Below, piece after piece: positions 1-64,000 of a DNA stretch of 64,000 bases. The DNA is taken from contig NZ_OY735139.1 in assembly GCF_963457605.1 (NCBI RefSeq), positions 2,324,001 to 2,388,000 of the forward strand, in the 5' to 3' direction. Below the pieces are notes generated by a model. That model ran no database searches and had not been told where the DNA came from. It worked only from the letters and a program-made list of their open reading frames with translations. Numbering within the stretch: position 1 is the stretch's first letter; each line of letters begins with the position of its first letter. The translations under genes were made by a program, and so were the position numbers. Source of the DNA: an uncultured Gellertiella sp. (lineage in GTDB: Bacteria > Pseudomonadota > Alphaproteobacteria > Rhizobiales > Rhizobiaceae).

Positions 1-206
1 CTGCCCCATGACAGGCCAAGGGTTGGTTCCTGGCAGATCCGGCCCATCCGGCCTGCCATCTTCCGGGTTTCCGCCTGCCGCCACGAAGGGCGCCGGTGGA
101 CTGTCGGAAGGCTGTTTTTCCTGCGTTCTCCCGTGCGCCATCGGCATCGGCGGGATCAGCCGGAATGCATCTCCGCGGGCCAGAGGCGGCCTCAGGAAAG
201 AGAGGA

Positions 207-244
207 GACCGGCGAAGCGACGTTTCCGTCACGGCCCGCCGGTC
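207..244 (-). terminator. possible rpsO terminator hairpin
   Basis: On the minus strand just past the rpsO stop the arms GACCGGCG and CGCCGGTC pair perfectly; a smaller GACG/CGTC hairpin lies inside the loop. The tail is a mixed T/C tract (TCCTCTCTTTCC), so termination would be weak. In relatives pnp follows rpsO, and a structured element here could also be a processing or attenuation site. I see no gene in the remaining bases 1-206. Confidence 0.4.
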
Positions 245-254
245 TGCCCGGGTT

Positions 255-524
255 TTAGCGGCGGATACCGAGAGCAGCAATCAGCTTGCTGTAACGGGAT
301 TCGTCCTTCTTCTTGAGGTAGTCAAGAAGCGAGCGGCGGCTCGAAACCATCGCCAGAAGACCACGGCGGGAATGGTTATCCTTCTTGTGGTCCTTGAAAT
401 GGCCGGTCAGGTTGTTGATCCGCTCGGTGAGCAGGGCAACCTGAACTTCCGGCGAACCGGTGTCGCCTTCAACCGTTGCATATTCCTTGATCAGCGCAGC
501 CTTGCGCTCAGCAGTGATCGACAT
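255..524 (-). CDS. rpsO: 30S ribosomal protein S15
   Basis: Primary 16S rRNA-binding protein of the small-subunit platform. The 89-residue product has the normal S15 length and the family motifs: MSITAERK at the N-terminus, [13 protein letters not shown] near residue 20, the DHxxDxHSRRGLL rRNA-binding loop near residue 45 and a C-terminal ALGIRR. There are two ATGs two codons apart. I chose the downstream one because it gives the family N-terminus and sits about eight bases after the AAAGGA ribosome-binding site, whereas the upstream one is only about three bases away. It is the last gene of the minus-strand translation cluster, separated from truB by a secreted hydrolase gene, so it probably has its own promoter in 525-719. 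Confidence 0.97.
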
Positions 525-666
525 CGTCATATCCTTTCAATGAGAGGAAAACAGGGACGCCAAAGGCCGGGATGTCGTCCAGCATTGGCCGTTAAGGCAG
601 GGGCCGCCCGAAGGCGTCCCGTGCTGCGCTGCCTATAAACCATTCGCGCGCGGAAGGAAAGGGGGG

Positions 667-690
667 CCGGACGGGTCGAAATCCGCCCGG
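667..690 (-). terminator. weak hairpin after hydrolase gene
   Basis: Minus-strand CCGGGCGG pairs with CCGTCCGG (one G-U) around an 8-base loop and is followed by a C/T-rich tail (CCCCCCTTTCCTT). It could end transcription of the hydrolase gene ahead of rpsO. It lacks a clean T-run. Confidence 0.3.
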
Positions 691-719
691 CATCCCCCCG
701 AATTCCAGCCCGTCGGGGC

Positions 720-1565
720 CTATTTGCCAGCCATCGCGTCGCGGATCATCGCATTGTAGCCATCGGGATCCTGCAGCATGGCGAAGTGGCTGGCATCCTT
801 CAGGATCACCAGCTTTGCGCCGGGAATGTCCCGGGCCATCTCTTCCGTATGATCGCGCTTCACCGCCTCGTCGTGGTCGCCGATGACGACGGTAACCGGC
901 ACGGCGATCTTGCCGAGCATCCCGGGCGTCCAGGCGGGCTGGCTCATCCACATGCCGGAGATCTGGGTGACGAAGGCGTCATATTCGTTGGGCGTCGGCG
1001 ACAGCTTCCTGTAATAGTCGCCGGCCCTGGTGATGTAGTCGGAAAAGGTCTTGTTCTGCATCACGTCGCCCTTCACCCCGTCGACCGTGACATTGGCGGC
1101 CTGGGCGATCACCCGGGTCAGGTGATCGGGGTTCTTCATCGCCATGTCGATGCCGATGATGCCGCCATCAGACCAGCCGACCAGCGTCACCTTGCCGACC
1201 TTCAGGAAATCCAGAAGCGCCACGTAATCGGAGGTCATCAGGTCATAGCCGAATGGCTCGGTGGTGCGGGTGGAACGGCCATGGCCGCGGCTGTCGGCAA
1301 CGATGACCAGATGGTCGCGGGCGAGATCCTTGACCTGGCTCGCCCAGACATCGGAAAAGCCAAGCCCGCCATGGATCAGCAGCACCGGATCGCCCTTGCC
1401 GAAGGTGGCATAATACATCTTGATGCCATTCACCTCGGCCAGCCCCGAGGCATCCGCCTTCGGCATTGGCGGTAACTCGGGCAGGCTCTTCCAGCGGTCG
1501 TCGGCATGCGCAACTGCCGTCAATCCGGCGATCAGCAGCAACCCGGCAAAAATCCGTTTCAGCAT
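720..1565 (-). CDS. secreted alpha/beta-fold hydrolase
   Basis: A 281-residue serine hydrolase of the alpha/beta fold. Residues 1-21 form a classical signal peptide ending AVAHA, so the enzyme is probably periplasmic or secreted. The oxyanion motif HGG is at residues 65-67, the nucleophile elbow GWSDGG puts the catalytic Ser at 132, and the acid and base are likely Asp232 (GDHDEA) and His260 (DASHFA). The fold is complete. Substrate cannot be read from sequence; esterase or peptidase activity are both possible. A good ribosome-binding site (GGGAGAAATGAC-ATG) supports the start. Its position between truB and rpsO, which are usually adjacent, is unusual. Confidence 0.88.
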   Translation of the reverse strand: MLKRIFAGLLLIAGLTAVAHADDRWKSLPELPPMPKADASGLAEVNGIKMYYATFGKGDPVLLIHGGLGFSDVWASQVKDLARDHLVIVADSRGHGRSTRTTEPFGYDLMTSDYVALLDFLKVGKVTLVGWSDGGIIGIDMAMKNPDHLTRVIAQAANVTVDGVKGDVMQNKTFSDYITRAGDYYRKLSPTPNEYDAFVTQISGMWMSQPAWTPGMLGKIAVPVTVVIGDHDEAVKRDHTEEMARDIPGAKLVILKDASHFAMLQDPDGYNAMIRDAMAGK

Positions 1566-1594
1566 GTCATTTCTCCCTCGTTTGGTATCGGGAG

Positions 1595-1622
1595 AAATTA
1601 GCCGAGATCAAGGCTTTTGCAA
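1595..1622 (-). promoter_or_regulatory. candidate promoter of hydrolase gene
   Basis: On minus, TTGCAA (1622-1617) and TAATTT (1600-1595) are separated by 16 bases and lie about 30 bases before the hydrolase start. This could let the gene be expressed separately from the truB transcript. Pattern match only. Confidence 0.3.
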
Positions 1623-1634
1623 GCGATGCGCGGT

Positions 1635-2564
1635 TCAGCCGAATACCCGGCGCGGGCGGAATTCGCCTTCGGCGATCTCGCCGATGGCAATCAGCCGACC
1701 GCGCGCGGTGGCATAGGCTTCGGGAGCGGGCAGCGGTGCGTCGCGGCCGCGAAGCAGGATCGGATTGCCCATCTTCAGCCGGTGAGCCTGATCTTCGCTG
1801 ATGGCGATATGCGGCAGGCCGGACAGTGCCTCGCCGGTCTCGATCAGAAAGGCGTCGAGGGCGGCCAGCCGCTCGTCCTGATCTTCGATGGCCTCAAGCG
1901 CAATGAGGGTGGCAAGCGGCACCATCGTCTCTTCGGCGAAGGGCGCGACGAAGGACCGGCGGAGTTCGGATATATGGCCGAAACAGCCGAGATCGCGGCC
2001 CATGTCGCGGGCAAGCGAGCGGACATAGGTGCCCTTGCCGCATTCCACCTCGAAGCGGGCGTGATCACGCTCCGCGCCGATCAGCGTCAGCCGGTGGATT
2101 TCCACCTCGCGGGCCGGGATGTCGATCACTTCGCCTTCCCGCGCGAGATCATAGGCGCGGTTGCCGTCGATCTTGATGGCCGAAAATTGCGGCGGGATCT
2201 GCTGGATGGTGCCGGTATAGGCGGGCAGCAGGGCGCGGATATCCGCCTCGTCGGGGCGGCTTTGCGATGTCCTGACGGCCTCGCCCTCGAGATCGTCGGT
2301 CGAGCGCTCCTCGCCCCAGGTGACGGTGAATTCGTAAACCTTGCGGCCATCCATCACGTAGGGAACGGTCTTGGTGGCGTCCCCGAGCGCAATCGGCAGC
2401 ATGCCGGAGGCAAGCGGATCGAGCGTGCCGGCATGGCCGGCCTTCTGCGCCTTGAACAGCCACTTGATCTTCGACACGGCCTCGGTCGAGCCGAAATCGA
2501 AGGGCTTGTCGAGGATCAGCCAGCCGGAAACCGGGCGGCCCTTGGGTTTGCGGGGTTTGGACAT
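1635..2564 (-). CDS. truB: tRNA pseudouridine(55) synthase TruB
   Basis: Makes pseudouridine 55 in the T-loop of tRNAs. The 309-residue protein opens with the family segment [14 protein letters not shown] and carries the catalytic motif [15 protein letters not shown], with Asp49 as the nucleophile, followed by [11 protein letters not shown] and the KxYxF segment. The C-terminal part from about residue 250 is a PUA-like domain with GNP(I/L) and a [12 protein letters not shown] region. Length and start are normal for Rhizobiales. It follows rbfA by about 100 bases on the same strand. Confidence 0.96.
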
Positions 2565-2661
2565 CGTTCAGGCATTCCATGAAACAGGGGTGGCCGGAGG
2601 CCAGGAAACGTGTGGCGGGGCCACGGGGGTCAGGGCGGGCAAGGGGCGGGGCCGTTTGGCC

Positions 2662-3075
2662 TCAGGCGTCACCCTCGTCGTCCTGCAGCCGGTCGAGATC
2701 GCGGGCGACCCCGGGCGAGCGCAGCAGCGCGTCGATCTTCGAATAGTTGTCGAAGCTGGTATCGTCGCGGAATCGCAGTTCCGGCATGTATTTGAGCTGG
2801 CGCAGTTCCGGCCCGATCCGTCCGCGCAGATATTTGGCATTGCGGGCCAGCGCCTTGATCACCGTCTGGTGGTCGGAAACCCCGACGGGGGAGATGAAGG
2901 CGGTAGCGATCCGCAGATCCGTCGACATCCGGACTTCGGAAATCGAGATCACGGTCTTCTCGATGACCGGATCCTGCACGTCACCGCGCTGCAGTACCTT
3001 GGTCAGGGCACTGCGGACCTGTTCGCCAACACGCAGCATGCGCTGGGAAGGGGCGGAGGAAGTTGGCTTGCTCAT
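2662..3075 (-). CDS. rbfA: 30S ribosome-binding factor RbfA
   Basis: Cold-shock ribosome-assembly factor that binds the 16S 5' helix during 30S maturation. The product is 137 residues from the MSKPTSS start: a short Ser/Pro-rich N-terminus, [14 protein letters not shown], then the KH-like core with [18 protein letters not shown]-type strand order and a C-terminal [18 protein letters not shown] segment. An upstream in-frame extension of 22 residues is not conserved in style and was left out. Located between infB and truB as expected. An intrinsic terminator lies between infB and this gene, so its transcription may be partly independent of infB. Confidence 0.94.
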
Positions 3076-3229
3076 GTTTTCTTGCTCGTGCCGCAGACGG
3101 CGGTTGGGGATCGAACCCGGAAAAGAGTGGGTCCAATGCATCTTTCACCGCCAAAGGTCAAGCGCTTCGACGCCTCCAGTGGCAGGTCCTTCCGTCGCCG
3201 CATGCGGATCTGGTCTTGACTGGAAATTG

Positions 3230-3255
3230 AAAAATGGCGGCACGGGGCCGCCATT
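3230..3255 (-). terminator. intrinsic terminator downstream of infB
   Basis: Minus strand: ATGGCGGC and GCCGCCAT form a perfect 8-bp stem (extendable by an A-T pair) with a 5-base loop, followed by TTTTT. It lies 26 bases after the infB stop and ahead of rbfA on the same strand, so it separates or attenuates rbfA-truB expression. Confidence 0.8.
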
Positions 3256-3280
3256 CTGATGTCTGTGCGAGGCTTTACCC

Positions 3281-6058
3281 TTACAGCGTGCGGGTAATAT
3301 GCTCGACGCGGAAGCACTCGATGGTATCGCCCGCGCGGATATCCTCGTAGTTTTCGAAGGCCATGCCGCAATCCTGGCCCATGTGCACTTCGGAGACTTC
3401 GTCCTTGAAGCGCTTGAGCGTCTTGAGCTTGCCTTCGTGGATGACCACGTTGTCGCGGATGAGGCGGACGCCAACGCCGCGTTCGACCTTGCCGTCGATG
3501 ACCCGGCAGCCGGCGACCTTGCCGACCTTGGTGATGTTGAAGACTTCCATGATCTCGGCATTGCCGAGGAAGGTTTCGCGGCGTTCCGGCGACAGCAGGC
3601 CGGACATTGCTGCCTTCACGTCATCCACCAGATCGTAGATGATGTTGTAGTAGCGGATTTCGATGCCTTCCCGCTCGGCGAGCGTGCGGGCCTGGGCATT
3701 GGCACGAACGTTGAAGCCGATGATCGCCGCATTCGAGGCCTCGGCCAGCGAGACGTCGGACTCGGTGATCCCGCCTGCACCGGAATGCACGATGCGGGCC
3801 CGGACTTCGTCGGTGCCGAGCTTGTCCAGCGCACCGGCAATGGCTTCAATCGAGCCCTGCACGTCGCCCTTGATCACCAGCGGGAATTCCTTGACGCCGG
3901 AGGTCTGGAGCTGGGTCATCATCTGTTCCAGCGAACCGCGCGAACCGGACTGGCGTGCGGCGGCCTTGTCGCGGGCCAGACGCTGGCGGTATTCGGCGAT
4001 TTCGCGGGCGCGGCTTTCGTTTTCGACGGCGGCGAAACGGTCACCGGCGGCGGGCGTGCCGGACAGTCCGAGCACTTCCACCGGCATGGCCGGACCCGCT
4101 TCCTTCACATGTTCGCCCTTGTCGTTGATCAGGGCGCGCACGCGGCCCCACTGGTCACCGGCCACGATGATCTGGCCGGGGCGCAGCGTGCCCTTCTGGA
4201 TGAGGACGGTCGCGACCGAGCCACGGCCACGGTCGAGCTCGGCTTCGATGACCGTGCCTTCCGCCGTGCGGTTCGGATTGGCCTTGAGGTCGAGGATTTC
4301 GGCCTGCAGCAGCACGGCTTCGAGCAGCTTGTCGAGATTGGTGCGGGCCTTGGCCGACACTTCGACGTCAAGCACTTCACCGCCCATGCTTTCAACGAAC
4401 ACTTCGTGCTGGAGCAGCTGGGTGCGGACCTTCTGCGGATCGGCGTTCGGCTTGTCGACCTTGTTGATCGCCACGATGATCGGCACGCCGGCCGCCTTGG
4501 CATGGTTGATCGATTCGATCGTCTGCGGCATCACGCTGTCATCGGCGGCCACCACCAGGATGGCGATGTCGGTTGCCTGCGCACCACGGGCACGCATCGC
4601 GGTAAAGGCGGCGTGGCCGGGGGTGTCGATGAAGGTGATCTTCTGGCCGTTGTGCTCGACCTGATAGGCACCGATATGCTGGGTGATGCCACCGGCTTCC
4701 CCGGCCACCACATTGGCGTGGCGGATGGCGTCGAGCAGCGAGGTCTTGCCGTGGTCGACGTGACCCATGATGGTGACGACGGGCGGACGGGAGACCAGTT
4801 CGCCTTCCTCATCATTGACGTTGAAGATGCCGAGTTCGATGTCGGATTCCGAAACGCGCTTGACCGTATGGCCGAATTCGACCGCGATCAGTTCGGCCAG
4901 ATCGGCGTCGATGACGTCGCCCGGCTTCATCATCTGCCCTTCCTTCATCAGGAACTTGATCACATCGACCGACCGTTCGGACATGCGCTGCGACAGTTCC
5001 TGGATGGTGATGGTTTCCGGCAGGATGACTTCGCGGATGACCTTTTCACGGGTTTCCTGCATCTGGCTGCGGCGGAACTTTTCCTGGCGGCGGCGCATGG
5101 CCGACAGCGAACGGCCACGCGGCGTGCCGTCCTCGTCGAGGCCTGCGGCGGTGACGGTCAGCTTGCCACGCCGACGCTCTTCCTCGGTCTTGACGCGGGC
5201 GGGCTTGGCAGGTTCCGGACGAACCACCTTGCGCACCGGGCCGGCGCCCGGACGGGCGGGCTTGCGGTCGTCTTCTTCTTCCACGTCGACCTTGCGGCCG
5301 CGCGGCGGCACACCGGCAACCGGCGGCACTTCGGCAGGGGCCGCAGCACCCGGACGGGCGGCCTGCTGGCGGCTGTCGTTCAGGCGGCGGACCGGGCCAT
5401 CCATGCGGATGGCAGGCGTGACGATCTGGGTGGTAACCGGCGTTGCGGCAGCTTCCGGCGCGGCACCGGCCTCCTCGGGGCCGCGGGCTGCGGCTTCGGC
5501 AGCAAGACGCAGGGCATCCTCGCGTTCGGCAGCAATCCGGGCCGCCTCTTCGGCGCGACGGCGGACCTCGTCCTCGGCACGGCGCCGTGCATCCTCGGCA
5601 TCGCGAACCTGCGCATCGGCAAGCGCCCGGCGACGGGCTTCCATCTCGCCGGCAGAAAGCCGGTTCAGCACGGCACCGCCGCTGCGGTGGTTGCTAGTGT
5701 CACGGTCGTTGCGCTGCTCGTAGGGACGCTGCGGCTGGTTCGGGCGCTGCGGCTGCTGGGCACCGCGCGGAGCCTGCTGCGGCGGGCGCGGGGCCTGAGG
5801 CGCTGCCGGGCTTCCGCTGCGCGGGGCCTGTGCTGCGGGCGCGGCAGCCGATGCTGCCGGCGTCACGATCGGCTGGATGACGGGCTTGTCGTCTTCAGGA
5901 CGGTGCGGACGGCGCTTGCGGGTTTCCACCACAACCGCCTTGGTTCGACCCCGACCCATATCCTGGCGCACGGTCCCCTGGTTCACCCCTGATGGCTTCA
6001 GGGTCAGGGTCTTTTTTCCCGCTACGCTGATTGTCTTGTCGTCTTTGTTGTCGGTCAT
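3281..6058 (-). CDS. infB: translation initiation factor IF-2
   Basis: GTPase that brings initiator fMet-tRNA to the 30S subunit and promotes subunit joining. The 925 residues comprise a long basic/low-complexity N-terminal region (about 1-340, rich in Pro, Ala, Gln, Arg and Glu with a coiled-coil-like [17 protein letters not shown] stretch), the IF2_N segment [16 protein letters not shown], the G domain with GHVDHGKT near residue 431, DTPGHAAF and NKVDK, and C-terminal domains ending [10 protein letters not shown]. Length and organization are typical for alphaproteobacteria. It follows ylxR and nusA on the same strand. Confidence 0.98.
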
Positions 6059-6265
6059 TCCGTTCCCGTTCCTTCGGACAGGGGCCGGATGATGACCATC
6101 AGACCCCGTCGTTCAATGCTTCAAGGCGCGTCGCGACCATATGGAGCCGCGTCCCACGCCCAAATCCTGTTCTCGTCCTGCATGTCCCTGCCGTTGAGCC
6201 GTTAAACACGAGTGCACGACATGCTGTAATTCCCGTCCTGGCGGCCGGCAGTGCCGGTAGCCGCA

Positions 6266-6997
6266 TCATTGTCCTTGCCGGCCAGCGCCAGCCTTTGCCC
6301 GCGACTGGCCGCCGTAGCGGTACCGTTCGAGCAGGTTTGCGCGCTTCACTACACCTTCACCCGCCTGCCCTGCAAGCGCTGCGGCATGGATAAAAGCATT
6401 CTGGCCCATCAGATCTTCCATTTCGGCGTCGCCAAACAGATGGAACGCCGGTATTTCCGCCTCGGTTTCCATGCCGAGATGCCAGGCTTTGCGGGCCTGG
6501 TCGATCTTGCGTATGCCGTCAGGCGCGGCGTCGCGAGAATGGAACACGGCAAGTGCCGCTCCGCTGCGGACCGCCGCATCCACCTTCATCGTGCCGCTGA
6601 TGAACTGGCCGGCCTTGCGACCGAGATTCATCATGCCCGCAAGCTGGCTTGCCAGCAGCCGGTCGATCTGGTCGGCAAGATCTGCCGGCGGCTTGACCGG
6701 CGCCTTCAGCGCCCTTGCAAAAATATTCTTCGCCACCGCTTTTTCAATGCGCTGGCGCTCGATGCCGATCCAGCACCCCCGTCCGGGGAGCTGGCGCTTC
6801 AGGTCGGGAACGACGATCCCGTCGGGCCCGGCGACGAAGCGGATGAGGTCTTCGGCCGTGCCGCTTTCCCGGGTGACGATGCAGGTCCGCCCGTTCATGC
6901 CTGCACCGGATCCGCCCGGCCCCTTGTCGAGGCCGTCTTGCGGAAACCCGTCCGCTTCGCTGTCGTGGTCGACATCGGACTGCCCGGACGCAATCAT
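6266..6997 (-). CDS. YlxR-L7Ae fusion RNA-binding protein
   Basis: A 243-residue protein combining an N-terminal YlxR (DUF448) domain, recognisable by RTCIVTRES, LIRFV, DLKRQLPGRGCWI and a following basic helix, with a C-terminal L7Ae/L30e-like domain (LAGMMNLGRKAGQFISGTMKV). This fusion is usual in alphaproteobacteria; L7Ae-like domains bind kink-turn RNA, and YlxR is linked to RNA or RNase P interaction in other bacteria. The ATG overlaps the nusA stop by four bases (ATGA), so it is translationally coupled to nusA. Precise role unknown. Confidence 0.92.
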   Translation of the reverse strand: MIASGQSDVDHDSEADGFPQDGLDKGPGGSGAGMNGRTCIVTRESGTAEDLIRFVAGPDGIVVPDLKRQLPGRGCWIGIERQRIEKAVAKNIFARALKAPVKPPADLADQIDRLLASQLAGMMNLGRKAGQFISGTMKVDAAVRSGAALAVFHSRDAAPDGIRKIDQARKAWHLGMETEAEIPAFHLFGDAEMEDLMGQNAFIHAAALAGQAGEGVVKRANLLERYRYGGQSRAKAGAGRQGQ

Positions 6998-8607
6998 GCG
7001 TCCTCGCCGGTCTCGTCTTCGCTCACCTCTTCCTGGCCTTCCGCCAGGGCCGCGACTTCTTCCTCGGTGATCCAGCCGGCCGCAAGACGGGCCTGCAGGA
7101 TCATGTTTTCCGCCTCGACGCGCGAAATGTCGATCTTCGAGAACAGGCCCTCGAACTTCTTGGTCTCGCCGTTCTTGCGCTCGCTCCAGCCGACCAGGTC
7201 GTCGGCGGCACAGCCGGCGAAGTCCTCGATGGTCTTGATGCCGTCCTCGCCGAGGGCAACCATCATCTGCGAGGTCATGCCGTCGATCTCGCGCAGCTCG
7301 TCGGCCACGCCGAGTTCCGTGCGCCTTGCATCCATTTCGGCTTCGATCCGCTCCAGGAATTCGCGGGCGCGGGTCTGGATCTCGTCGGCGGTTTCCTCGT
7401 CGAAACCGTCAATCGAGGCGATTTCCGACAGGTCGACATAGGCAAGGTCCTCGACGGCGGCAAAGCCTTCCGAAGCAAGCACCTGGCCGACCATCTCGTC
7501 GACATCGAGGGCATCCATGAACAGGGTGGTGCGCTCGTTGAATTCCTTCTGGCGGCGCTCGCTTTCTTCCTGTTCGGTCATGATGTCGATGTCCCAGCCG
7601 GTCAGCTGCGAGGCGAGGCGAACGTTCTGGCCGCGACGGCCGATGGCCAGCGACAGCTGTTCGTCGGGCACTACGACTTCGATCCGCTCGGCATCCTCGT
7701 CGAGCACCACCTTGGCGACTTCGGCGGGCTGCAGGGCATTGACGACGAAGGTCGCCGGATCCTGGCTCCACGGAATGATGTCGATCTTTTCGCCCTGCAA
7801 TTCGCCGACGACAGCCTGAACGCGGCTGCCGCGCATGCCGACGCAGGCCCCGACCGGATCGATCGAACTGTCGTTGGAGATCACGGCGATCTTGGCGCGC
7901 GAGCCGGGATCACGGGCGACCGACTTGATCTGGATGATGCCGTCATAGATTTCCGGCACTTCCATGGTGAAAAGCTTGACCATGAACTGCGGATGGGTGC
8001 GTGACAGGAAGATCTGCGGGCCGCGCTGCTCGCGGCGCACGTCATAGACGAAGGCGCGCACACGGTCGCCGTAGCGCATGGCTTCGCGCGGGATCATTTC
8101 GTCGCGGCGGATGATGCCTTCGCCACGGCCGAGATCGACGATGACATTGCCATATTCGACGCGCTTGACAGTGCCGTTGACGATTTCGCCGACGCGGTCC
8201 TTGAACTCGTCGAACTGCCGGTCACGCTCGGCCTCGCGCACCTTCTGCACGATCACCTGCTTGGCGGACTGGGCGGCGATGCGGCCGAAATCCATCGGCG
8301 GCAGCGGATCGGCAATGAAATCGCCGAGCTTGGCATCCGGGTTGCGGTCACGCGCCAGCAGCAGCGGGATCTGCGTCGAGTAGTCCTCGGCGTGTTCGAC
8401 CACCTCGAGCAGGCGCTGCAGGCGGATTTCGCCGGTCTTGGAATTGATGTCGGCGCGGATGTTGCTCTCGCTGCCATAGCGCGAGCGGGCCGCCTTCTGA
8501 ATGGCATCGGCCATTGCGGCAAGCACGATCTCGCGGTCGATGACCTTTTCGCGCGCCACTGCATCCGCGATCTGCAGAAGTTCAAGCCGGTTCGCACTGA
8601 CTGCCAT
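6994..8607 (-). CDS. nusA: transcription termination/antitermination protein NusA
   Basis: RNA polymerase-associated factor for pausing, termination and rRNA antitermination. The 537-residue product has the NusA N-terminal domain ([19 protein letters not shown]), an S1 domain ([22 protein letters not shown]), KH domains ([34 protein letters not shown]) and two acidic helix-hairpin-helix repeats at the C-terminus ([31 protein letters not shown]). The two repeats are typical of proteobacterial NusA. It lies between rimP and ylxR. Confidence 0.97.
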
Positions 8608-8670
8608 GTCTCAAGTCTCCGTCTGTTCCTGTCGGTTCAGGGCTTTCCTATCCCAAAAGCCTGTCCGCGC

Positions 8671-9291
8671 TTATTCAATCGGGGTGTCTTCATCCTCGAT
8701 GTTCTGGTTGGCCGCAGCCCTGAGGGCCTTGTCGGCCTTGAGGGCATCGCGGATCAGGTCATCGGTCAAAATCAGCTTGGCCTCGGCCAAGGTCGAAAAG
8801 GGTATGCGCACCACCGGCTCCTCGCCATAGGCCGCCTGGTCCCGCTCCAGCGTGAAGCCGTCCGCCTCGACGGTGACGATCTTGCCCCGGAAGCGCTTGC
8901 GGTTGTCGACGAGGATCGAGGTCTCGCATTTCACCAGATGGCCCTGCCAGCGGACGAAATCCGATACCCGCACCATCGGGCGGTCGATGCCCGGCGACGA
9001 CACTTCCAGATGATACGCCTTGTCGACCGGATCTTCCACATCCAGAACCGGCGAAATTGCGGTCGAGACCTTTTCGCAGTCCTGGACGGTCATCGAGCCG
9101 TCATTGCGCTCGCACATGATCTGCAGGGTCAGGCCGTTCTGGTTGAGCAGGCGCACCCGCACCAGCCGGAAATCCATCGACACCAGCACCGGCTCGATAA
9201 TGTCGGCCAGACGCTGGTCGATGCCGGTCTCGGTGATCAGGCGCGGCTCGGGCGCGGTCAGGGCAGGCTCGTTTTCGTGTGTATCGGACAT
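8671..9291 (-). CDS. rimP: ribosome maturation factor RimP
   Basis: Needed for 30S subunit assembly. From the chosen start ([11 protein letters not shown]) the product is 206 residues, with [21 protein letters not shown], the [11 protein letters not shown] strand, a [18 protein letters not shown] segment and the hallmark [11 protein letters not shown] motif, then an SH3-like C-terminal domain. The reading frame continues upstream to 9384, but those 31 extra codons run through the leader terminator hairpin and have no ribosome-binding site, so the internal ATG is preferred. First gene of the rimP-nusA-ylxR-infB block. Confidence 0.94.
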
Positions 9292-9341
9292 CTGGGCAAC
9301 AGGTCTTTTCGGTTCATCCAGCCGGACATCCTCCGGCGGGG

Positions 9342-9430
9342 CCTGATCGGGCATTAAAAAAGAGCGGGTCCGGTCCGGGCCCACTCTTCATCAGACGATC
9401 AAGAATTTGAACCTCCTATAGGCGGATTTT
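9342..9430 (-). promoter_or_regulatory. rimP leader, candidate transcription attenuator
   Basis: Between mltB and rimP the minus-strand transcript would contain, in order, a GGAGG segment, CTTGATCG (9403-9396), an intrinsic terminator hairpin (9388-9356), and CGATCAGG (9349-9342). CTTGATCG and CGATCAGG can pair over eight positions (one G-U), enclosing the terminator. A 'rimP leader' attenuator upstream of rimP-nusA-infB has been described for alphaproteobacteria, and this arrangement fits it. An additional hairpin, GCGC(G)GAATG/CATTCGCGC, lies at 9431-9454. The signal it senses cannot be read from sequence. Confidence 0.65.
9356..9388 (-). terminator. terminator hairpin in rimP leader
   Basis: Minus strand: AAGAGTGGG pairs with CCCGCTCTT (9 bp, one G-U) and is followed directly by TTTT. 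It lies before the rimP start, so it can act as the off-state of the leader or end read-through from mltB. Confidence 0.75.
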
Positions 9431-9460
9431 GCGCGGAATGCAAGGCATTCGCGCAGGCGG

Positions 9461-10717
9461 TCAGCGCAGCCGCTTTTCCAGCCCCGGTTCAGGATAGCAG
9501 GTCGGCGGCATCCCCGCGTTCTCCTGCCATTCGCCGAGCGAGCGGCGGGTCTTGAACCCGGCGAGCCCGTCGGGATTGCCGACATCATAGCCCTTTCTCA
9601 CCAGCGCATCCTGCATGGCCTTCACATCCGAGCGCAGCATCGCACCAACCGGCTCGAACGGTGCCTTGAACGCGCCGGAACCATAGGCGATGCGGTCCGC
9701 CAGATTGCCGATGAACAGGGCATAGAGGTCGGAATTGTTATATTCCTTCACCACGTAGAAATTCGGACTGACGATGAACTCGGGACCGTGACGGCCGGCG
9801 GGCACCAGCATCATCGCAGGCTTGCCGGTCTCGGCGGCCGGGAAGGCCTTGCCGGACACGCGGACAATGCCGAGGCCGGCCCAGTCCGTGACGGATCTTG
9901 CCCGGTCCGGCCCTTCCTGCGCACAGGAAACGCCAGGCGGAATGGAGACCTCGAAACCCCAGCTTCGACCCCTCTGCCAACCCTTGGCGACCAGGAATTT
10001 CGCCATCGAGGCCAGGGTGTCCGGCACCGAGGTCCAGATATCGCGCCTGCCGTCGTCATCGAAATCGGTGGCATATTTCAGATAGCTCGACGGCATGAAT
10101 TGCGGCTGGCCGAGTGCACCCGCAGAAGAGCCGCGCAGGGTCTCCGGCGAGGCGTCGCCGCTGTCGATGATGTGGAGGGCAGCAATCAGCTCGCGGCGGA
10201 ACAGCTCGGCGCGGGTCGACATGAAGGCGCGGGTGGCGAGCACGTCGAGCGCCGGGGAGGGCAGGCGGGCCGCTCCATAGCCGGTCTCGCGGCCCCAGAG
10301 CGCCAAAACGATCGGGCCGGGAACGCCATAGGTCCTTTCGATCCGCCGCAGCGTCGTGGCATGGGCGGCAGCAAGCGTGCGGCCCTTCAGCGCCAGCGCC
10401 GCCAGCCGCTTCTCGCTGAAATAGGGGCCGGGGGCTGAAAACTCGGCCTGGGTCTGCGGTTGTTCCTTCGGGGGGGGCGTGCCGGGGGGAACAAGTTCGG
10501 AGAGCGTCCAGTCGAGATGCACATGGCCAAGGGCGCGCTCGAAACCGGCTCGGGAAATGCCGCTGGCGCGTGCCTCCGGCCACAGCGATGTTTCCAGCCA
10601 GTTGCGAAACCGGTTTTCCACCGCCGCCTTGCTGAGGGCGCCTGCGGGCGACCATGCGGCGAGAAGCAGGGCAAGGCCGAGGGCCAGCGCGGAAAGAGGG
10701 GAAAATACGGGCCGCAT
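9461..10717 (-). CDS. mltB: MltB-type lytic murein transglycosylase
   Basis: Cleaves peptidoglycan glycan strands to 1,6-anhydromuramoyl ends in the periplasm. The 418-residue protein has a signal peptide (about 1-27, ending SPAGA, no lipobox Cys), the family 3 catalytic domain with LALWGRETGYGA (catalytic Glu144), SSAGALGQPQFMPSSYLKYA and a calcium-site-like DFDDDGRRDIW loop, and a C-terminal peptidoglycan-binding domain (VKAMQDALVRKGYDVGNPDGLAGFKTR pattern). It follows recR by about 25 bases on the same strand and is probably cotranscribed with it. Being soluble rather than lipid-anchored is common in rhizobia. Confidence 0.92.
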   Translation of the reverse strand: MRPVFSPLSALALGLALLLAAWSPAGALSKAAVENRFRNWLETSLWPEARASGISRAGFERALGHVHLDWTLSELVPPGTPPPKEQPQTQAEFSAPGPYFSEKRLAALALKGRTLAAAHATTLRRIERTYGVPGPIVLALWGRETGYGAARLPSPALDVLATRAFMSTRAELFRRELIAALHIIDSGDASPETLRGSSAGALGQPQFMPSSYLKYATDFDDDGRRDIWTSVPDTLASMAKFLVAKGWQRGRSWGFEVSIPPGVSCAQEGPDRARSVTDWAGLGIVRVSGKAFPAAETGKPAMMLVPAGRHGPEFIVSPNFYVVKEYNNSDLYALFIGNLADRIAYGSGAFKAPFEPVGAMLRSDVKAMQDALVRKGYDVGNPDGLAGFKTRRSLGEWQENAGMPPTCYPEPGLEKRLR

Positions 10718-10742
10718 CGGCTTGTCTCCAGCGTCGGGGGGT

Positions 10743-11348
10743 TCAAAAGGCGGTGCGGGCCCTGAGCGCTGCCGTCAGCGTGCCCTCGTCGAGATAGTCG
10801 AGTTCGCCGCCGACGGGCACGCCATGGGCAAGACGGGTGATCTTGAGGTCAAAGCCGGACAGCTGGTCGGTGAGATAATGGGCGGTGGTCTGGCCCTCGA
10901 CGGTGGCATTGACCGCAATGATCACCTCCCGCACTCCGCCGGCGGCGACCCGGCTGACCAGCGCGCGCACCGTCAGATCGTCGGGGCCGATGCCATCGAG
11001 CGGCGACAGCGTGCCGCCGAGCACGTGATAGGCGACATTCATCGCCGCGGCCCGTTCCAGCGCCCAGAGATCGGAGACATCCTCGACGACGATGATCACC
11101 CCCTGGTCGCGCCGGTCATCGGTGCAGATGGCGCAGGGGTCGGATGTATCGATATTGCCGCAGCAGGAGCAGACCGACACCTTGTCATAGGCTTCGCCCA
11201 TCGCCCGCCCAAGCGGGCCAAGCAGCTGGTCCTTCTTCTTGACGAGATGCAGCGCCGCCCGCCGCGCCGAGCGGGGGCCAAGCCCCGGCACCCTGGCGAG
11301 CAGCTGGATGAGTTTTTCGATTTCCGGACCGGTAATTCGCTTTGCCAT
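10743..11348 (-). CDS. recR: recombination mediator RecR
   Basis: Acts with RecO/RecF to load RecA at gaps. The 201-residue protein shows the HhH segment [14 protein letters not shown] near residue 18, the zinc motif [16 protein letters not shown] at residues 60-75, and a Toprim domain with [14 protein letters not shown]. Length is typical. Usually it follows dnaX and ybaB directly; here a MOSC gene on the other strand lies between ybaB and recR, so recR needs its own promoter in the 57 bases shared with that gene's start. Confidence 0.96.
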
Positions 11349-11405
11349 TTCCGGCTTTTATCCCAAGTGAGTGCAAGAAGGAATCATCGCTTGCGGAAAC
11401 AGGGC

Positions 11406-12029
11406 ATGAAAATTCAGAGCATCTCCATCGCCACCCCGTGCCGCCTGCCCGGAAAATCCGCCAAAACCGGCATTTTCAAGCAGCCGGTCTCGGGTGCTGT
11501 CATCATCGACGCCATGGGACTGGCGGGCGATTCGATCTGCAATCGCAAGCATCATGGCGGGCCGGATCAGGCGGTCTATGTCGAGGGGTCGCTGACGCTC
11601 GACTGGTGGGCGGCGGAACTCGGCACGCCCTTGCTGCCCGGCACTTTCGGCGAGAACCTTGTTGTCGGGGGGCTCGACAACCGGGATGTGGCGGTCGGCG
11701 ACCGGTTTTCGATCGGCACCGTCCTGCTCGAAGCGACCGCGCCGCGCATTCCCTGCTCGACCTTCAGCCTGCGGATGGGGGATCAAGGCTTTGCCCGGCG
11801 CTACAACCGGGCAGCAAGACCCGGCATCTACTGCCGGGTGCTTTCGGCAGGGATCATCGACACCGGGCAAGAGGTCAAATTCACGCCATGGTCCGGCGAC
11901 CGGGTGATGCTCGCCGACATTCTGGCCATGTCCGGGAGACGTGACGGCGCGGCAGAACTCGCCCGCCTGCTGGCATCACCCGTTTCGGCACGGTTGCGAA
12001 GCCAGTTCGCGACAAAAGCCACGACCTGA
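11406..12029 (+). CDS. MOSC domain protein, YiiM-like
   Basis: A 207-residue stand-alone MOSC domain protein; MOSC proteins handle sulfur and molybdenum-cofactor chemistry, including N-hydroxylated substrate reduction in some members. Seen here: the GLAGDSICNRKHHGGPDQAV box (residues 38-57), TFGENLVV, and the conserved Cys117 in APRIPCSTF, followed by a C-terminal helix region as in YiiM. I chose the ATG at 11406 because it begins MKIQSISIATP in family style and follows GGAAACAGGG; the open frame runs far upstream only as a shadow of recR. It is convergent with ybaB (10-base gap) and divergent from recR. Confidence 0.9.
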   Translation: MKIQSISIATPCRLPGKSAKTGIFKQPVSGAVIIDAMGLAGDSICNRKHHGGPDQAVYVEGSLTLDWWAAELGTPLLPGTFGENLVVGGLDNRDVAVGDRFSIGTVLLEATAPRIPCSTFSLRMGDQGFARRYNRAARPGIYCRVLSAGIIDTGQEVKFTPWSGDRVMLADILAMSGRRDGAAELARLLASPVSARLRSQFATKATT

Positions 12030-12039
12030 AGGCAGGTTG

Positions 12040-12363
12040 TCAGAAAGGCAGCTTGAAGCCGGGCGGGATCGGCAGGCCAGCCGTCAGGGCCCGGGTCTTT
12101 TCGGCGGTCACCGCTTCGGCCTTGTCCTTGGCATCCTTGTGGGCGGCGACGATAAGGTCCTCGATGATTTCGATGTCCTCTTCCTTGAACAGGGAGGGGT
12201 CGATCTTGACACCGAGCAGCTCGCCCTTGCCATTCATGCGGACCGAGACGAGGCCGCCGCCGGACCGGCCTTCGACTTCAAGTGCAGCGATTTCGCCCTG
12301 CATCTTTTCCATCTTGGCCTGCATTTCCTTGACCTTGCCCATCATGCCCATGATGTCTTTCAT
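12040..12363 (-). CDS. YbaB/EbfC family nucleoid-associated protein
   Basis: Small DNA-binding, nucleoid-associated dimer. The 107 residues begin [22 protein letters not shown], a Met/Lys-rich helix characteristic of the family, followed by strands ([20 protein letters not shown]) and a C-terminal helix with [15 protein letters not shown]. It is encoded 31 bases after dnaX on the same strand, the conserved dnaX-ybaB arrangement. The functional link to RecR or DnaX remains unclear even in model organisms. Confidence 0.95.
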
Positions 12364-12394
12364 CGGACTGCTCCTTCAAACTGCAACCTGAAAA

Positions 12395-14260
12395 TCAAAA
12401 CTCGATATCGTCGCCGGGCAGGATGTCGCCTTCCTCGGATTCGACGAGGGCCGGGGCCGGGGTCTCGAGCTCCCCCGCCTCGTTTTCGCTGGCGCGGATC
12501 CGGACGTCGATCACCTTCGCCCCGGGAAAGCGCGACAGGATCGCCGCCACATCGGGGTCGGTCCTGGCATCCAGCAACTGCGCGCCACGGGCGGCGGTTT
12601 CCTGTTCGACCAGCGTCGGTTCGGCCGTGTCGCGGCTCAGCGACACGATCCAGTGGATTCCGGTCCAGTCCTTCAGCTTGACGCTGAGATCGTTGAGCAG
12701 CGTTCCCGGTGCCCCCTCGGCGAGCGCCACATCCAGCCGGCCGGGCTCGAGGCGCACCAGCCGGATGAAGGCCCGTGTCAGCGCCTTCAGCTTGGCATCG
12801 CGGTTCTGGGCGCAGAGGTCGACGATGTCGCCGAGGCTTCTGACATGCACTTTCGGCTCGGGCCGGGCTTCGGTGCGACCGAGCGGCTGGCCTTCCGGCC
12901 TTGAGCCCTCGACCGCATGCAGACGGGCGACCGGGCCTGGTTGCGGTCGCGGCGCTGCATTGGTCTGGACGGCCTGCTGCTGATGGATCATCTGCGGAGC
13001 GGCCATCGTTGCGCCGGGCCCGCCCTGTGCGGGAGGCGAGGGCCGGGAGGGGGCGGACGCCTCGCCGCTGCCAAGCTGCAGCACCCGCCGCGCCGCGTCT
13101 TCCGGCGAGGGCAGGTGGGCGGCATGGGCAAGGCGGATCAGCACCATCTCGGCCGCACCCGCCGGTCGCGAGGCGGTTTCCGTCTCGCCGATCCCCTTCA
13201 GCAGCATCTGCCAGATGCGCGACAGGGTGGTGACCGAGACGGAGGTCGAAAATTCCGTGCCGCGCAGCCGCTCGACCTCGCTGAGCGACGGGTCATTGCC
13301 TGCCTCCGGCACATATTTCAGCCGGGTGACGAGATGGGTGAAATCGGCAAGATCGGTCAGCACCACCGAGGGGCTCGCGCCCGCCTCATACTGGCTGGCA
13401 AATTCCTGCAATGCGCCTGCCGCATCGCCGCGCACGATATGGTCGAAAAGGTCGACGATCCGGGCCCGGTCGGCAAGGCCGAGCATGCCGCGCACGGCTT
13501 CGCCAAGCACCTGGCCATTTCCATGCGCGATGGCCTGGTCCATCAGCGACAGGCCGTCACGCGCCGAACCTTCGGCAGCCCGCGCGATCATCGCCAGCGC
13601 TTCCGGCTCGGCAGGCACGCCTTCCTTGGCGGCAATCACCGAAAACAGGCCGACGAGATCGGCAGCGCTGATCCGGCGCAGGTCGAACCGCTGGCAGCGC
13701 GACAGCACGGTGATCGGCACCTTGCGGATTTCGGTGGTGGCAAAGATGAATTTCACATGCTCGGGCGGCTCTTCAAGCGTCTTCAGCAATCCGTTGAAGG
13801 CCTGGGTCGACAGCATGTGCACTTCGTCGATGATATAGACCTTGTAGCGGGCCGATACCGGGCGGTAGCGCACCTGCTCGATGATTTCCCTGATGTCGTC
13901 GATGCCGGTATGGGAGGCGGCATCCATCTCGATCACGTCGACATGGCGGCCTTCCATGATCGCCTGGCAATGGTCGCCGGGGACCCTGAGGTCGATGGTC
14001 GGGCGGTCGATCTCGGCGGTCTTGTAATTCAGGGCGCGGGCAAGAATGCGGGCGGTGGTGGTCTTGCCGACCCCGCGCACGCCGGTCAGCATGTAGGCCT
14101 GCGCGATGCGGCCGGTCTCGAACGCATTGGTGAGCGTGCGCACCATCGGTTCCTGGCCGACCATCAGGTCCGAGAAATCCTTCGGGCGGTATTTGCGGGC
14201 GAGAACCCGGTAGCCGGTGGCGGGTGCCTTGCTGTCTGCGGTCGGCTCGCTGTCGCTCAT
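12395..14260 (-). CDS. dnaX: DNA polymerase III subunit gamma/tau
   Basis: Clamp-loader ATPase subunit that also organizes the replisome. The 621-residue protein has RVLARKYRPKDFSDLMGQ-like N-terminus, Walker A GVRGVGKTT, Walker B with VYIIDEVHMLS, LLKTLEEPPEHVKFIFATTE and the arginine-finger motif SRCQRF. The usual four-Cys zinc module after Walker A is not preserved: the segment ALNYKTAEIDRPTIDLRVPG... contains only one Cys (GDHC). Pro/Ala-rich linker (about 390-460) and a tau-like C-terminal region follow. No obvious frameshift slippery site was found. The small SRP RNA gene lies directly upstream. Confidence 0.96.
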   Translation of the reverse strand: MSDSEPTADSKAPATGYRVLARKYRPKDFSDLMVGQEPMVRTLTNAFETGRIAQAYMLTGVRGVGKTTTARILARALNYKTAEIDRPTIDLRVPGDHCQAIMEGRHVDVIEMDAASHTGIDDIREIIEQVRYRPVSARYKVYIIDEVHMLSTQAFNGLLKTLEEPPEHVKFIFATTEIRKVPITVLSRCQRFDLRRISAADLVGLFSVIAAKEGVPAEPEALAMIARAAEGSARDGLSLMDQAIAHGNGQVLGEAVRGMLGLADRARIVDLFDHIVRGDAAGALQEFASQYEAGASPSVVLTDLADFTHLVTRLKYVPEAGNDPSLSEVERLRGTEFSTSVSVTTLSRIWQMLLKGIGETETASRPAGAAEMVLIRLAHAAHLPSPEDAARRVLQLGSGEASAPSRPSPPAQGGPGATMAAPQMIHQQQAVQTNAAPRPQPGPVARLHAVEGSRPEGQPLGRTEARPEPKVHVRSLGDIVDLCAQNRDAKLKALTRAFIRLVRLEPGRLDVALAEGAPGTLLNDLSVKLKDWTGIHWIVSLSRDTAEPTLVEQETAARGAQLLDARTDPDVAAILSRFPGAKVIDVRIRASENEAGELETPAPALVESEEGDILPGDDIEF

Positions 14261-14364
14261 CGCTGCTGTCAGCCCCTGCTGTCGCCCTTCTGCCCTCAGG
14301 CATCAGGGACTTCCAAAAAGCCCGTGAAATGCCGGATCTTGACGAGAAGACCGGAAAGGAAAGG

Positions 14365-14464
14365 GTGGGAGGCTGGAACGATGACCCGTGCCGGGCTCGT
14401 TGGGGCTGCTTCCTTCCGGACCTGACCCGGTTGGCGAGTGGTACGTCCACCACCAACCTCCCGC
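14365..14464 (-). ncRNA. ffs: signal recognition particle RNA, small type
   Basis: The minus strand contains the conserved SRP domain IV sequence (GGTCAGGTCCGGAAGGAAGC at about 14426-14405), the most invariant part of 4.5S RNA that binds Ffh. The ends close as a long hairpin: GGGAGGTTGG (14462-14453) pairs with CCAGCCTCCC (14376-14367) with a single G-U. The size, about 98 bases, fits the small bacterial type without an Alu domain. Placement upstream of dnaX is normal in alphaproteobacteria. Confidence 0.95.
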
Positions 14465-14554
14465 GCCACATATCGGCAATATCCTCATCAAATGCAAGCC
14501 AAGCCGGCAAAAAACTGTTATGACCTCGACGAGGCGGACCACGGAGGGCGAGGA

Positions 14555-14965
14555 TTGAGCGCATTTCAACTGGATGAACGGCTGGCCCGCGACAGCGACG
14601 GCATTGTCGGACTGGGCCTGTGCCAATTGCGGCTGATGAAGGACAGCCGCTGGCCCTGGTTGATTCTGGTGCCGGAACGGGAGGGTTTGAGCGAGGTTTT
14701 CGATCTTCCGCCGCTTGAGCAGACGATGATGGCGCTGGAGGTCAACATGGTCGCGGCGGCACTGAAGAAGGTGACCGGAGCGGAGAAGATCAATATCGGC
14801 GCGCTTGGAAATATCGTGCGGCAGCTGCATATTCACGTGGTGGCACGGTCGCAGGGCGATGCCAACTGGCCCGGTCCCGTCTGGGGTCATGGCCAGTCGG
14901 TCGGCTACGGCGATCATGCCCGCCACGTCTTCGTCCGCAAGATCCTGGAAGCGCTGTCCTCATGA
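14555..14965 (+). CDS. HIT family nucleotide hydrolase/transferase
   Basis: A 136-residue histidine-triad fold protein. The signature reads QLHIHVVAR instead of HxHxHxx: the first His is Gln, as in a common proteobacterial subgroup, while the two later His are kept. It starts with SAFQLDERLARD and has SRWPWLILVPER, the typical HIT core. Most HIT proteins act on nucleotide phosphoramidates or phosphoesters. No ATG is suitable; the TTG at 14555 lies seven bases after GGAGG and is the best start. Its stop overlaps the nudC ATG by four bases, so the two are one translational unit. Confidence 0.85.
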   Translation: MSAFQLDERLARDSDGIVGLGLCQLRLMKDSRWPWLILVPEREGLSEVFDLPPLEQTMMALEVNMVAAALKKVTGAEKINIGALGNIVRQLHIHVVARSQGDANWPGPVWGHGQSVGYGDHARHVFVRKILEALSS

Positions 14966-15924
14966 CCAAATCGATATTCGAACGCCTGCCGCCGCATCCC
15001 GAACCAAGCCGCCTGACGGCCTTCGCGGCCAATGCGCTCGACCGGCAGTCGGAGCACCGGGCGCAGGATTGCGTCGAACGGGCCCTTGCCGTCGATGGTG
15101 CGCATCTGTTCGCCTTTTCTGGCAGCAGGCTGGTGCTGAAGCACGATGCCCAGGTGCTGGATCCGTTGTTTGCCCTTTATGAAATGCAGGAACTGCAGCC
15201 GGATTTCGATCAGGCCATCCTGCTCGGCTATCGCCGCAGCGGCGAACCGAGGCTCGCCGTCCCCGTCAACGCCGATCCCGACCACCTCGCCCATCATTTC
15301 AAGGTTCTCGACGGTCGCACCGTCTACCGGGAACAGCATCTTGCGGGCGAACTGCTGGGCGAATTTGCCCAGGCATCGAGCCTGATCGCCTGGAACCGCG
15401 ACAACCAGTTCTGCGGGCGGTGCGGCGGGGCCATGAGCGCGCAGTCAGGCGGCTACAAGCGCGCCTGCGCGGCCTGCGGCCATCTGGTGTTTCCGCGCAC
15501 CGATCCGGTGGTGATCATGCTGACCATCGATGTCGAGCGCGACCTGTGCCTGCTCGGACGCGGACCGCATTTCACCCCGGGCATGTATTCCTGTCTCGCC
15601 GGCTTCGTGGAACCTGGCGAAACCATCGAGGATTCGGTGCGGCGCGAGACATTCGAGGAATCCGGCATCCATATCGGCCGGGTGCGCTACCACGCCTCCC
15701 AGCCCTGGCCAATGCCGCATTCGCTGATGATCGGCTGTTTTGCCGAAGCCCGGTCCACGACAATCCGGCGGGATGAAACCGAGCTTGAGGACTGCCGCTG
15801 GTTCAGCCGCAGTGAAGCGCAGGCTATCCTTTCTGCCGAGAAAGGTCAGACCTATACATCGCCGCCGGAAGGGGCGATTGCCCATCGGCTGTTGCGCGAT
15901 TGGGTAGATTGGCCTGTATCTTGA
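14962..15924 (+). CDS. nudC: NAD(+) diphosphatase NudC
   Basis: Nudix hydrolase that splits NADH/NAD to NMN and AMP and, in E. coli, removes NAD caps from RNA. The 320-residue protein has an N-terminal NudC domain, a zinc ribbon (FCGRCGG ... ACAACGH, about residues 151-175), and the Nudix box GFVEPGETIEDSVRRETFEE starting near residue 214 with the REx2EE catalytic core, followed by the SQPWPMPHSLM segment that marks NudC rather than a general Nudix protein. Overlaps the HIT gene by four bases (ATGA). Confidence 0.95.
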   Translation: MTKSIFERLPPHPEPSRLTAFAANALDRQSEHRAQDCVERALAVDGAHLFAFSGSRLVLKHDAQVLDPLFALYEMQELQPDFDQAILLGYRRSGEPRLAVPVNADPDHLAHHFKVLDGRTVYREQHLAGELLGEFAQASSLIAWNRDNQFCGRCGGAMSAQSGGYKRACAACGHLVFPRTDPVVIMLTIDVERDLCLLGRGPHFTPGMYSCLAGFVEPGETIEDSVRRETFEESGIHIGRVRYHASQPWPMPHSLMIGCFAEARSTTIRRDETELEDCRWFSRSEAQAILSAEKGQTYTSPPEGAIAHRLLRDWVDWPVS

Positions 15925-15961
15925 CCCTATTTGGTTGCATTTTCATCCCAAAATTTAGACT

Positions 15962-16002
15962 TTGTAGTTGCTTAAGATTGTTGTTATAGGAAAATAACAA
16001 CA
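15962..16002 (+). promoter_or_regulatory. promoter with overlapping inverted repeat
   Basis: TTGTAG (15962-15967) and TATAGG (15985-15990) are 17 bases apart, a good sigma-70-type promoter for the GGDEF gene. A perfect 9-bp inverted repeat, TGTTGTTAT and ATAACAACA with a 6-base spacer (15979-16002), covers the -10 element and looks like a repressor operator. The region is AT-rich compared with its surroundings. Confidence 0.5.
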
Positions 16003-16032
16003 CATGTCGTCGGGGGCGACATCCTCGGGGCA

Positions 16033-17292
16033 ATGTCGTTAATGCTGTCAAGCCGAAGATCCGAACAAGGAACTGCGGACATCTCGGCCGCCCAGGTGGA
16101 GCGCGAGATTGCCGGTGGCGTGGCGTGGCTGCGATTTGCCCCTCCCCTTGAGGCGGTTTACGAAAGCGATCATATCCAGCGCCAGATGCGGCAGATGAAT
16201 AAGTATGCGCTGGTGGCTCTGGTTCTTTACAACCTGTTCTTGATAGCCGACTATCTGATGGTGCGCGATGTGCTGCGCGAGGCGGTGGTCGTCCGGCTGG
16301 CAATCGTTACCCCGGTCGCCCTGCTGCTATACGGGCTGATGCGCCGCAGCCAGCTGGTCAGGTTTCGCGACCTCTTCACCATCCTGCATGTGCTGCTGGT
16401 GGTGGGGTCCACCGCCTATCTGCTGGTGATCAGCAAGGATCCCGACCGTGTCCTCTATAATCAAGGCGTGTTGCTGGTGATCATCTATGCCTGCCTGATC
16501 CAGCGGATGCGATTCTGGTATTCGGTCCTGTGCTGCCTCTTCGTCAACATCACCTTTGCAGGTGCCATTGTGCTTCAGGACTTGCGGCCGGTGGAACAGG
16601 GCCTGGCGCTGGAAATGACGGTGGCACTCGGCACGATCTTCACGCTGGTCGCTGCCTATACGATGGAGCGCGAGCACCGGCTGTTCTATCTCATCTCGCT
16701 CAAGGAGCGCCTGCATGCCGCTGCCATGGAGGGCATCAGCATCCGGGACGCACTCACCGGGCTCTATAACCGCCGGGCGCTGGATGCCAAGCTGCTTGAC
16801 ATCAGTGAGGGGACCGGCGGCTGGCAGAACAATTTTGCCGTGATCATTTTCGATATCGATCACTTCAAGGTCTATAACGACCGGCTCGGCCATCAGGCGG
16901 GGGATGATTGCCTGAAACAGGTGGCGGGTCTGATCCTCTCGCTGCTGCGCGACGGCCATGACTATGCGTTTCGCTATGGCGGCGAAGAATTCCTGCTGCT
17001 GGTGCGTGAAGCCGATCTCAACCGGGCGGTCGCCATCGCCGAGCGGATTCGCTGCGCTCTGGAAGGCCGGGCGATCCCGCATCCGGAAAGTCCGACCGGT
17101 CCCTGTGTCACCGCAAGTTTCGGTGTGGCCCATGCCAGCAGCCTGCATGCCACGCCCGCAGAAGTGATTGCGCGGGCCGACATGGCGCTCTATGCGGCCA
17201 AGAACAAGGGACGCAACCGCGTCTGGCCGAGCCTTGCCGCCCGCCTCACCGAGGCCCGCGACCGGGCCGGGCTGGACATCATCCTGACCTGA
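16033..17292 (+). CDS. membrane GGDEF protein, probable diguanylate cyclase
   Basis: A 419-residue protein with about six transmembrane helices in residues 55-220 (for example VALVLYNLFLIADYLMV and IFTLVAAYTM) followed by a cytosolic GGDEF domain. The domain has DALTGLYNRRAL, FDIDHFKVYNDRLGHQAGD and an intact GGEEF at about residues 316-320, so it should synthesize c-di-GMP from two GTP. The N-terminal membrane part is of unknown type, probably a sensor. A second in-frame ATG lies three codons downstream. It ends 9 bases before the convergent pheA gene. Confidence 0.9.
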   Translation: MSLMLSSRRSEQGTADISAAQVEREIAGGVAWLRFAPPLEAVYESDHIQRQMRQMNKYALVALVLYNLFLIADYLMVRDVLREAVVVRLAIVTPVALLLYGLMRRSQLVRFRDLFTILHVLLVVGSTAYLLVISKDPDRVLYNQGVLLVIIYACLIQRMRFWYSVLCCLFVNITFAGAIVLQDLRPVEQGLALEMTVALGTIFTLVAAYTMEREHRLFYLISLKERLHAAAMEGISIRDALTGLYNRRALDAKLLDISEGTGGWQNNFAVIIFDIDHFKVYNDRLGHQAGDDCLKQVAGLILSLLRDGHDYAFRYGGEEFLLLVREADLNRAVAIAERIRCALEGRAIPHPESPTGPCVTASFGVAHASSLHATPAEVIARADMALYAAKNKGRNRVWPSLAARLTEARDRAGLDIILT

Positions 17293-17301
17293 GGGCCGGT
17301 T

Positions 17302-18165
17302 TTACCCCGCACTCAGCTGGCCGCGCATCCGGTGTCCTCTGTAGACCCCGAGGATCCTCACCTTTTCGGAAAAGAACCGCAGCTCCTCCAGTGCCTGGCG
17401 TACCGGCGTGTCGGAGGGATGGCCCTCGATATCGGCATAGAACTGGGTCGCCACGAACTTGCCGCCGAGCTGGTAGCTCTCAAGCTTGGTCATGTTGATG
17501 CCATTGGTGGCAAAGCCGCCGAGGGCCTTGTAGAGCGCGGCAGGGATGTTGCGGACATTGAAGACGAAGGTGGTGACGATCAGGCCGTCGTCCTGCGCGG
17601 GATCTGCCCATTTCTCGTCGCGCGAGAGTACCACGAAGCGGGTGACGTTGTTTTCCGTGTCCTCGACATTTTCGGCCAGGATTTCGAGCCCGTAGAGACC
17701 GGCGGCAAGGCGCGGGGCCAGGGCTGCCATCGAGCGGTCGCCGGTCTCCGCCACGAATTTCGCCGCTCCGGCGGTATCGCCGGCAACCACCGCCTTCCAC
17801 CCGTTGACGCGGATTACCTTGCGGCACTGGCCGAGCGCGTGGATATGGCTGTGCACCGTGCGCAGCTCGTCCTTGCCGACGCCGGGCAGCACCATCAGCT
17901 GGAAATGGATCGGCATGAAATATTCGCCGATGATGTGCAGGCGCGATTCGGGCAGCAGATGATGAATGTCGGCGACCCGGCCGGCGATGGTGTTTTCAAT
18001 CGGGATCATCGCCAGATCCGCATCACCGTTCTCGACCGCCATGAAGGCATCCTCGAAGGTCTGGCAGGGCAGCGGCTCCATGTCGGGAAACATGTCCCGG
18101 CAGGCCATGTCGGAATTGGCGCCATAGTCGCCCTGGAAGGCGATGCGGTTGGTCTTCAGGGTCAT
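17302..18165 (-). CDS. pheA: prephenate dehydratase
   Basis: Converts prephenate to phenylpyruvate in phenylalanine synthesis. The 287-residue enzyme has IAFQGDYGANSDMA at the N-terminus, the dehydratase region with IPIENTIAGRV and the TRF motif (NNVTRFVVLSR), and a C-terminal ACT domain (TTFVFNVRNIPAALYKALGGFATNGINMTKLESY) for phenylalanine feedback. No chorismate mutase domain is present. An upstream ATG at 18177 forms a TGATG overlap with the kdsB stop; I prefer the ATG four codons later because the family starts M-T-x-KTNRIAFQG, but coupling to kdsB is likely either way. Confidence 0.95.
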   Translation of the reverse strand: MTLKTNRIAFQGDYGANSDMACRDMFPDMEPLPCQTFEDAFMAVENGDADLAMIPIENTIAGRVADIHHLLPESRLHIIGEYFMPIHFQLMVLPGVGKDELRTVHSHIHALGQCRKVIRVNGWKAVVAGDTAGAAKFVAETGDRSMAALAPRLAAGLYGLEILAENVEDTENNVTRFVVLSRDEKWADPAQDDGLIVTTFVFNVRNIPAALYKALGGFATNGINMTKLESYQLGGKFVATQFYADIEGHPSDTPVRQALEELRFFSEKVRILGVYRGHRMRGQLSAG

Positions 18166-18176
18166 GGAAGGGTCCA

Positions 18177-18932
18177 TCAGCGAGGGACGGCGGCCAGCAT
18201 CTGGCGCGCCTTTTCAAGGTCTGCGGGAGTATCGACACCGAGCGGAACCGTGTCAACGATTTCGACATCGATGCGCATGCCCGCTTCGAGCGCGCGCAAC
18301 TGTTCGAGCGACTCGCGCCGTTCCAGCACGGATGGCTTCAGCGACACGAACCGCTCCAGTGCGGCGCGGCGATAGGCATAGAGGCCGATATGGTGATAGA
18401 GCGGCCCCGGCCCGTGCGGCGCGGTCGCCCGGGTAAAATAGAGGGCGCGGAGCCTGGTGTCCGAAAGCGGCGAGCCCACCACCTTGACCACGTTCGGATT
18501 GGTCTTTTCATCCTCGTCGCGGATCACGGCCGCAAGGGTGGCAATATCGACATCGGGATTGTCGAGCGGCCGCAGCGCCGCCATGATGCTGGCGGGGTCG
18601 ATTGTCGGCAGATCGCCCTGCACGTTGATGACGATTTGCGCCTTGCCTTCGGGATCGGCCTTTTGCAGCGCCTCGAAGATCCGGTCAGAGCCGGACTGAT
18701 GGTCGGGCGAGGTCATCACCGCCTCAAAGCCTGCCTTGGCGACGGCATCGAGAATGTCGGCATGATCGACGGCGACGATGATTCGCCCGGCACCCGCTTC
18801 CGCCGCCCGGCGGGCGACCTCGACGATCATCGGGCTGCCACCGATATCGGCAAGCGGCTTTCCGGGCAGCCGGGTGGAGGCCATGCGGGCCGGTATCAGC
18901 ACCAGCGCATGGTCAAAACGGGGATTATTCAT
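18177..18932 (-). CDS. kdsB: 3-deoxy-manno-octulosonate cytidylyltransferase
   Basis: Activates Kdo to CMP-Kdo for the lipopolysaccharide inner core. The 251-residue protein shows [16 protein letters not shown] at the N-terminus, [13 protein letters not shown] (the VQGD nucleotide site), [16 protein letters not shown] and [13 protein letters not shown] near the C-terminus. The start at 18932 gives normal length and follows GGGTGG; the open frame extends 50 codons further but without conserved features. pheA follows immediately. Confidence 0.96.
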
Positions 18933-19088
18933 GGTCCACCCTTCTAATGCCTGCGGAAAAGTGTCAAAAAGTAGCAGCGCCGGGGCGATAAACCCTGTTG
19001 CATCAATTGTCCAAAAGACATAGGTTCCGCGCGATTTCAAGATGGCCTGATTACATGATGGCACTGGCTGCAAGGGGAGCATTCGCAG

Positions 19089-19739
19089 ATGAATTCATAT
19101 GTGAACATGGGCGTCGGTGCCCTGCTGGGAACCGTTTTCGTGCTGATGTCCGTATCCATCGCATCTGAAGGCATTTTCAAGTCCGAGGCACCGGAGAAGG
19201 AAGGCTATGCGATTGCGGCGGCGGAAGCCCCGGCAGCCGGCGGCGAGGCGAAGGCTGCTGCTGCGGTTCCGATTGCCGACCTTATGGCCAAGGCGGACGC
19301 CAAGGCGGGCGAAACGATCTTCAAGAAGTGCCAGGCCTGCCACGACGGCAGCAAGGGCGGCCCGAACAAGGTCGGTCCGAACCTTTACGGTGTTGTGGAC
19401 CGTCCGATCGCCAGCCATGAAGGCTTCTCCTATTCGGCAGGCATCAAGGATTTCTCCAAGGGCAGCTCGGAGAAGTGGACCTTCGATCACCTGAACGGCT
19501 TCCTCACCGCGCCGAAGAAATATGTCCCCGGGACGGCCATGGGCTTTGCGGGCCTGAAGAAGGATGACGAGCGCGCCAACGTCATCGCCTATCTCCGCAC
19601 GCTCTCGGATGCGCCGGTCGATCTGCCCAAGCCGGGTGCTGAACCCGCCGCTGCCGCGCCTGCCGCAGCACCCGCCGCTGCCGCACCTGCGGCTCCGGCA
19701 GCACCTGCGGCTCCCGCCGCCGCTGCGCCGAAGCAGTAA
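19089..19739 (+). CDS. cycM: membrane-anchored cytochrome c, CycM-like
   Basis: Class I cytochrome c held to the inner membrane by an uncleaved N-terminal helix (residues 8-25). The heme motif is CQACH (Cys81, Cys84, His85) and the distal Met is in GTAMGFAG near residue 151. CycM-type proteins carry electrons from the bc1 complex to aa3 oxidase in rhizobia. It has a linker rich in Ala/Glu before the heme domain and an unusual 35-residue Ala/Pro tail at the C-terminus. A strong ribosome-binding site (AAGGGGAG) precedes the ATG. Divergent from kdsB. Confidence 0.93.
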
Positions 19740-19772
19740 GCGACGGAAATATCCGCCAGAAAATGTTGGAAA

Positions 19773-19795
19773 GCCCGGCCTTGCGCCGGGTTTTC
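19773..19795 (+). terminator. intrinsic terminator of cycM
   Basis: CCCGGC and GCCGGG pair around a 5-base loop, with a following TTTT. It lies 35 bases after the cycM stop. Confidence 0.8.
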
Positions 19796-19810
19796 TGCGT
19801 TCTGCACCTG

Positions 19811-19855
19811 GTTCAGTTCAGTTCAGTTCAGTTCAGTTCAGTTCAGTTCAGTTCA
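19811..19855 (+). repeat. pentanucleotide tandem repeat (GTTCA)x9
   Basis: Nine uninterrupted copies of GTTCA (CTGAA on minus). The minus-strand AEC permease gene ends inside it: its last codons read CTG AAC TGA, so the stop is supplied by the repeat. Because the repeat contains TGA in all three frames, changes in copy number would not extend the protein. Perfect short tandem repeats of this length are rare in such genomes and likely to vary by slippage. Confidence 0.95.
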
Positions 19856-20804
19856 GGGCGGGCGCGGCAAGGGCGGCCCAGAAGGTGACCGTCAGGACGC
19901 CGAGCAGGGTGGAGAGCGTGATTGCCGAGGCCGCCAGCCCCTGTCCGGCGCCGAAGCGGTTGGCAATCAGCCAGGCATTGACGCCCGTCGGCACCGAGGA
20001 GGTCAGCACCATCGCCGCCGTCCATTGCGGATTGAGGCCGAGAAACTGGCAGGAGAGCCAGACGCAGGCGGGCAACAGCATCAATTTCAGCGCGGCAATG
20101 GCGGTCGCAAGTCCGATATTGCCGGAAAGCCCATACCGTCGAAGCGCCATGCCGAGCGACAGAAGCGCTGCCGGACCAGCAATCCCGGCAATCTGCTTCG
20201 ACATCGTGTCCAGCATTGCCGGGAGCGCGAGGCCGCTGAGATTGAGGAGCGCGCCACCCAGGAGGCCGATCACCAGCGGATTCTGGACGAGGTTGAGGAG
20301 TGTCTGGCGACAGATCGCCGCCACACCGCGCCCGCGCTCGCCTGTTTCGCGCCGCACCGCTTCTTCCATCAGCACGGTGCCCGCAATCATCATCACCGGC
20401 AGATGCACGGCGAGCAGCACGGAGACCGCGACAATGCCCCTGTCACCCACCACCCTTTCGACCAGCGGCAGGCCGATGAAGACATTGTTGGCAAAGGCAG
20501 AGGAAACGCCCGAGATCACGCCGATGCGCCGGTCGCGGCCAAACAGCCGGGTGGCAACCAGATGGCCAAGGGTCCAGGCAACCGTCACGCCGGAAAAATA
20601 GGCAAGCCACAGCCTGACCGGCGTTCCCGAGCCGACATCGGCATGGGCGATGGTGCGAAACAGCAGCATCGGCACGGCGACACGGAAGACGAATTCGCCC
20701 AGCGCCTCGCCCGTTGCCGCATTGAGCAACCCGGTCCTCACCGTCAGCCATCCGGCAAGAATCATCAGGAAGACGGGCAGGACATCGTGCAGCACGGCGG
20801 ACAT
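19848..20804 (-). CDS. AEC family transporter
   Basis: Inner-membrane carrier of the auxin efflux carrier superfamily, which includes malate and malonate permeases. The 318 residues form about ten hydrophobic helices, with VLPVFLMILAGWLTVRTG at the N-terminus, FVFRVAVPMLLFRTI, NNVFIGLPLVE and, in the C-terminal repeat, QNPLVIGLLGGALLNLSG and SSVPTGVNAWLIANRFG. Substrate is not predictable. The gene ends within the GTTCA repeat; the final codons after PAL are repeat-encoded. Divergent from the kinase gene. Confidence 0.9.
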   Translation of the reverse strand: MSAVLHDVLPVFLMILAGWLTVRTGLLNAATGEALGEFVFRVAVPMLLFRTIAHADVGSGTPVRLWLAYFSGVTVAWTLGHLVATRLFGRDRRIGVISGVSSAFANNVFIGLPLVERVVGDRGIVAVSVLLAVHLPVMMIAGTVLMEEAVRRETGERGRGVAAICRQTLLNLVQNPLVIGLLGGALLNLSGLALPAMLDTMSKQIAGIAGPAALLSLGMALRRYGLSGNIGLATAIAALKLMLLPACVWLSCQFLGLNPQWTAAMVLTSSVPTGVNAWLIANRFGAGQGLAASAITLSTLLGVLTVTFWAALAAPALN

Positions 20805-20961
20805 GGATCAGCTTTCGACGGGGAAGACGGGGGCGGGAGCGCGGGGAAGACTGCGGGAATCTAGCATCAAAATTCCACTCAGCCCACAGATCCTGGGTGC
20901 GGGGGCGGAATTTTGCTTCCCTCCTCCGCAAAATCGACTAGAACCGAATCCCGGCAGACAC

Positions 20962-21975
20962 ATGACCGGGGCTTTCTCCTTGACCATCACCTATGACATC
21001 CTCACCATCGGCAATGCGATTGTCGATATCATCTCCCGTTGCGAAGACCGGTTTCTGGCGGACAACGCCATCACCAAGGCGGCGATGAACCTCATCGATG
21101 CCGAGCGTGCCGAACTGCTCTATTCCCGCATGGGACCGGCCATCGAAGCCTCCGGCGGCAGCGCCGGCAATACGGCGGCGGGCGTGGCGAGTTTCGGCGG
21201 ACGGGCGGCCTATTTCGGCAAGGTGGCGGAAGACCAGCTTGGCCGGATCTTCAGCCATGATATCCGCGCCCAGGGCGTGCATTATCCGACCAGGGCGAAA
21301 GGCACCGTGCCGCCGACCGCCCGCTCGATGATCTTCGTCACCCCGGATGGCGAGCGCTCGATGAACACCTATCTCGGCGCCTGCATCGAACTTGGGCCCG
21401 AGGATGTGGAAGCCGAGGTGGTCAAGGCGTCGAAGGTCACCTATTTCGAAGGCTATCTGTGGGATCCGCCGCGCGCCAAGGAAGCCATTGTCGACTGCTG
21501 CCGGATCGCCCATGCCCATGGCCGCGAGACCTCGATGACCCTGTCCGACAGTTTCTGCGTCGGGCGCTACCGCTCGGAATTCCTGGAACTCATGCGCTCC
21601 GGCACGGTCGACATCGTCTTTGCCAATCGCGAGGAAACCCTGTCTTTGTATGAGACCGGAGATTTCGACGAGGCGCTGACCCGCATTGCCGGCGATTGCA
21701 AGCTTGCGGCTGTGACGATGAGCGAAGAGGGCGCGATGATCCTGCGCGGCGGCGAGCGCATTCATGTGCCGGCGACGCAGATCCGCGAACTGGTGGATAC
21801 CACAGGGGCCGGCGATCTTTTTGCCGCAGGTTTCCTGTTCGGCTATACCCAGGGCCGCAGCCTTGAGGATTGCGGCCGTCTCGGCTGCCTTGCCGCGGGC
21901 ATCGTCATCCAGCAGATCGGTCCGCGTCCGTTCGGCTCGCTGAAAGAGGCGGGACAGGCGGCAGGACTGCTCTGA
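20962..21975 (+). CDS. PfkB family carbohydrate/adenosine kinase
   Basis: A 337-residue ribokinase-fold kinase. Signatures are the YDILTIGNAIVDII N-terminus, the GGSAGNTAAGVASFGG substrate loop and the C-terminal DTTGAGDLFAAGFLFG motif with the catalytic Asp. The pattern is closest to the adenosine kinase-like branch found next to inosine/adenosine salvage in alphaproteobacteria; the actual substrate could be another nucleoside or sugar. The frame is open well upstream, but this ATG gives the family N-terminus. Converges with the SH3 gene 17 bases away. Confidence 0.88.
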   Translation: MTGAFSLTITYDILTIGNAIVDIISRCEDRFLADNAITKAAMNLIDAERAELLYSRMGPAIEASGGSAGNTAAGVASFGGRAAYFGKVAEDQLGRIFSHDIRAQGVHYPTRAKGTVPPTARSMIFVTPDGERSMNTYLGACIELGPEDVEAEVVKASKVTYFEGYLWDPPRAKEAIVDCCRIAHAHGRETSMTLSDSFCVGRYRSEFLELMRSGTVDIVFANREETLSLYETGDFDEALTRIAGDCKLAAVTMSEEGAMILRGGERIHVPATQIRELVDTTGAGDLFAAGFLFGYTQGRSLEDCGRLGCLAAGIVIQQIGPRPFGSLKEAGQAAGLL

Positions 21976-21992
21976 CGAAGCAGCAGGGCCTG

Positions 21993-22574
21993 CTACTTGA
22001 ACACTTCGGCGGGATAGGCACCCCAGATCTCGTTTTGCGAGACCCAGCCCTCGCTGCCATCGGAAGTCGCCTCGCACCAGTCGCCGTTGCAACCGGCAAG
22101 CCGCACGACGACGCCCGGCTCCAGCTTGGCGATGATCGTGCCGTTGCTCTCGGGTTCGCGGCGCATGTTGACGTAGACTTTGGAGCCCTTGCCCCGCATC
22201 CACGGTGCGGTGATGGCCGTCCGCTGACCCGACAACAGCGCCTGATTGACCCAGCCTTCCGTCCCGTCCGCATCGCGAATGCGCCGCCAGGTATCATATT
22301 CCTGAATGATTTCCACCGGCAGGCCGGATTTCAGATACATCCAGGACACCGCGTAGCTGCTCCCGGGCCCGACGCGCAGATTGACCTTTTTCGATTTGAG
22401 GCTGACAAAGCGGGGAAGCGGCAGTCCGCTCGGCCCCTTTGTCGCCTGCTGCGCCAGGGCTGCACCGGGGTGAGCCAATGACAGGGCAAGCAGAAGTGCT
22501 TGAGCCCATGAGCGCGCAGGCCGGACCAGACGGGCGACAGATGATGGCGAAGAGCTGCGCGGATTGACGGTCAT
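21993..22574 (-). CDS. exported bacterial SH3 domain protein
   Basis: A 193-residue protein with a Sec signal peptide (cleavage after HPGAALA) and two tandem bacterial SH3 domains: KKVNLRVGPGSSYAVSWMY with GTEGWVNQALLS, and SKVYVNMRREPESNGTIIAKLEPGVVV with SEGWVSQNEIWG. Such proteins usually bind peptidoglycan or its peptides in the periplasm. No catalytic domain is attached. The ATG at 22574 gives a clean signal peptide; the frame is open 45 codons further upstream with no support. Confidence 0.85.
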   Translation of the reverse strand: MTVNPRSSSPSSVARLVRPARSWAQALLLALSLAHPGAALAQQATKGPSGLPLPRFVSLKSKKVNLRVGPGSSYAVSWMYLKSGLPVEIIQEYDTWRRIRDADGTEGWVNQALLSGQRTAITAPWMRGKGSKVYVNMRREPESNGTIIAKLEPGVVVRLAGCNGDWCEATSDGSEGWVSQNEIWGAYPAEVFK

Positions 22575-22765
22575 TTCATTTCCCAGAAATCGTGGCGGTT
22601 CTCGTCGGGTTGTGCCATCAAGCGGGCACCCGGGCGCGGGAGACAATATCAACAGGCAGGCTGCGAGCACTCTTTGTCTTCGCTCGCGGGTCTGGTAGAA
22701 CGGGCTCACTGGATTTTATCGCGCGATTTGGTTAATGAGACTTGAACAAGTCATCGAAAGCTCCC

Positions 22766-23770
22766 ATGACCGTGAAGAAAAAACCCAAGGTTTACATTAC
22801 CCGGAAACTGCCCGATGCGGTGGAAACCCGCATGCGTGAACTCTTCGATGCCGAGCTCAACATCGATGATTCCCCGCGCAGTGCTGCCGAGCTTGCCGAG
22901 GCGGTGCAGAGCTGCGACGTGCTGGTGCCGACGGTCACCGACCGGATCGACCAGGCGCTGATCGAGGCGGCCGGACCGCAGCTGAAGCTGATCGCCAGCT
23001 TTTCCAACGGTATCGACCATATCGATATCGATGCGGCGGCGAAAAAAGGCATCACCGTCACCAACACGCCGAATGTTCTGACCGAAGACACCGCCGACAT
23101 GACGCTGGCGCTGATTCTCGCCGTGCCGCGCCGTCTGGCGGAGGGAGCCCGCATTCTCACCGACAAGGGCGGCGAATGGGCAGGCTGGTCGCCGACCTGG
23201 ATGCTCGGACACCGGATCTGGGGCAAGCGCATCGGCATCATCGGCATGGGCCGCATCGGCACCGCCGTGGCCCGGCGCGCCAAGGCCTTCGGCCTGTCGA
23301 TCCATTACCACAACCGCAAGCGCGTCAATCCGGCGACCGAGGAAGAGCTGGAGGCAACCTACTGGGACAGCCTCGACCAGATGCTCGCCCGCGTCGACAT
23401 CGTTTCGGTCAATTGCCCCTCGACGCCTGCAACCTTTCACCTGATGTCGGCGCGGCGTCTGGCGCTGATGCAGCCGACCAGCTACATCGTCAACACCGCC
23501 CGTGGCGACATCATCGACGAAACCGCGCTGATTGCCGGCCTCAAGGCGGGCAAGATCGCCGGTGCCGGGCTCGACGTGTTCGAGAACGAGCCGAAGGTCA
23601 ACCCGAAGCTGATGAAGCTGGCGCAGGAAGGCAAGGTCGTGCTGCTGCCGCACATGAGCTCGGCCACCATCGAGGGCCGCATCGACATGGGCGAAAAGGT
23701 GATCATCAACATCCGCACCTATTTCGACGGCCATCGCCCGCCAAATCGCGTCCTGCCGAACCGGACCTGA
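22766..23770 (+). CDS. D-2-hydroxyacid dehydrogenase, glyoxylate reductase-like
   Basis: NAD(P)H-dependent oxidoreductase of the D-isomer-specific 2-hydroxyacid family, 334 residues. The Rossmann motif is GIIGMGRIGTAVARRAKAFG near residue 156; catalytic Arg, Glu and His are in NTARGDIIDE, DVFENEP and LPHMSSAT. The pattern ATGGT...EGRIDMG and the spacing are those of glyoxylate/hydroxypyruvate reductases. A TTG at 22742 could add eight residues. It ends at a strong bidirectional terminator. Confidence 0.9.
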   Translation: MTVKKKPKVYITRKLPDAVETRMRELFDAELNIDDSPRSAAELAEAVQSCDVLVPTVTDRIDQALIEAAGPQLKLIASFSNGIDHIDIDAAAKKGITVTNTPNVLTEDTADMTLALILAVPRRLAEGARILTDKGGEWAGWSPTWMLGHRIWGKRIGIIGMGRIGTAVARRAKAFGLSIHYHNRKRVNPATEEELEATYWDSLDQMLARVDIVSVNCPSTPATFHLMSARRLALMQPTSYIVNTARGDIIDETALIAGLKAGKIAGAGLDVFENEPKVNPKLMKLAQEGKVVLLPHMSSATIEGRIDMGEKVIINIRTYFDGHRPPNRVLPNRT

Positions 23771-23794
23771 TTGCAATCTGTTGAATACATGATG

Positions 23795-23833
23795 AAAAAC
23801 CGCATTACCTCAAATCGGGTTAATGCGGTTTTT
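23795..23833. terminator. bidirectional intrinsic terminator
   Basis: AAAAACCGCATTA (23795-23807) pairs with TAATGCGGTTTTT (23821-23833), giving a 13-bp stem with A- and T-runs on both flanks. It serves the plus-strand dehydrogenase and the minus-strand ThiF-like gene, whose stop codon touches it. Confidence 0.92.
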
Positions 23834-24627
23834 CAAGGCCTTGTTTCCGGGGCCGGCGGCGCGTTTGCCCGGCGGCGCCGGTAGCGGATGGTGTCGAAGC
23901 GGGCGGCAAGCCCGTCATACATCAGCAGCCGCCCGACCAGCGGTTCGCCGGTCCCGGTGATCAGCTTGATCGCTTCCATCGCCATCAGCGTGCCGATCAC
24001 GCCGGTCAGCGCCCCGATCACCCCCGCTTCGGCACAGGAGGGGACAAGGCCCCGTGGCGGCGGTGCGGGGAAGAGATCCCGGTAGCCGGGGTGAGGCTCC
24101 CCGTCCGCATTCTGCTCATAGGGTTTGAGCACCGTCACCGTACCGTCGAAACGCCCGACAGCCCCCGTCACCAGCGGAATCCTCGCCTGTTCGGCAGCAT
24201 CGGCGGCGGCATAGCGGGTGTCGAAATTGTCCGACCCGTCGATCAGCAGATCGAATCCTGCCAGATGGCGGACGGCGGTTTCGGGTGAAAACCGCTCTTC
24301 GAAACGCAGGATGCGGACATGCGGATTGAGGCGGGCAATGGCGCGTGCCGCGCTCTCGGTCTTTTCCGCGCCGATCGTGCCGGTGTCGTGGATCACCTGC
24401 CGTTGCAGGTTGGAAAGCGAGACGCGGTCATCATCGACCATCCCCAGCGTGCCCACGCCAGCGGCCGCCAGATATTGCAGCACGGGCGCACCGAGCCCCC
24501 CCGCGCCAATCACCAGCACGCGGGCCTGCTTCAGCGCCTGCTGTCCGGCACCGCCGATTTCCGGCAGCAGGATATGCCTGCGGTAGCGGTCAATTTCTTC
24601 CGGGCTGAGGGGCGGCGTCTCTGTCAT
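23833..24627 (-). CDS. HesA/MoeB/ThiF family E1-like adenylyltransferase
   Basis: Adenylates the C-terminus of a ubiquitin-like sulfur carrier (MoaD or ThiS type). The 264-residue protein has the nucleotide motif VLVIGAGGLGAPVLQYLAAAGVG, DDDRVSLSNLQRQVIH, DGSDNFDTRY and the candidate active-site Cys in VPSCAEAGVIG. That is the only Cys in the protein, so the paired CxxC zinc site of E. coli MoeB/ThiF is absent, as in other rhizobial members. It begins 9 bases after recF and is probably cotranscribed. Partner carrier not in the window. Confidence 0.88.
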   Translation of the reverse strand: MTETPPLSPEEIDRYRRHILLPEIGGAGQQALKQARVLVIGAGGLGAPVLQYLAAAGVGTLGMVDDDRVSLSNLQRQVIHDTGTIGAEKTESAARAIARLNPHVRILRFEERFSPETAVRHLAGFDLLIDGSDNFDTRYAAADAAEQARIPLVTGAVGRFDGTVTVLKPYEQNADGEPHPGYRDLFPAPPPRGLVPSCAEAGVIGALTGVIGTLMAMEAIKLITGTGEPLVGRLLMYDGLAARFDTIRYRRRRANAPPAPETRP

Positions 24628-24636
24628 GGGCGAAAT

Positions 24637-25761
24637 CTAGCGCGAAAGCCTGCCTGCGGCGACGGTAAAATGCTGGGCCCGGTCGCCAAGCGCCGAAAAC
24701 AGCATCCCGTCGGTGCCGGTCATGAAACTCTGGCCGCCGAGATCGTCGATCAGGTCGAACAGGGCAGCGCGGCGGCCTTCGTCGAGATGGGCGGCGATTT
24801 CATCGAGCAGCAGGATCGGCGCGTGGCCGGTCATGTTGGCAACGAGGCGGGCATGGGCGAGAACCAGCCCGATCAGCAATGCCTTCTGCTCGCCGGTGGA
24901 ACAGCGCCCGGCATCCATCGATTTTTCCGCGTGAAATACCAGAAGGTCGGCGCGGTGCGGCCCGTCGAGCGTCCGTCCGGCCGCGGCATCCCGGTATCTT
25001 CCCTCGCGCAGCATCGACCCATAGGTCTCCTCCAGATCGGCGGCGGGGCTGTCCATGGCCTCGTCGAGAAAGCCGGTCAGCGTCAGGGTGGCGGAGGGAA
25101 AGGGCGAATGGCCCTGGCTGGAGGCAATCAGATGGCTGAGGAAGCCGAGCATTTCGCGGCGCGCCAGTGCCATGGCGATGCCAAGCTCGACCATCTGCGC
25201 CTCGATGCCGGAAAGCCAGGCGGGGTCCATGCGATTTTCGGAAAGCAGCCGGTTGCGGCTGCGCATCGCCCGGTCGAAGTCGCTGGCGCGGCGTCCATGG
25301 GCGGGGTCGACGGACAGCACCAGCCGGTCCAGAAACCGCCGACGGTCACCGGATGAGCCGGTAAAGAGACCGTCCATGGCCGGGGTGAGCCACAGAACCC
25401 TGAGATGATCGGTCAGTTCATCGGCGCTTTTGGCCGCCGTTCCATTGATCCGCAATCGGCGCGATGCGCCCTCTTCGCCCCCGTCGGTGCCCGTGCCGAT
25501 ATCGACCGGACCCTCCATCCCCCCCACGCGCGCAAAGATGCTGAAGCCATCGCGCGTGGCGTCGTTCACCACCTCGCCATAGGGTGCGCGCCTCAGTCCG
25601 CGACCGGGCGAAAGGAAGGAGATTGCCTCAAGAAGATTGGTCTTGCCGGAACCATTGTCGCCGGTCAGCACCACATGCCGGTCATCAAGCTCCAGCGCGA
25701 GGCTCGCATAGTTGCGGAAGCCCGAGAGCCGGATTTCCTCGATATGGATCTTGTGCGGCAT
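24637..25761 (-). CDS. recF: DNA replication and repair protein RecF
   Basis: SMC-like ATPase of the RecFOR pathway that directs RecA loading at gaps. The 374-residue protein has SGFRNYASLALEL, Walker A GDNGSGKTNLLEA near residue 33, the signature STGEQKALLIGLVLAHA and Walker B PILLLDEIAAHLD. The start at 25761 (MPHKIHIEEIRLSGFRNY) gives normal length. recR and polA elsewhere in the window belong to the same repair network. Confidence 0.96.
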   Translation of the reverse strand: MPHKIHIEEIRLSGFRNYASLALELDDRHVVLTGDNGSGKTNLLEAISFLSPGRGLRRAPYGEVVNDATRDGFSIFARVGGMEGPVDIGTGTDGGEEGASRRLRINGTAAKSADELTDHLRVLWLTPAMDGLFTGSSGDRRRFLDRLVLSVDPAHGRRASDFDRAMRSRNRLLSENRMDPAWLSGIEAQMVELGIAMALARREMLGFLSHLIASSQGHSPFPSATLTLTGFLDEAMDSPAADLEETYGSMLREGRYRDAAAGRTLDGPHRADLLVFHAEKSMDAGRCSTGEQKALLIGLVLAHARLVANMTGHAPILLLDEIAAHLDEGRRAALFDLIDDLGGQSFMTGTDGMLFSALGDRAQHFTVAAGRLSR

Positions 25762-25911
25762 GTCGGGCCCTGTTGCAGGATGCCCCTGTCCTATGCCGAA
25801 TTGCGAGCGGCGTTGCAAGGATAACCGGGGCGGCTCCCGGCGCTGTAACCGGTTGTGCGTTTACGCTTTATTTCGAAAACAGCATGTATGATGATGGACG
25901 CGGGGGCCTCC

Positions 25912-27489
25912 ATGAAACGCGAGACGCAGCTGATTTTATCCTATACGGGCTTTGGCCTGGCCTTCGGCGCGCTGTTTCCCGTGGTGAGCCTTGCCGTCGA
26001 TCTTTGGTTCAACCCGCGTCCTGGACCCGTCAGCCTGCTCGTGCTGTTGCGGGCCAATCCCGTCCAGATGATCGTTCTGCTGGCACCGCTTGTTCTGGGT
26101 GTCACGTTCTTCATCCTCGGAGTGATGCGCGCCAATCTGGTCCGTCAGTTGGACAAGACCCGCGATGCGGAACGAACCCTGTGGCGGATCGCCAATCAGG
26201 ACAGTCTCACCGGTATGGGGAGCCGGCATCGGCTGATGGCCGATCTCGATCATGCGCTCACGGGACAGACAGAAATTGCCGCGCCGCTGCATGTGCTGCT
26301 GCTCGATCTCAACAAGTTCAAATTCGTCAATGATACGCTTGGCCACAATGTCGGGGATGCCCTGCTTGTTGCGCTTTCGCAGCGGATCGGTCGCCTGCTG
26401 TTGCCCGGCCAGTCGCTGTACCGGCTTGGCGGCGACGAATTCGTGATCCTCGACACGGCGGCGGGCGACGCAGGCATTGCCGATTTCGCAACCGGGATCA
26501 TCGACAGTCTGGCGCAGCCCTTCGAGATTGACGACAACAGGATCATGACCGGTGCGAATATCGGCATCTGCGCCTTGCGGGGCAGCGACACCAAGGCGAC
26601 CGACGTTCTCGGCCGCGCTGATCTTGCGCTTTACGCCGGAAAGCAGATGCAGGGCAGCAATGTCGTGTTCTTCGCCGACGACATGGCCGTGGAGGCCAAT
26701 AGCCGTGCCGTCCTTGAGGACAGCATCCGGCGTGGTATCGCCAATGGTGAATTCTTCCTCGAATATCAGCCGATTGTGGATGCAAGGACCTGCAGGGTGA
26801 CCTCGCTGGAGGCACTGGTGCGCTGGCAGGATCCGGTCAGCGGCCGGGTGATGCCCGACCGGTTCATCGCCGCTGCCGAGGCATCCGGCCTGATCGGCCC
26901 GCTGGGGCTGCATATCCTGCGCCGCGCCTGTGAGCAGGCTCTGGACTGGCCGCAGGTTTCGGTGTCGGTCAATGTTTCCGTCGAACAGATCAGGAGCCCG
27001 GCCTTTCCCGACGCGGTGCTGGCGATCCTGCGCGAAACCGGTTTTTCACCGGCTCGATTGATCCTCGAAATGACCGAAAGCCTGTTTGCAGCTGATGCGC
27101 GCCTGATCAAGCAGGCCTTCACGACATTGCAGCATGTCGGTATCCGCTTTGCGCTTGATGATTTCGGCACCGGCTTTTCCAGCATCAACCATCTGCGCGA
27201 ATTCGGGCTGGATATCCTGAAGATCGACCAGTCCTTCGTGCGCAATCTCCGTCGGGGTGGCAGTGAAGCGGCACTGCTCAGCCATGTGCTCGGGCTTGGC
27301 CGGATTTTCGGCGTTTCCACCGTCATCGAAGGTGTCGAGACCCGTGACGAGGCCGAATTGCTGCGGGCCAGTGGGGCCAATGGCCTGCAGGGCTATTATT
27401 TCAGCCGTCCCGTCTCCGCCGCCGCAGTCGCCGAGCTGCTGCAGCAAGAGGGACGACCGCCCGCCGCCGACATGGCCTGGGCGGGATAG
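25912..27489 (+). CDS. membrane GGDEF-EAL c-di-GMP turnover protein
   Basis: A 525-residue protein with two N-terminal membrane helices (LSYTGFGLAFGALFPVVSLAV and VQMIVLLAPLVLGVTFFILGV), then a GGDEF domain with DSLTGMGSRHRL, DLNKFKFVNDTLGHNVGD and intact GGDEF, then an EAL domain with SLEALVRWQDP, SVNVS, LEMTES, FALDDFGTGFSS, LKIDQSF and IEGVET. All key residues of both domains are present, so it may both make and degrade c-di-GMP or use one domain for allosteric control. The ATG at 25912 follows GGGGG; in-frame ATGs at 25888-25894 and a GTG at 25855 are alternatives. Divergent from recF. Confidence 0.92.
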   Translation: MKRETQLILSYTGFGLAFGALFPVVSLAVDLWFNPRPGPVSLLVLLRANPVQMIVLLAPLVLGVTFFILGVMRANLVRQLDKTRDAERTLWRIANQDSLTGMGSRHRLMADLDHALTGQTEIAAPLHVLLLDLNKFKFVNDTLGHNVGDALLVALSQRIGRLLLPGQSLYRLGGDEFVILDTAAGDAGIADFATGIIDSLAQPFEIDDNRIMTGANIGICALRGSDTKATDVLGRADLALYAGKQMQGSNVVFFADDMAVEANSRAVLEDSIRRGIANGEFFLEYQPIVDARTCRVTSLEALVRWQDPVSGRVMPDRFIAAAEASGLIGPLGLHILRRACEQALDWPQVSVSVNVSVEQIRSPAFPDAVLAILRETGFSPARLILEMTESLFAADARLIKQAFTTLQHVGIRFALDDFGTGFSSINHLREFGLDILKIDQSFVRNLRRGGSEAALLSHVLGLGRIFGVSTVIEGVETRDEAELLRASGANGLQGYYFSRPVSAAAVAELLQQEGRPPAADMAWAG

Positions 27490-27526
27490 GTTCAGGTTCC
27501 GGACTTGATGCCCATGATGACCGGGC

Positions 27527-30500
27527 TCAGAACCGGCTTGCGAAATTCAGTTTCAGCATGTGGCTCTGCTGCTGGCCGTCGAAGGCACCGTCATAGGTGA
27601 GACCGAGCGAGGTGGCATCGGTGGTCGCCACGTCGAAGCCGAGTTCGACGAGTGCGCTGTCGGTGCCAAGGCTGGTTCCGGCGGTGGAAAAGTCCCGGCT
27701 GCCTTCGAAGGCAAAGGTCGGTGCCTGTCCCTCTTCGTCAAAGGCGTGCTGCCAGCCGAGCATGCCGCGCAGCCTTGCCCTGAAGGCGCCAAGTTCAAAT
27801 TGCCGTCCGGCGCGCAGGCCGAGAATGGTGGTCGGCAGCCAGGTGTCCGATGCGCCGACGGTCAGGGCGGAATTGCCGCCGGTCTCGGTGAATCCGTCCG
27901 TGGTCTGGTGGATCACCGAAATATCGGCGAAAGGCTCGAGATCGACATCTCCCGCCCTTGCGGCATAGCCGAGTTCGGCAAAGAGGCCGGTGGCGCCGCC
28001 CCTGTAATGTCCGTCCAGCGTTTCGTCGAAACCGTTGAACCGGGCCTTCCGCGTCGTCTCGACCTCCTGCAGCGCATACTGCGCCCCGAAGCGCAGCGAC
28101 AGGGGCCCGGCGGTATGGCCGCCATAAAGGCCGAGGCTGTAATCATCGCTGCTACCACGGGCATCACGCACGCCTTCATGGAAGGCGCTGCGGCCAATGC
28201 CGGCGAGCAGGCCGAAACGCCAGCTGTCGCCAAAGCCCGCATCCGCACCGAGCAGCAGGCCGCCGGTGGTGGCGATCCGGTCGCCATTCTCCCCCGTCCG
28301 GCTGCTCCAGCCGCCATAGGCGCGGCCCCAGCCGGTGACACCGGCATTGGCGGGATCGGCAAGGATTGCCGCGAAAGCCGCGGGGTCGGCGCTCTTGCCT
28401 TCCCCGGCATAGGCCGTCAGCAAACCCGAGGGTCCGCTGCCTGCAAGCGGCAGGGAGGGGGATTGCTGGAACAGGCCGCCCGAAGCCCCCATCGAGCCCA
28501 GCCGGTCGATGCCCGCCATCTGGCCGAAGCGGCTGACATCGAAGCCCAGCACGCCGGAGGAGGCATGGATCGAGCCCGAGAGATCGTCGAGGGTCGAGGC
28601 CGCCTGGCTTGCCGAAAGCGGCAGGACCTGCTGGTAAAGAGCGCTTGCGGGGGACAACTGATCGATGACCACGGCCGCCGCTGCACCGCCGGAGGTTTTC
28701 GCCGCCGAGGCCAGCGGCGTGGCATTGCGCGCAAGCTTGAGGGTCAGTCCGTGCCCGTCATTGACCAGCGACGGGGTGACGAAGCTGTAATTGGAGGTGA
28801 TTGTGTCGAAGCTGCCGGTGATGCCGCCGGTACTGTCGAGAATCCTGTCCTGCCGGGCGAGGTTGATCGCCGACGCCTGCACCACGTCAAGGCTCGACCC
28901 GGCATTGATGGCCGTCTTGCCCGATACCGCGATCCGGTCGGCCACATTGCTCCCCGGGTTGACGGTGGCCTGATAGTGGCTGCCGGCCTGGAAGGTCAGG
29001 TCGCCCTTGATGGTGAGCGTGCCCGCCGCGTCGCCTGCGGGCGCAATCGTCCCGCCCTTGCCGACCGTGGTGCTGCCAACGGTACCGGTGCCGGCCAGCG
29101 TGCCATAGCCGGAGAGCGCGACCGTGCCGCCAAGCGTGCCATTGACCGCGAGCCTGCCACCGCTCAGCAATGTCCTGCCGGAAAAACCGGATGAATTGCC
29201 GGTGAGGATCACCGATCCGGCATCGGCATGGATGGTGCCCGCGCCCGACAGCACCGAGGCGAGCGTATAATCGGGACCACCGATATTGAAGACCAGCGCG
29301 CCGGTGCCGCTGCCGAACTGGATTGTCGGCGTGGTGAGCATCCCCGCCCCCCTGGCAATGGCCCCATGTGCCGCGCCGATAGTGACGGTGCCGCTCGAGC
29401 CCGCGCTGGTGGCGATGGTGAGGCCGGTGGCGGAAAGCGCGCCACCGCCGGTCAGTGTCAATTGACCCGTTCCGGCAGATCCGACATTCACCCTGTCGGT
29501 GGAGGCATAGGAGGACCCGTTGCCGGAGATCAGCAGCACGCCGGAGGACCCGGCGGTGCCGCCAAGTGTCAGCCGCCCGGATCGGGCGACCGCACCATCC
29601 TGGAGCACCAGAGATCCGCGCCCGGCACTGCCGATGGTCACCGCCCCGCCAATCTGCACGGATGTGCCACCGCCGCCCGCGATGAGGGAGCCGGTGCCGG
29701 CCGCCCTCGACCCGACGTCAAGAGTGCCTGTGGTCAGCCCGGCTCCGGTATAAAGACCAAAGCTGCCATTGCCCTGGTCGCCGATCACGGTCCCGCCCGA
29801 GACAGACAGCAGGGTGCCACCCCCCGATACATTGGCCGAGCCGTCGCCGCCGCTGAGCGCACCGAGCGTCAGGCCTTTGGCCTGAAGGCTGGCACCCGTC
29901 GACAGGTCAAGCGCGCCCTTGCCGGATTTGCCGAGGGTGAGGGCATTTGCAACGGCAAGTGCGCTGCCGCCGCCTGCAATGGCAAGCGTGCCGGTGGAAC
30001 CGGACGCATTGCCGAACACCGCCGATCCCGCAGTGGCGCGGGCACCGGTATAGAGATCGAAGGTGCCGCGTCCGGCATCGCCTACCGTCAGCGCGCCGCC
30101 GAGTGCCAGTTGCGCTTGTTCGGTGGCGATGAACAGGCCATTGCCGGTTTTCTGTGCCCCGAGGCTGAGGTCGGCGCCGGAGAAACGTGCGGCCTTGTAG
30201 AGGTCGAGCTCGCCCGCGCCGCCTGAACCCACCGTCACGAGGCCGCCCGATTGCAGGATGGCGCTCGAGCCTGACAGCACCGCATGTCCGCTCGATCCCG
30301 CCTGGCTGCCCAGGGTCGCAGCCCCCGTCGTCAGCGATGTCGCGACGAACAGATTGGCGGTTGAGGAGAGACCAAGCACAAGGGACCCCGCAGCGCCCGG
30401 CTTCGCCCCGAGCCAGATCTGCTCGGGCCGGTCTATCGTCACGCTGTCGGCGGAGGAGGGCAGGCGGGCGGCTGACCAGTTGCCGCTGTTCGACCAGTCA

Positions 30501-30637
30501 TTGTTGGTCTTGCCGAGCCAGGCAAGGCTGGCAGCACCGGCAGGTGTTGCGGCGAAAAACGCCAGGACGGCAAGGATGCTTGTTGAAACGCGCCAGGAAG
30601 GGCGGCTGGATGCTGGCACGGTCTGCTCCCAAATCAT
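27527..30637 (-). CDS. autotransporter with T5SS/PEP-CTERM-type repeats
   Basis: A 1036-residue type Va secreted protein. Parts in order: signal peptide (about 1-35, ending ATPAGA); passenger with roughly eight imperfect repeats of about 48 residues between residues 85 and 460, pattern L-x-VG-x-x-G-x-G-x-L-x-LY-x-G-A followed by LG and a GGGS turn, matching the T5SS/PEP-CTERM-associated repeat; a pectate-lyase-like stretch (GTLGGTVALSGYGTLAGTGTVG); then a C-terminal autotransporter beta-barrel from about residue 767 (GVTGWGRAYGGW) ending NFASRF with terminal Phe. Passenger is rich in Gly, Ala, Ser and Thr with no catalytic motif seen, suggesting adhesin or surface structure. It lies between dnaJ and the GGDEF-EAL gene. 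Confidence 0.9.
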   Translation of the reverse strand: MIWEQTVPASSRPSWRVSTSILAVLAFFAATPAGAASLAWLGKTNNDWSNSGNWSAARLPSSADSVTIDRPEQIWLGAKPGAAGSLVLGLSSTANLFVATSLTTGAATLGSQAGSSGHAVLSGSSAILQSGGLVTVGSGGAGELDLYKAARFSGADLSLGAQKTGNGLFIATEQAQLALGGALTVGDAGRGTFDLYTGARATAGSAVFGNASGSTGTLAIAGGGSALAVANALTLGKSGKGALDLSTGASLQAKGLTLGALSGGDGSANVSGGGTLLSVSGGTVIGDQGNGSFGLYTGAGLTTGTLDVGSRAAGTGSLIAGGGGTSVQIGGAVTIGSAGRGSLVLQDGAVARSGRLTLGGTAGSSGVLLISGNGSSYASTDRVNVGSAGTGQLTLTGGGALSATGLTIATSAGSSGTVTIGAAHGAIARGAGMLTTPTIQFGSGTGALVFNIGGPDYTLASVLSGAGTIHADAGSVILTGNSSGFSGRTLLSGGRLAVNGTLGGTVALSGYGTLAGTGTVGSTTVGKGGTIAPAGDAAGTLTIKGDLTFQAGSHYQATVNPGSNVADRIAVSGKTAINAGSSLDVVQASAINLARQDRILDSTGGITGSFDTITSNYSFVTPSLVNDGHGLTLKLARNATPLASAAKTSGGAAAAVVIDQLSPASALYQQVLPLSASQAASTLDDLSGSIHASSGVLGFDVSRFGQMAGIDRLGSMGASGGLFQQSPSLPLAGSGPSGLLTAYAGEGKSADPAAFAAILADPANAGVTGWGRAYGGWSSRTGENGDRIATTGGLLLGADAGFGDSWRFGLLAGIGRSAFHEGVRDARGSSDDYSLGLYGGHTAGPLSLRFGAQYALQEVETTRKARFNGFDETLDGHYRGGATGLFAELGYAARAGDVDLEPFADISVIHQTTDGFTETGGNSALTVGASDTWLPTTILGLRAGRQFELGAFRARLRGMLGWQHAFDEEGQAPTFAFEGSRDFSTAGTSLGTDSALVELGFDVATTDATSLGLTYDGAFDGQQQSHMLKLNFASRF

Positions 30638-30793
30638 TCGGCTTCCGCTTGTCGCCCGCGCGTTCGAAACGCCGGTGCAATTCGGGGAGACCGTCCCTCA
30701 TGAACGGTTTTAACTGCGGGTGATGATAGGCAGGCAGACTTAATGGCCGGTTGGGAAAAAAGGTTAATGAGGCAACGATAATGTCTCAAAATA

Positions 30794-30822
30794 AAAAAGG
30801 CAGGGTTTTGCCCTGCCTTTTT
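30794..30822. terminator. dnaJ terminator
   Basis: AAAAAGGCAGGG and CCCTGCCTTTTT form a 12-bp stem with a 5-base loop. On minus it lies 20 bases after the dnaJ stop and before the autotransporter gene. It is symmetrical, so it works in both directions. Confidence 0.92.
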
Positions 30823-30841
30823 CTGTTCGAATGCCCTGGTA

Positions 30842-31981
30842 TCAGTCGCTCAGCGTGTCGAAGAAGTCCTTCATCCGCGAGAAGAAGCCCGATGATTCCG
30901 GATTGTTCTCCTTGGACGAGATCTGCTCGAATTCCTGCAGCAGTTCGCGCTGCCGCTTGGTGAGCTTCTGCGGGGTCTCGATCTGGATCTGGATATAGAG
31001 ATCGCCGACCTGCGAGGAGCGCAGCACCGGCATGCCCTTGGCCTTCAGGCGGAACTGTTTCCCGGCCTGGGTGCCCTCAGGAATGGTGACGCGTGACTTG
31101 GTGCCGTCAAGCGTCGAAACATCGAACTTGCCGCCGAGCGCTGCCGTCGTCATCGACACCGGCACGGTGCAATAGAGATCGGCACCATCCCGCTTGAAGA
31201 ACTGGTGCGGCTGGACGGACAGGAACATATAGAGGTCGCCCGCCGGGCCACCGCGCACGCCTGCCTCGCCTTCGCCTTGCAGGCGAATGCGGGTGCCGTC
31301 CTCGATGCCGGAGGGAATGTTGACCGACAGCGACCGCTCTTCCGTCACCCGGCCATGGCCATGGCATTTCGAGCAGGGGTCGGCAATCGTCTGGCCCTTG
31401 CCCTGGCAGGTGGGGCAGGTACGCTCCACCGAGAAGAACCCTTGCGAGGTCCGCACCCGGCCCGCACCATGGCAGGTCGCGCAGGTGACGGGCTTGGAGC
31501 CCGGTTTTGCGCCCGAACCCGTGCAGGCATCGCAGGTGATGGCCGTCGGCACGCGGATCTGGGCGGTCTTGCCCTCGAAGGCTTCCTCAAGCGTGATTTC
31601 CATGTTGTAGCGCAGGTCAGCCCCGCGCTCGCGGCCACCGGAGGACCGGCGGCCACGCCCGCCGCCCATCATCTCGCCGAAAATATCCTCGAAAATGTCG
31701 GAGAAGCCACCTCCGCCGCCGCTGAAACCGCCACCGCCGAAGCCGCCGCCGCCCTGTTCGAAGGCCGCATGGCCATAGCGATCATAGGCCGCCCGTTTCT
31801 GCGGGTCCTTCAGGGTTTCATAGGCCTCGTTGATTTCCTTGAATTTCTTTTCGGAACTGGCGTCGTCGGGATTCTTGTCCGGATGATATTTCATCGCAAG
31901 CTTGCGGAAGGCGCTTTTCAGCTCCTTCTCGTCAGCGGTCTTGGCGACCCCAAGTGTCTCGTAATAATCAGCTTTCGCCAT
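30842..31981 (-). CDS. dnaJ: chaperone protein DnaJ
   Basis: Hsp40 cochaperone that delivers substrates to DnaK and stimulates its ATPase. The 379 residues contain the J domain with YHPDKNPDD, a Gly/Phe-rich linker ([17 protein letters not shown]), four zinc repeats ([32 protein letters not shown]) and the C-terminal substrate-binding domains. Normal length. It follows dnaK at about 275 bases with a terminator-like hairpin between them. Confidence 0.97.
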
Positions 31982-32155
31982 GCTGCATCAGGCCCCGGTC
32001 GAAGGAGTTCGGTTGAAGGCATCCGCTGTTCCCCAAAACAGCGAATGGCCTCCCATTCATTGCGGAAAGACGATCAGAAGGAATAACCAGGAAGGCGGCT
32101 CAGGCAACCGGGACGGTATCCCCTTGCGGCAGGCGGGCCTTGGCGGTGGTTCCTC

Positions 32156-32188
32156 AAAAGCCGCGCGCCATTGCTGACGCGCGGCTTT
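32156..32188 (-). terminator. hairpin between dnaK and dnaJ
   Basis: Minus strand: AAAGCCGCGCG and CGCGCGGCTTT form a perfect 11-bp stem with a 10-base loop and a short T tail (TTTTG). It lies about 70 bases after the dnaK stop and probably causes partial termination, giving more dnaK than dnaJ transcript. Confidence 0.65.
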
Positions 32189-32255
32189 GATGTCTCTGCC
32201 CGGAGCCTCCCCCTTCCACCGAAGGGGACGACGCTCCGTCTCTTGTCTCTTCCGT

Positions 32256-34169
32256 TCAGGCGGAACGCTTCTGGCCGTCGTCCTTGACTTCTTCATAGTC
32301 GGCATCGACGACATTGTCGTCGCCGCCTTCAGTTGCACCTTCGGCACCGCCTTCCGCCTGCTGGGCCTCATAGATCGCCTGGCCGAGCTTCATGGACACT
32401 TCCATCAGCGACTGGGTCTTGGCCTTGATGTCTTCGGCATCCGGCTCGGAGGCGTCCATCGCGGCCTTCAGGGTTGCGATGGCGGCCGAGATGGCGTCAC
32501 GGTCGGTCTGCGAAACCTTGTCGCCATATTCCTTCAGCGACTTCTCGGTCGAATGAACGAGGCTCTCGGCCTGGTTCTTTGCTTCGACACCCGCGCGGCG
32601 CTTCTTGTCTTCCTCGGCATGCGCTTCGGCGTCCTTGACCATCTTCTCGATATCGGCATCGGACAGACCGCCAGAGGCCTGGATGCGGATCTGCTGTTCC
32701 TTGCCGGTGCCCTTGTCCTTGGCCGAAACCTGGACGATGCCATTGGCATCGATGTCGAAGGTCACTTCGATCTGCGGCATGCCACGCGGCGACGGCGGCA
32801 GGCCGACGAGGTCGAACTGGCCAAGCAGCTTGTTGTCCTGGGCCATTTCACGCTCGCCCTGCGAGACGCGGATGGTCACGGCCTGCTGGTTGTCCTCGGC
32901 AGTCGAGAAGACCTGGCTCTTCTTGGTCGGGATCGTCGTATTGCGTTCGATCAGGCGGGTGAAGACGCCACCGAGCGTTTCGATGCCGAGCGACAGCGGC
33001 GTGACGTCGAGCAGCAGCACGTCCTTGACGTCGCCCTGGAGAACGCCGGCCTGAATGGCGGCACCCATGGCCACGACTTCGTCGGGGTTCACACCCTTGT
33101 GCGGCTCCTTGCCGAACAGCTGCTTGACGACTTCCTGCACCTTCGGCATGCGGCTCATGCCGCCGACGAGAACCACTTCCTCGATTTCGGCAGCGGTGAT
33201 GCCGGCGTCCTTGAGCGCGGCCTTGCACGGGGCAACGGTGCGCTGGACGAGATCATCCACCAGGCTTTCGAACTTGGCGCGGGTCAGCTTCATCGTCAGG
33301 TGCTTCGGACCGGAGGCATCGGCGGTGATGAAGGGCAGGTTGATTTCGGTCTGCTGCGAGGACGACAGTTCGATCTTCGCCTTTTCAGCGGCTTCCTTCA
33401 GGCGCTGCAGGGCAAGCTTGTCGTTCTTCAGGTCGATGCCGTTGTCCTTCTTGAACTCGGCCGCCAGATATTCGACCAGGCGCATGTCGAAGTCTTCGCC
33501 ACCGAGGAAGGTGTCGCCATTGGTCGACTTCACTTCGAAGACGCCATCACCGATTTCGAGAACCGAGATATCGAAGGTACCGCCGCCAAGGTCGTAGACG
33601 GCAATGGTCTTGCCTTCCTTCTTGTCGAGGCCATAGGCAAGCGCTGCCGCGGTCGGCTCGTTGATGATGCGCAGCACTTCAAGGCCGGCGATGCGGCCGG
33701 CATCCTTGGTGGCCTGGCGCTGGGCGTCGTTGAAATAGGCGGGAACGGTGATGACGGCCTTTTCGACCTTTTCGCCGAGATAGGCTTCCGCCGTTTCCTT
33801 CATCTTCTGCAGGATCATGGCGGAGATCTGCGAGGGGGAATGGCCCTTGCCATTGGCTTCGACCCATGCGTCGCCATTGTCACCCTTGACGATCTTGTAG
33901 GGAACGAGGCCCTTGTCCTTCTCGACGGTCGGATCTTCGTAGCGGCGGCCGATCAGGCGCTTCACCGCGAAGAGGGTGTTGGTCGGGTTGGTGACCGCCT
34001 GGCGCTTGGCTGGCTGGCCGACGAGGCGCTCGCCGTCGTCAGAGAAAGCCACCATGGACGGGGTCGTCCGCGCGCCTTCCGCATTTTCGATAACCTTGAC
34101 ATCCTTGCCGTCCATGACGGCCACGCAGGAATTCGTGGTTCCGAGGTCGATACCGATTACTTTCGCCAT
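32256..34169 (-). CDS. dnaK: chaperone protein DnaK
   Basis: Hsp70 chaperone. The 637-residue protein has the ATPase start [33 protein letters not shown], the [10 protein letters not shown] motif, the substrate-binding domain ([14 protein letters not shown], [17 protein letters not shown]) and an acidic tail ending [13 protein letters not shown] before QKRSA. Length is normal. Two candidate promoters lie upstream: an RpoH-type heat-shock promoter and a sigma-70-type promoter. The long open frame on the opposite strand is a composition shadow. Confidence 0.98.
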
Positions 34170-34278
34170 GTCTACTCTCCTTGAAGCAGGCTGCAGGAAC
34201 CCGGTCAGGCATTCCGCTGACAGCCCCTAACGGGATTGATTTTCACTGTTTCGCAGTCCGTGCTGCGGTTATGACGGC

Positions 34279-34307
34279 TATATAAGAAGCAGTTTTCATC
34301 CCTGCAA
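34279..34307 (-). promoter_or_regulatory. sigma-70-type dnaK promoter
   Basis: On minus, TTGCAG (34307-34302) and TATATA (34284-34279) are separated by exactly 17 bases. The transcript would start about 100 bases before dnaK. This fits basal, non-stress expression. Confidence 0.55.
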
Positions 34308-34457
34308 GGCGTGAAGGGAACAAGTGACCGGCAAAAACACAGCTTGCCGCCCGATTTTCCCGTTCGAAAACGCCCCACATGGCGACGGAACCTGCCGGGA
34401 GGGGAACTCTTCCCCGCGACAGCCAGCCGCCTCGCACCAGAGATGACTGATATCCCC

Positions 34458-34489
34458 ATATGGCTTGTGCGGGCCCTGTCTTTCAAGGG
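34458..34489 (-). promoter_or_regulatory. RpoH-type dnaK heat-shock promoter
   Basis: On minus, CCCTTGAA (34489-34482) and CCATAT (34463-34458) with an 18-base spacer match the rhizobial RpoH consensus CNCTTGAA-N17/18-CCANAT at every fixed position. It lies 5 bases after the PBP1A stop and about 290 bases before dnaK. Confidence 0.75.
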
Positions 34490-34493
34490 GGGG

Positions 34494-36701
34494 TCAGCGA
34501 CCCATCAGAATATCGAGCAGGGTGCTGCGATGGGGAACCGGTGTCCCGGACGGACCGAGATTCGGATCAGGCTCGAGATTGCCATTGTCCGGCACATCGC
34601 CGGGAGGTGCTTCCGGATAGGCTTCGGGATTGCCGGTGATGACATCGCTGACGGTGAGCGGTGCCTGGCCGACGCCGGGCAGCACCCGGTCGGAGGGCAG
34701 GCCATTGCCGAACAGCGGGGCGGGCGACAGGCCCGCATGGGCGGCCACCATGAACTCCTTCCAGGTCATGGCCGGAAGGCCGCCACCCGTCACCTTCTTC
34801 ATGAACTTGCCGTCGTCATTGCCGAACCAGATGCCCGTGGTCAGGTTGCTGGTAAAGCCCATGAACAGCGCGTCGCGATAGGATTGCGTCGTGCCGGTCT
34901 TGCCTGCCACCTGCCAGCCGGGAAGGGCGGCCTTCTTGCCCGTGCCGGTGGCGATCACCTGGCCCATCATGTAATTCATGTCGACCACCACCTTTTCGCT
35001 GAGCACGCGGGGCGGGGCGTCATAGGTATTTTCGTAGAGCACCTTGCCGTCGGGGGTCGAGACGCGGCGGATCAGGTGCGGGGTGGCCTTGTAGCCGCCA
35101 TTCATGAAGGAGGCATAGGCCCCGGTCAGCTCCATCAGCGTGACTTCCGAGGTGCCAAGCGCAATCGAGGCATTCGACTGCAGCGGCGAGGTGATGCCGA
35201 GCCGCCTGGCAAGCTGGATGACCCGCTCCGGCCCCGCCTGCATCACCAGCTGGGCGGCAATGGTGTTCAGCGAATGGGCAAGCCCGTCGGTCAGCGTCAC
35301 CGGGCCGTTATATTTCTGCTCGTAGTTTTCCGGCGTCCAGTTGCCGATGCGGATCGGCGCATCGTTGTAGATCGATGAAGGGCTGTCGCCCATTTCCATC
35401 GCTGTCGCATAGACGAACGGCTTGAAGGCCGAGCCCGGCTGGCGCCGTGCCTTCGTTGCCCGGTTATACTGGCTCTGGGCATAATCCCGGCCGCCGACCA
35501 CGGCGCGGATTGCCCCCGTGCCGTCAATCGACACCAGAGCCGCCTGCGAGACGCGGAACTTGCTGCCATTCCTGGCGATGGCATCGGCAATCACCTCTTC
35601 GGCCTTTTTCTCAAGCGTCATGTCGAGCGTGGTTTCGACCACGACATCCTGCTTCACGGTGCCGATCAGCGCCGGCAATTCGTCCATCACCATGTCGGCG
35701 GCATAATATTCAGCCCCCGACCAGTAGCTCTTGGCACGGGTCGGGGGTGCCGACATCGCCGTCTTGACTTCGGCGTCGGTGATCACGCCCTCTTCGCGCA
35801 TCGCGCCCAGAACCACCTGCGCCCGGGCTTGCGCCGCGGCGGGATCGCGGGCGGGGGAAAGCCGGGTGGGGGCCTTCAGCAGGCCTGCCAGCAGCGCGGC
35901 TTCCCCAAGCGTCACGTCGCGGGCCGACTTGTTGAAATAGCGCCGCGAGGCGGCCTCGACCCCGAACGCGTTCGAACCGAAGAACACCCGGTTCAGATAC
36001 ATGGTCAGGATTTCGTCCTTGGAATATTTGTGCTCGAGCCAGACGGCGAGCAGCACTTCCTGCACCTTGCGCTCCAGCGTGCGGTCCGGCGAGAGGAACA
36101 GGTTCTTGGCGAGCTGCTGGGTCAGGGTCGAGCCGCCCTGCACCATATGCCCGGCAAGAAGGTTGCGGGTCATTGCCCGGGCAAAGCCGATCGGATCGAA
36201 ACCGAAATGGCTGTAGAAGCGCCGGTCCTCGATGGCAACGACGGCCTGCGGGATATAGGGCGACATTTCCTGCAGCGACAGCTCCTCGCCGCCGGTGATG
36301 CCCCGGTTGGCAATCGTGCTGCCATCGACGCCGGTGATCTTCACGTTCGGCGGACGTTCGGGGATGGTCCAGGTTTCGGCGCTCGGCATCCGTGCGCCAT
36401 AATAGATGACCAGCCCGGCAATGCCCATCGTGCCCCAGATCGAAAGCACGATGCACCAGTAGATCAGCCGCCGGATCGCCGCGAAAATGCCGAAGGGACC
36501 ACGGGCGCGGCGGGCCTTGCGGGATTTTCCGCCCTTGCCACCCCTGCCGCCGGAGGCAGGCTTCCCGCGCGGCGAACGGCCGGGCTTGCCGCCCCCCGCC
36601 ACGCGGTCATCGGCGTCCAGACGCAGATCGTCGTCGGCGCGGCGGCTGCCGCTTTCGAACGAGGGCTCGACCCTCTGCCTGGACCTGCTCTTGCCTGCCA
36701 T
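34494..36701 (-). CDS. class A penicillin-binding protein 1A
   Basis: Bifunctional peptidoglycan synthase. From the MAGKSRSRQ start it has 735 residues: a long basic cytosolic N-terminus (about 1-70, Arg/Lys/Gly-rich), one membrane helix (LIYWCIVLSIWGTMGIAGLVIYY), a GT51 glycosyltransferase domain with EDRRFYSHFGFDP, QGGSTLTQQLAKNLFL and RKVQEVLLAVWLE, then a transpeptidase with SxxK in PGSAFKPFVYA, SxN in HSLNTIA and KTG in AGKTGTTQ. All catalytic motifs are intact. Sixteen further upstream codons are open but were not favoured. Confidence 0.93.
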   Translation of the reverse strand: MAGKSRSRQRVEPSFESGSRRADDDLRLDADDRVAGGGKPGRSPRGKPASGGRGGKGGKSRKARRARGPFGIFAAIRRLIYWCIVLSIWGTMGIAGLVIYYGARMPSAETWTIPERPPNVKITGVDGSTIANRGITGGEELSLQEMSPYIPQAVVAIEDRRFYSHFGFDPIGFARAMTRNLLAGHMVQGGSTLTQQLAKNLFLSPDRTLERKVQEVLLAVWLEHKYSKDEILTMYLNRVFFGSNAFGVEAASRRYFNKSARDVTLGEAALLAGLLKAPTRLSPARDPAAAQARAQVVLGAMREEGVITDAEVKTAMSAPPTRAKSYWSGAEYYAADMVMDELPALIGTVKQDVVVETTLDMTLEKKAEEVIADAIARNGSKFRVSQAALVSIDGTGAIRAVVGGRDYAQSQYNRATKARRQPGSAFKPFVYATAMEMGDSPSSIYNDAPIRIGNWTPENYEQKYNGPVTLTDGLAHSLNTIAAQLVMQAGPERVIQLARRLGITSPLQSNASIALGTSEVTLMELTGAYASFMNGGYKATPHLIRRVSTPDGKVLYENTYDAPPRVLSEKVVVDMNYMMGQVIATGTGKKAALPGWQVAGKTGTTQSYRDALFMGFTSNLTTGIWFGNDDGKFMKKVTGGGLPAMTWKEFMVAAHAGLSPAPLFGNGLPSDRVLPGVGQAPLTVSDVITGNPEAYPEAPPGDVPDNGNLEPDPNLGPSGTPVPHRSTLLDILMGR

Positions 36702-36837
36702 GCGCTGCTGCTGTCCCCGTTCCGGCGGGCAATCCCTGCCCTCATGCACCGTCCCCGGCGCACCGGAGGCGATGACTATAAAATGCGGCGATTTAAGGGG
36801 CGGTTAACATCCGGTTAAAGAGATGGGAGGGTGGGGC

Positions 36838-37767
36838 TCAGCGGGAGCCGGTCACCTTCTGCTTTGGCAGCAGCCGTCGGCGCAGGTTGATCAGGTGACG
36901 GCTGTGGGAGCGGTGGATGCGCTTGACATCGATCAGGGTGAGATCGCCGCAGGCGGTGAAGCTGTGCAGGCCATCGGGATGATCCGGCGCGGCGAGATCG
37001 CCCGTCAGGGTCACGGGCAGATGCGAGCAGGCGACATCGGTGGGCGTCAGGAGATCGAACCGGACAAAGCGCAAGGCACCGCCATAGGTCAGGTGGCAAT
37101 CCTGAACCGGCAGGATCACCGCGCCATCCGCCCCGATCATCGGCGTGCCGCCGGGCCGCGCCCCGGAGCGGTCGACCATGACGGGATTATGCGGATGGGT
37201 CGTCCAGGGGCCGGTCAGCCGGTCGGCAAAGGCCAGATGCAGCTCGCGCTGGTCGCGGGCTCCCGGTCCGACCACGGTATAGAACATCCACCAGATGTCT
37301 CCGACCCGCAGCACCGAGGCTTCGGCCGCCGGAATGCCTGAGAGCAACGGCGTTTCGCGCACCCAGTCATCCGGAAAGGCCCGCGCCCGGTAGAGCGCGA
37401 CTTCGCCCGCCTTGTGGCTTTCCGGGATCATGAAGGTCTCGCCATCCGCCTCGATCAGGAACGGATAGGAGAGATGCACCGGGCGGGCGAGCGCCACGCC
37501 CTTGCCGCGCCATTGCAGGTCGGCTTCGAGCTGATGATGCTCGATATGGCCATGCTTGGTGCGATAGTCATAGGCTTCGACGAAGATGTGCAGACTGTCG
37601 CCCCGCCACAGGCCGAAGGGATCGGCCAGATAGCGCCACGGACCGGGATCGGGCAGCCAGCTGATCCGGTCTTTCATGCCGGCGAGTGCCTGGCGATCAA
37701 GCAGGGTGGCGGCGGGAGCCGGGACCACGCCCACCTTCCAGAAATCACTTCTCGGTTTGGAAATCAT
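36838..37767 (-). CDS. GINT1-like beta-propeller protein
   Basis: A 309-residue protein resembling the N-terminal beta-propeller module of glucosamine inositolphosphorylceramide transferase-like proteins, also related to GH43-type five-bladed propellers. Repeated blade motifs are WRYLADPFGLWRGDSLHIFVE, YPFLIEADGETFMIPES, EASVLRVGDIWWMFYT and GGTPMIGADGAVILPVQD. The DPF and PES acidic positions match family active-site-like residues. The ATG overlaps the stop of the upstream glycosyltransferase gene by four bases (ATGA), so both act together, probably in a surface glycan or glycolipid pathway. Enzymatic activity not established. Confidence 0.75.
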   Translation of the reverse strand: MISKPRSDFWKVGVVPAPAATLLDRQALAGMKDRISWLPDPGPWRYLADPFGLWRGDSLHIFVEAYDYRTKHGHIEHHQLEADLQWRGKGVALARPVHLSYPFLIEADGETFMIPESHKAGEVALYRARAFPDDWVRETPLLSGIPAAEASVLRVGDIWWMFYTVVGPGARDQRELHLAFADRLTGPWTTHPHNPVMVDRSGARPGGTPMIGADGAVILPVQDCHLTYGGALRFVRFDLLTPTDVACSHLPVTLTGDLAAPDHPDGLHSFTACGDLTLIDVKRIHRSHSRHLINLRRRLLPKQKVTGSR

Positions 37768-38921
37768 GAGCCAGCTGCATTGGCGACCCGGACGCCCCGC
37801 AGGCCTGCATCGGCACCCATCACGGAGCGGTAGAATTGCAGGACATGGTCGATGCCGGTCGTTCGAGAAAAGGGTGTCATGTCGTAGCACAGCCGCGAAA
37901 AGCCTTCAACGCCCGCAGCCTGAAAGGCGCGGGAAAGGGCGGCAGCCAACTGGTTGACCGAGCCTGGCTCGACAATGGCGACAGGCTGGTCGCGAAGATA
38001 TTCGGATGGCCCCTCCGTCGCGGTCGCGATGACCGGCAGGCCCTCGTTCATCGCCTCCAGAATGGCGAGGCCCGCGGATTCCTCCCGCGACGGCGACACG
38101 AAGAGATCGAGACCGGCGAGAAACCCGCCGACATCGTCGCAATGGCCGATCAGCCGAATGCGGCTGTCGGCGTTTGCCAGCTTTTCCAGCGCGGCACGAT
38201 GCGGGCCTTCCCCGGCAATCACCAGGGCGGCATCGCGGGGCGCCGCCTTCAGAAAGGCTTCGATCAGCACATCATTGCCCTTGCTCGGATGCAGGCGACC
38301 AACCGAGCCGATCAGGCGGGTTTCCGGCGGCAGGCCAAGCTGGCGGCGCAGGTCGGTAGCCGGCTTTTGGATTGCTTCGGGAAGCCAGTTTGAGATCTGC
38401 TTTGCCTGGCCGGCGTAGCCGCTGATGCCTGCCATCTGCGATGCGTTCACGCAAATCAGCCCGTCCAGTCGCGCGTGCTGCCTGGCCTTGTAGCCGACAT
38501 GAAGTGTCGCGACTTTCGCCACTCCCCCGGACAATGCGGTAAGGGCCTTGCAAGCCGGGCTGAGATGCGCATGGCAGATATCGGCAGACCTGTCCGCGAT
38601 CAGGCGGCTCAGCGCCCAACTTCTGAACAATGGCGTTCTGAAGCCATGAAACATCACTTCCTTGTCCAAATGTCCCGCGATTGGAGACCCATAAGTTCCG
38701 GCAACATGCACCTCGTGCCCAAGCGCCGCCTGACCATTGGCAAGGTCTATGCAATATTTCTCGGAACCGGCGATCCTCCTGGAAAAGAGGATGTGGAGGA
38801 TGCGCAGTGGTGCAGCCGGGGACAGTGCGGAAAGTTGATGGCCGCGGGACCATTCCGGGGTGGTGGCGCGGATTTCGCTTGCGCTTGAACGGGTGGCCAG
38901 ATTGCCTTGTGGGCGGGGCAT
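37764..38921 (-). CDS. GT4 family glycosyltransferase
   Basis: A 385-residue GT-B fold retaining glycosyltransferase. The N-terminal half starts with LRILHILFSRRIAGSEKY at residue 39, and the C-terminal half carries RLIGSVGRLHPSKGNDVLIEAF, ALVIAGEGPHRAALE and the E-x7-E motif ESAGLAILEAMNEG in a PSREE context. The first 38 residues before the fold are unusual, Ser/Ala-rich and hydrophilic, without a signal. Preceded by a clear promoter and translationally coupled to the following GINT1-like gene. Acceptor unknown; likely a lipid- or LPS-linked sugar. Confidence 0.9.
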   Translation of the reverse strand: MPRPQGNLATRSSASEIRATTPEWSRGHQLSALSPAAPLRILHILFSRRIAGSEKYCIDLANGQAALGHEVHVAGTYGSPIAGHLDKEVMFHGFRTPLFRSWALSRLIADRSADICHAHLSPACKALTALSGGVAKVATLHVGYKARQHARLDGLICVNASQMAGISGYAGQAKQISNWLPEAIQKPATDLRRQLGLPPETRLIGSVGRLHPSKGNDVLIEAFLKAAPRDAALVIAGEGPHRAALEKLANADSRIRLIGHCDDVGGFLAGLDLFVSPSREESAGLAILEAMNEGLPVIATATEGPSEYLRDQPVAIVEPGSVNQLAAALSRAFQAAGVEGFSRLCYDMTPFSRTTGIDHVLQFYRSVMGADAGLRGVRVANAAGS

Positions 38922-38996
38922 GTTCGTTGTCTCGAAATCGGAAGGGAAGGAGCAGGTGGTGACCTCCTCTTACCCAGGGACTTTGCCAGAATTATG

Positions 38997-39025
38997 ATTA
39001 TATATCAAATGTTTTTAACACGCAA
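38997..39025 (-). promoter_or_regulatory. promoter of glycosyltransferase gene
   Basis: On minus, TTGCGT (39025-39020) and a perfect TATAAT (39002-38997) are 17 bases apart in an AT-rich island. Transcription would start about 70 bases before the glycosyltransferase ATG. Confidence 0.65.
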
Positions 39026-39188
39026 AAGCGAAGTTTGCTGCGGTGAATCGTGGCAGGGTTGCATGGTCGGGTTATCTGTGTGCAGAAAATACGGCTGCCC
39101 CGGCAATGCTCCGGTGAAGGGTGCGGATGGTGCCCGTGATGTCGCCAGGCCAAGCAAGTCGTGATCTTTCAGATCAGCCGCCACGCTT

Positions 39189-39457
39189 ATACCAAGGATC
39201 ACTGATGGGAACCCATTCGATGGCGTGGAAACGGATACCGGGCAGGAGAATACCGCAGGTCGATGCTTTGAGCATCGACCGAGGATTTCGACGCCCTCCG
39301 GTGGCCGAATTCCACGCCACCCGGAGGGCCGGTCGCTTTTGACTTGCGGACGGCGTCGAAAATCCTCGCCGGACCGGTAGGTCCGACTGCGGTTTTCTCC
39401 TGGCCGCAAGCCAAAATCGATCCGGTCGAATGGGTTCCCATCAGTGATCCTTGGTAT
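39189..39457. mobile_element. MITE-like element with 32-bp terminal inverted repeats
   Basis: Bases 39189-39220 and 39426-39457 are perfect reverse complements over 32 bases, enclosing 205 bases. The inside carries further pairs: a hairpin GGTCGATGC/GCATCGACC near 39276-39298, GAGGATTTCGACGCC-type arms (one-base difference), and AGGAGAATACCGCAG matched by an almost exact copy near 39398. No transposase or convincing ORF lies inside, and I do not see a clear target-site duplication. It may be a non-autonomous element or a rhizobial intergenic mosaic repeat. Confidence 0.7.
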
Positions 39458-39506
39458 TGCGCATGTCGTCAGCGCAAAACCCCTGCACAGTCTTGCGCAA
39501 CCTGCT

Positions 39507-39983
39507 CTACGGCTGCGGCTTCGACGGTTCGGAGAGGTCGGCCCAGATTGCCCCTGTCAGCGCCGCCATGCGCTCCGGCTGGATTCGCACCGCTGCATGG
39601 GTGGCGCCGGCGGCCGGGACCACTTCATCAAAGGCCTTGAGCGAAATGTCGCAATAGACCGGCAGTGGCTGCGCGAGACCGAAGGGGCAGACGCCGCCGA
39701 CCGGATGGCCCGTGAGTTCACTGACCTCTTCCGCACCCGGCATGCGCGGCTTTGCGCCGAAAAGTGCCTTGAACTTGCGATTGTCGAGCCGGGCGGTGCC
39801 CGACAGCACCACGAGAATAACGGTCTCGCCGACCCTCGCGCAAAGCGTCTTGGCAATCTGCTCGGGCATCACGCCATGGGCTGCGGCGGCAAGCGCCACC
39901 GTTGCCGAACTTGCCTCGGTCACGATGACCTCGATTTCGGGGGCATGGGTCTGGAAAAACGCGCGGACGGAGGAAAGGCTCAT
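39507..39983 (-). CDS. YbaK/EbsC-type aminoacyl-tRNA deacylase
   Basis: A 158-residue stand-alone member of the YbaK/prolyl-tRNA editing superfamily that removes wrong amino acids from tRNAs in trans. Seen: a TEASSATVALAAAAHG segment, AKTLCARVGETVILVVLSGTARLDNRKFK with the conserved Lys (AKTL), PRMPGAEEVSELTGHPVGGVCPFGL, typical of the fold, and a C-terminal strand. The ATG at 39983 has an AGGA site eight bases upstream; the frame is open 53 codons further without support. Which tRNA it edits is not predictable. Confidence 0.9.
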   Translation of the reverse strand: MSLSSVRAFFQTHAPEIEVIVTEASSATVALAAAAHGVMPEQIAKTLCARVGETVILVVLSGTARLDNRKFKALFGAKPRMPGAEEVSELTGHPVGGVCPFGLAQPLPVYCDISLKAFDEVVPAAGATHAAVRIQPERMAALTGAIWADLSEPSKPQP

Positions 39984-40112
39984 CGGTGCATCCTGTTGCA
40001 AGGGTATGCCCATAAGTATAGGCAACCGGGCAGGACGCGGCAACGGGCTGCGAGCCATGCAATATTTGCAACGCTGCACTGCAGCATTAATGGTTTTAAA
40101 TGCCGCGCATTC

Positions 40113-40246
40113 CTGTACATTCCAATCATCGAAGTGACGCACTCCTCCTCCCAGCGTCCTTCGGGGAGACTGGCAATCCTCCTCCTCCCAAATTGCCAGT
40201 CAGTATCCGAAACCCGGCGCTCCTCCCGCGCCGGGTTTTGTCTTTT
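40113..40246 (+). ncRNA. cuckoo/alpha-r14-type anti-Shine-Dalgarno small RNA
   Basis: Three hairpins in a row expose CCUCC loops. Hairpin 1: CGAAGTGACGC (40130-40140) with GCGTCCTTCG (40154-40163), one bulge, loop ACTCCTCCTCCCA. Hairpin 2: GACTGGCAAT with ATTGCCAGTC (40168-40201), perfect 10 bp, loop CCTCCTCCTCCCAA. Hairpin 3: AAACCCGGCGC with GCGCCGGGTTT (40210-40238), perfect 11 bp, loop TCCTCCC, followed by TTTTGTCTTTT as intrinsic terminator. Rhizobial cuckoo (alpha-r14, NfeR1) and Rhodobacter CcsR RNAs have this design: CCUCCUCCC loops that mask ribosome-binding sites of many mRNAs. The 5' end is estimated. Confidence 0.88.
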
Positions 40247-40344
40247 CCGGATATCTCGCCCGGCAAGGCGATCGGTCACTGGCGAAAGAATCAGGCCAGG
40301 GCCTTGAAAAGACCCGGTCACCCTCCCATTTCCCTGTCATGAAA

Positions 40345-40486
40345 CGTTAACCATTCTGGTGTAGCGTTACAAAAATGGTTCCGGACTTCAGTTCTGGAAC
40401 ATCTCTTTATCAAAGGCGCTGACCACGGATGTACTGGCAGCCCGGCGATCAGATAAAAGGCCCGGAGCAATCCGGGTCTTTTGCAT
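40345..40486 (+). ncRNA. possible second small RNA
   Basis: Downstream of the cuckoo-type RNA the plus strand folds into AACCATT/AATGGTT, then CCGGAC/GTTCTGG, and ends at the terminator hairpin 40455-40482 followed by TTTTG. No ORF fits. The terminator may belong only to the minus-strand peptidase gene, so transcription on plus is uncertain. Confidence 0.3.
40455..40482. terminator. bidirectional terminator after M20 peptidase gene
   Basis: AAAAGGCCCGG pairs with CCGGGTCTTTT (one G-U), loop AGCAAT. On minus it lies 80 bases after the peptidase stop with a TTTTA tail; on plus it ends CTTTTG. Confidence 0.65.
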
Positions 40487-40561
40487 TTGGGGACCTTTCG
40501 CAGATGCGAACACGCGGGCGGCCCCGAGAGAGGTTCCGGCGCCGGTTTGTCCCGCGCCGAT

Positions 40562-41947
40562 TTACAAGGCGATCTGCTCGAGGATCCGGATCCAGGACCG
40601 AATCCCCTTGTGGAAGGATTGCAGGTCATATTTCTCGTTGGGAGAATGGATGCGGTCGCCACTGAGCGCAAAGCCGGTCAGCAGAGATTCCATGCCGAGC
40701 ATCTTCTGGAAATCACCGACGACGGGGATCGAACCACCCATGCCGATGACGACGGCGGGTTTCGGCCATTCCGCTGACAGGGCTGTCTTGGCCTTCGACA
40801 GCAGGTCGGAATCATAGGCGAGCTGGATGGCGGGAGAACCGCCATGCTCGCTGAACTCCACCGAACAGTCGGCCGGAACCCGGGCCTGCACATAGGACCG
40901 GAAGGCGGTCCTGATCCTGGCGGGGTCTTGCTGGCCGACCAGCCGGAAGGAGATCTTGGCGGAGGCTTTCGCGGCAATCACGGTCTTGAAACCTTCGCCT
41001 GCATAGCCGCCCTCGATGCCGTTGACCTCGGCGGTTGGGCGCGCCCAGGTCAGTTCCAGCACCGAACGACCCTGTTCCCCCGAAGGGATCGACAGGCCGA
41101 TGGCACCGAGAAAGCTTTCGTTCGAGGTGCCGAGCGTCTCCCACATCGCCCTTATCGAATCGGGCGTTTCCTCCACGCCGTCATAGAAGCCCTCAAGCGT
41201 CACCCGGCCCGTCTCGTCATGCAGTCCGGCGAGAATACGGGCAAGGATATGGATCGGGTTGGCCGCAGCACCCCCGTAATAGCCGGAATGCAGATCGCGC
41301 TTTGCCGCCCTGATCGTCACCTCTTCGCCGACCAGACCGCGCAGGCCTGCGGAAATCGCCGGGGTGTCCCGGTCCCACATCGAGGTATCGCAGACCAGCG
41401 CAAAATCGGCCTTCAGTTCCGGTGCATGGGCGGCAAGGAAGGGTTTCAGCGACGGAGAGCCCGATTCCTCCTCGCCCTCGAAAAGAATGGTAAGGCGGGC
41501 GGGCAGCTTGCCATGCACCTCCTTCCAGGCACGGCAGGCCTCGACAAAGGTCAGAAGCTGGCCCTTGTCATCGGAGGTGCCACGCCCGGTGATCACGTCA
41601 TGGCCGTCCTCGTCGCGAATTTCGGGCTCGAAGGGATCGGTGTCCCACAGCGCCACGGGATCGACGGGCTGCACGTCGTAATGCCCGTAGAACAGCGCAT
41701 GCGGCGCATCCGGCCGGTTGCCCTGGTGGTGGGCGACCACCATCGGATGGCCTGCCGTGTCACGCACCGAGGCATCGAAGCCGAGGCCGGTGAGCTCGCG
41801 CACCAGCCATTCGGCGGCGCGGCGGCATTCCGCGGCATAGGCGGGATCGGTGGAAATCGACTTGATCCGGACCAGCTCGAACAGCCGTTCCAGGCTTTCC
41901 GGCAGGTTCCGGTCGGCACGGTCCAGCACGGCATTGATATCAGACAT
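40562..41947 (-). CDS. M20 family dipeptidase
   Basis: A 461-residue cytosolic metallopeptidase of the M20 CNDP-like group, no signal peptide. Zinc-site motifs: LFYGHYDVQPVD (His, Asp), TGRGTSDDKGQLL (bridging Asp), LFEGEEESGSPS (catalytic Glu and ligand), VCDTSMW, and HSPNEKYDLQSFHKG with the final His. The dimerization/lid domain lies between. Substrate is probably dipeptides or N-acyl amino acids. No partner gene is linked. Confidence 0.92.
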   Translation of the reverse strand: MSDINAVLDRADRNLPESLERLFELVRIKSISTDPAYAAECRRAAEWLVRELTGLGFDASVRDTAGHPMVVAHHQGNRPDAPHALFYGHYDVQPVDPVALWDTDPFEPEIRDEDGHDVITGRGTSDDKGQLLTFVEACRAWKEVHGKLPARLTILFEGEEESGSPSLKPFLAAHAPELKADFALVCDTSMWDRDTPAISAGLRGLVGEEVTIRAAKRDLHSGYYGGAAANPIHILARILAGLHDETGRVTLEGFYDGVEETPDSIRAMWETLGTSNESFLGAIGLSIPSGEQGRSVLELTWARPTAEVNGIEGGYAGEGFKTVIAAKASAKISFRLVGQQDPARIRTAFRSYVQARVPADCSVEFSEHGGSPAIQLAYDSDLLSKAKTALSAEWPKPAVVIGMGGSIPVVGDFQKMLGMESLLTGFALSGDRIHSPNEKYDLQSFHKGIRSWIRILEQIAL

Positions 41948-42086
41948 GGGAAACCTCTTTGCGGGCGGGGGCGACCCTCGTCCCGGGTCGCTTCGAAAGA
42001 CCAGACCGTAAAGGCTCGGTGCGAAGAGTTCCAGTTTGAAATTGTGCCCCCGGGGGATCGCGGCCTTTGACGGCTGAGGCCAGGGG

Positions 42087-42518
42087 TCAGGCCTTGCGGG
42101 CGTTTTCGATCAGCATGCGCATATATTCCAGCATCAGTTCCCGCTCGAACCGGCGAAAGCCGGCAAACAGCGCGTCATCGGCTTGCCGTGCGGTCGCCAC
42201 GGCCTGTTCCTCCATGGCGCGGGCCTTTGGGGTGAGAAAGACGAGCTGGGCACGCCGGTCAGTCGGATGCGGCTTGCGTTCCACCAGCCCATCCCGCTGC
42301 ATGCGCGACAGTGTATTGGCCATGGTCGCCTGCTCGATGCCGACCCGATCCAGCAGTTGCTTCTGCGTCTGACCATCCTCGGCCCACAGCTCGATCAGAA
42401 CCGGCAATTGACCGGGGGAAAAGCCAAGCACATGGGCGCGTGCCTGCAACGAGCGGGTAAAGGCCTTGGCGAGCTGGCCTGCCAGATATGTGGCGGAATC
42501 CATCCGGTTGAAGGTCAT
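42087..42518 (-). CDS. MarR family transcriptional regulator
   Basis: A 143-residue winged-helix repressor: LGFSPGQLPVLIELWAEDG, then the recognition region TQKQLLDRVGIEQATMANTLSRMQRDGLVERKPHPTDRR (typical MarR signature D-x-R-A-x-x-V-x-L-T), and a C-terminal dimerization helix pair. A palindrome covering its own start region suggests autoregulation. The regulated pathway is not evident: the divergent neighbour is an apparently noncoding hairpin region and the downstream neighbour is an M20 dipeptidase. Confidence 0.92.
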   Translation of the reverse strand: MTFNRMDSATYLAGQLAKAFTRSLQARAHVLGFSPGQLPVLIELWAEDGQTQKQLLDRVGIEQATMANTLSRMQRDGLVERKPHPTDRRAQLVFLTPKARAMEEQAVATARQADDALFAGFRRFERELMLEYMRMLIENARKA

Positions 42519-42519
42519 G

Positions 42520-42553
42520 ATCGTTTTCTAAGATTTGAAGCTTCTAAAACGAT
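42520..42553 (-). promoter_or_regulatory. palindromic operator next to marR
   Basis: Directly before the marR ATG an outer inverted repeat ATCGTTTT ... AAAACGAT (42520-42527, 42546-42553) surrounds an inner palindrome TTTGAAGCTTCTAAA centred on GAAGCTTC (42537-42544). The position and size fit a MarR-dimer binding site for autorepression. Confidence 0.55.
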
Positions 42554-42639
42554 AATGATACGCGATTGTTTTCAAAGCAAGCTATTTAGAGCCGCATGGG
42601 ACGCAGCCATTCCGTATCGGAGTGTCGCTTTTCGGATGG

Positions 42640-42745
42640 CACGGGAGGGGGAGAAAGGGGGCCGCCATGGCCTGGAGGGGGAGCCATGGCGGCACGAAGG
42701 AGGGGACAAAGGCCCGAGAGGGGGATTAGGCCTTTGTCCGGGTCT
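42640..42745. other. twin hairpins with G-rich/C-rich loops
   Basis: Two perfect 11-bp stems: GCCGCCATGGC (42661-42671) with GCCATGGCGGC (42683-42693), loop CTGGAGGGGGA; and GGACAAAGGCC (42704-42714) with GGCCTTTGTCC (42729-42739), loop CGAGAGGGGGATTA. Flanks carry further GGGG runs (from 42643). On minus the loops read UCCCCCUCC, like anti-Shine-Dalgarno loops; on plus they look like Shine-Dalgarno sequences. No clear terminator is seen in either direction, so strand and transcript ends are uncertain. Confidence 0.6.
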
Positions 42746-42876
42746 GATTGCCAAGCGGGGGACGGGCAGGCAACCAGACATCGGCGGCTTCCAGCGCCGG
42801 TGTTACTGAAATGTGCCCCCGATTGTGGTTTTTCAAGGGAAGCCCCCGATCTGCCGAATTACAATTTGGTAACGTT

Positions 42877-43272
42877 TCAGTGAGTGGCGGAGCGGCGGTC
42901 CCGCCAGAGGTCATAGGCGACAAGGACGAGCGAATAGACCACCACCAGAATGGCAAGACGGATGAGCCTCGGCAGAAGAAGCCCGGTTGCGGGCGTGAAA
43001 GGAAGACTGGCAAGGCCGATTGTCAGGATGAAGGTCAGTGCCTGCGCGACACGCTTTTCCACCCTCTCCGCCGCCACAAGTCTGCTGTTATCGGCATGCT
43101 GGAATACACTGTGAATACCGCGCTGCACGACCGGACTGAGGGCGACCAGCGCGCCCTTCAGCAAACCTGCCTGCCAAGGCTCTCCATTGCTGCGGCTGAA
43201 CCAGATCGTAGCGGCAAAAAGGCCCAGGCATGCGGCCCATATCTGAAGCGAAAACACCAGACGTCGTGACAT
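42877..43272 (-). CDS. hypothetical membrane protein
   Basis: A 131-residue protein I cannot assign to a family. From MSRRLVFSLQIW it has an N-terminal membrane helix (IWAACLGLFAATIWF), a charged middle with HADNSRLVAAERVEKR, and two C-terminal hydrophobic segments (LTFILTIGLASLPF; LLLPRLIRLAILVVVYSLVLVAYDLW). The start is supported by GGGAG seven bases upstream; the frame is open 32 codons further. Divergent from polA with a 94-base gap. Confidence 0.6.
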   Translation of the reverse strand: MSRRLVFSLQIWAACLGLFAATIWFSRSNGEPWQAGLLKGALVALSPVVQRGIHSVFQHADNSRLVAAERVEKRVAQALTFILTIGLASLPFTPATGLLLPRLIRLAILVVVYSLVLVAYDLWRDRRSATH

Positions 43273-43366
43273 CAAAAAACTCCCGAGATGGCAATGACGC
43301 GACCATAGCAAATCCGCCGATTTCGTCGATGGACGTTTTCGGCCTCCCGCGCTATCCATGGTCCCC

Positions 43367-46327
43367 ATGAAAAAAGGTGATCATCTCTTCCTCGTCGATG
43401 GCTCGGGCTTCATATTCCGCGCCTTTCACGCCATTCCGCCGCTGAACCGCAAATCCGACGGTTTGCCGGTCAATGCGGTATCGGGCTTCTGCAACATGTT
43501 GTGGAAGCTCCTGACGGACGCGCGCGATACGTCCGTCGGGGTGACGCCGACTCATTTTGCGGTGATCTTCGACTATTCCTCGAAAACCTTCCGCAATGCG
43601 CTTTATCCCCTCTACAAGGCCAACCGCACCGCACCGCCCGAAGACCTCGTTCCGCAATTCGCGCTGATCCGCGAGGCGACCCGGGCCTTCAACCTGCCCT
43701 GCATCGAAATGGAGGGCTATGAGGCCGATGACATCATCGCCACCTATGCCCGCCAGGCCGAAGCGACCGGGGCGGATGTGACGATCATCTCGTCGGACAA
43801 GGACCTGATGCAGCTGGTGACGCCGAATGTCCACATGTATGACAGCATGAAGGACAAGCAGATCTCGATTGCCGAGGTGATCGAGAAATGGGGCGTCGCC
43901 CCGGACAAGATGATCGACCTGCAGGCGCTGACCGGCGACAGCACCGACAATGTGCCCGGCGTTCCCGGCATCGGCCCGAAAACCGCAGCACAACTGCTCG
44001 ACCAGTTTGGCGATCTCGACACGCTGCTTGCCCGCGTCGGCGAGATCAAGCAGCCGAAGCGCCGCGAGAGCATCGAGGCGAGCGCCGAACTGGTGCGGAT
44101 TTCGCGCCAGCTGGTGACGCTGAAGGTTGATACCCCGGTCGAGGTGCCGCTGGCCGAGCTGGTGCTGCACCCGCAGGACGGGCCGAAGCTGATTGCCTTC
44201 CTGAAGGCGATGGAATTCACCACGCTCACCCGGCGGGTGGCCGAAAAGACCGGCACCGATGCCGGCGCGGTCGAGGCCGCCGCCGTCCCGGTCGAGACCG
44301 GTGACGAGATGCATGGCCCCGATCTCGATGCCGCCGCAGCACCGAAACCGGCGGCGGATGGGTCGGCTCTCCCGGCCCCTGACCTGGCGGACGGGGCCGG
44401 AATTGCGGGTTTTGCCGAGGCAAGGGCAGCCCTTTTCAAGGATCAGCCGATTGACCGGTCGGCCTATGAAACCATCCGCGACATCGCCACCCTGGAGCGC
44501 TGGATCGCGCAGGCACGTGAAACCGGGCTCGTTGCCTTCGACACCGAAACCACGTCGCTGGATGTGATGCAGGCCGATATCGTCGGCTTCTCGCTGGCAG
44601 TGGCTGAATCCCGGCAGACCGGCACGCCCGGGCGCATTCGCGCCGCCTATGTGCCGCTCGGCCACCGCAGCGGCACCGGCGACCTGTTCGGCGGCGGCAA
44701 CCTCACCGAAGGCCAGATCCCGCTCCGCGATGCGCTTGCCAGCCTCAAGGGCCTGCTGGAAGACCCGGCAGTGCTCAAGGTCGCGCAGAATCTCAAATAT
44801 GATTACCTGCTGATGCGGCGCTACGACATCGTTGCGCAGAGCTTCGACGACACGATGCTGATTTCCTATGTGCTGGAAGGCGGCTCCGGCAGCCATGGCA
44901 TGGATGCGCTGTCGGAACGCTGGCTCGGCCACACCCCGATCGCCTTCAAGGAGGTGGCGGGGTCCGGCAAGTCGCTGGTCACCTTCGACCAGGTGGAAAT
45001 CGACAAGGCGACCGCCTATGCGGCGGAAGATGCCGATGTCACCCTGCGCCTGTGGTTCGCGATGAAGCCGCAGCTGGTGGCGCGCGGGTTGACCTCCGTC
45101 TACGAGCGGCTGGAGCGCCCGCTGGTGCCTGTACTGGCGCGGATGGAAGAGCGCGGCATCTCCGTCGACCGGCAGATCCTGTCGCGGCTGTCAGGCGAGC
45201 TCGCGCAGGGAGCGGCAGCGCTGGAAGACGCGATCTATGAGCTTGCCGGCGAACGCTTCAACATCGGTTCGCCCAAGCAGCTTGGCGATATCCTGTTCGG
45301 CAAGATGGGCCTGCCCGGCGGCGCGAAGACCAAGACCGGGCAATGGTCCACCTCCGCCCAGGTGCTGGAGGATCTCGCGGCTGCCGGGCTCGATCTGCCG
45401 CGCAAGATCGTCGACTGGCGGCAGCTCACCAAGCTCAAGTCCACCTATACGGACGCGCTGCCCGGCTATATCCATCCGGTGACCAAACGGGTGCACACGT
45501 CCTATTCCATGGCCTCGACCACCACGGGGCGGCTCTCCTCGTCGGAACCGAACCTGCAGAACATTCCGGTGCGCACCGCCGAAGGCCGCAAGATCCGCAC
45601 CGCCTTCATCTCGGTTCCCGGCAAGCGGCTGATTTCGGCGGATTACAGCCAGATCGAATTGCGGGTGCTCGCCCATGTCGCCGATATCCCGCAGCTGCGC
45701 CAGGCCTTTGCCGATGGCATCGACATCCATGCAATGACGGCATCGGAAATGTTCGGCGTACCGGTGGAAGGCATGCCCTCGGATGTGCGCCGCCGCGCCA
45801 AGGCGATCAATTTCGGCATCGTCTATGGCATCTCCGCCTTCGGCCTTGCCAATCAGCTCGGCATCGAGCGGGGCGAGGCGGGCGATTATATCAAGCGCTA
45901 TTTCGAACGCTTCCCCGGCATCCGCGACTATATGGATGCCACCAAGGCCTTTGCCCGGGACAAGGGCTATGTCGAGACCATTTTCGGGCGGCGGGTGCAT
46001 TATCCCGATATCCGCTCCTCCAATCCGCAGGTGCGGGCCTTCAACGAGCGGGCGGCGATCAATGCGCCGATCCAGGGGTCCGCCGCCGACATCATCCGCC
46101 GTGCGATGATCCGGATCGAACCGGCGCTGGCGGCGGCACGGCTGAATGCCCGGATGCTGCTGCAGGTGCATGACGAACTGATTTTCGAGGTCGAGGACGC
46201 GGAAATCGACGCTTCGATCCCGCTGATCGTCGACGTGATGGAAAACGCTGCCCAGCCTGCGCTCGAGATGAAGGTGCCGCTGAAGGTCGATGCCCGCGCC
46301 GCCCATAACTGGGACGAAGCCCACTGA
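43367..46327 (+). CDS. polA: DNA polymerase I
   Basis: Gap-filling and Okazaki-fragment maturation polymerase, 986 residues. In order: 5'-3' exonuclease domain (DGSGFIFRAFHAIPPL, GYEADDIIATYAR, GDSTDNVPGVPGIGPKTA), 3'-5' exonuclease domain with intact FDTETTSLD, and the polymerase domain with SADYSQIELRVLAH, RRRAKAINFGIVYGIS, AAINAPIQGSAADIIRR and LLQVHDELIFEV. All catalytic acids are present. The ATG at 43367 (MKKGDHLFLVDG) matches the family; another ATG lies three codons upstream. Confidence 0.98.
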   Translation: MKKGDHLFLVDGSGFIFRAFHAIPPLNRKSDGLPVNAVSGFCNMLWKLLTDARDTSVGVTPTHFAVIFDYSSKTFRNALYPLYKANRTAPPEDLVPQFALIREATRAFNLPCIEMEGYEADDIIATYARQAEATGADVTIISSDKDLMQLVTPNVHMYDSMKDKQISIAEVIEKWGVAPDKMIDLQALTGDSTDNVPGVPGIGPKTAAQLLDQFGDLDTLLARVGEIKQPKRRESIEASAELVRISRQLVTLKVDTPVEVPLAELVLHPQDGPKLIAFLKAMEFTTLTRRVAEKTGTDAGAVEAAAVPVETGDEMHGPDLDAAAAPKPAADGSALPAPDLADGAGIAGFAEARAALFKDQPIDRSAYETIRDIATLERWIAQARETGLVAFDTETTSLDVMQADIVGFSLAVAESRQTGTPGRIRAAYVPLGHRSGTGDLFGGGNLTEGQIPLRDALASLKGLLEDPAVLKVAQNLKYDYLLMRRYDIVAQSFDDTMLISYVLEGGSGSHGMDALSERWLGHTPIAFKEVAGSGKSLVTFDQVEIDKATAYAAEDADVTLRLWFAMKPQLVARGLTSVYERLERPLVPVLARMEERGISVDRQILSRLSGELAQGAAALEDAIYELAGERFNIGSPKQLGDILFGKMGLPGGAKTKTGQWSTSAQVLEDLAAAGLDLPRKIVDWRQLTKLKSTYTDALPGYIHPVTKRVHTSYSMASTTTGRLSSSEPNLQNIPVRTAEGRKIRTAFISVPGKRLISADYSQIELRVLAHVADIPQLRQAFADGIDIHAMTASEMFGVPVEGMPSDVRRRAKAINFGIVYGISAFGLANQLGIERGEAGDYIKRYFERFPGIRDYMDATKAFARDKGYVETIFGRRVHYPDIRSSNPQVRAFNERAAINAPIQGSAADIIRRAMIRIEPALAAARLNARMLLQVHDELIFEVEDAEIDASIPLIVDVMENAAQPALEMKVPLKVDARAAHNWDEAH

Positions 46328-46396
46328 CACACTTGCCGGTTGCTGGCGGTCTCCCGCTGCCGGTGACGGCGTTTCATTTCAGGAAGGAAAATACCC

Positions 46397-47185
46397 ATGG
46401 CCTTTGCCACGCTGAACGGGCTCACCGTTCACTATGAACTGATCGGCAATCCGAAGTCGAAGAAGATGATTGTCTTTGCCAATGCGCTCGGCACCGATTT
46501 CCGCATCTGGCTGCCTGTCTTCGACGAGATGTCGGATGACATGTCCTTCCTGCTCTATGACATGCGAGGCCACGGTCTGACCTCGCTGCCCGAGGGCGCC
46601 TTCAGCATCGACACGCTGGCCGACGACCTGATCGCGCTGACCGAGCATCTCGAATTCAAGAAGTCGATCTTCTGCGGCCTGTCCGTCGGCGGCCTGGTGG
46701 TGCAGGCGCTGGCGCTGAAGCGGCCGGATCTGGTGCGCAAGCTGATCCTCTCCAACACGGCGGCCAAGGTCGGGGATACCGACACCTGGAACGCCCGCAT
46801 CGAGGCGGTGCGCAAGGGCGGCCTTGCCTCGATCAGCGGCAGCGTGATGACCCGCTGGTTCACGGAGGATTTCCGCGAAAGCCGTGCGGCCGATGTCGAC
46901 GGCTACCGGCTGATGCTGGAGCGCCAGTCGGTGGAAGGCTATGTCAGGACGGCGGAAGCGATCCGCGATGCGGATTACCGTGCGGGGGTCAAGGACATGG
47001 TGCTGCCGGTGCTTTGCCTTGCCGGGGACAGGGACCAGTCGGTCCCCGCCGCCATCGTGCAGGATACCGCTGACATCATCGAGGGCTCGGCCTTTGAGGT
47101 GATCGAACAGTGCGGCCACATGCCGTCCATCGAACAGCCCGAACAGCTGGCGGCCCTGATCGAGGATTTCATCCGGCAGAACTGA
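46397..47185 (+). CDS. pcaD: 3-oxoadipate enol-lactonase-like hydrolase
   Basis: A 262-residue alpha/beta hydrolase that best fits PcaD, which opens 3-oxoadipate enol-lactone in the beta-ketoadipate pathway. Motifs: FANALGTDFRIWLPVF at the oxyanion site, FLLYDMRGHGLT, nucleophile elbow CGLSVGG (Ser96), GDRDQSVP (Asp213) and QCGHMPSIE (His241). No other pca gene is near, so it may be an orphan or act on a different lactone. Strong ribosome-binding site AGGAAGGAAA. Follows polA at 69 bases. Confidence 0.82.
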   Translation: MAFATLNGLTVHYELIGNPKSKKMIVFANALGTDFRIWLPVFDEMSDDMSFLLYDMRGHGLTSLPEGAFSIDTLADDLIALTEHLEFKKSIFCGLSVGGLVVQALALKRPDLVRKLILSNTAAKVGDTDTWNARIEAVRKGGLASISGSVMTRWFTEDFRESRAADVDGYRLMLERQSVEGYVRTAEAIRDADYRAGVKDMVLPVLCLAGDRDQSVPAAIVQDTADIIEGSAFEVIEQCGHMPSIEQPEQLAALIEDFIRQN

Positions 47186-47206
47186 GTCTGCCCTGTCCCA
47201 TAAGAA

Positions 47207-47236
47207 AACGGCGCGGGGATCGCTCCCCGCGCCGTT
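47207..47236 (-). terminator. gpmA terminator
   Basis: AACGGCGCGGGGA and TCCCCGCGCCGTT form a perfect 13-bp stem with loop TCGC/GCGA. On minus it is followed by TTCTTA after the closing TT; it lies 20 bases past the gpmA stop. It may also stop transcripts from pcaD. Confidence 0.8.
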
Positions 47237-47256
47237 CGAATCTTATGTTGCTGCAA

Positions 47257-47892
47257 TCAATGTGCGCCGGACATGTCGCCGAGCACGTCCTTGCTGGCAA
47301 CGGTCGAATCCGCCTTCAGCCGGTAGACAATCGGTACGCCGGTGGCCAGATTGACCGAGAGGATCTGCTCGCGGTCGAGCCGGTCGAGGACCATCAGCAG
47401 CGAGCGCAGCGAATTGCCGTGGGCGGCAACCAGCACTTTTTCGCCGCGAAGCACCCGGGGCAGGATTTCCTTCATGTAATAGGGCCAGACGCGGGCGCCG
47501 GTATCCTTGAGGCTCTCGCCACCCGGCGGCGGCACGTCATAGGAGCGGCGCCAGACATGCACCTGCTCCTCGCCCCATTTGGCGCGGGCGTCATCCTTGT
47601 TGAGGCCGGAGAGATCGCCGTAATCGCGCTCGTTCAGTGCCTCGTCGCGAATGGTCTGAAGGCCGGACTGGCCGATATTGTCGAGGATCATATGGCAGGT
47701 ACGCTGGGCACGGATCAGGTTGGAGGTAAACGCAATGTCGAACTTGATGCCGTAATCGGCCAGCGCCTTGCCGCCCGCATTGGCTTCCTCGACGCCGAGC
47801 GGCGTCAGATCAGGATCGCGCCAGCCGGTAAACAGGTTCTTCAGGTTCCAGTCGCTCTGCCCGTGGCGAACGAGCACCAATGTTCCGCTCAT
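47257..47892 (-). CDS. gpmA: 2,3-bisphosphoglycerate-dependent phosphoglycerate mutase
   Basis: Glycolytic interconversion of 3- and 2-phosphoglycerate. The 211-residue enzyme starts with [20 protein letters not shown] (phosphohistidine His10), then [25 protein letters not shown] and the second catalytic His in [14 protein letters not shown]. Shorter than the E. coli enzyme (about 250) as is common in alphaproteobacteria. ATG 47892 has AGGGAG upstream; a TTG one codon earlier is less likely. It follows dapB by 29 bases. Confidence 0.96.
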
Positions 47893-47921
47893 CAAAAGTC
47901 TCCCTGTGGAAAGGTCGGATA

Positions 47922-48746
47922 TCAGGATTTGGAAAGCCCGAGGACATCGAGCATCGAATAGAAGCCGGGCTTGCGGTCCTGGCCCCAGAGGGCGGCGGTG
48001 ATTGCGCCCCGGGCAAAGATCGTGCGGTCGCCGGCGCTGTGGGAAAGCGTCACGGTCTCCCCTTCGCCGGCAAAGATTACCGAATGTTCGCCGATCACCG
48101 AGCCGCCGCGCAAGGTTGCAAAGCCGATGCTGCCCGCCTCGCGCGGCCCGGTATGGCCGTCGCGCACCCGGACGGAATGGTCGGCAAGCGCGATCCTGCG
48201 GCCTCGGGCCGCGGCCTCGCCGAGCAGCAATGCGGTGCCGGAGGGCGCATCGACCTTGTGGCGGTGGTGCATTTCCAGCACCTCGATATCAAAATCCCGG
48301 GCGGAAAGCGCCGCCGCCGCCTGCTCGACCAGAACCGAGACGAGATTGACGCCGAGGCTCATGTTGCCCGACTTGATGATCCGGCCATGACGCCCGGCTG
48401 CGGCAAATTTCTCCTCGTCGGCGGCGCTGCAGCCGGTGGTGCCGATCACATGCACGATGCGCGCCTGGGCCGCGAGCCCGGCAAAGGTGACACTGGCTGC
48501 GGGCGAGGTGAAATCGATGACACCATCGGCATGCAGGAAGGCTTCCAGCGGCTGGTCGCCGATCTTCACCCCATTTTCTCCGAGACCGGCAATCTCGCCT
48601 GCATCCTTGCCGATGAAGGGCGAGCCCTCGCGTTCGATGGCCGCATGCAGGGTGACGCCGGGCATCGCGGCGATCATCCGGATCAGCGTCTGCCCCATCC
48701 GTCCTGCGGCACCGGTTACCACCAGCTTCATCTCGCGCTCGCTCAT
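47922..48746 (-). CDS. dapB: 4-hydroxy-tetrahydrodipicolinate reductase
   Basis: Lysine and meso-diaminopimelate synthesis, feeding peptidoglycan. The 274-residue enzyme has the nucleotide motif [14 protein letters not shown], the substrate motif [21 protein letters not shown] (its catalytic His and Lys), [19 protein letters not shown] and a C-terminal [24 protein letters not shown]. Its ATG overlaps the stop of the upstream ABC exporter gene by four bases, so the two are translationally coupled. gpmA follows. Confidence 0.96.
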
Positions 48747-50662
48747 GCCCCTTGCTCCTGTCTGTCGTTTGAACCCGTCTCATCCCCTGCGTCGCCATCC
48801 GTCAGTTCCAGGGCGGGGGCCTGAAGACTGTGCAGCCGGGCATAGACGCCGTTCGACCGGCGCGACAGCGCCTCATGCGTGCCCTCCTCGATCACCCGGC
48901 CCTCCTGCATCACGACGATCTTGTCGGCATTGATGACGGTCGACAGGCGGTGGGCGATGACGACGACGGTGCGGTCCTTCATCGCCTCTTCGAGCGCCCG
49001 CTGCACGGCGGCTTCAGACGCGGTATCGAGCGCAGAGGTTGCCTCGTCGAGCAGCAGGATCGGCGCGTTGCGCACGAGAGCCCGGGCAATCGACAGGCGC
49101 TGGCGCTGGCCGCCCGACAGCGTCACGCCGTTTTCGCCGACCGGCGTGTCATAGCCCTGCGGCTGCGCCAGAATGAAGTCATGGGCATAGGCAAGCCTTG
49201 CCGCTTCCTCCACCTCGGCATCGGATGCCTCCGGGCGGCCGTAGCGGATATTGTCGCGGATCGTGCCTTCAAACAGGTAGGGCTGCTGCGAGACATAGGC
49301 GAGGTGGCGGCGCAGCGACGCCTTGGTCACATGGGCAATATCCTGCCCGTCGATGAAGACCTCGCCTTCGACCGGATCATAGAAACGCGGAATGAGGGCG
49401 ATGATCGTCGATTTGCCTGCGCCCGAGGGTCCGACCAGCGCGGTGGTCTTGCCGCCCTCGGCGGTGAGGCTGACGTCCCGCAGCACCGGTTCATTGGTGC
49501 CATAGGCAAAGCCGACATGGCGAAATTCGATGCTGGCGCGCGAAATCACCAGGTCCCGCGCATCGGGCCGGTCCCGCTGCTGGGTCGGCATGTCGAGCAA
49601 TTCATAGATCATCCGCGCATTGACCACGGCGCGTTCCAGCTGCGACTGCAGGCGTGCCAGCCGCCGGGCGGGGTCATAGGCCATCAGCAGCGCGGTAACG
49701 AAGGAGAAGAAGGCCCCCGGATCGGCACCGAGATAGATCGAACGATAGGCCGCATAGCCAAGCACGCCCGATATCACCAGACCGGCAAAGCCCTCGGTCA
49801 GCGGCGCCGTACGCTCCGACAGCCGGGCGATGCGGTTGGCCCGGCTTTCGGCCTGGTCGATGATCAGGCCCAGACGGTTGCCGAGTTCCTGCTCCATGGT
49901 GAAGGACTTGACGATGGCAATGCCCTGCACGGTTTCCTGCATCGCGCCGAGAACGTGGCTGTTGAGTTCGATGGATTCCCGCGTCGCGGTGCGCAGCCGG
50001 GTCGAGACATATTTGATCGCGTAGATGATCGGCGGCGCGGTGACGAAGATCACCAGCGTCAGCAGCGGATCCTTGGCAAGCATCACCCCGAGCAGCCCGA
50101 CCAGCGTCAGCATATCGCGGGCAAGGGACGTCACCGTCATGTTCAGCACATCGCGGATGCCGGTGACATTCTGGTTGATCTGGGCGGCCAGATGCGAGGA
50201 GCGTGCTTCGGAAAAGAAGCCGACGGACAGCTGCATCAGCTTGGCATAGATCCGCCGCTGGTAACTGGCGACGATATTGTTGCCGATCTTCGACAGCGTT
50301 ACCGACTGGCCATAGGTGGCCAGACCCCGCATCAGGAAGGCGACAAAGATCGAGCCGCAGATGATCCATACCAGGTTGGAATTGCGGTCGGGATGAACGA
50401 AGGCGGTGGAGACCACCGATTCCATGATCCAGGCGACGAAAGCCGTTGTAACGGCCATCAGCACAAGGCAGGCAATGGCGAAGATGTAGCCCGCCAGATG
50501 ATCCTTGCCATTTTCGGCAAAGATCCGGCGCATGATGTCGCTGTTGCTGGTTTCCCGGGGCGCGGAATGTGCGCTTCTGTTTCGAACGTCCGACAGGGTC
50601 TTGAGCCTTCCATATCGCGCCGCACCCGGTCCGCAAGCCCGCAGGGGCGAGAAAACGGGCAT
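48743..50662 (-). CDS. MsbA-like ABC exporter (fused permease-ATPase)
   Basis: A half-transporter of 639 residues: six-helix type I exporter domain (about 70-350) starting [20 protein letters not shown], then an ATPase domain with Walker [12 protein letters not shown]-loop SQQPYLFEG, signature [11 protein letters not shown], Walker [13 protein letters not shown] and switch His in IAHRLST. Lipid-flippase relatives such as MsbA are the closest in pattern, but drug or peptide export is possible. The start is uncertain: a further 18 codons are open. Coupled to dapB by an ATGA overlap. Confidence 0.9.
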
Positions 50663-50796
50663 GGTCTGGCCGTGATCGACCTGATGCGCTCTATACCGGG
50701 AGCCGGTCTGCCTCAAGGAAAAATCCGCGCGAGGCAGCGCAGCACGCCGCGAAACGCCAGCCGGTGTGCCTTCGACGCCATCCCCCCTGCCTGGCG

Positions 50797-51822
50797 TCAG
50801 CCCTTCCAGCGGCGGCCTTCGGTACCCATGCCGAAGCGGCTCGGTGTGCGGGCATAGGAGGCAAGACCGGCAAGGGCTGCGAGCGGATGGGTGACGACAT
50901 AGGTCGGGATCGATTTCAGCAGCGCCGAATGGGGTGCCTTGTCCTCGAAGGCTGCCCGGAACTCCGGACGCCGCAGTGCCGGCAGGATCTTCTGCGAGAT
51001 GCCGCCGGCCAGATAGACCCCGCCACGCGCCATGAAGACCAGCGCCAGATCACCTGCGACCCGGCCGAGATAGGTGGAAAACAGCGACAGGGTTTCTTCT
51101 GCCGCAGCATCCGTGCCCGCCAGACCGGCGGTGGAAATATCCGCCGGGCTGGCAAAGCTCTGCGTCTTGCCGTCAGCCTTGCAGATTGCCTGATAGATGT
51201 TGACCATGCCGCGGCCGCAGAGCAGCTGTTCGGCGGAGATGCGGCCCTCGATCGGATCGAGATGCGGGAAGATTGCCCGGTCCCGGTCGGTGCGCGGGCC
51301 GACATCGATATGGCCGCCTTCGCCGGGAACGGGAATCCAGGTGTGCTGGGCGTGGATCAGGCCTGCGACCCCAAGCCCTGTGCCGGGGCCAAGCACCACC
51401 TTCGACGCGTTGAAATTTTCCGGCGCGGTGCCGATCGGCTCGCGGAATTCATCCGACAGCGAGGCAATGGCCAGCGCCTGCGCCTCGAAATCGTTGATGA
51501 TAAGGATTTCCTCAAGCCCGAGACCCTTCAGCATCGCCTTCGGACGGACCACCCATTTGCAATTGGTGAGCGGAATTTCGTCGCCCCGGATCGGTCCGGC
51601 AATCGCCAGGATCGCTGCCCGTGGCTGGACTGAGGTCTTGTCGAGCACGCAGACCTGCACCGCCTCGTCGATGGTGGCGAAATCGGCGGTCTGGATGATC
51701 GGGAATTCCTTCGGCTCGGCATAGACATCGATCAGTATCGAGAAGCGCGCATTGGTGCCGCCGATATCGCCGATCAGGATCGGGAAGGGCAGGGGATGGC
51801 TGAGGTCGGAATTTTTTGACAT
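50797..51822 (-). CDS. glk: glucokinase
   Basis: Phosphorylates glucose at C6. The 341-residue protein of the ROK-distant Glk family has [15 protein letters not shown] at the N-terminus, the [10 protein letters not shown] substrate region, [11 protein letters not shown] with the catalytic Asp, [14 protein letters not shown] and a C-terminal helical region. Start chosen at [10 protein letters not shown], ten bases after the mgsA stop; an upstream ATG would overlap mgsA. Downstream of mgsA on the same strand. Confidence 0.95.
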
Positions 51823-51832
51823 GGCGGATCCG

Positions 51833-52228
51833 TCAGTTCTGTTCGTCGCTGGCAACAAGGGTTTTCACGAGTATTTCGGCGGTGGCGCTGTTGAGCGCCA
51901 TGGGAATGTCATAGACCGTCGCCAGCCGCATCAGCGCCTTGACGTCGACGTCATGCGGCATGGCCGAGAGCGGGTCGACCAGAAAGATCAGCATGCCGAC
52001 ATCGCCGGTGGCAATCAGCGCGCCGATCTGCTGGTCGCCGCCCAGCGGGCCGCTTTTCAGCGGGGTAATGTCGAGCGACGGACAGGTCTCCGCGACCCGC
52101 CTGCCGGTGGTGCCGGTCGCAACGATGCTGAATGGCTGCAGCAGCGCTTCGTTGGCCCGGACAAAGGCGGCCATTTCCTCTTTTTTCTGATCGTGCGCGA
52201 TGAGCGCAATCCGGCCGCGGCAAGCCAT
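51833..52228 (-). CDS. mgsA: methylglyoxal synthase
   Basis: Converts dihydroxyacetone phosphate to methylglyoxal, a bypass that relieves sugar-phosphate build-up. The 131-residue enzyme shows [24 protein letters not shown], the phosphate/catalytic segment [17 protein letters not shown] with the key Asp, and [18 protein letters not shown]. Size is normal from this start; the open frame extends 37 codons with no family match. Adjacent to glk, a sensible metabolic pairing. Confidence 0.94.
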
Positions 52229-52414
52229 TCTGGAAAATCCGTTGCGGTTTAAATCGATTAATCCCTCATACAGCAAATAAACGCGATTTGGAAAGGCGAT
52301 TTCCGACCGAAAAGGCCCCGCGAAGGCGCAAGTCGGCAATCAGCGCTGCAAGGGACTGTTTTTGCGTCAGGCACCGCCGGTTTCACGCGGGAAAAAGACG
52401 GGCGGCGCGTGCTG

Positions 52415-53503
52415 TCAGTTCGGACGATTGAACGGGAACGGACCGAATTGCGGAAGCACCGGATTGTCGGAGCCGGAAATCGCCGCCGCCGTTGCGCCGG
52501 GCTCGGGCGCCGCCGTTTGTGCAAAGGCCGGGGCGGCGGTGGCGCTGGCATAGGCAAGCCCGTTCGCCCCGCGATAGGTCGCCGCCGCGACCGAGGGCAC
52601 GGCGGGCGCATTCAGCACCGCCGCGCAGGCGCTGGGCAGATCGGACACCATGATCGGGCGCGGCGGCTTCGGTGGCCTGGAGCCGGGTTTCGGACTGGAT
52701 TGCGCCCAGGGCTCCTTGGTAAACCACCAGGCCAGCTGCTTGCCGCAGCCGTCGCCCTCTGGCACGGCGGCCTGCGCCTTGCAACTGGCCGAGCCCGGCG
52801 GGCAATGCATGCGGATGTGGAAATGGAAGTCGTGGCCGTAATAGGGGCGCACCTTGCCGAGATTGGTACGGTCGCCGGTCCAGGTGTCGCAGAGCTTCTT
52901 CTTGATCGCCGGATTGACGAAGATCCGCTCCACTTCAGGATAGCTGGCGGCCCGCATGATCACCCGGGCATGGGCGGAATCCCAGATCGAAGTGTCGATT
53001 GTCAGGAACTTGTTCTGGTTGAGCATGGAGCGGGCGGAAATCGTCTCGCGCTCTTCGGCCGTCAGCGTGCGGGCCGGCATCGGCGTCAGCCAGACATCCG
53101 CATCGAGCCCGATCTGGTGCGAGGCATGGCCGCTCTTCATCGGCCCGCCGCGCGGCTGCGAGATATCGCCGAGCAGCAGGCCGGGCCAGCCGTCGAAACG
53201 GTTGGCATCCTGGCTGAAGCGTTCCAGCAGCGAAATCAGCGCCGGATTGCCCCAGCGCCGGTTGCGCGACGGGCGCATCACCTGCCAGGTCGGCCCATCG
53301 GCCGGGATCGCCACGGCTCCGCTGAGGCAGCCCTTGGCATAAAAGCCGAAGGACGTGGTCTTTGCCGGATTGGGCAGCTCGACCGCGCCGAACAGCTCCC
53401 TGGCCACCCCGTCGGCCCTCGCGCTGCCGGGGCCAAGAGCAAGAAGACCGGCGACAAGCGCCAGGGCAAGGCGAGGGGCGGCAGTTGGGGGCTTCAGGGT
53501 CAT
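52415..53503 (-). CDS. mepA: penicillin-insensitive murein endopeptidase MepA
   Basis: Periplasmic zinc LAS-family peptidase that cuts D-Ala-mDAP cross-links. The 362-residue precursor has a signal peptide (cleavage after PGSARA), the zinc motifs SGHASHQIGLDAD (His and Asp ligands) and YGHDFHFHIRMHCP, and the conserved PRGGPMKSGHAS context. The C-terminal 90 residues are Ala/Pro-rich and longer than in E. coli MepA (274 residues), a disordered extension. Start at MTLKPPT gives the signal; 27 further codons are open upstream. Divergent from yejA. Confidence 0.92.
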   Translation of the reverse strand: MTLKPPTAAPRLALALVAGLLALGPGSARADGVARELFGAVELPNPAKTTSFGFYAKGCLSGAVAIPADGPTWQVMRPSRNRRWGNPALISLLERFSQDANRFDGWPGLLLGDISQPRGGPMKSGHASHQIGLDADVWLTPMPARTLTAEERETISARSMLNQNKFLTIDTSIWDSAHARVIMRAASYPEVERIFVNPAIKKKLCDTWTGDRTNLGKVRPYYGHDFHFHIRMHCPPGSASCKAQAAVPEGDGCGKQLAWWFTKEPWAQSSPKPGSRPPKPPRPIMVSDLPSACAAVLNAPAVPSVAAATYRGANGLAYASATAAPAFAQTAAPEPGATAAAISGSDNPVLPQFGPFPFNRPN

Positions 53504-53715
53504 CCGTGCGCTTTCAAAAGGGTCGTGCCATGGGTTCGCAGAATCAGCTGGAAGGAGGGTAATCCCCGACGCGTCCTCAAGCAAAACCTGCTTTTCCTCT
53601 GCCGCGCGAGAATGGCCAAATTCCGGCAGTTGCTGATAAACCCTGATGCTGGCGGCGGGCTTACTTTTGCTGGGATTTGTTTTAATCTAACCAAATCGGT
53701 GAGACAGGGGCATTC

Positions 53716-55557
53716 ATGACATTCATGCAGCGGGGACTTGGCCTGGCAACGGGTCTGGCATTCTTGGGTTTTGCGACAATTCTTCCGGCCCTGGGCGCGG
53801 ATTTGCCGTGGCGCATCGGGGCCTCCTCGGCGGGTGAGCTGCGCTACAAGCCGGGCTTTCCGCATTTCGACTATGTCAATCCCGATGCCCCGAAGGGTGG
53901 CACGGTGTCGATGGCGGCCATGGGCACCTATGACACGTTCAACCCGGTGCTGACCAAGGGCGATGCGCCCGAAGGGCTTGGACTGGTGTTCGACACGCTG
54001 CTCAAATCCTCCGATGACGAGATCACCACCAGCTACGGGCTGCTGGCCGAAGGCGTTGCCTATCCCGATGATGTCTCCTTCGCCACCTTCCGGCTGCGCA
54101 AGGAGGCCAGATGGGCCGATGGCCAGCCGGTCACGCCTGAAGATGTGGTCTATTCCTTCGACAAGGCCAAGGAACTGAACATTCAGGCATCCCGCTACTA
54201 TGGCCATGTGGTGAAGGCCGAAAAGACCGGGGAGCGGGACGTCACCTTCCGCTTCGACCAGAAGAACAATCTGGAGCTTCCCAATATCCTCGGCCAGCTG
54301 ACCATCGTTCCCAAACACTGGTGGGAGGGCAAGGATGCCAAGGGCAACCCGCGCGACATCGGCCGCACCACGCTCGAACCGGTGATGGGCTCCGGCCCCT
54401 ACAGGATCGCCGCCTTTCAGCCCGGCTCCACCATCCGCTACGAATTGCGGGATGATTACTGGGGCAAGGCAATCAACGTGAATGTCGGCGAAAACAATTT
54501 CCGCACCCGCGACTTTACCTATTTCGGTGATCTCGACGTCGCCTTCGAGGCCTTCCGTTCGGGCTCGGTCAATTTCTGGACGGAAAATTCCGCCAAGCGC
54601 TGGGCGACAGCCTATGATTTCCCCGCGGTCCAGCAGGGCAGGGTGAAGCGCGAGGTGATCCCCAACGCCTATCGCAGGCAGGGCGTGATGGTCGGCTTCA
54701 TCCCCAACCTGCGCCGCCCGCAGTTTCAGAACGAAAAGCTGCGCCAGGCCCTCAATCTCGCCTTCGACTTCGAGGAACTGAACCGGACGACCTTCTTCGG
54801 CCAGTATCAGCGCGTCGACAGTTATTTCCATGGCACCGAACTGGCCTCGAAGGACCTGCCGCAGGGCAGGGAACTGGAGATCCTCACCGGCCTCAAGGAC
54901 AAGCTGCCGCCCTCCGTGTTCACCACGCCCTTCGCCAATCCCGTCGGCGGCAAGCCGGATTTGTTTCGCAACAATCTCCGTCAGGCGCTGGCCCTGCTGA
55001 AAGAGGGCGGCTACGAACTGCGCGGCAACAAGACGGTGGAGGCAAAATCCGGCGCGCCGGTGAAGTTTGAAATCCTCCTGAACGGCGAGACCCTTGCCCG
55101 TGTCGCGCTGCCCTTTGCCCAGAACCTCCGGAAGATCGGCATTGATGTCAGCGTGCGCAGCGTCGACGAGGCGCAATATACCAACCGGGTGCGCAGTTTC
55201 GATTTTGACATGATCTACAGCGGCTGGGGCGAATCTTTGCACCCCGGCAACGAACAGGCGGAATTCTGGGGTTCAAAGGCCGCGTCCCAGCAGGGGACGC
55301 AGAACTATCTCGGCATTGCCGATCCCGGCATTGACGCGCTCGTCGACAAGGTGATCTTTGCCAGGGACAGGGATGAACTGGCAGCAACGACACGGGCGCT
55401 CGACCGGGTATTGCTCGCCCACCATTATGTGGTGCCGGGCTACACGCTGCGTGCTGAGCGCTATGCTTACTGGGACCTCTTCGACCGGCCGGCGGATATG
55501 CCCTACTATTCTTCAGGCTTTCCCGATGTCTGGTGGGCGAAGGCGGCGGCGAAATAG
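53716..55557 (+). CDS. yejA: YejA-type peptide ABC transporter substrate-binding protein
   Basis: Periplasmic binding protein of an oligopeptide importer; in enterobacteria YejABEF takes up peptides and the antibiotic microcin C. The 613-residue protein has a signal peptide (about 1-31, ending PALGA), then the family-5 solute-binding fold with FPHFDYVNPDAPKGGTV, NPVLTKGDAPEGLGLVFDTL, RKEARWADGQPVTPEDVVYSF and a C-terminal GWGESLHPGNEQAEFWGS segment. First gene of yejABE-[TA]-F-ghrA on plus. Confidence 0.94.
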   Translation: MTFMQRGLGLATGLAFLGFATILPALGADLPWRIGASSAGELRYKPGFPHFDYVNPDAPKGGTVSMAAMGTYDTFNPVLTKGDAPEGLGLVFDTLLKSSDDEITTSYGLLAEGVAYPDDVSFATFRLRKEARWADGQPVTPEDVVYSFDKAKELNIQASRYYGHVVKAEKTGERDVTFRFDQKNNLELPNILGQLTIVPKHWWEGKDAKGNPRDIGRTTLEPVMGSGPYRIAAFQPGSTIRYELRDDYWGKAINVNVGENNFRTRDFTYFGDLDVAFEAFRSGSVNFWTENSAKRWATAYDFPAVQQGRVKREVIPNAYRRQGVMVGFIPNLRRPQFQNEKLRQALNLAFDFEELNRTTFFGQYQRVDSYFHGTELASKDLPQGRELEILTGLKDKLPPSVFTTPFANPVGGKPDLFRNNLRQALALLKEGGYELRGNKTVEAKSGAPVKFEILLNGETLARVALPFAQNLRKIGIDVSVRSVDEAQYTNRVRSFDFDMIYSGWGESLHPGNEQAEFWGSKAASQQGTQNYLGIADPGIDALVDKVIFARDRDELAATTRALDRVLLAHHYVVPGYTLRAERYAYWDLFDRPADMPYYSSGFPDVWWAKAAAK

Positions 55558-55711
55558 AAGTCGTGCGGCACCGGCCCTTGCCAGCCGGGCAAAGGGACGC
55601 CCAAATGCAAAACGAGCCGAATCAGAGCGGATCGGGCGGCAATGCGAGGGATGAGATGGTGAAGGACTTCACACGGGCGCCGGTCGCCCCCTCCGGAAGG
55701 GTTTTGGGCTG

Positions 55712-56812
55712 ATGGGTGGCTATATCCTGCGGCGGTTGCTGCTGATGATCCCGACGATCATCGGCATCATGGGCATTTCCTTCGCCGTCATCCAGTTTGC
55801 ACCCGGCGGGCCGGTGGAGCAGGTGATTGCCGATCTGACCGGTCAGGGCAGCAATGCCGACCAGCGGCTGAACGGCGGCGGCGGCGATCTCGTCAACCAG
55901 CAGGAAGCCGCGACGGCGGAAACCAATTCCAGATATCGCGGCGCGCAGGGGCTCGATCCGGAACTGATCGCCAAGCTTGAAAGGCAGTTCGGTTTCGACA
56001 AGCCGCCGCTCACCCGCTTTCTCGAGATGATGGGCAACTATATCCGCTTCGATTTTGGCGAGAGCTTCTTCCGCAATGCGAGCGTCATCGAGCTGATCAG
56101 GGACAAGATGCCGGTCTCGGTATCGCTCGGCGTCTGGATCCTGCTGCTGTCCTACGGGATTTCCATTCCGCTCGGCATCCGCAAGGCAGTCAGGGACGGA
56201 TCGGCCTTCGACATCTGGACCTCGGGCGTCATCATCATCGGCTATGCGGTGCCGGGCTTCCTGTTTGCCATACTGCTGGTTGTGCTGTTTGCCGGCGGCT
56301 CGTTCTTCGACTGGTTCCCGCTGCGCGGCCTGGTGTCGGACAATTTTGCCGATCTCTCCTGGTGGCAGAAGATCCTCGACTATTTCTGGCACCTGACGCT
56401 GCCGCTGGTCTCGCTGTCGCTCGCAGCCTTTGCCACCACGACGCTGCTCACCAAGAATTCCTTCATCGACGAGATCAAGAAGCAATATGTGACGACGGCG
56501 CGGGCCAAGGGCCTGTCGGAACGGCAGGTTCTCTATGGCCATGTGTTCCGCAATGCGATGCTGATCGTGATTGCCGGCTTTCCCGGCGCCTTCATTTCGG
56601 CCTTCTTCACCGGTTCGCTGCTGATCGAGAACATCTTCTCGCTCGATGGCCTCGGGCGGCTCGGCTATCTCTCGGTGGTCAAGCGCGATTATCCGATCGT
56701 CTTTGCGACGCTCTACATCTTCTCGCTGATGGGGCTTTTGGTCGGGTTGCTCTCCGACCTGATGTATACCTGGGTCGATCCGCGCATCGACTTCGACAAG
56801 AGGGATGTGTGA
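55712..56812 (+). CDS. yejB: YejB-type peptide ABC transporter permease
   Basis: Inner-membrane permease of the Yej importer, 366 residues. It starts [28 protein letters not shown], has the long periplasmic loop with [20 protein letters not shown] typical of YejB, and the EAA-type coupling region [22 protein letters not shown]. Six hydrophobic segments. The next gene begins one base after its stop. Confidence 0.95.
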
Positions 56813-56813
56813 G

Positions 56814-57968
56814 ATGGACACGTCTCTGGATGCTTCCCGCAACGGCGCTGAGGCGGAAGCCGCACCGCGAAAGGGCCTGCTGTCGCCGATCAATCGCAGG
56901 CGCTGGCAGAATTTCAAGGCAAACCGGCGCGGCTACTGGTCGCTCTGGCTGTTCCTTGTGCTGTTCCTCCTCAGTCTCGGTTCCGATTTCATCGCCAATG
57001 ACCGTCCCCTGCTGGTCTCCTACAAGGGCGAGTTGCTGGCACCTGTCTTCACCGATTATCCGGAGGAGAAATTCGGCGGCTTCCTGGCCGAGACCGACTA
57101 TCGCTCGGACTATGTCACGCAGGAAATCAACGCCAATGGCTGGATGATCTGGCCGCCGATCCACTATTCCTACCAGACCGTCAATTCCAGCATTCCCCAT
57201 TCCGCCCCGACGGCACCGTTCTGGACGATGTCGAAGGAGGAGCGCTGCTCGGCCTATCCGCTTGGAACGGATGATCCCGGCTGCAATCTTGGCAATCTCA
57301 ACTGGCTCGGCACCGACGACCAGGCCCGGGACGTGGTGGCGCGAATGCTTTACGGCTTCCGGATATCGGTGCTGTTCGGCCTGATCCTGACCATCTGCTC
57401 CGCCGTGATCGGCGTGACGGCAGGCGCGATCCAGGGCTATTTCGGCGGCTGGACCGATCTGATCCTGCAACGGGTGATCGAGATCTGGTCCTCGATGCCG
57501 GTGCTTTACATCCTCTTGATCATCGCGGCGATCCTGCCGCCCGGCTTCTTCGTGCTGCTCGGCATCATGCTGCTGTTTTCCTGGGTGAGCTTCGTCGGGA
57601 TTGTCCGGGCCGAGTTCCTGCGGGCCCGCAATTTCGAATATGTCCGGGCCGCCCGGGCGCTCGGGGTCAACAACCGCACCATCATGTGGCGGCATCTCCT
57701 GCCCAATGCCATGGTGGCAACCCTGACCTTCCTGCCCTTCATCCTCTCGGGCTCGATTGCCACGCTGACCTCGCTCGATTTCCTCGGTTTCGGCATGCCG
57801 CCCGGCTCGCCATCCCTCGGCGAACTGATCGCGCAGGGCAAGAACAACCTGCAAGCCCCCTGGCTCGGCCTCACCGCTTTCTTCACCATGATGATCATGC
57901 TGTCGCTGCTGATCTTCATCGGCGAAGCCGTCCGCGATGCCTTCGATCCGCGCAAGACATTCCGGTGA
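56814..57968 (+). CDS. yejE: YejE-type peptide ABC transporter permease
   Basis: Second permease of the Yej importer, 384 residues. N-terminal cytosolic segment, first helix YWSLWLFLVLFLLSLGSDF, then LGTDDQARDVVARMLYGFRISVLFGL, the coupling motif RAARALGVNNRTIMWRHLLPNAM and LDFLGFGMPPGSPSLGELIAQG, characteristic of this family. The ATG at 56814 is preferred over 56805, which would overlap yejB. In normal operons yejF would follow directly; here a toxin-antitoxin-like pair comes first. Confidence 0.95.
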   Translation: MDTSLDASRNGAEAEAAPRKGLLSPINRRRWQNFKANRRGYWSLWLFLVLFLLSLGSDFIANDRPLLVSYKGELLAPVFTDYPEEKFGGFLAETDYRSDYVTQEINANGWMIWPPIHYSYQTVNSSIPHSAPTAPFWTMSKEERCSAYPLGTDDPGCNLGNLNWLGTDDQARDVVARMLYGFRISVLFGLILTICSAVIGVTAGAIQGYFGGWTDLILQRVIEIWSSMPVLYILLIIAAILPPGFFVLLGIMLLFSWVSFVGIVRAEFLRARNFEYVRAARALGVNNRTIMWRHLLPNAMVATLTFLPFILSGSIATLTSLDFLGFGMPPGSPSLGELIAQGKNNLQAPWLGLTAFFTMMIMLSLLIFIGEAVRDAFDPRKTFR

Positions 57969-58031
57969 TGGATGCAATCGGGGGGAAGACGCGTTATGTT
58001 TGGCTCATCCGCTCTCGACAGGAGAACCCCG

Positions 58032-58307
58032 ATGAACAAGACCGTGCGTGACCATTACCCCGCATCCCGGCTTCCCGCAGACCTGCGCGACGGCATTCCT
58101 GAGGGTGCCGAGGTCATCGTTACGGTCGAAGTCAGGGAGAACCGCACCCATCCGGGCTTTCCACCGGAGCCGGAACGCAAACCGGTGACGGCCGAAGAAC
58201 TCCGGGAGTCGCTGACGCGTTTCAAGCAATCACCGGATTTCCGGGAAGCGACGGATGATCCCGTTCAGCGCATCCGCGCCTTGCGGGATGAATGGGATCA
58301 TCGATGA
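58032..58307 (+). CDS. antitoxin-like protein of a PIN-toxin pair
   Basis: A 91-residue acidic/basic mixed protein. Residues 1-35 (YPASRLPADLRDGIPEGAEVIVTVEV) resemble the short beta-strand DNA-binding N-termini of type II antitoxins, and the C-terminal half is charged and helical (VTAEELRESLTRFKQ, DPVQRIRALRDEWDHR), as expected for a toxin-binding tail. The stop overlaps the PIN gene's ATG by four bases (ATGA), standard antitoxin-toxin order. It sits inside the yej operon, 63 bases after yejE. Family name not certain. Confidence 0.7.
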   Translation: MNKTVRDHYPASRLPADLRDGIPEGAEVIVTVEVRENRTHPGFPPEPERKPVTAEELRESLTRFKQSPDFREATDDPVQRIRALRDEWDHR

Positions 58308-58615
58308 AGATCTACGTCGATGCGAACATTCTGTCCGGCGAGACCCCCATCTCGGTCAGCCCTCTGACGCGCTCCATCTATCGTCTGTCCGCCCGCCTGA
58401 GAGCCACAAACAACAGCCTCAAGCTTCCGGATGCGCTGTATATTGCGACAGCGCGCAGCATCGGGTGCACACATTTTCTGACAGCAGATGATGGTGTCAA
58501 CGACGTCATTCTGAAGAGATTCGAAGCAACGGACGAAAGTCTTGCACCTCCGCTTGCCATCATCCGCCCCGACCTCCCCACCCTCGACAGCCTCCTGAAA
58601 AGTCCCGCCCCATGA
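58304..58615 (+). pseudogene. internally deleted PIN-domain (VapC-like) toxin
   Basis: A 103-residue product. It begins MKIYVDANIL, the usual PIN first strand with its catalytic Asp, but jumps at once to SVSPLTRSIYRLSARLRA and LKLPDALYIATA, which belong to the second half of VapC-like toxins, then CTHFLTADDGV. Roughly 45 central residues of the normal 130-140, including the conserved Glu, are missing without breaking the frame. Three of the four acidic residues remain. It is probably catalytically dead, though short PIN variants cannot be excluded. Its stop overlaps the yejF ATG by four bases. Confidence 0.65.
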
Positions 58616-60237
58616 CCGAACCCCTTCTTTCCGTGCGTGATCTTTCGGTGGCCTTTCATCAGGGCGGGCGAACCTCGCTGGCGGTGGACCACGTCTCCTT
58701 CGACATCCACAAGGGCGAGGTGGTGGCGCTGGTGGGCGAATCCGGGTCCGGCAAGTCTGTCTCGGCCAATTCCGTGCTGCGGCTGTTGCCCTATCCCTCG
58801 GCAAGCCACCCGTCGGGCGAGATCCTGTTCAATGGCCGGGACCTGCTGAAGGCTTCGGAGGCGGAACTGCGCTCCGTGCGTGGCAACGACATTACCATGA
58901 TCTTCCAGGAGCCGATGACCTCGCTCAATCCGCTGCACACGATCGAGCAGCAGATCGCCGAAATCCTCGCCCTGCACCAGAAGATGGAGGGGGCGGCTGC
59001 CCGGGCCCGCATTCTGGAACTCCTGGCGCAGGTCGGCATCCGCGAGCCGGAAAAGCGGCTTTCGGCCTATCCGCATGAATTGTCCGGCGGCCAGCGTCAG
59101 CGGGTGATGATTGCCATGGCACTGGCCAACCGGCCCGAACTGCTGATCGCCGACGAGCCGACCACGGCGCTGGATGTCACGGTGCAGGCGCAGATCCTCG
59201 AACTGCTTGCCCGGCTGAAGCGCGAGCACGGCATGTCGATGCTGTTCATCACCCACGACCTCGACATTGTCCGCAAATTCGCCGACCGGGTCTGCGTGAT
59301 GACCGGGGGCAGGATCGTCGAGAGCGGGCCTGTCGAGGCCATCTTTGAACATCCGCAGCATGCCTATACCCGGCATCTGCTGGCCTCCGAACCGAAGGGC
59401 GAGCCGCCGGTGGCGGATGCGTCGAAGCCCGTTGTCATCGAGGGCGAGAATGTTCGCGTCTGGTTCCCGATCAAGTCGGGGTTCCTGCGCCGTGTCGTCG
59501 ATCACGTCAAGGCGGTGGACGATGTCAGCGTGACGCTGCGCGCCGGACAGACGCTCGGAATCGTCGGTGAATCCGGATCGGGGAAGACGACGCTGGGGCT
59601 GGCGCTGACCCGGCTGATCTCCAGCAAGGGGCGGATTGCCTTTGCCGGAACCGATATCGGCAACCATTCCTTCTCCGCCATGCGGCCGCTGCGGCGTCAC
59701 ATGCAGATCGTGTTTCAGGACCCCTATGGGTCGCTGAGCCCGAGGATGAGCATTTCCGACATCATCGCCGAGGGCCTGCGGGTGCATGAGCCCGAACTGA
59801 ACGCGGCGGCGCGCGACAGGCGGGTGGCCGAAGCGCTGGAGGAAGTCGGGCTCGATGCGGCGACCCGCTGGCGTTACCCGCATGAATTTTCCGGTGGCCA
59901 GCGGCAACGCGTCGCCATTGCCCGGGCGATGGTGCTGAAGCCGCGCTTCGTGATGCTGGACGAACCCACCTCGGCGCTCGACAAGAGTGTCCAGGCCCAG
60001 GTGGTCGATCTCTTGCGCGACCTCCAGGCAAGGCACAATCTCGCCTATCTCTTCATCAGCCATGACCTGAAGGTGGTGAAGGCGCTTGCCAATGATATCG
60101 TGGTGATGCGCGCCGGAAAGGTGGTCGAGCAGGGCCCGGCTGCCGCCCTGTTTGCCACCCCGCAGGATCCCTATACCATCAAGCTGCTGGCGGCTGCCTT
60201 TGATCTCAAGGCAGTCAAGACGCCCGTACCGGCCTGA
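58612..60237 (+). CDS. yejF: YejF-type peptide ABC transporter ATPase
   Basis: A 541-residue protein with two ABC ATPase domains fused in tandem. First domain: [40 protein letters not shown]; second: [42 protein letters not shown]. Both sites look catalytically intact, and the double structure is typical of YejF. Its ATG overlaps the stop of the shortened PIN gene by four bases (ATGA), so its translation may depend on ribosomes coming from that gene. Confidence 0.95.
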
Positions 60238-60265
60238 AACCCGAACAAGAGCAAGAGCAAGAGCG

Positions 60266-61222
60266 ATGTCCCTCAGCCCCGTTGTCATTGACCTGAAATT
60301 CGATGCCCTGAGCGTCGCCCGTTCACTGGAGCGCGCCTTTCCCGGCCGCGGGAAGATCAACATGGCCGACCCCGCCAACCGGGGCCGGGTGGTGCCGGGG
60401 GCGGCCTATTGCGTGTTGTGGAACCCCGACCATGACCTTTTCCAGCGCATGCCGGACCTGAAGGTGATCTTTTCGGGCGGGGCGGGCGTTGACCGTATCC
60501 TTCAGGTGCCGACCCTGCCGGATGTGCCGATCGTCCGCTTTGTCGATCCGACCCTCACCAACCGGATGAGCGAATGGGCCGTGCTGCAATGCCTGTCACA
60601 GCTGCGCCAGACGCTTGCCTATGCCGAGATGCAGGCGCGCCGCCAGTGGCGCGAACTGATCCAGCCGGAGGCCTCGGAACTCACCGTCGGCATCATGGGG
60701 CTCGGCGTGCTTGGCCTCGATGCTGCCCGCAAGCTGAAGATGATGGGCTTCAACACCATCGGCTGGTCGCGCACGAAGAAACAGGTCGACGGCATGGAAA
60801 CTTTTGACGCTGCCGGTCTGGACAGCTTTCTGGGCAAGACGGACATCCTGCTCGGTCTGCTGCCGCTCACCCCCGAGACCACAGGCATCTACAACGCCGC
60901 GCTGTTTTCCAAACTTCGGCAGGGCGGCGCGCTCGGCCAGCCCGTCTTCATCAATGGCGGACGCGGCGGCAGCCAGGTGGAGGCGGACCTGATCCGGGCA
61001 CTCACCGATGGCACCCTGCGTTCTGCCTCGCTTGACGTGTTCGAGACCGAACCCTTGCCCGCGACAAGCCCGCTCTGGGGCCTGAAAAACGTCATCATCA
61101 CGCCCCATGCGGCGGCGGCCTCCGACGAGCGGGCGCTGTTTCGCCATGTGGAGGCGCAGATCGCGCGCCATGAAAGCGGCCTGCCGCTGGAAAATGTCGT
61201 GGATCGCGGGCGCGGCTATTGA
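60266..61222 (+). CDS. ghrA: glyoxylate/hydroxypyruvate reductase A
   Basis: D-2-hydroxyacid dehydrogenase of the GhrA branch, 318 residues, reducing glyoxylate and hydroxypyruvate with NAD(P)H. Motifs: LKVIFSGGAGVDRIL, the Rossmann loop GIMGLGVLGLDAARKLKMMGF, FINGGRGGSQVE with the catalytic Arg, DVFETEPLP (Glu) and ITPHAAAAS (His). The ribosome-binding region consists of three CAAGAG hexamers (60246-60263) just before the ATG. Likely end of the yej transcript. Confidence 0.92.
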   Translation: MSLSPVVIDLKFDALSVARSLERAFPGRGKINMADPANRGRVVPGAAYCVLWNPDHDLFQRMPDLKVIFSGGAGVDRILQVPTLPDVPIVRFVDPTLTNRMSEWAVLQCLSQLRQTLAYAEMQARRQWRELIQPEASELTVGIMGLGVLGLDAARKLKMMGFNTIGWSRTKKQVDGMETFDAAGLDSFLGKTDILLGLLPLTPETTGIYNAALFSKLRQGGALGQPVFINGGRGGSQVEADLIRALTDGTLRSASLDVFETEPLPATSPLWGLKNVIITPHAAAASDERALFRHVEAQIARHESGLPLENVVDRGRGY

Positions 61223-61338
61223 GCGACCGGGGCCATTTTCATCGGTATGCCTGTTCAAGGCTGGACAAGGCCCGTCCTTTTCCCAATAAGATCGATTTAA
61301 ACATGTTCCGGGCCGTCACGGCTGTGCAAGTGGAGAGG

Positions 61339-61356
61339 AACCGGCAACAGCCGGTT
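61339..61356 (+). promoter_or_regulatory. hairpin touching the pncB ribosome-binding site
   Basis: AACCGGC and GCCGGTT pair over 7 bp with loop AACA, ending two bases before the GAGGG ribosome-binding site (61358-61362) of pncB. It might affect translation initiation or be a protein-binding palindrome. Confidence 0.35.
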
Positions 61357-61367
61357 TGAGGGATGTC

Positions 61368-62672
61368 ATGACCAAGACCGATCTTGCAAGCCGGGTCTAT
61401 AACCACACCTGGAAACTCGATCCGATCATCCGCAGCCTGATCGACACGGACTTCTACAAGCTCCTGATGCTGCAGATGATCTGGAAGCTTTATCCCGGGG
61501 TCAACGCCACCTTTTCGCTGATCAACCGCACCACCTCGGTGCGGCTTGCCGACGATATCGACGAGCATGAATTGCGCGAACAACTCGACCATGCCCGCAC
61601 CGTCCGGCTGTCGAAAAAGGAAGCGATCTGGCTGGCGGGTAATACCTTCTATGGCCGCAACCAGATTTTCGAGCCGGAATTCCTCGCCTGGCTGGCCGCC
61701 TTCCGCCTGCCGGACTACGAGCTTCACCGCCAGGACGGGCAATTCGTGCTGAGCTTCCACGGCAAATGGATGGAAACCAGCATGTGGGAGATTCCGGCGC
61801 TGGCCATCATCAACGAGTTGCGCTCGCGCGCCGCGATGAAGGCGCTCGGCCAGTTCACGCTCGATGTGCTCTATGCCCGGGCCAAGGCCAAGATGTGGGC
61901 GAAGGTTGAGCGGCTGCGCACCCTTCCGGGCCTGCGCATTTCCGATTTCGGCACCCGACGCCGCCATTCCTTTCTCTGGCAGCGCTGGTGCGTGGAAGCG
62001 CTGAAGGAAGGCATCGGCGAGGCCTTTACCGGCACCAGCAATGTCAAGCTGGCGATGGACAGCGATCTGGAAGCCGTCGGCACCAATGCGCATGAACTGC
62101 CGATGGTGGCCGCCGCCCTGGCCGAAAACGATGCCGAGCTTGCCGATGCCCCCTACAAGGTCCTGCAGGACTGGAAGCGGCTTTACGGCGGCAATCTGCT
62201 GATCGTGCTGCCGGATGCCTATGGCACCGCGCATTTTCTGCGCCATGCACCGGACTGGGTGGCGGACTGGACGGGTTTTCGCCCGGACAGCGCACCGCCG
62301 ATTGAAGGCGGCGAGAAGATCATCGACTGGTGGCAGAAGACGGGCCGTGATCCGCGCGAGAAGCTGCTGATCTTTTCCGACGGGCTGGATGTCGACGCGA
62401 TCATCGCCACCTACCGGCATTTCGAGGGCAGGGTGCGGATGAGCTTCGGCTGGGGCACCAATCTCACCAATGATTTTGCCGGTTGTGCGCCTGCCGAAAT
62501 CGCCGGCCTGAAGCCGATCTCGATAGTCTGCAAGGTGGTCGATGCCAATGGCCGCCCGGCGGTCAAACTTTCCGACAATCCGAAAAAGGCGACGGGCGAG
62601 CCCGCCGAAGTCGAGCGCTACCTGAAATTCTTCGGCAGCGAGGATCGGGTGGTGCAGGAGGTGCTGGTCTGA
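61368..62672 (+). CDS. pncB: nicotinate phosphoribosyltransferase
   Basis: NAD salvage enzyme that joins nicotinate to PRPP with ATP. The 434-residue protein shows [20 protein letters not shown], the phosphorylatable His in [34 protein letters not shown] and a C-terminal [16 protein letters not shown] lies five bases before the ATG at 61368; an earlier TTG four codons upstream is unlikely. It ends three bases before the convergent ArsC-like gene. Confidence 0.96.
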
Positions 62673-62675
62673 GGA

Positions 62676-63026
62676 TCAGCCAAGAAACGCCGCATAGGCC
62701 TCGGGCCTGAAACCGACGATGCTTTCGCCCGAGGGCTTGACCAGAACCGGACGCTTGATCATCGAGGGTTGGGCAAGCATCAGGGCAATCGCCTTTTGCG
62801 CATCCAGATCCGCCTTGCGCGTGGCGTCCAGCGCCCGGAAGGTCGTACCCTGGCGGTTCAGCACCGTATCCCAGCCATGGGTCTCCACCCAGCCGAAAAG
62901 GGTCTCGCGCTCGATGCCCGCCAGCTTGTAATCGTGAAAGGTGGCGTCGTGGCCTGCCGCCGACAGCCAGGCGCGGGCCTTCTTCATCGTGTCGCAGGTC
63001 TTGATGCCATAGATGGTGAGCGGCAT
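62676..63026 (-). CDS. ArsC/Spx (YffB-like) family protein
   Basis: A 116-residue thioredoxin-fold protein of the ArsC/Spx superfamily, YffB-type. The N-terminal active site reads GIKTCDTMKKARAWL with a single Cys (CDTM), which is the YffB/Spx-related pattern rather than CxxC; PVLVKPSG near residue 95 is the cis-Pro region. Such proteins may reduce glutathione mixed disulfides; true arsenate reductase activity is unlikely with no ars genes nearby. The start MPLTIYGIKTCD matches the family. Confidence 0.85.
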   Translation of the reverse strand: MPLTIYGIKTCDTMKKARAWLSAAGHDATFHDYKLAGIERETLFGWVETHGWDTVLNRQGTTFRALDATRKADLDAQKAIALMLAQPSMIKRPVLVKPSGESIVGFRPEAYAAFLG

Positions 63027-63119
63027 GGGCGGGCTCTTTGCAGGCGGAAATCGTAACAAGGCAGGTAACCAGGGTCCGCCCGGGCATGGCCCGGACGGAG
63101 ATTGGCAAGATGGCCGGTA

Positions 63120-64000
63120 TCAGGCCCTGAGGCGCTCGTTCTTCGCGTCCCAGACGACGTCGGGAAGCACCCGGGCCTTGCGGCGTTCGGTGAACATCAG
63201 CACTTCAAGCTCGGTGCCGGGCTCCATCTTCGACGGATCGACATAGGCAAAGGCCAGCGACTTCTGCGTTGCATGGCCATAGCCGCCCGAGGTGGTCAGA
63301 CCGACAATCCTGTCACCGGCATAGACCGGCTCGTTGCCGAGGCAATCGGCGTCGGTTGCCTCCACTTCGAGATAGACGAGCTTCATCCGCTCGCCCGCCT
63401 GCTTGCGGCGCAGGCTGGCGTCGCGACCGATGAAGTCTTCCTTGTCGGTGCGGATGAACCGCTCCATCGAAGCTTCGAACATGTCGATTTCGGTGGTCAG
63501 TTCCGAACCCCAGCCGCGATAGGCCTTTTCCATGCGCAGCGAGTTCATCGCATAGGTGCCGAACAGCGCTATGCCATGCGGCTTGCCCGCCGCCATCAGG
63601 GCGTCGAATACCTTCGGCATCTCGGCCATCGGGCAATGCAGTTCCCAGCCAAGCTCGCCGACATAGTTGACGCGCAGCAGCCGCACGCCGGCAACACCTG
63701 CAACGGTTGCCTCCTTGCCCGTCAGCCAGCGGAAGCCGGCATTCGACAGATCCGTGTCCGTGCATGCCGAAAGCACGTCGCGGGCGCGCGGACCAGCCAG
63801 AACCAGCACGCCGAAATCATCGGTCGCATCGGTGATCGCGACATTCTCGCTGTCAAGCTTGCGCCAGGACAACTGGTCGAAATCGTGGTGCTGGGCAACC
63901 GCTGCCGACAGCACGTAGAAGTGATCGGCGGCAAGCCGGGTCACGGTGATTTCGGATTCGATGAAGCCGTTGGCATTGAGGAGATGGCCGAGAATGATGC
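63120..64000 (-). CDS. GcvT-domain dehydrogenase, C-terminal part
   Basis: Only the 3' part is inside the window; the frame runs off the edge at 64000. The visible sequence matches the folate-binding aminomethyltransferase (GcvT) domain found at the C-terminus of sarcosine/dimethylglycine dehydrogenase-like flavoproteins: LLNANGFIESEITVTRLAAD, VLAGPRARDVLSA, VNYVGELGWELH, GTYAMNSLRMEKAYRGWGSEL and the final GYGHATQKSLAFAYVD with RKARVLPDVVWDAKNERLR. The FAD domain would lie outside. A free-standing GcvT is less likely because the usual N-terminal start is not within view. Confidence 0.85.
   Translation of the reverse strand, partial: IILGHLLNANGFIESEITVTRLAADHFYVLSAAVAQHHDFDQLSWRKLDSENVAITDATDDFGVLVLAGPRARDVLSACTDTDLSNAGFRWLTGKEATVAGVAGVRLLRVNYVGELGWELHCPMAEMPKVFDALMAAGKPHGIALFGTYAMNSLRMEKAYRGWGSELTTEIDMFEASMERFIRTDKEDFIGRDASLRRKQAGERMKLVYLEVEATDADCLGNEPVYAGDRIVGLTTSGGYGHATQKSLAFAYVDPSKMEPGTELEVLMFTERRKARVLPDVVWDAKNERLRA

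Follow-up and report, generated by a model that had tools for sequence, protein, structure and literature searches.

The interval between a YbaK-domain gene and an M20 peptidase gene, in the 64,000-nucleotide stretch of Gellertiella DNA analysed here (the window), raises the question of whether it carries a gene of its own and, if so, of what kind and under which control. A sequence-only reading had proposed for this place a three-hairpin small RNA of the cuckoo/alpha-r14 class, with anti-Shine-Dalgarno loops and a likeness to NfeR1. Family membership, a predicted fold, covariation, a gene neighbourhood and a conserved promoter block were all observed. Taken together, we consider it highly probable that the interval holds a stand-alone, trans-acting alpha-r14 sRNA gene, which would be activated by LsrB at its own promoter and would silence several mRNAs through its anti-Shine-Dalgarno loops.

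Identity and predicted fold of the ar14 RNA

To establish the identity of the RNA, the window was searched with Rfam covariance models. The model RF02344 (ar14) matched the plus strand at 40124-40243 with 103.1 bits, against a gathering cut-off of 58.8 (E 6.5e-18 in the 64-kb window), and the alignment was complete, covering model positions 1-123 of 123. The alpha-r14 class had therefore been named correctly from the letters, and the covariance-model search proposed with it ended in a match from end to end, far over the cut-off; the Rfam output names no separate cuckoo model. A model built from our own alignment of ar14 sequences (A1) scored the window copy at 110.1 bits, with the window copy itself among its 30 sequences. 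Membership of the ar14 family has all the certainty that sequence analysis can give. The RNA probably spans 40124 to about 40243, as judged from the Rfam match, with the start placed at the model's first position. The interval first proposed, 40113-40246, does hold the RNA but is slightly long, since 40113-40118 is the likely -10 hexamer. The window ar14 is a real but ordinary addition to a catalogued family, and no new kind of system. The features of the region are collected in Table 1.

Table 1 Positions of the ar14 RNA, its parts and its neighbours in the window
Feature	Position	Strand	Basis and remarks
YbaK-domain (aminoacyl-tRNA editing) gene	39507-39983	-	PF04073; divergent from the RNA
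LsrB-type box TGCAATATTTGCAA	40058-40071	+	at -66; resembles the published TGCA-N6-GCAT
Second, nearly palindromic element GCTGCACTGCAGC	40073-40085	+	letters; adjoins the box
Probable -10 hexamer CTGTAC	40113-40118	+	inferred; lines up with the CTATAT that precedes the NfeR1 candidate of Sinorhizobium meliloti
ar14 (alpha-r14) sRNA, ~120 nt	40124-40243	+	Rfam RF02344 match, covariation, alignment-built model
Hairpin 1	40129-40164	+	centroid fold; 11 pairs, one bulged U, loop ACUCCUCCUCCCA
Hairpin 2	40168-40201	+	centroid fold; 10 unbroken pairs, loop CCUCCUCCUCCCAA
Hairpin 3, terminator	40208-40240	+	13 unbroken pairs including G-U, loop UCCUCCC, then TCTTTT
ar35-like sRNA	40369-40487	+	26.4 bits against a gathering cut-off of 45; E 0.0033 in a 361-base search
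M20 family peptidase gene	40562-41947	-	PF01546, PF07687, NF006579; convergent with the RNA
ar7 sRNA	42656-42802	-	RF02342, 90.9 bits; near polA, 2.4 kb from ar14

Three successive stems with CCUCC-containing loops, as the sequence-only reading had described, were found on the plus strand. The minimum free energy of 40113-40246 is -54.6 kcal/mol (z = -7.9), and none of 200 dinucleotide shuffles was equally stable. All six CCUCC words lie in loops, each with an unpaired probability of at least 0.99. The whole CCUCCUCCC is present in loops 1 and 2, while loop 3 has its last seven letters (UCCUCCC) only, the C preceding them being paired. The T-run noticed earlier behind the last stem is borne out in the form TCTTTT, in which one C interrupts the run, and hairpin 3 was scored as a terminator. 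The 4.17-Mb genome contains the 9-mer CCTCCTCCC 32 times and the reversed control 65 times, so the word itself is not enriched. Two copies of CCTCCTCCC within 60 bases occur at only three places in the genome, the window ar14 among them; the unusual feature is the arrangement of the copies and not the frequency of the word.

The fold was further assessed on A1, which consists of 30 of the 42 ar14 loci (L001, L002, L004-L013 and L094-L123), window copy and paralogs included; it was hand-chosen to thin the set and omits the genus copies L011-L013 and nine others. The 32-pair structure has 92.5% of 938 cells paired in A1, a count in which the structure is favoured because helices 2 and 3 were derived by RNAalifold from A1 itself and helix 1 was drawn by hand. 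The compensatory base changes, whose absence had been named beforehand as a result that would speak against the RNA, are present, with two-sided changes in 26 of the 32 pairs. None of 500 shuffles reached the structure on any of five measures, and pairing fell to 36-47% when the partners were shifted by 1-3 columns. Pairing is complete in helix 3 (100% of cells; two-sided changes in 9 of 11 counted pairs) and reaches 97.3% in helix 2 (9 of 10 pairs). It is weaker in helix 1 (80.4%; 8 of 11 pairs), a hairpin that RNAalifold missed and whose pairs were set by hand for this count. Loop letters make up 19 of the 26 invariant columns. Constant loops with freely changing stems are described as the signature of alpha-r14 and SmelA075 (PMC10746234, PMC3927594), and the alignment of the window ar14 carries that same signature.

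Gene neighbourhood, paralogs and distribution

Both neighbours given in the sequence-only reading, a YbaK-type gene and an M20 peptidase gene, were recognised by domain searches. PF04073 was found with the longer frame 39507-40142, and the YbaK gene does not reach the equivalog cut-off of NCBIfam YbaK. With the M20 peptidase as query, a protein search yielded 80 named loci, and a strong ar14 (at least 69 bits with the A1 model) lies near the M20 gene in 21 of them. A YbaK match (tblastn, E 1e-8) was present in 15 of the 80 loci, and ar14 adjoins it in 13 of these 15, the YbaK loci without ar14 being L026 and L048. At seven loci of Ensifer, Sinorhizobium or unnamed Rhizobiales (L017, L019, L021, L030, L032, L039 and L052), ar14 and the M20 gene are 2-4 kb apart, with no YbaK gene; at L077 ar14 has the opposite orientation.

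ar14 matches were found in all five genus genomes, own included. For the surveys of the family and the class the filters were stricter, at the cost of some weak matches. Of 199 genomes sampled from the family, 194 have an ar14 match (over the cut-off in 184); of 289 sampled from the class, only 15 do, own included, which was the only one over the cut-off.

The search for paralogs suggested earlier returned one copy over the cut-off and one weak candidate in the genome. The former, at C2:47994-48118 (-), scores 69.9 bits. Behind it come a DUF1127 gene and trmFO, ordered and oriented as they are at the S. meliloti NfeR1 locus, so that this copy corresponds positionally to that locus. The weak candidate, at C2:689932, scores 17.3 bits with an E of 1 (loci L003 and L138, C2:689880-690090). 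By eye, it has two CCTCCTCCC loops and, after them, a terminator-like hairpin that stands apart and lacks the motif; it is possibly a further anti-Shine-Dalgarno RNA.

ar14 is matched three times in the S. meliloti record CP090106. Two of the matches form a tandem pair at 1819122-1819522, between tig and DUF1127-trmFO, and the second member of the pair has TGCA-N6-GCAT and CTATAT upstream; we treat this member as the NfeR1 candidate, identified by box, -10 and place and not by a named annotation. The third match, at 212789-212907, lies about 3 kb from an M20 gene, and by virtue of this linkage the window copy corresponds positionally to it. The likeness to NfeR1 claimed from the letters holds for the three hairpins, the anti-Shine-Dalgarno loops, the box and, in part, the -10, but the window RNA is the M20-linked copy and not the positional ortholog of NfeR1. 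The position of NfeR1 and its promoter type would thus be found on two different paralogs here, which is mildly new. We also observed that CP090106.1, a 3.72-Mb record labelled S. meliloti plasmid pSymB, carries polA, dnaK, trmFO and ntrC, and it looks like a chromosome under a wrong label.

Several other elements were observed in the window and at related loci. The ar35-like RNA sits between ar14 and the M20 gene; its TGACCACGGATGTACTGGCAG is identical in the window and in four aligned genus loci, and an ar35 over the cut-off adjoins the M20 gene in four of five Rhizobium loci scanned. With ar7, whose S. meliloti member SmelC023 is likewise described near polA (PMC3927594), the number of sRNA genes or candidates within 2.7 kb comes to three. 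An intergenic repeat of about 270 bp at 39189-39457 has perfect 32-bp terminal inverted repeats and looks like a MITE-like element. It has 12 near-full copies at 95% identity or more in its own genome, window copy included, and two more near-full copies at 86-87%, plus fragments, among the 40 of 47 candidates that were scored. Among 72,556 plasmid records, it was matched only at 76% on a Martelella plasmid and partially on an Ensifer plasmid.

At five Rhizobium loci (L015, L018, L022, L028 and L058), the place of ar14 is taken by a different three-hairpin RNA, located between 8296 and 8996 (-), whose first two loops have CCCUCA/CCCCUCAA in place of CCUCCUCCC. GGAACC lies upstream of this RNA in all five loci, and its GGAAC is reminiscent of stress-sigma (EcfG) promoters. 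The RNA of L022, which alone was scanned in this way, scored 44.2 bits against Rfam ar14, under the cut-off, and the five RNAs scored 22.6-37.1 bits with the A1 model. The Rhizobium RNA could be an ar14 descendant with a changed target choice.

Upstream region and predicted control by LsrB

For its activation of NfeR1, LsrB is reported to use a TGCA-N6-GCAT box located at -72 to -60 (PMC10746234). The TGCAATATTTGCAA box of the window copy is one letter off this pattern on the plus strand and fits it exactly on the minus strand; the corresponding TGCATCACTTGCAT of the S. meliloti NfeR1 candidate lies at -71 from the model start, or at -67 when the AATC common to both sequences is used to align them. 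A TGC-N(5-7)-GCA(A/T) box between -80 and -50 was found in 19 of the 21 named M20-linked ar14 copies, and at -66/-67 in 17 of them, against a background of 2.4% among random 100-nt segments of the window, for a box at any place in the -80 to -50 range. This pattern was defined after the sequences had been viewed, and only its fixed distance across relatives counts as evidence; by itself, it is not significant in the window (10 matches against 6.5 expected). Within the genus, five of 12 copies have the box (L001, L005, L006, L007 and L008), and the M20-linked relatives L004 and L009 are a single letter short of it. It is absent at -80 to -50 from all five trmFO-linked genus copies (L002 and L010-L013), whose trmFO-like neighbours were recognised by a short motif and, for the own-genome copy, by NCBIfam. 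The own-genome copy at C2:47994-48118 has one box-like word, at -163. In the adjoining GCTGCACTGCAGC element, the G, TGC and TGC positions are (nearly) invariant in alignment A3, which holds 22 sequences hand-picked from copies with a visible motif and serves as an illustration and not as a test.

For the core promoter, CTTAGAC-N17-CTATAT (-35/-10) was taken as the criterion of the NfeR1 type. The -10 of the window copy matches in part the CTATAT that published NfeR1 promoters carry, and no -35 was seen. A simple sigma-70 scan likewise returned no plus-strand promoter for the RNA and no consensus -35, which would fit an activator-dependent promoter but is no proof of it. Further upstream, TGC-N12-GCA at 40007-40024 differs by one in its spacing from the NtrC site of NfeR1 (TGC-N11-GCA near -116 to -101) and overlaps a site (40043-40015, -) that resembles a promoter of the divergent YbaK gene.

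A candidate for LsrB itself, a LysR-type gene, lies between trxB and the ar15/AbcR gene elsewhere in the same genome, and the same trxB/ar15 arrangement is described for vtlR of Agrobacterium (PMC7486931). We infer that the promoter of the window copy is of the NfeR1/LsrB type, with LsrB binding as a prediction. Elsewhere among the relatives the upstream DNA takes other forms: at L095, L102, L117, L118 and L121, a DUF1127-like reading frame ends before ar14 (by eye), and other relatives have a TATTGCACTGCACAA-like element or an LsrB-type box. As far as these motifs indicate, several promoter classes serve one RNA family.

Predicted action, alternatives and comparison with known systems

Based on these features, we propose the following course, in which transcription, LsrB control, targets and repression are all predicted. 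The LysR-type regulator LsrB/VtlR would switch on the RNA's own promoter through the box at -66, and a transcript of about 120 nt, expected of an ar14 RNA to be Hfq-independent, would terminate at hairpin 3. The three hairpins would hold the anti-Shine-Dalgarno loops open, so that each loop could base-pair with purine-rich ribosome binding sites, halting the translation of several mRNAs, most likely of transport and metabolism genes overlapping the AbcR targets. For NfeR1, the three loops are described as redundant in silencing and as blocking ribosome binding sites, and the predicted targets are mostly transport genes (PMC10746234, PMC7143759). Given the same anatomy, the same action is most likely for the window RNA.

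The gene ntrB was considered as a target and is not supported. Its start region in this genome offers GGAGG (5 nt) only and no 8-nt pairing site. By duplex energy, ntrB comes 25th of 48 in a comparison with the window ORFs, a rank that is indicative only, the start choices being crude. With S. meliloti ntrB as a positive control, the 8-nt match GGGAGGAG was recovered, equal to the published length. A possible, though rather doubtful, extension of our proposal is that the ar14 roles in the genus have been split or swapped. The M20-YbaK copy would then be an LsrB-run stand-in for NfeR1, beside a trmFO copy without the box, and the NfeR1-ntrB feedback of S. meliloti would not operate here, since ntrB lacks the 8-nt pairing site.

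The chief doubt about the window copy is that it could be silent. By northern blot, only one of the six S. meliloti copies is reported as reliably detected (PMC7143759), and the window copy occupies the place of a copy other than NfeR1. It might accordingly be an intact but silent or nearly silent paralog, with the trmFO-linked copy doing the work, and the lack of a consensus -35 points in the same direction. However, the window copy is the better family match of the two (103.1 against 69.9 bits) and keeps the box that the five trmFO-linked genus copies lack at -80 to -50, and we regard silence as unlikely.

A stand-alone gene, as we propose, also has to be set against a cis-acting element, that is, a leader or terminator of an adjoining gene. 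Hairpin 3 would indeed make a good terminator, but both recognised neighbour genes are on the minus strand, the plus-strand frames that extend into the RNA run antisense to the YbaK gene, none of them with a Pfam match, and ar14 is also met in different surroundings, such as those of tig and DUF1127-trmFO, all of which makes this explanation very improbable. Protein coding can practically be dismissed: open frames exist, such as an 80-aa frame at 40100-40342 (+) and a 113-aa frame at 39980-40321 (-), but neither these two nor six others overlapping or flanking the RNA have a Pfam match (none of the eight tested), and the changes preserve pairing, a pattern of the RNA type, among M20-linked genus copies of 120, 122 or 123 nt.

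As a stand-alone ar14 gene, the window copy is a clean example of how broadly acting regulators escape protein-based annotation. Its paralogs offer a way to ask how LsrB control and target choice shift between multi-copy anti-Shine-Dalgarno RNAs, and they also bear on whether the ntrB nitrogen feedback is a speciality of some rhizobia.

Among known systems, the cuckoo RNAs, or CcsR1-4, of Rhodobacter have several hairpins with anti-Shine-Dalgarno loops, as does the window RNA, and the CcsR RNAs are made together with a DUF1127 gene. Such an arrangement was rejected here: three short motif expressions for DUF1127, applied to six frames of the whole window, gave no match, and neither did DUF1127 Pfam searches of the frames tested around the RNA. 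A similar expression gave zero matches on six genus loci, a result that is uninformative because the expression was too strict and missed the Pfam-confirmed DUF1127 gene beside the C2:47994-48118 copy.

AbcR1 is described as activated by LsrB/VtlR and as having anti-Shine-Dalgarno loops (PMC8844928, PMC7486931, PMC10746234). AbcR1/2 (Rfam ar15) share these loops and overlapping predicted targets with the window RNA but form a separate family, with one ar15 match in this genome, at C2:864216-864333. Like ar14, ar7 (RF02342, SmelC023) has C-rich loops, with CCUCC in that of its last hairpin, but it is a separate family near polA, whose first and second hairpins have different loop letters.

The window copy differs from NfeR1 of S. 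meliloti in its place between YbaK and M20 (the NfeR1 candidate lies between tig and DUF1127-trmFO), in a shorter loop 3, which is found in all four M20-linked genus relatives in A1 as well, in having no clear NtrC site upstream, and in an own-genome ntrB without the 8-nt pairing site. It resembles NfeR1 in its length, in its three hairpins with anti-Shine-Dalgarno loops and its terminator, in an LsrB-type box at a nearly equal distance from the start, and in a probable -10 that matches CTATAT in part.
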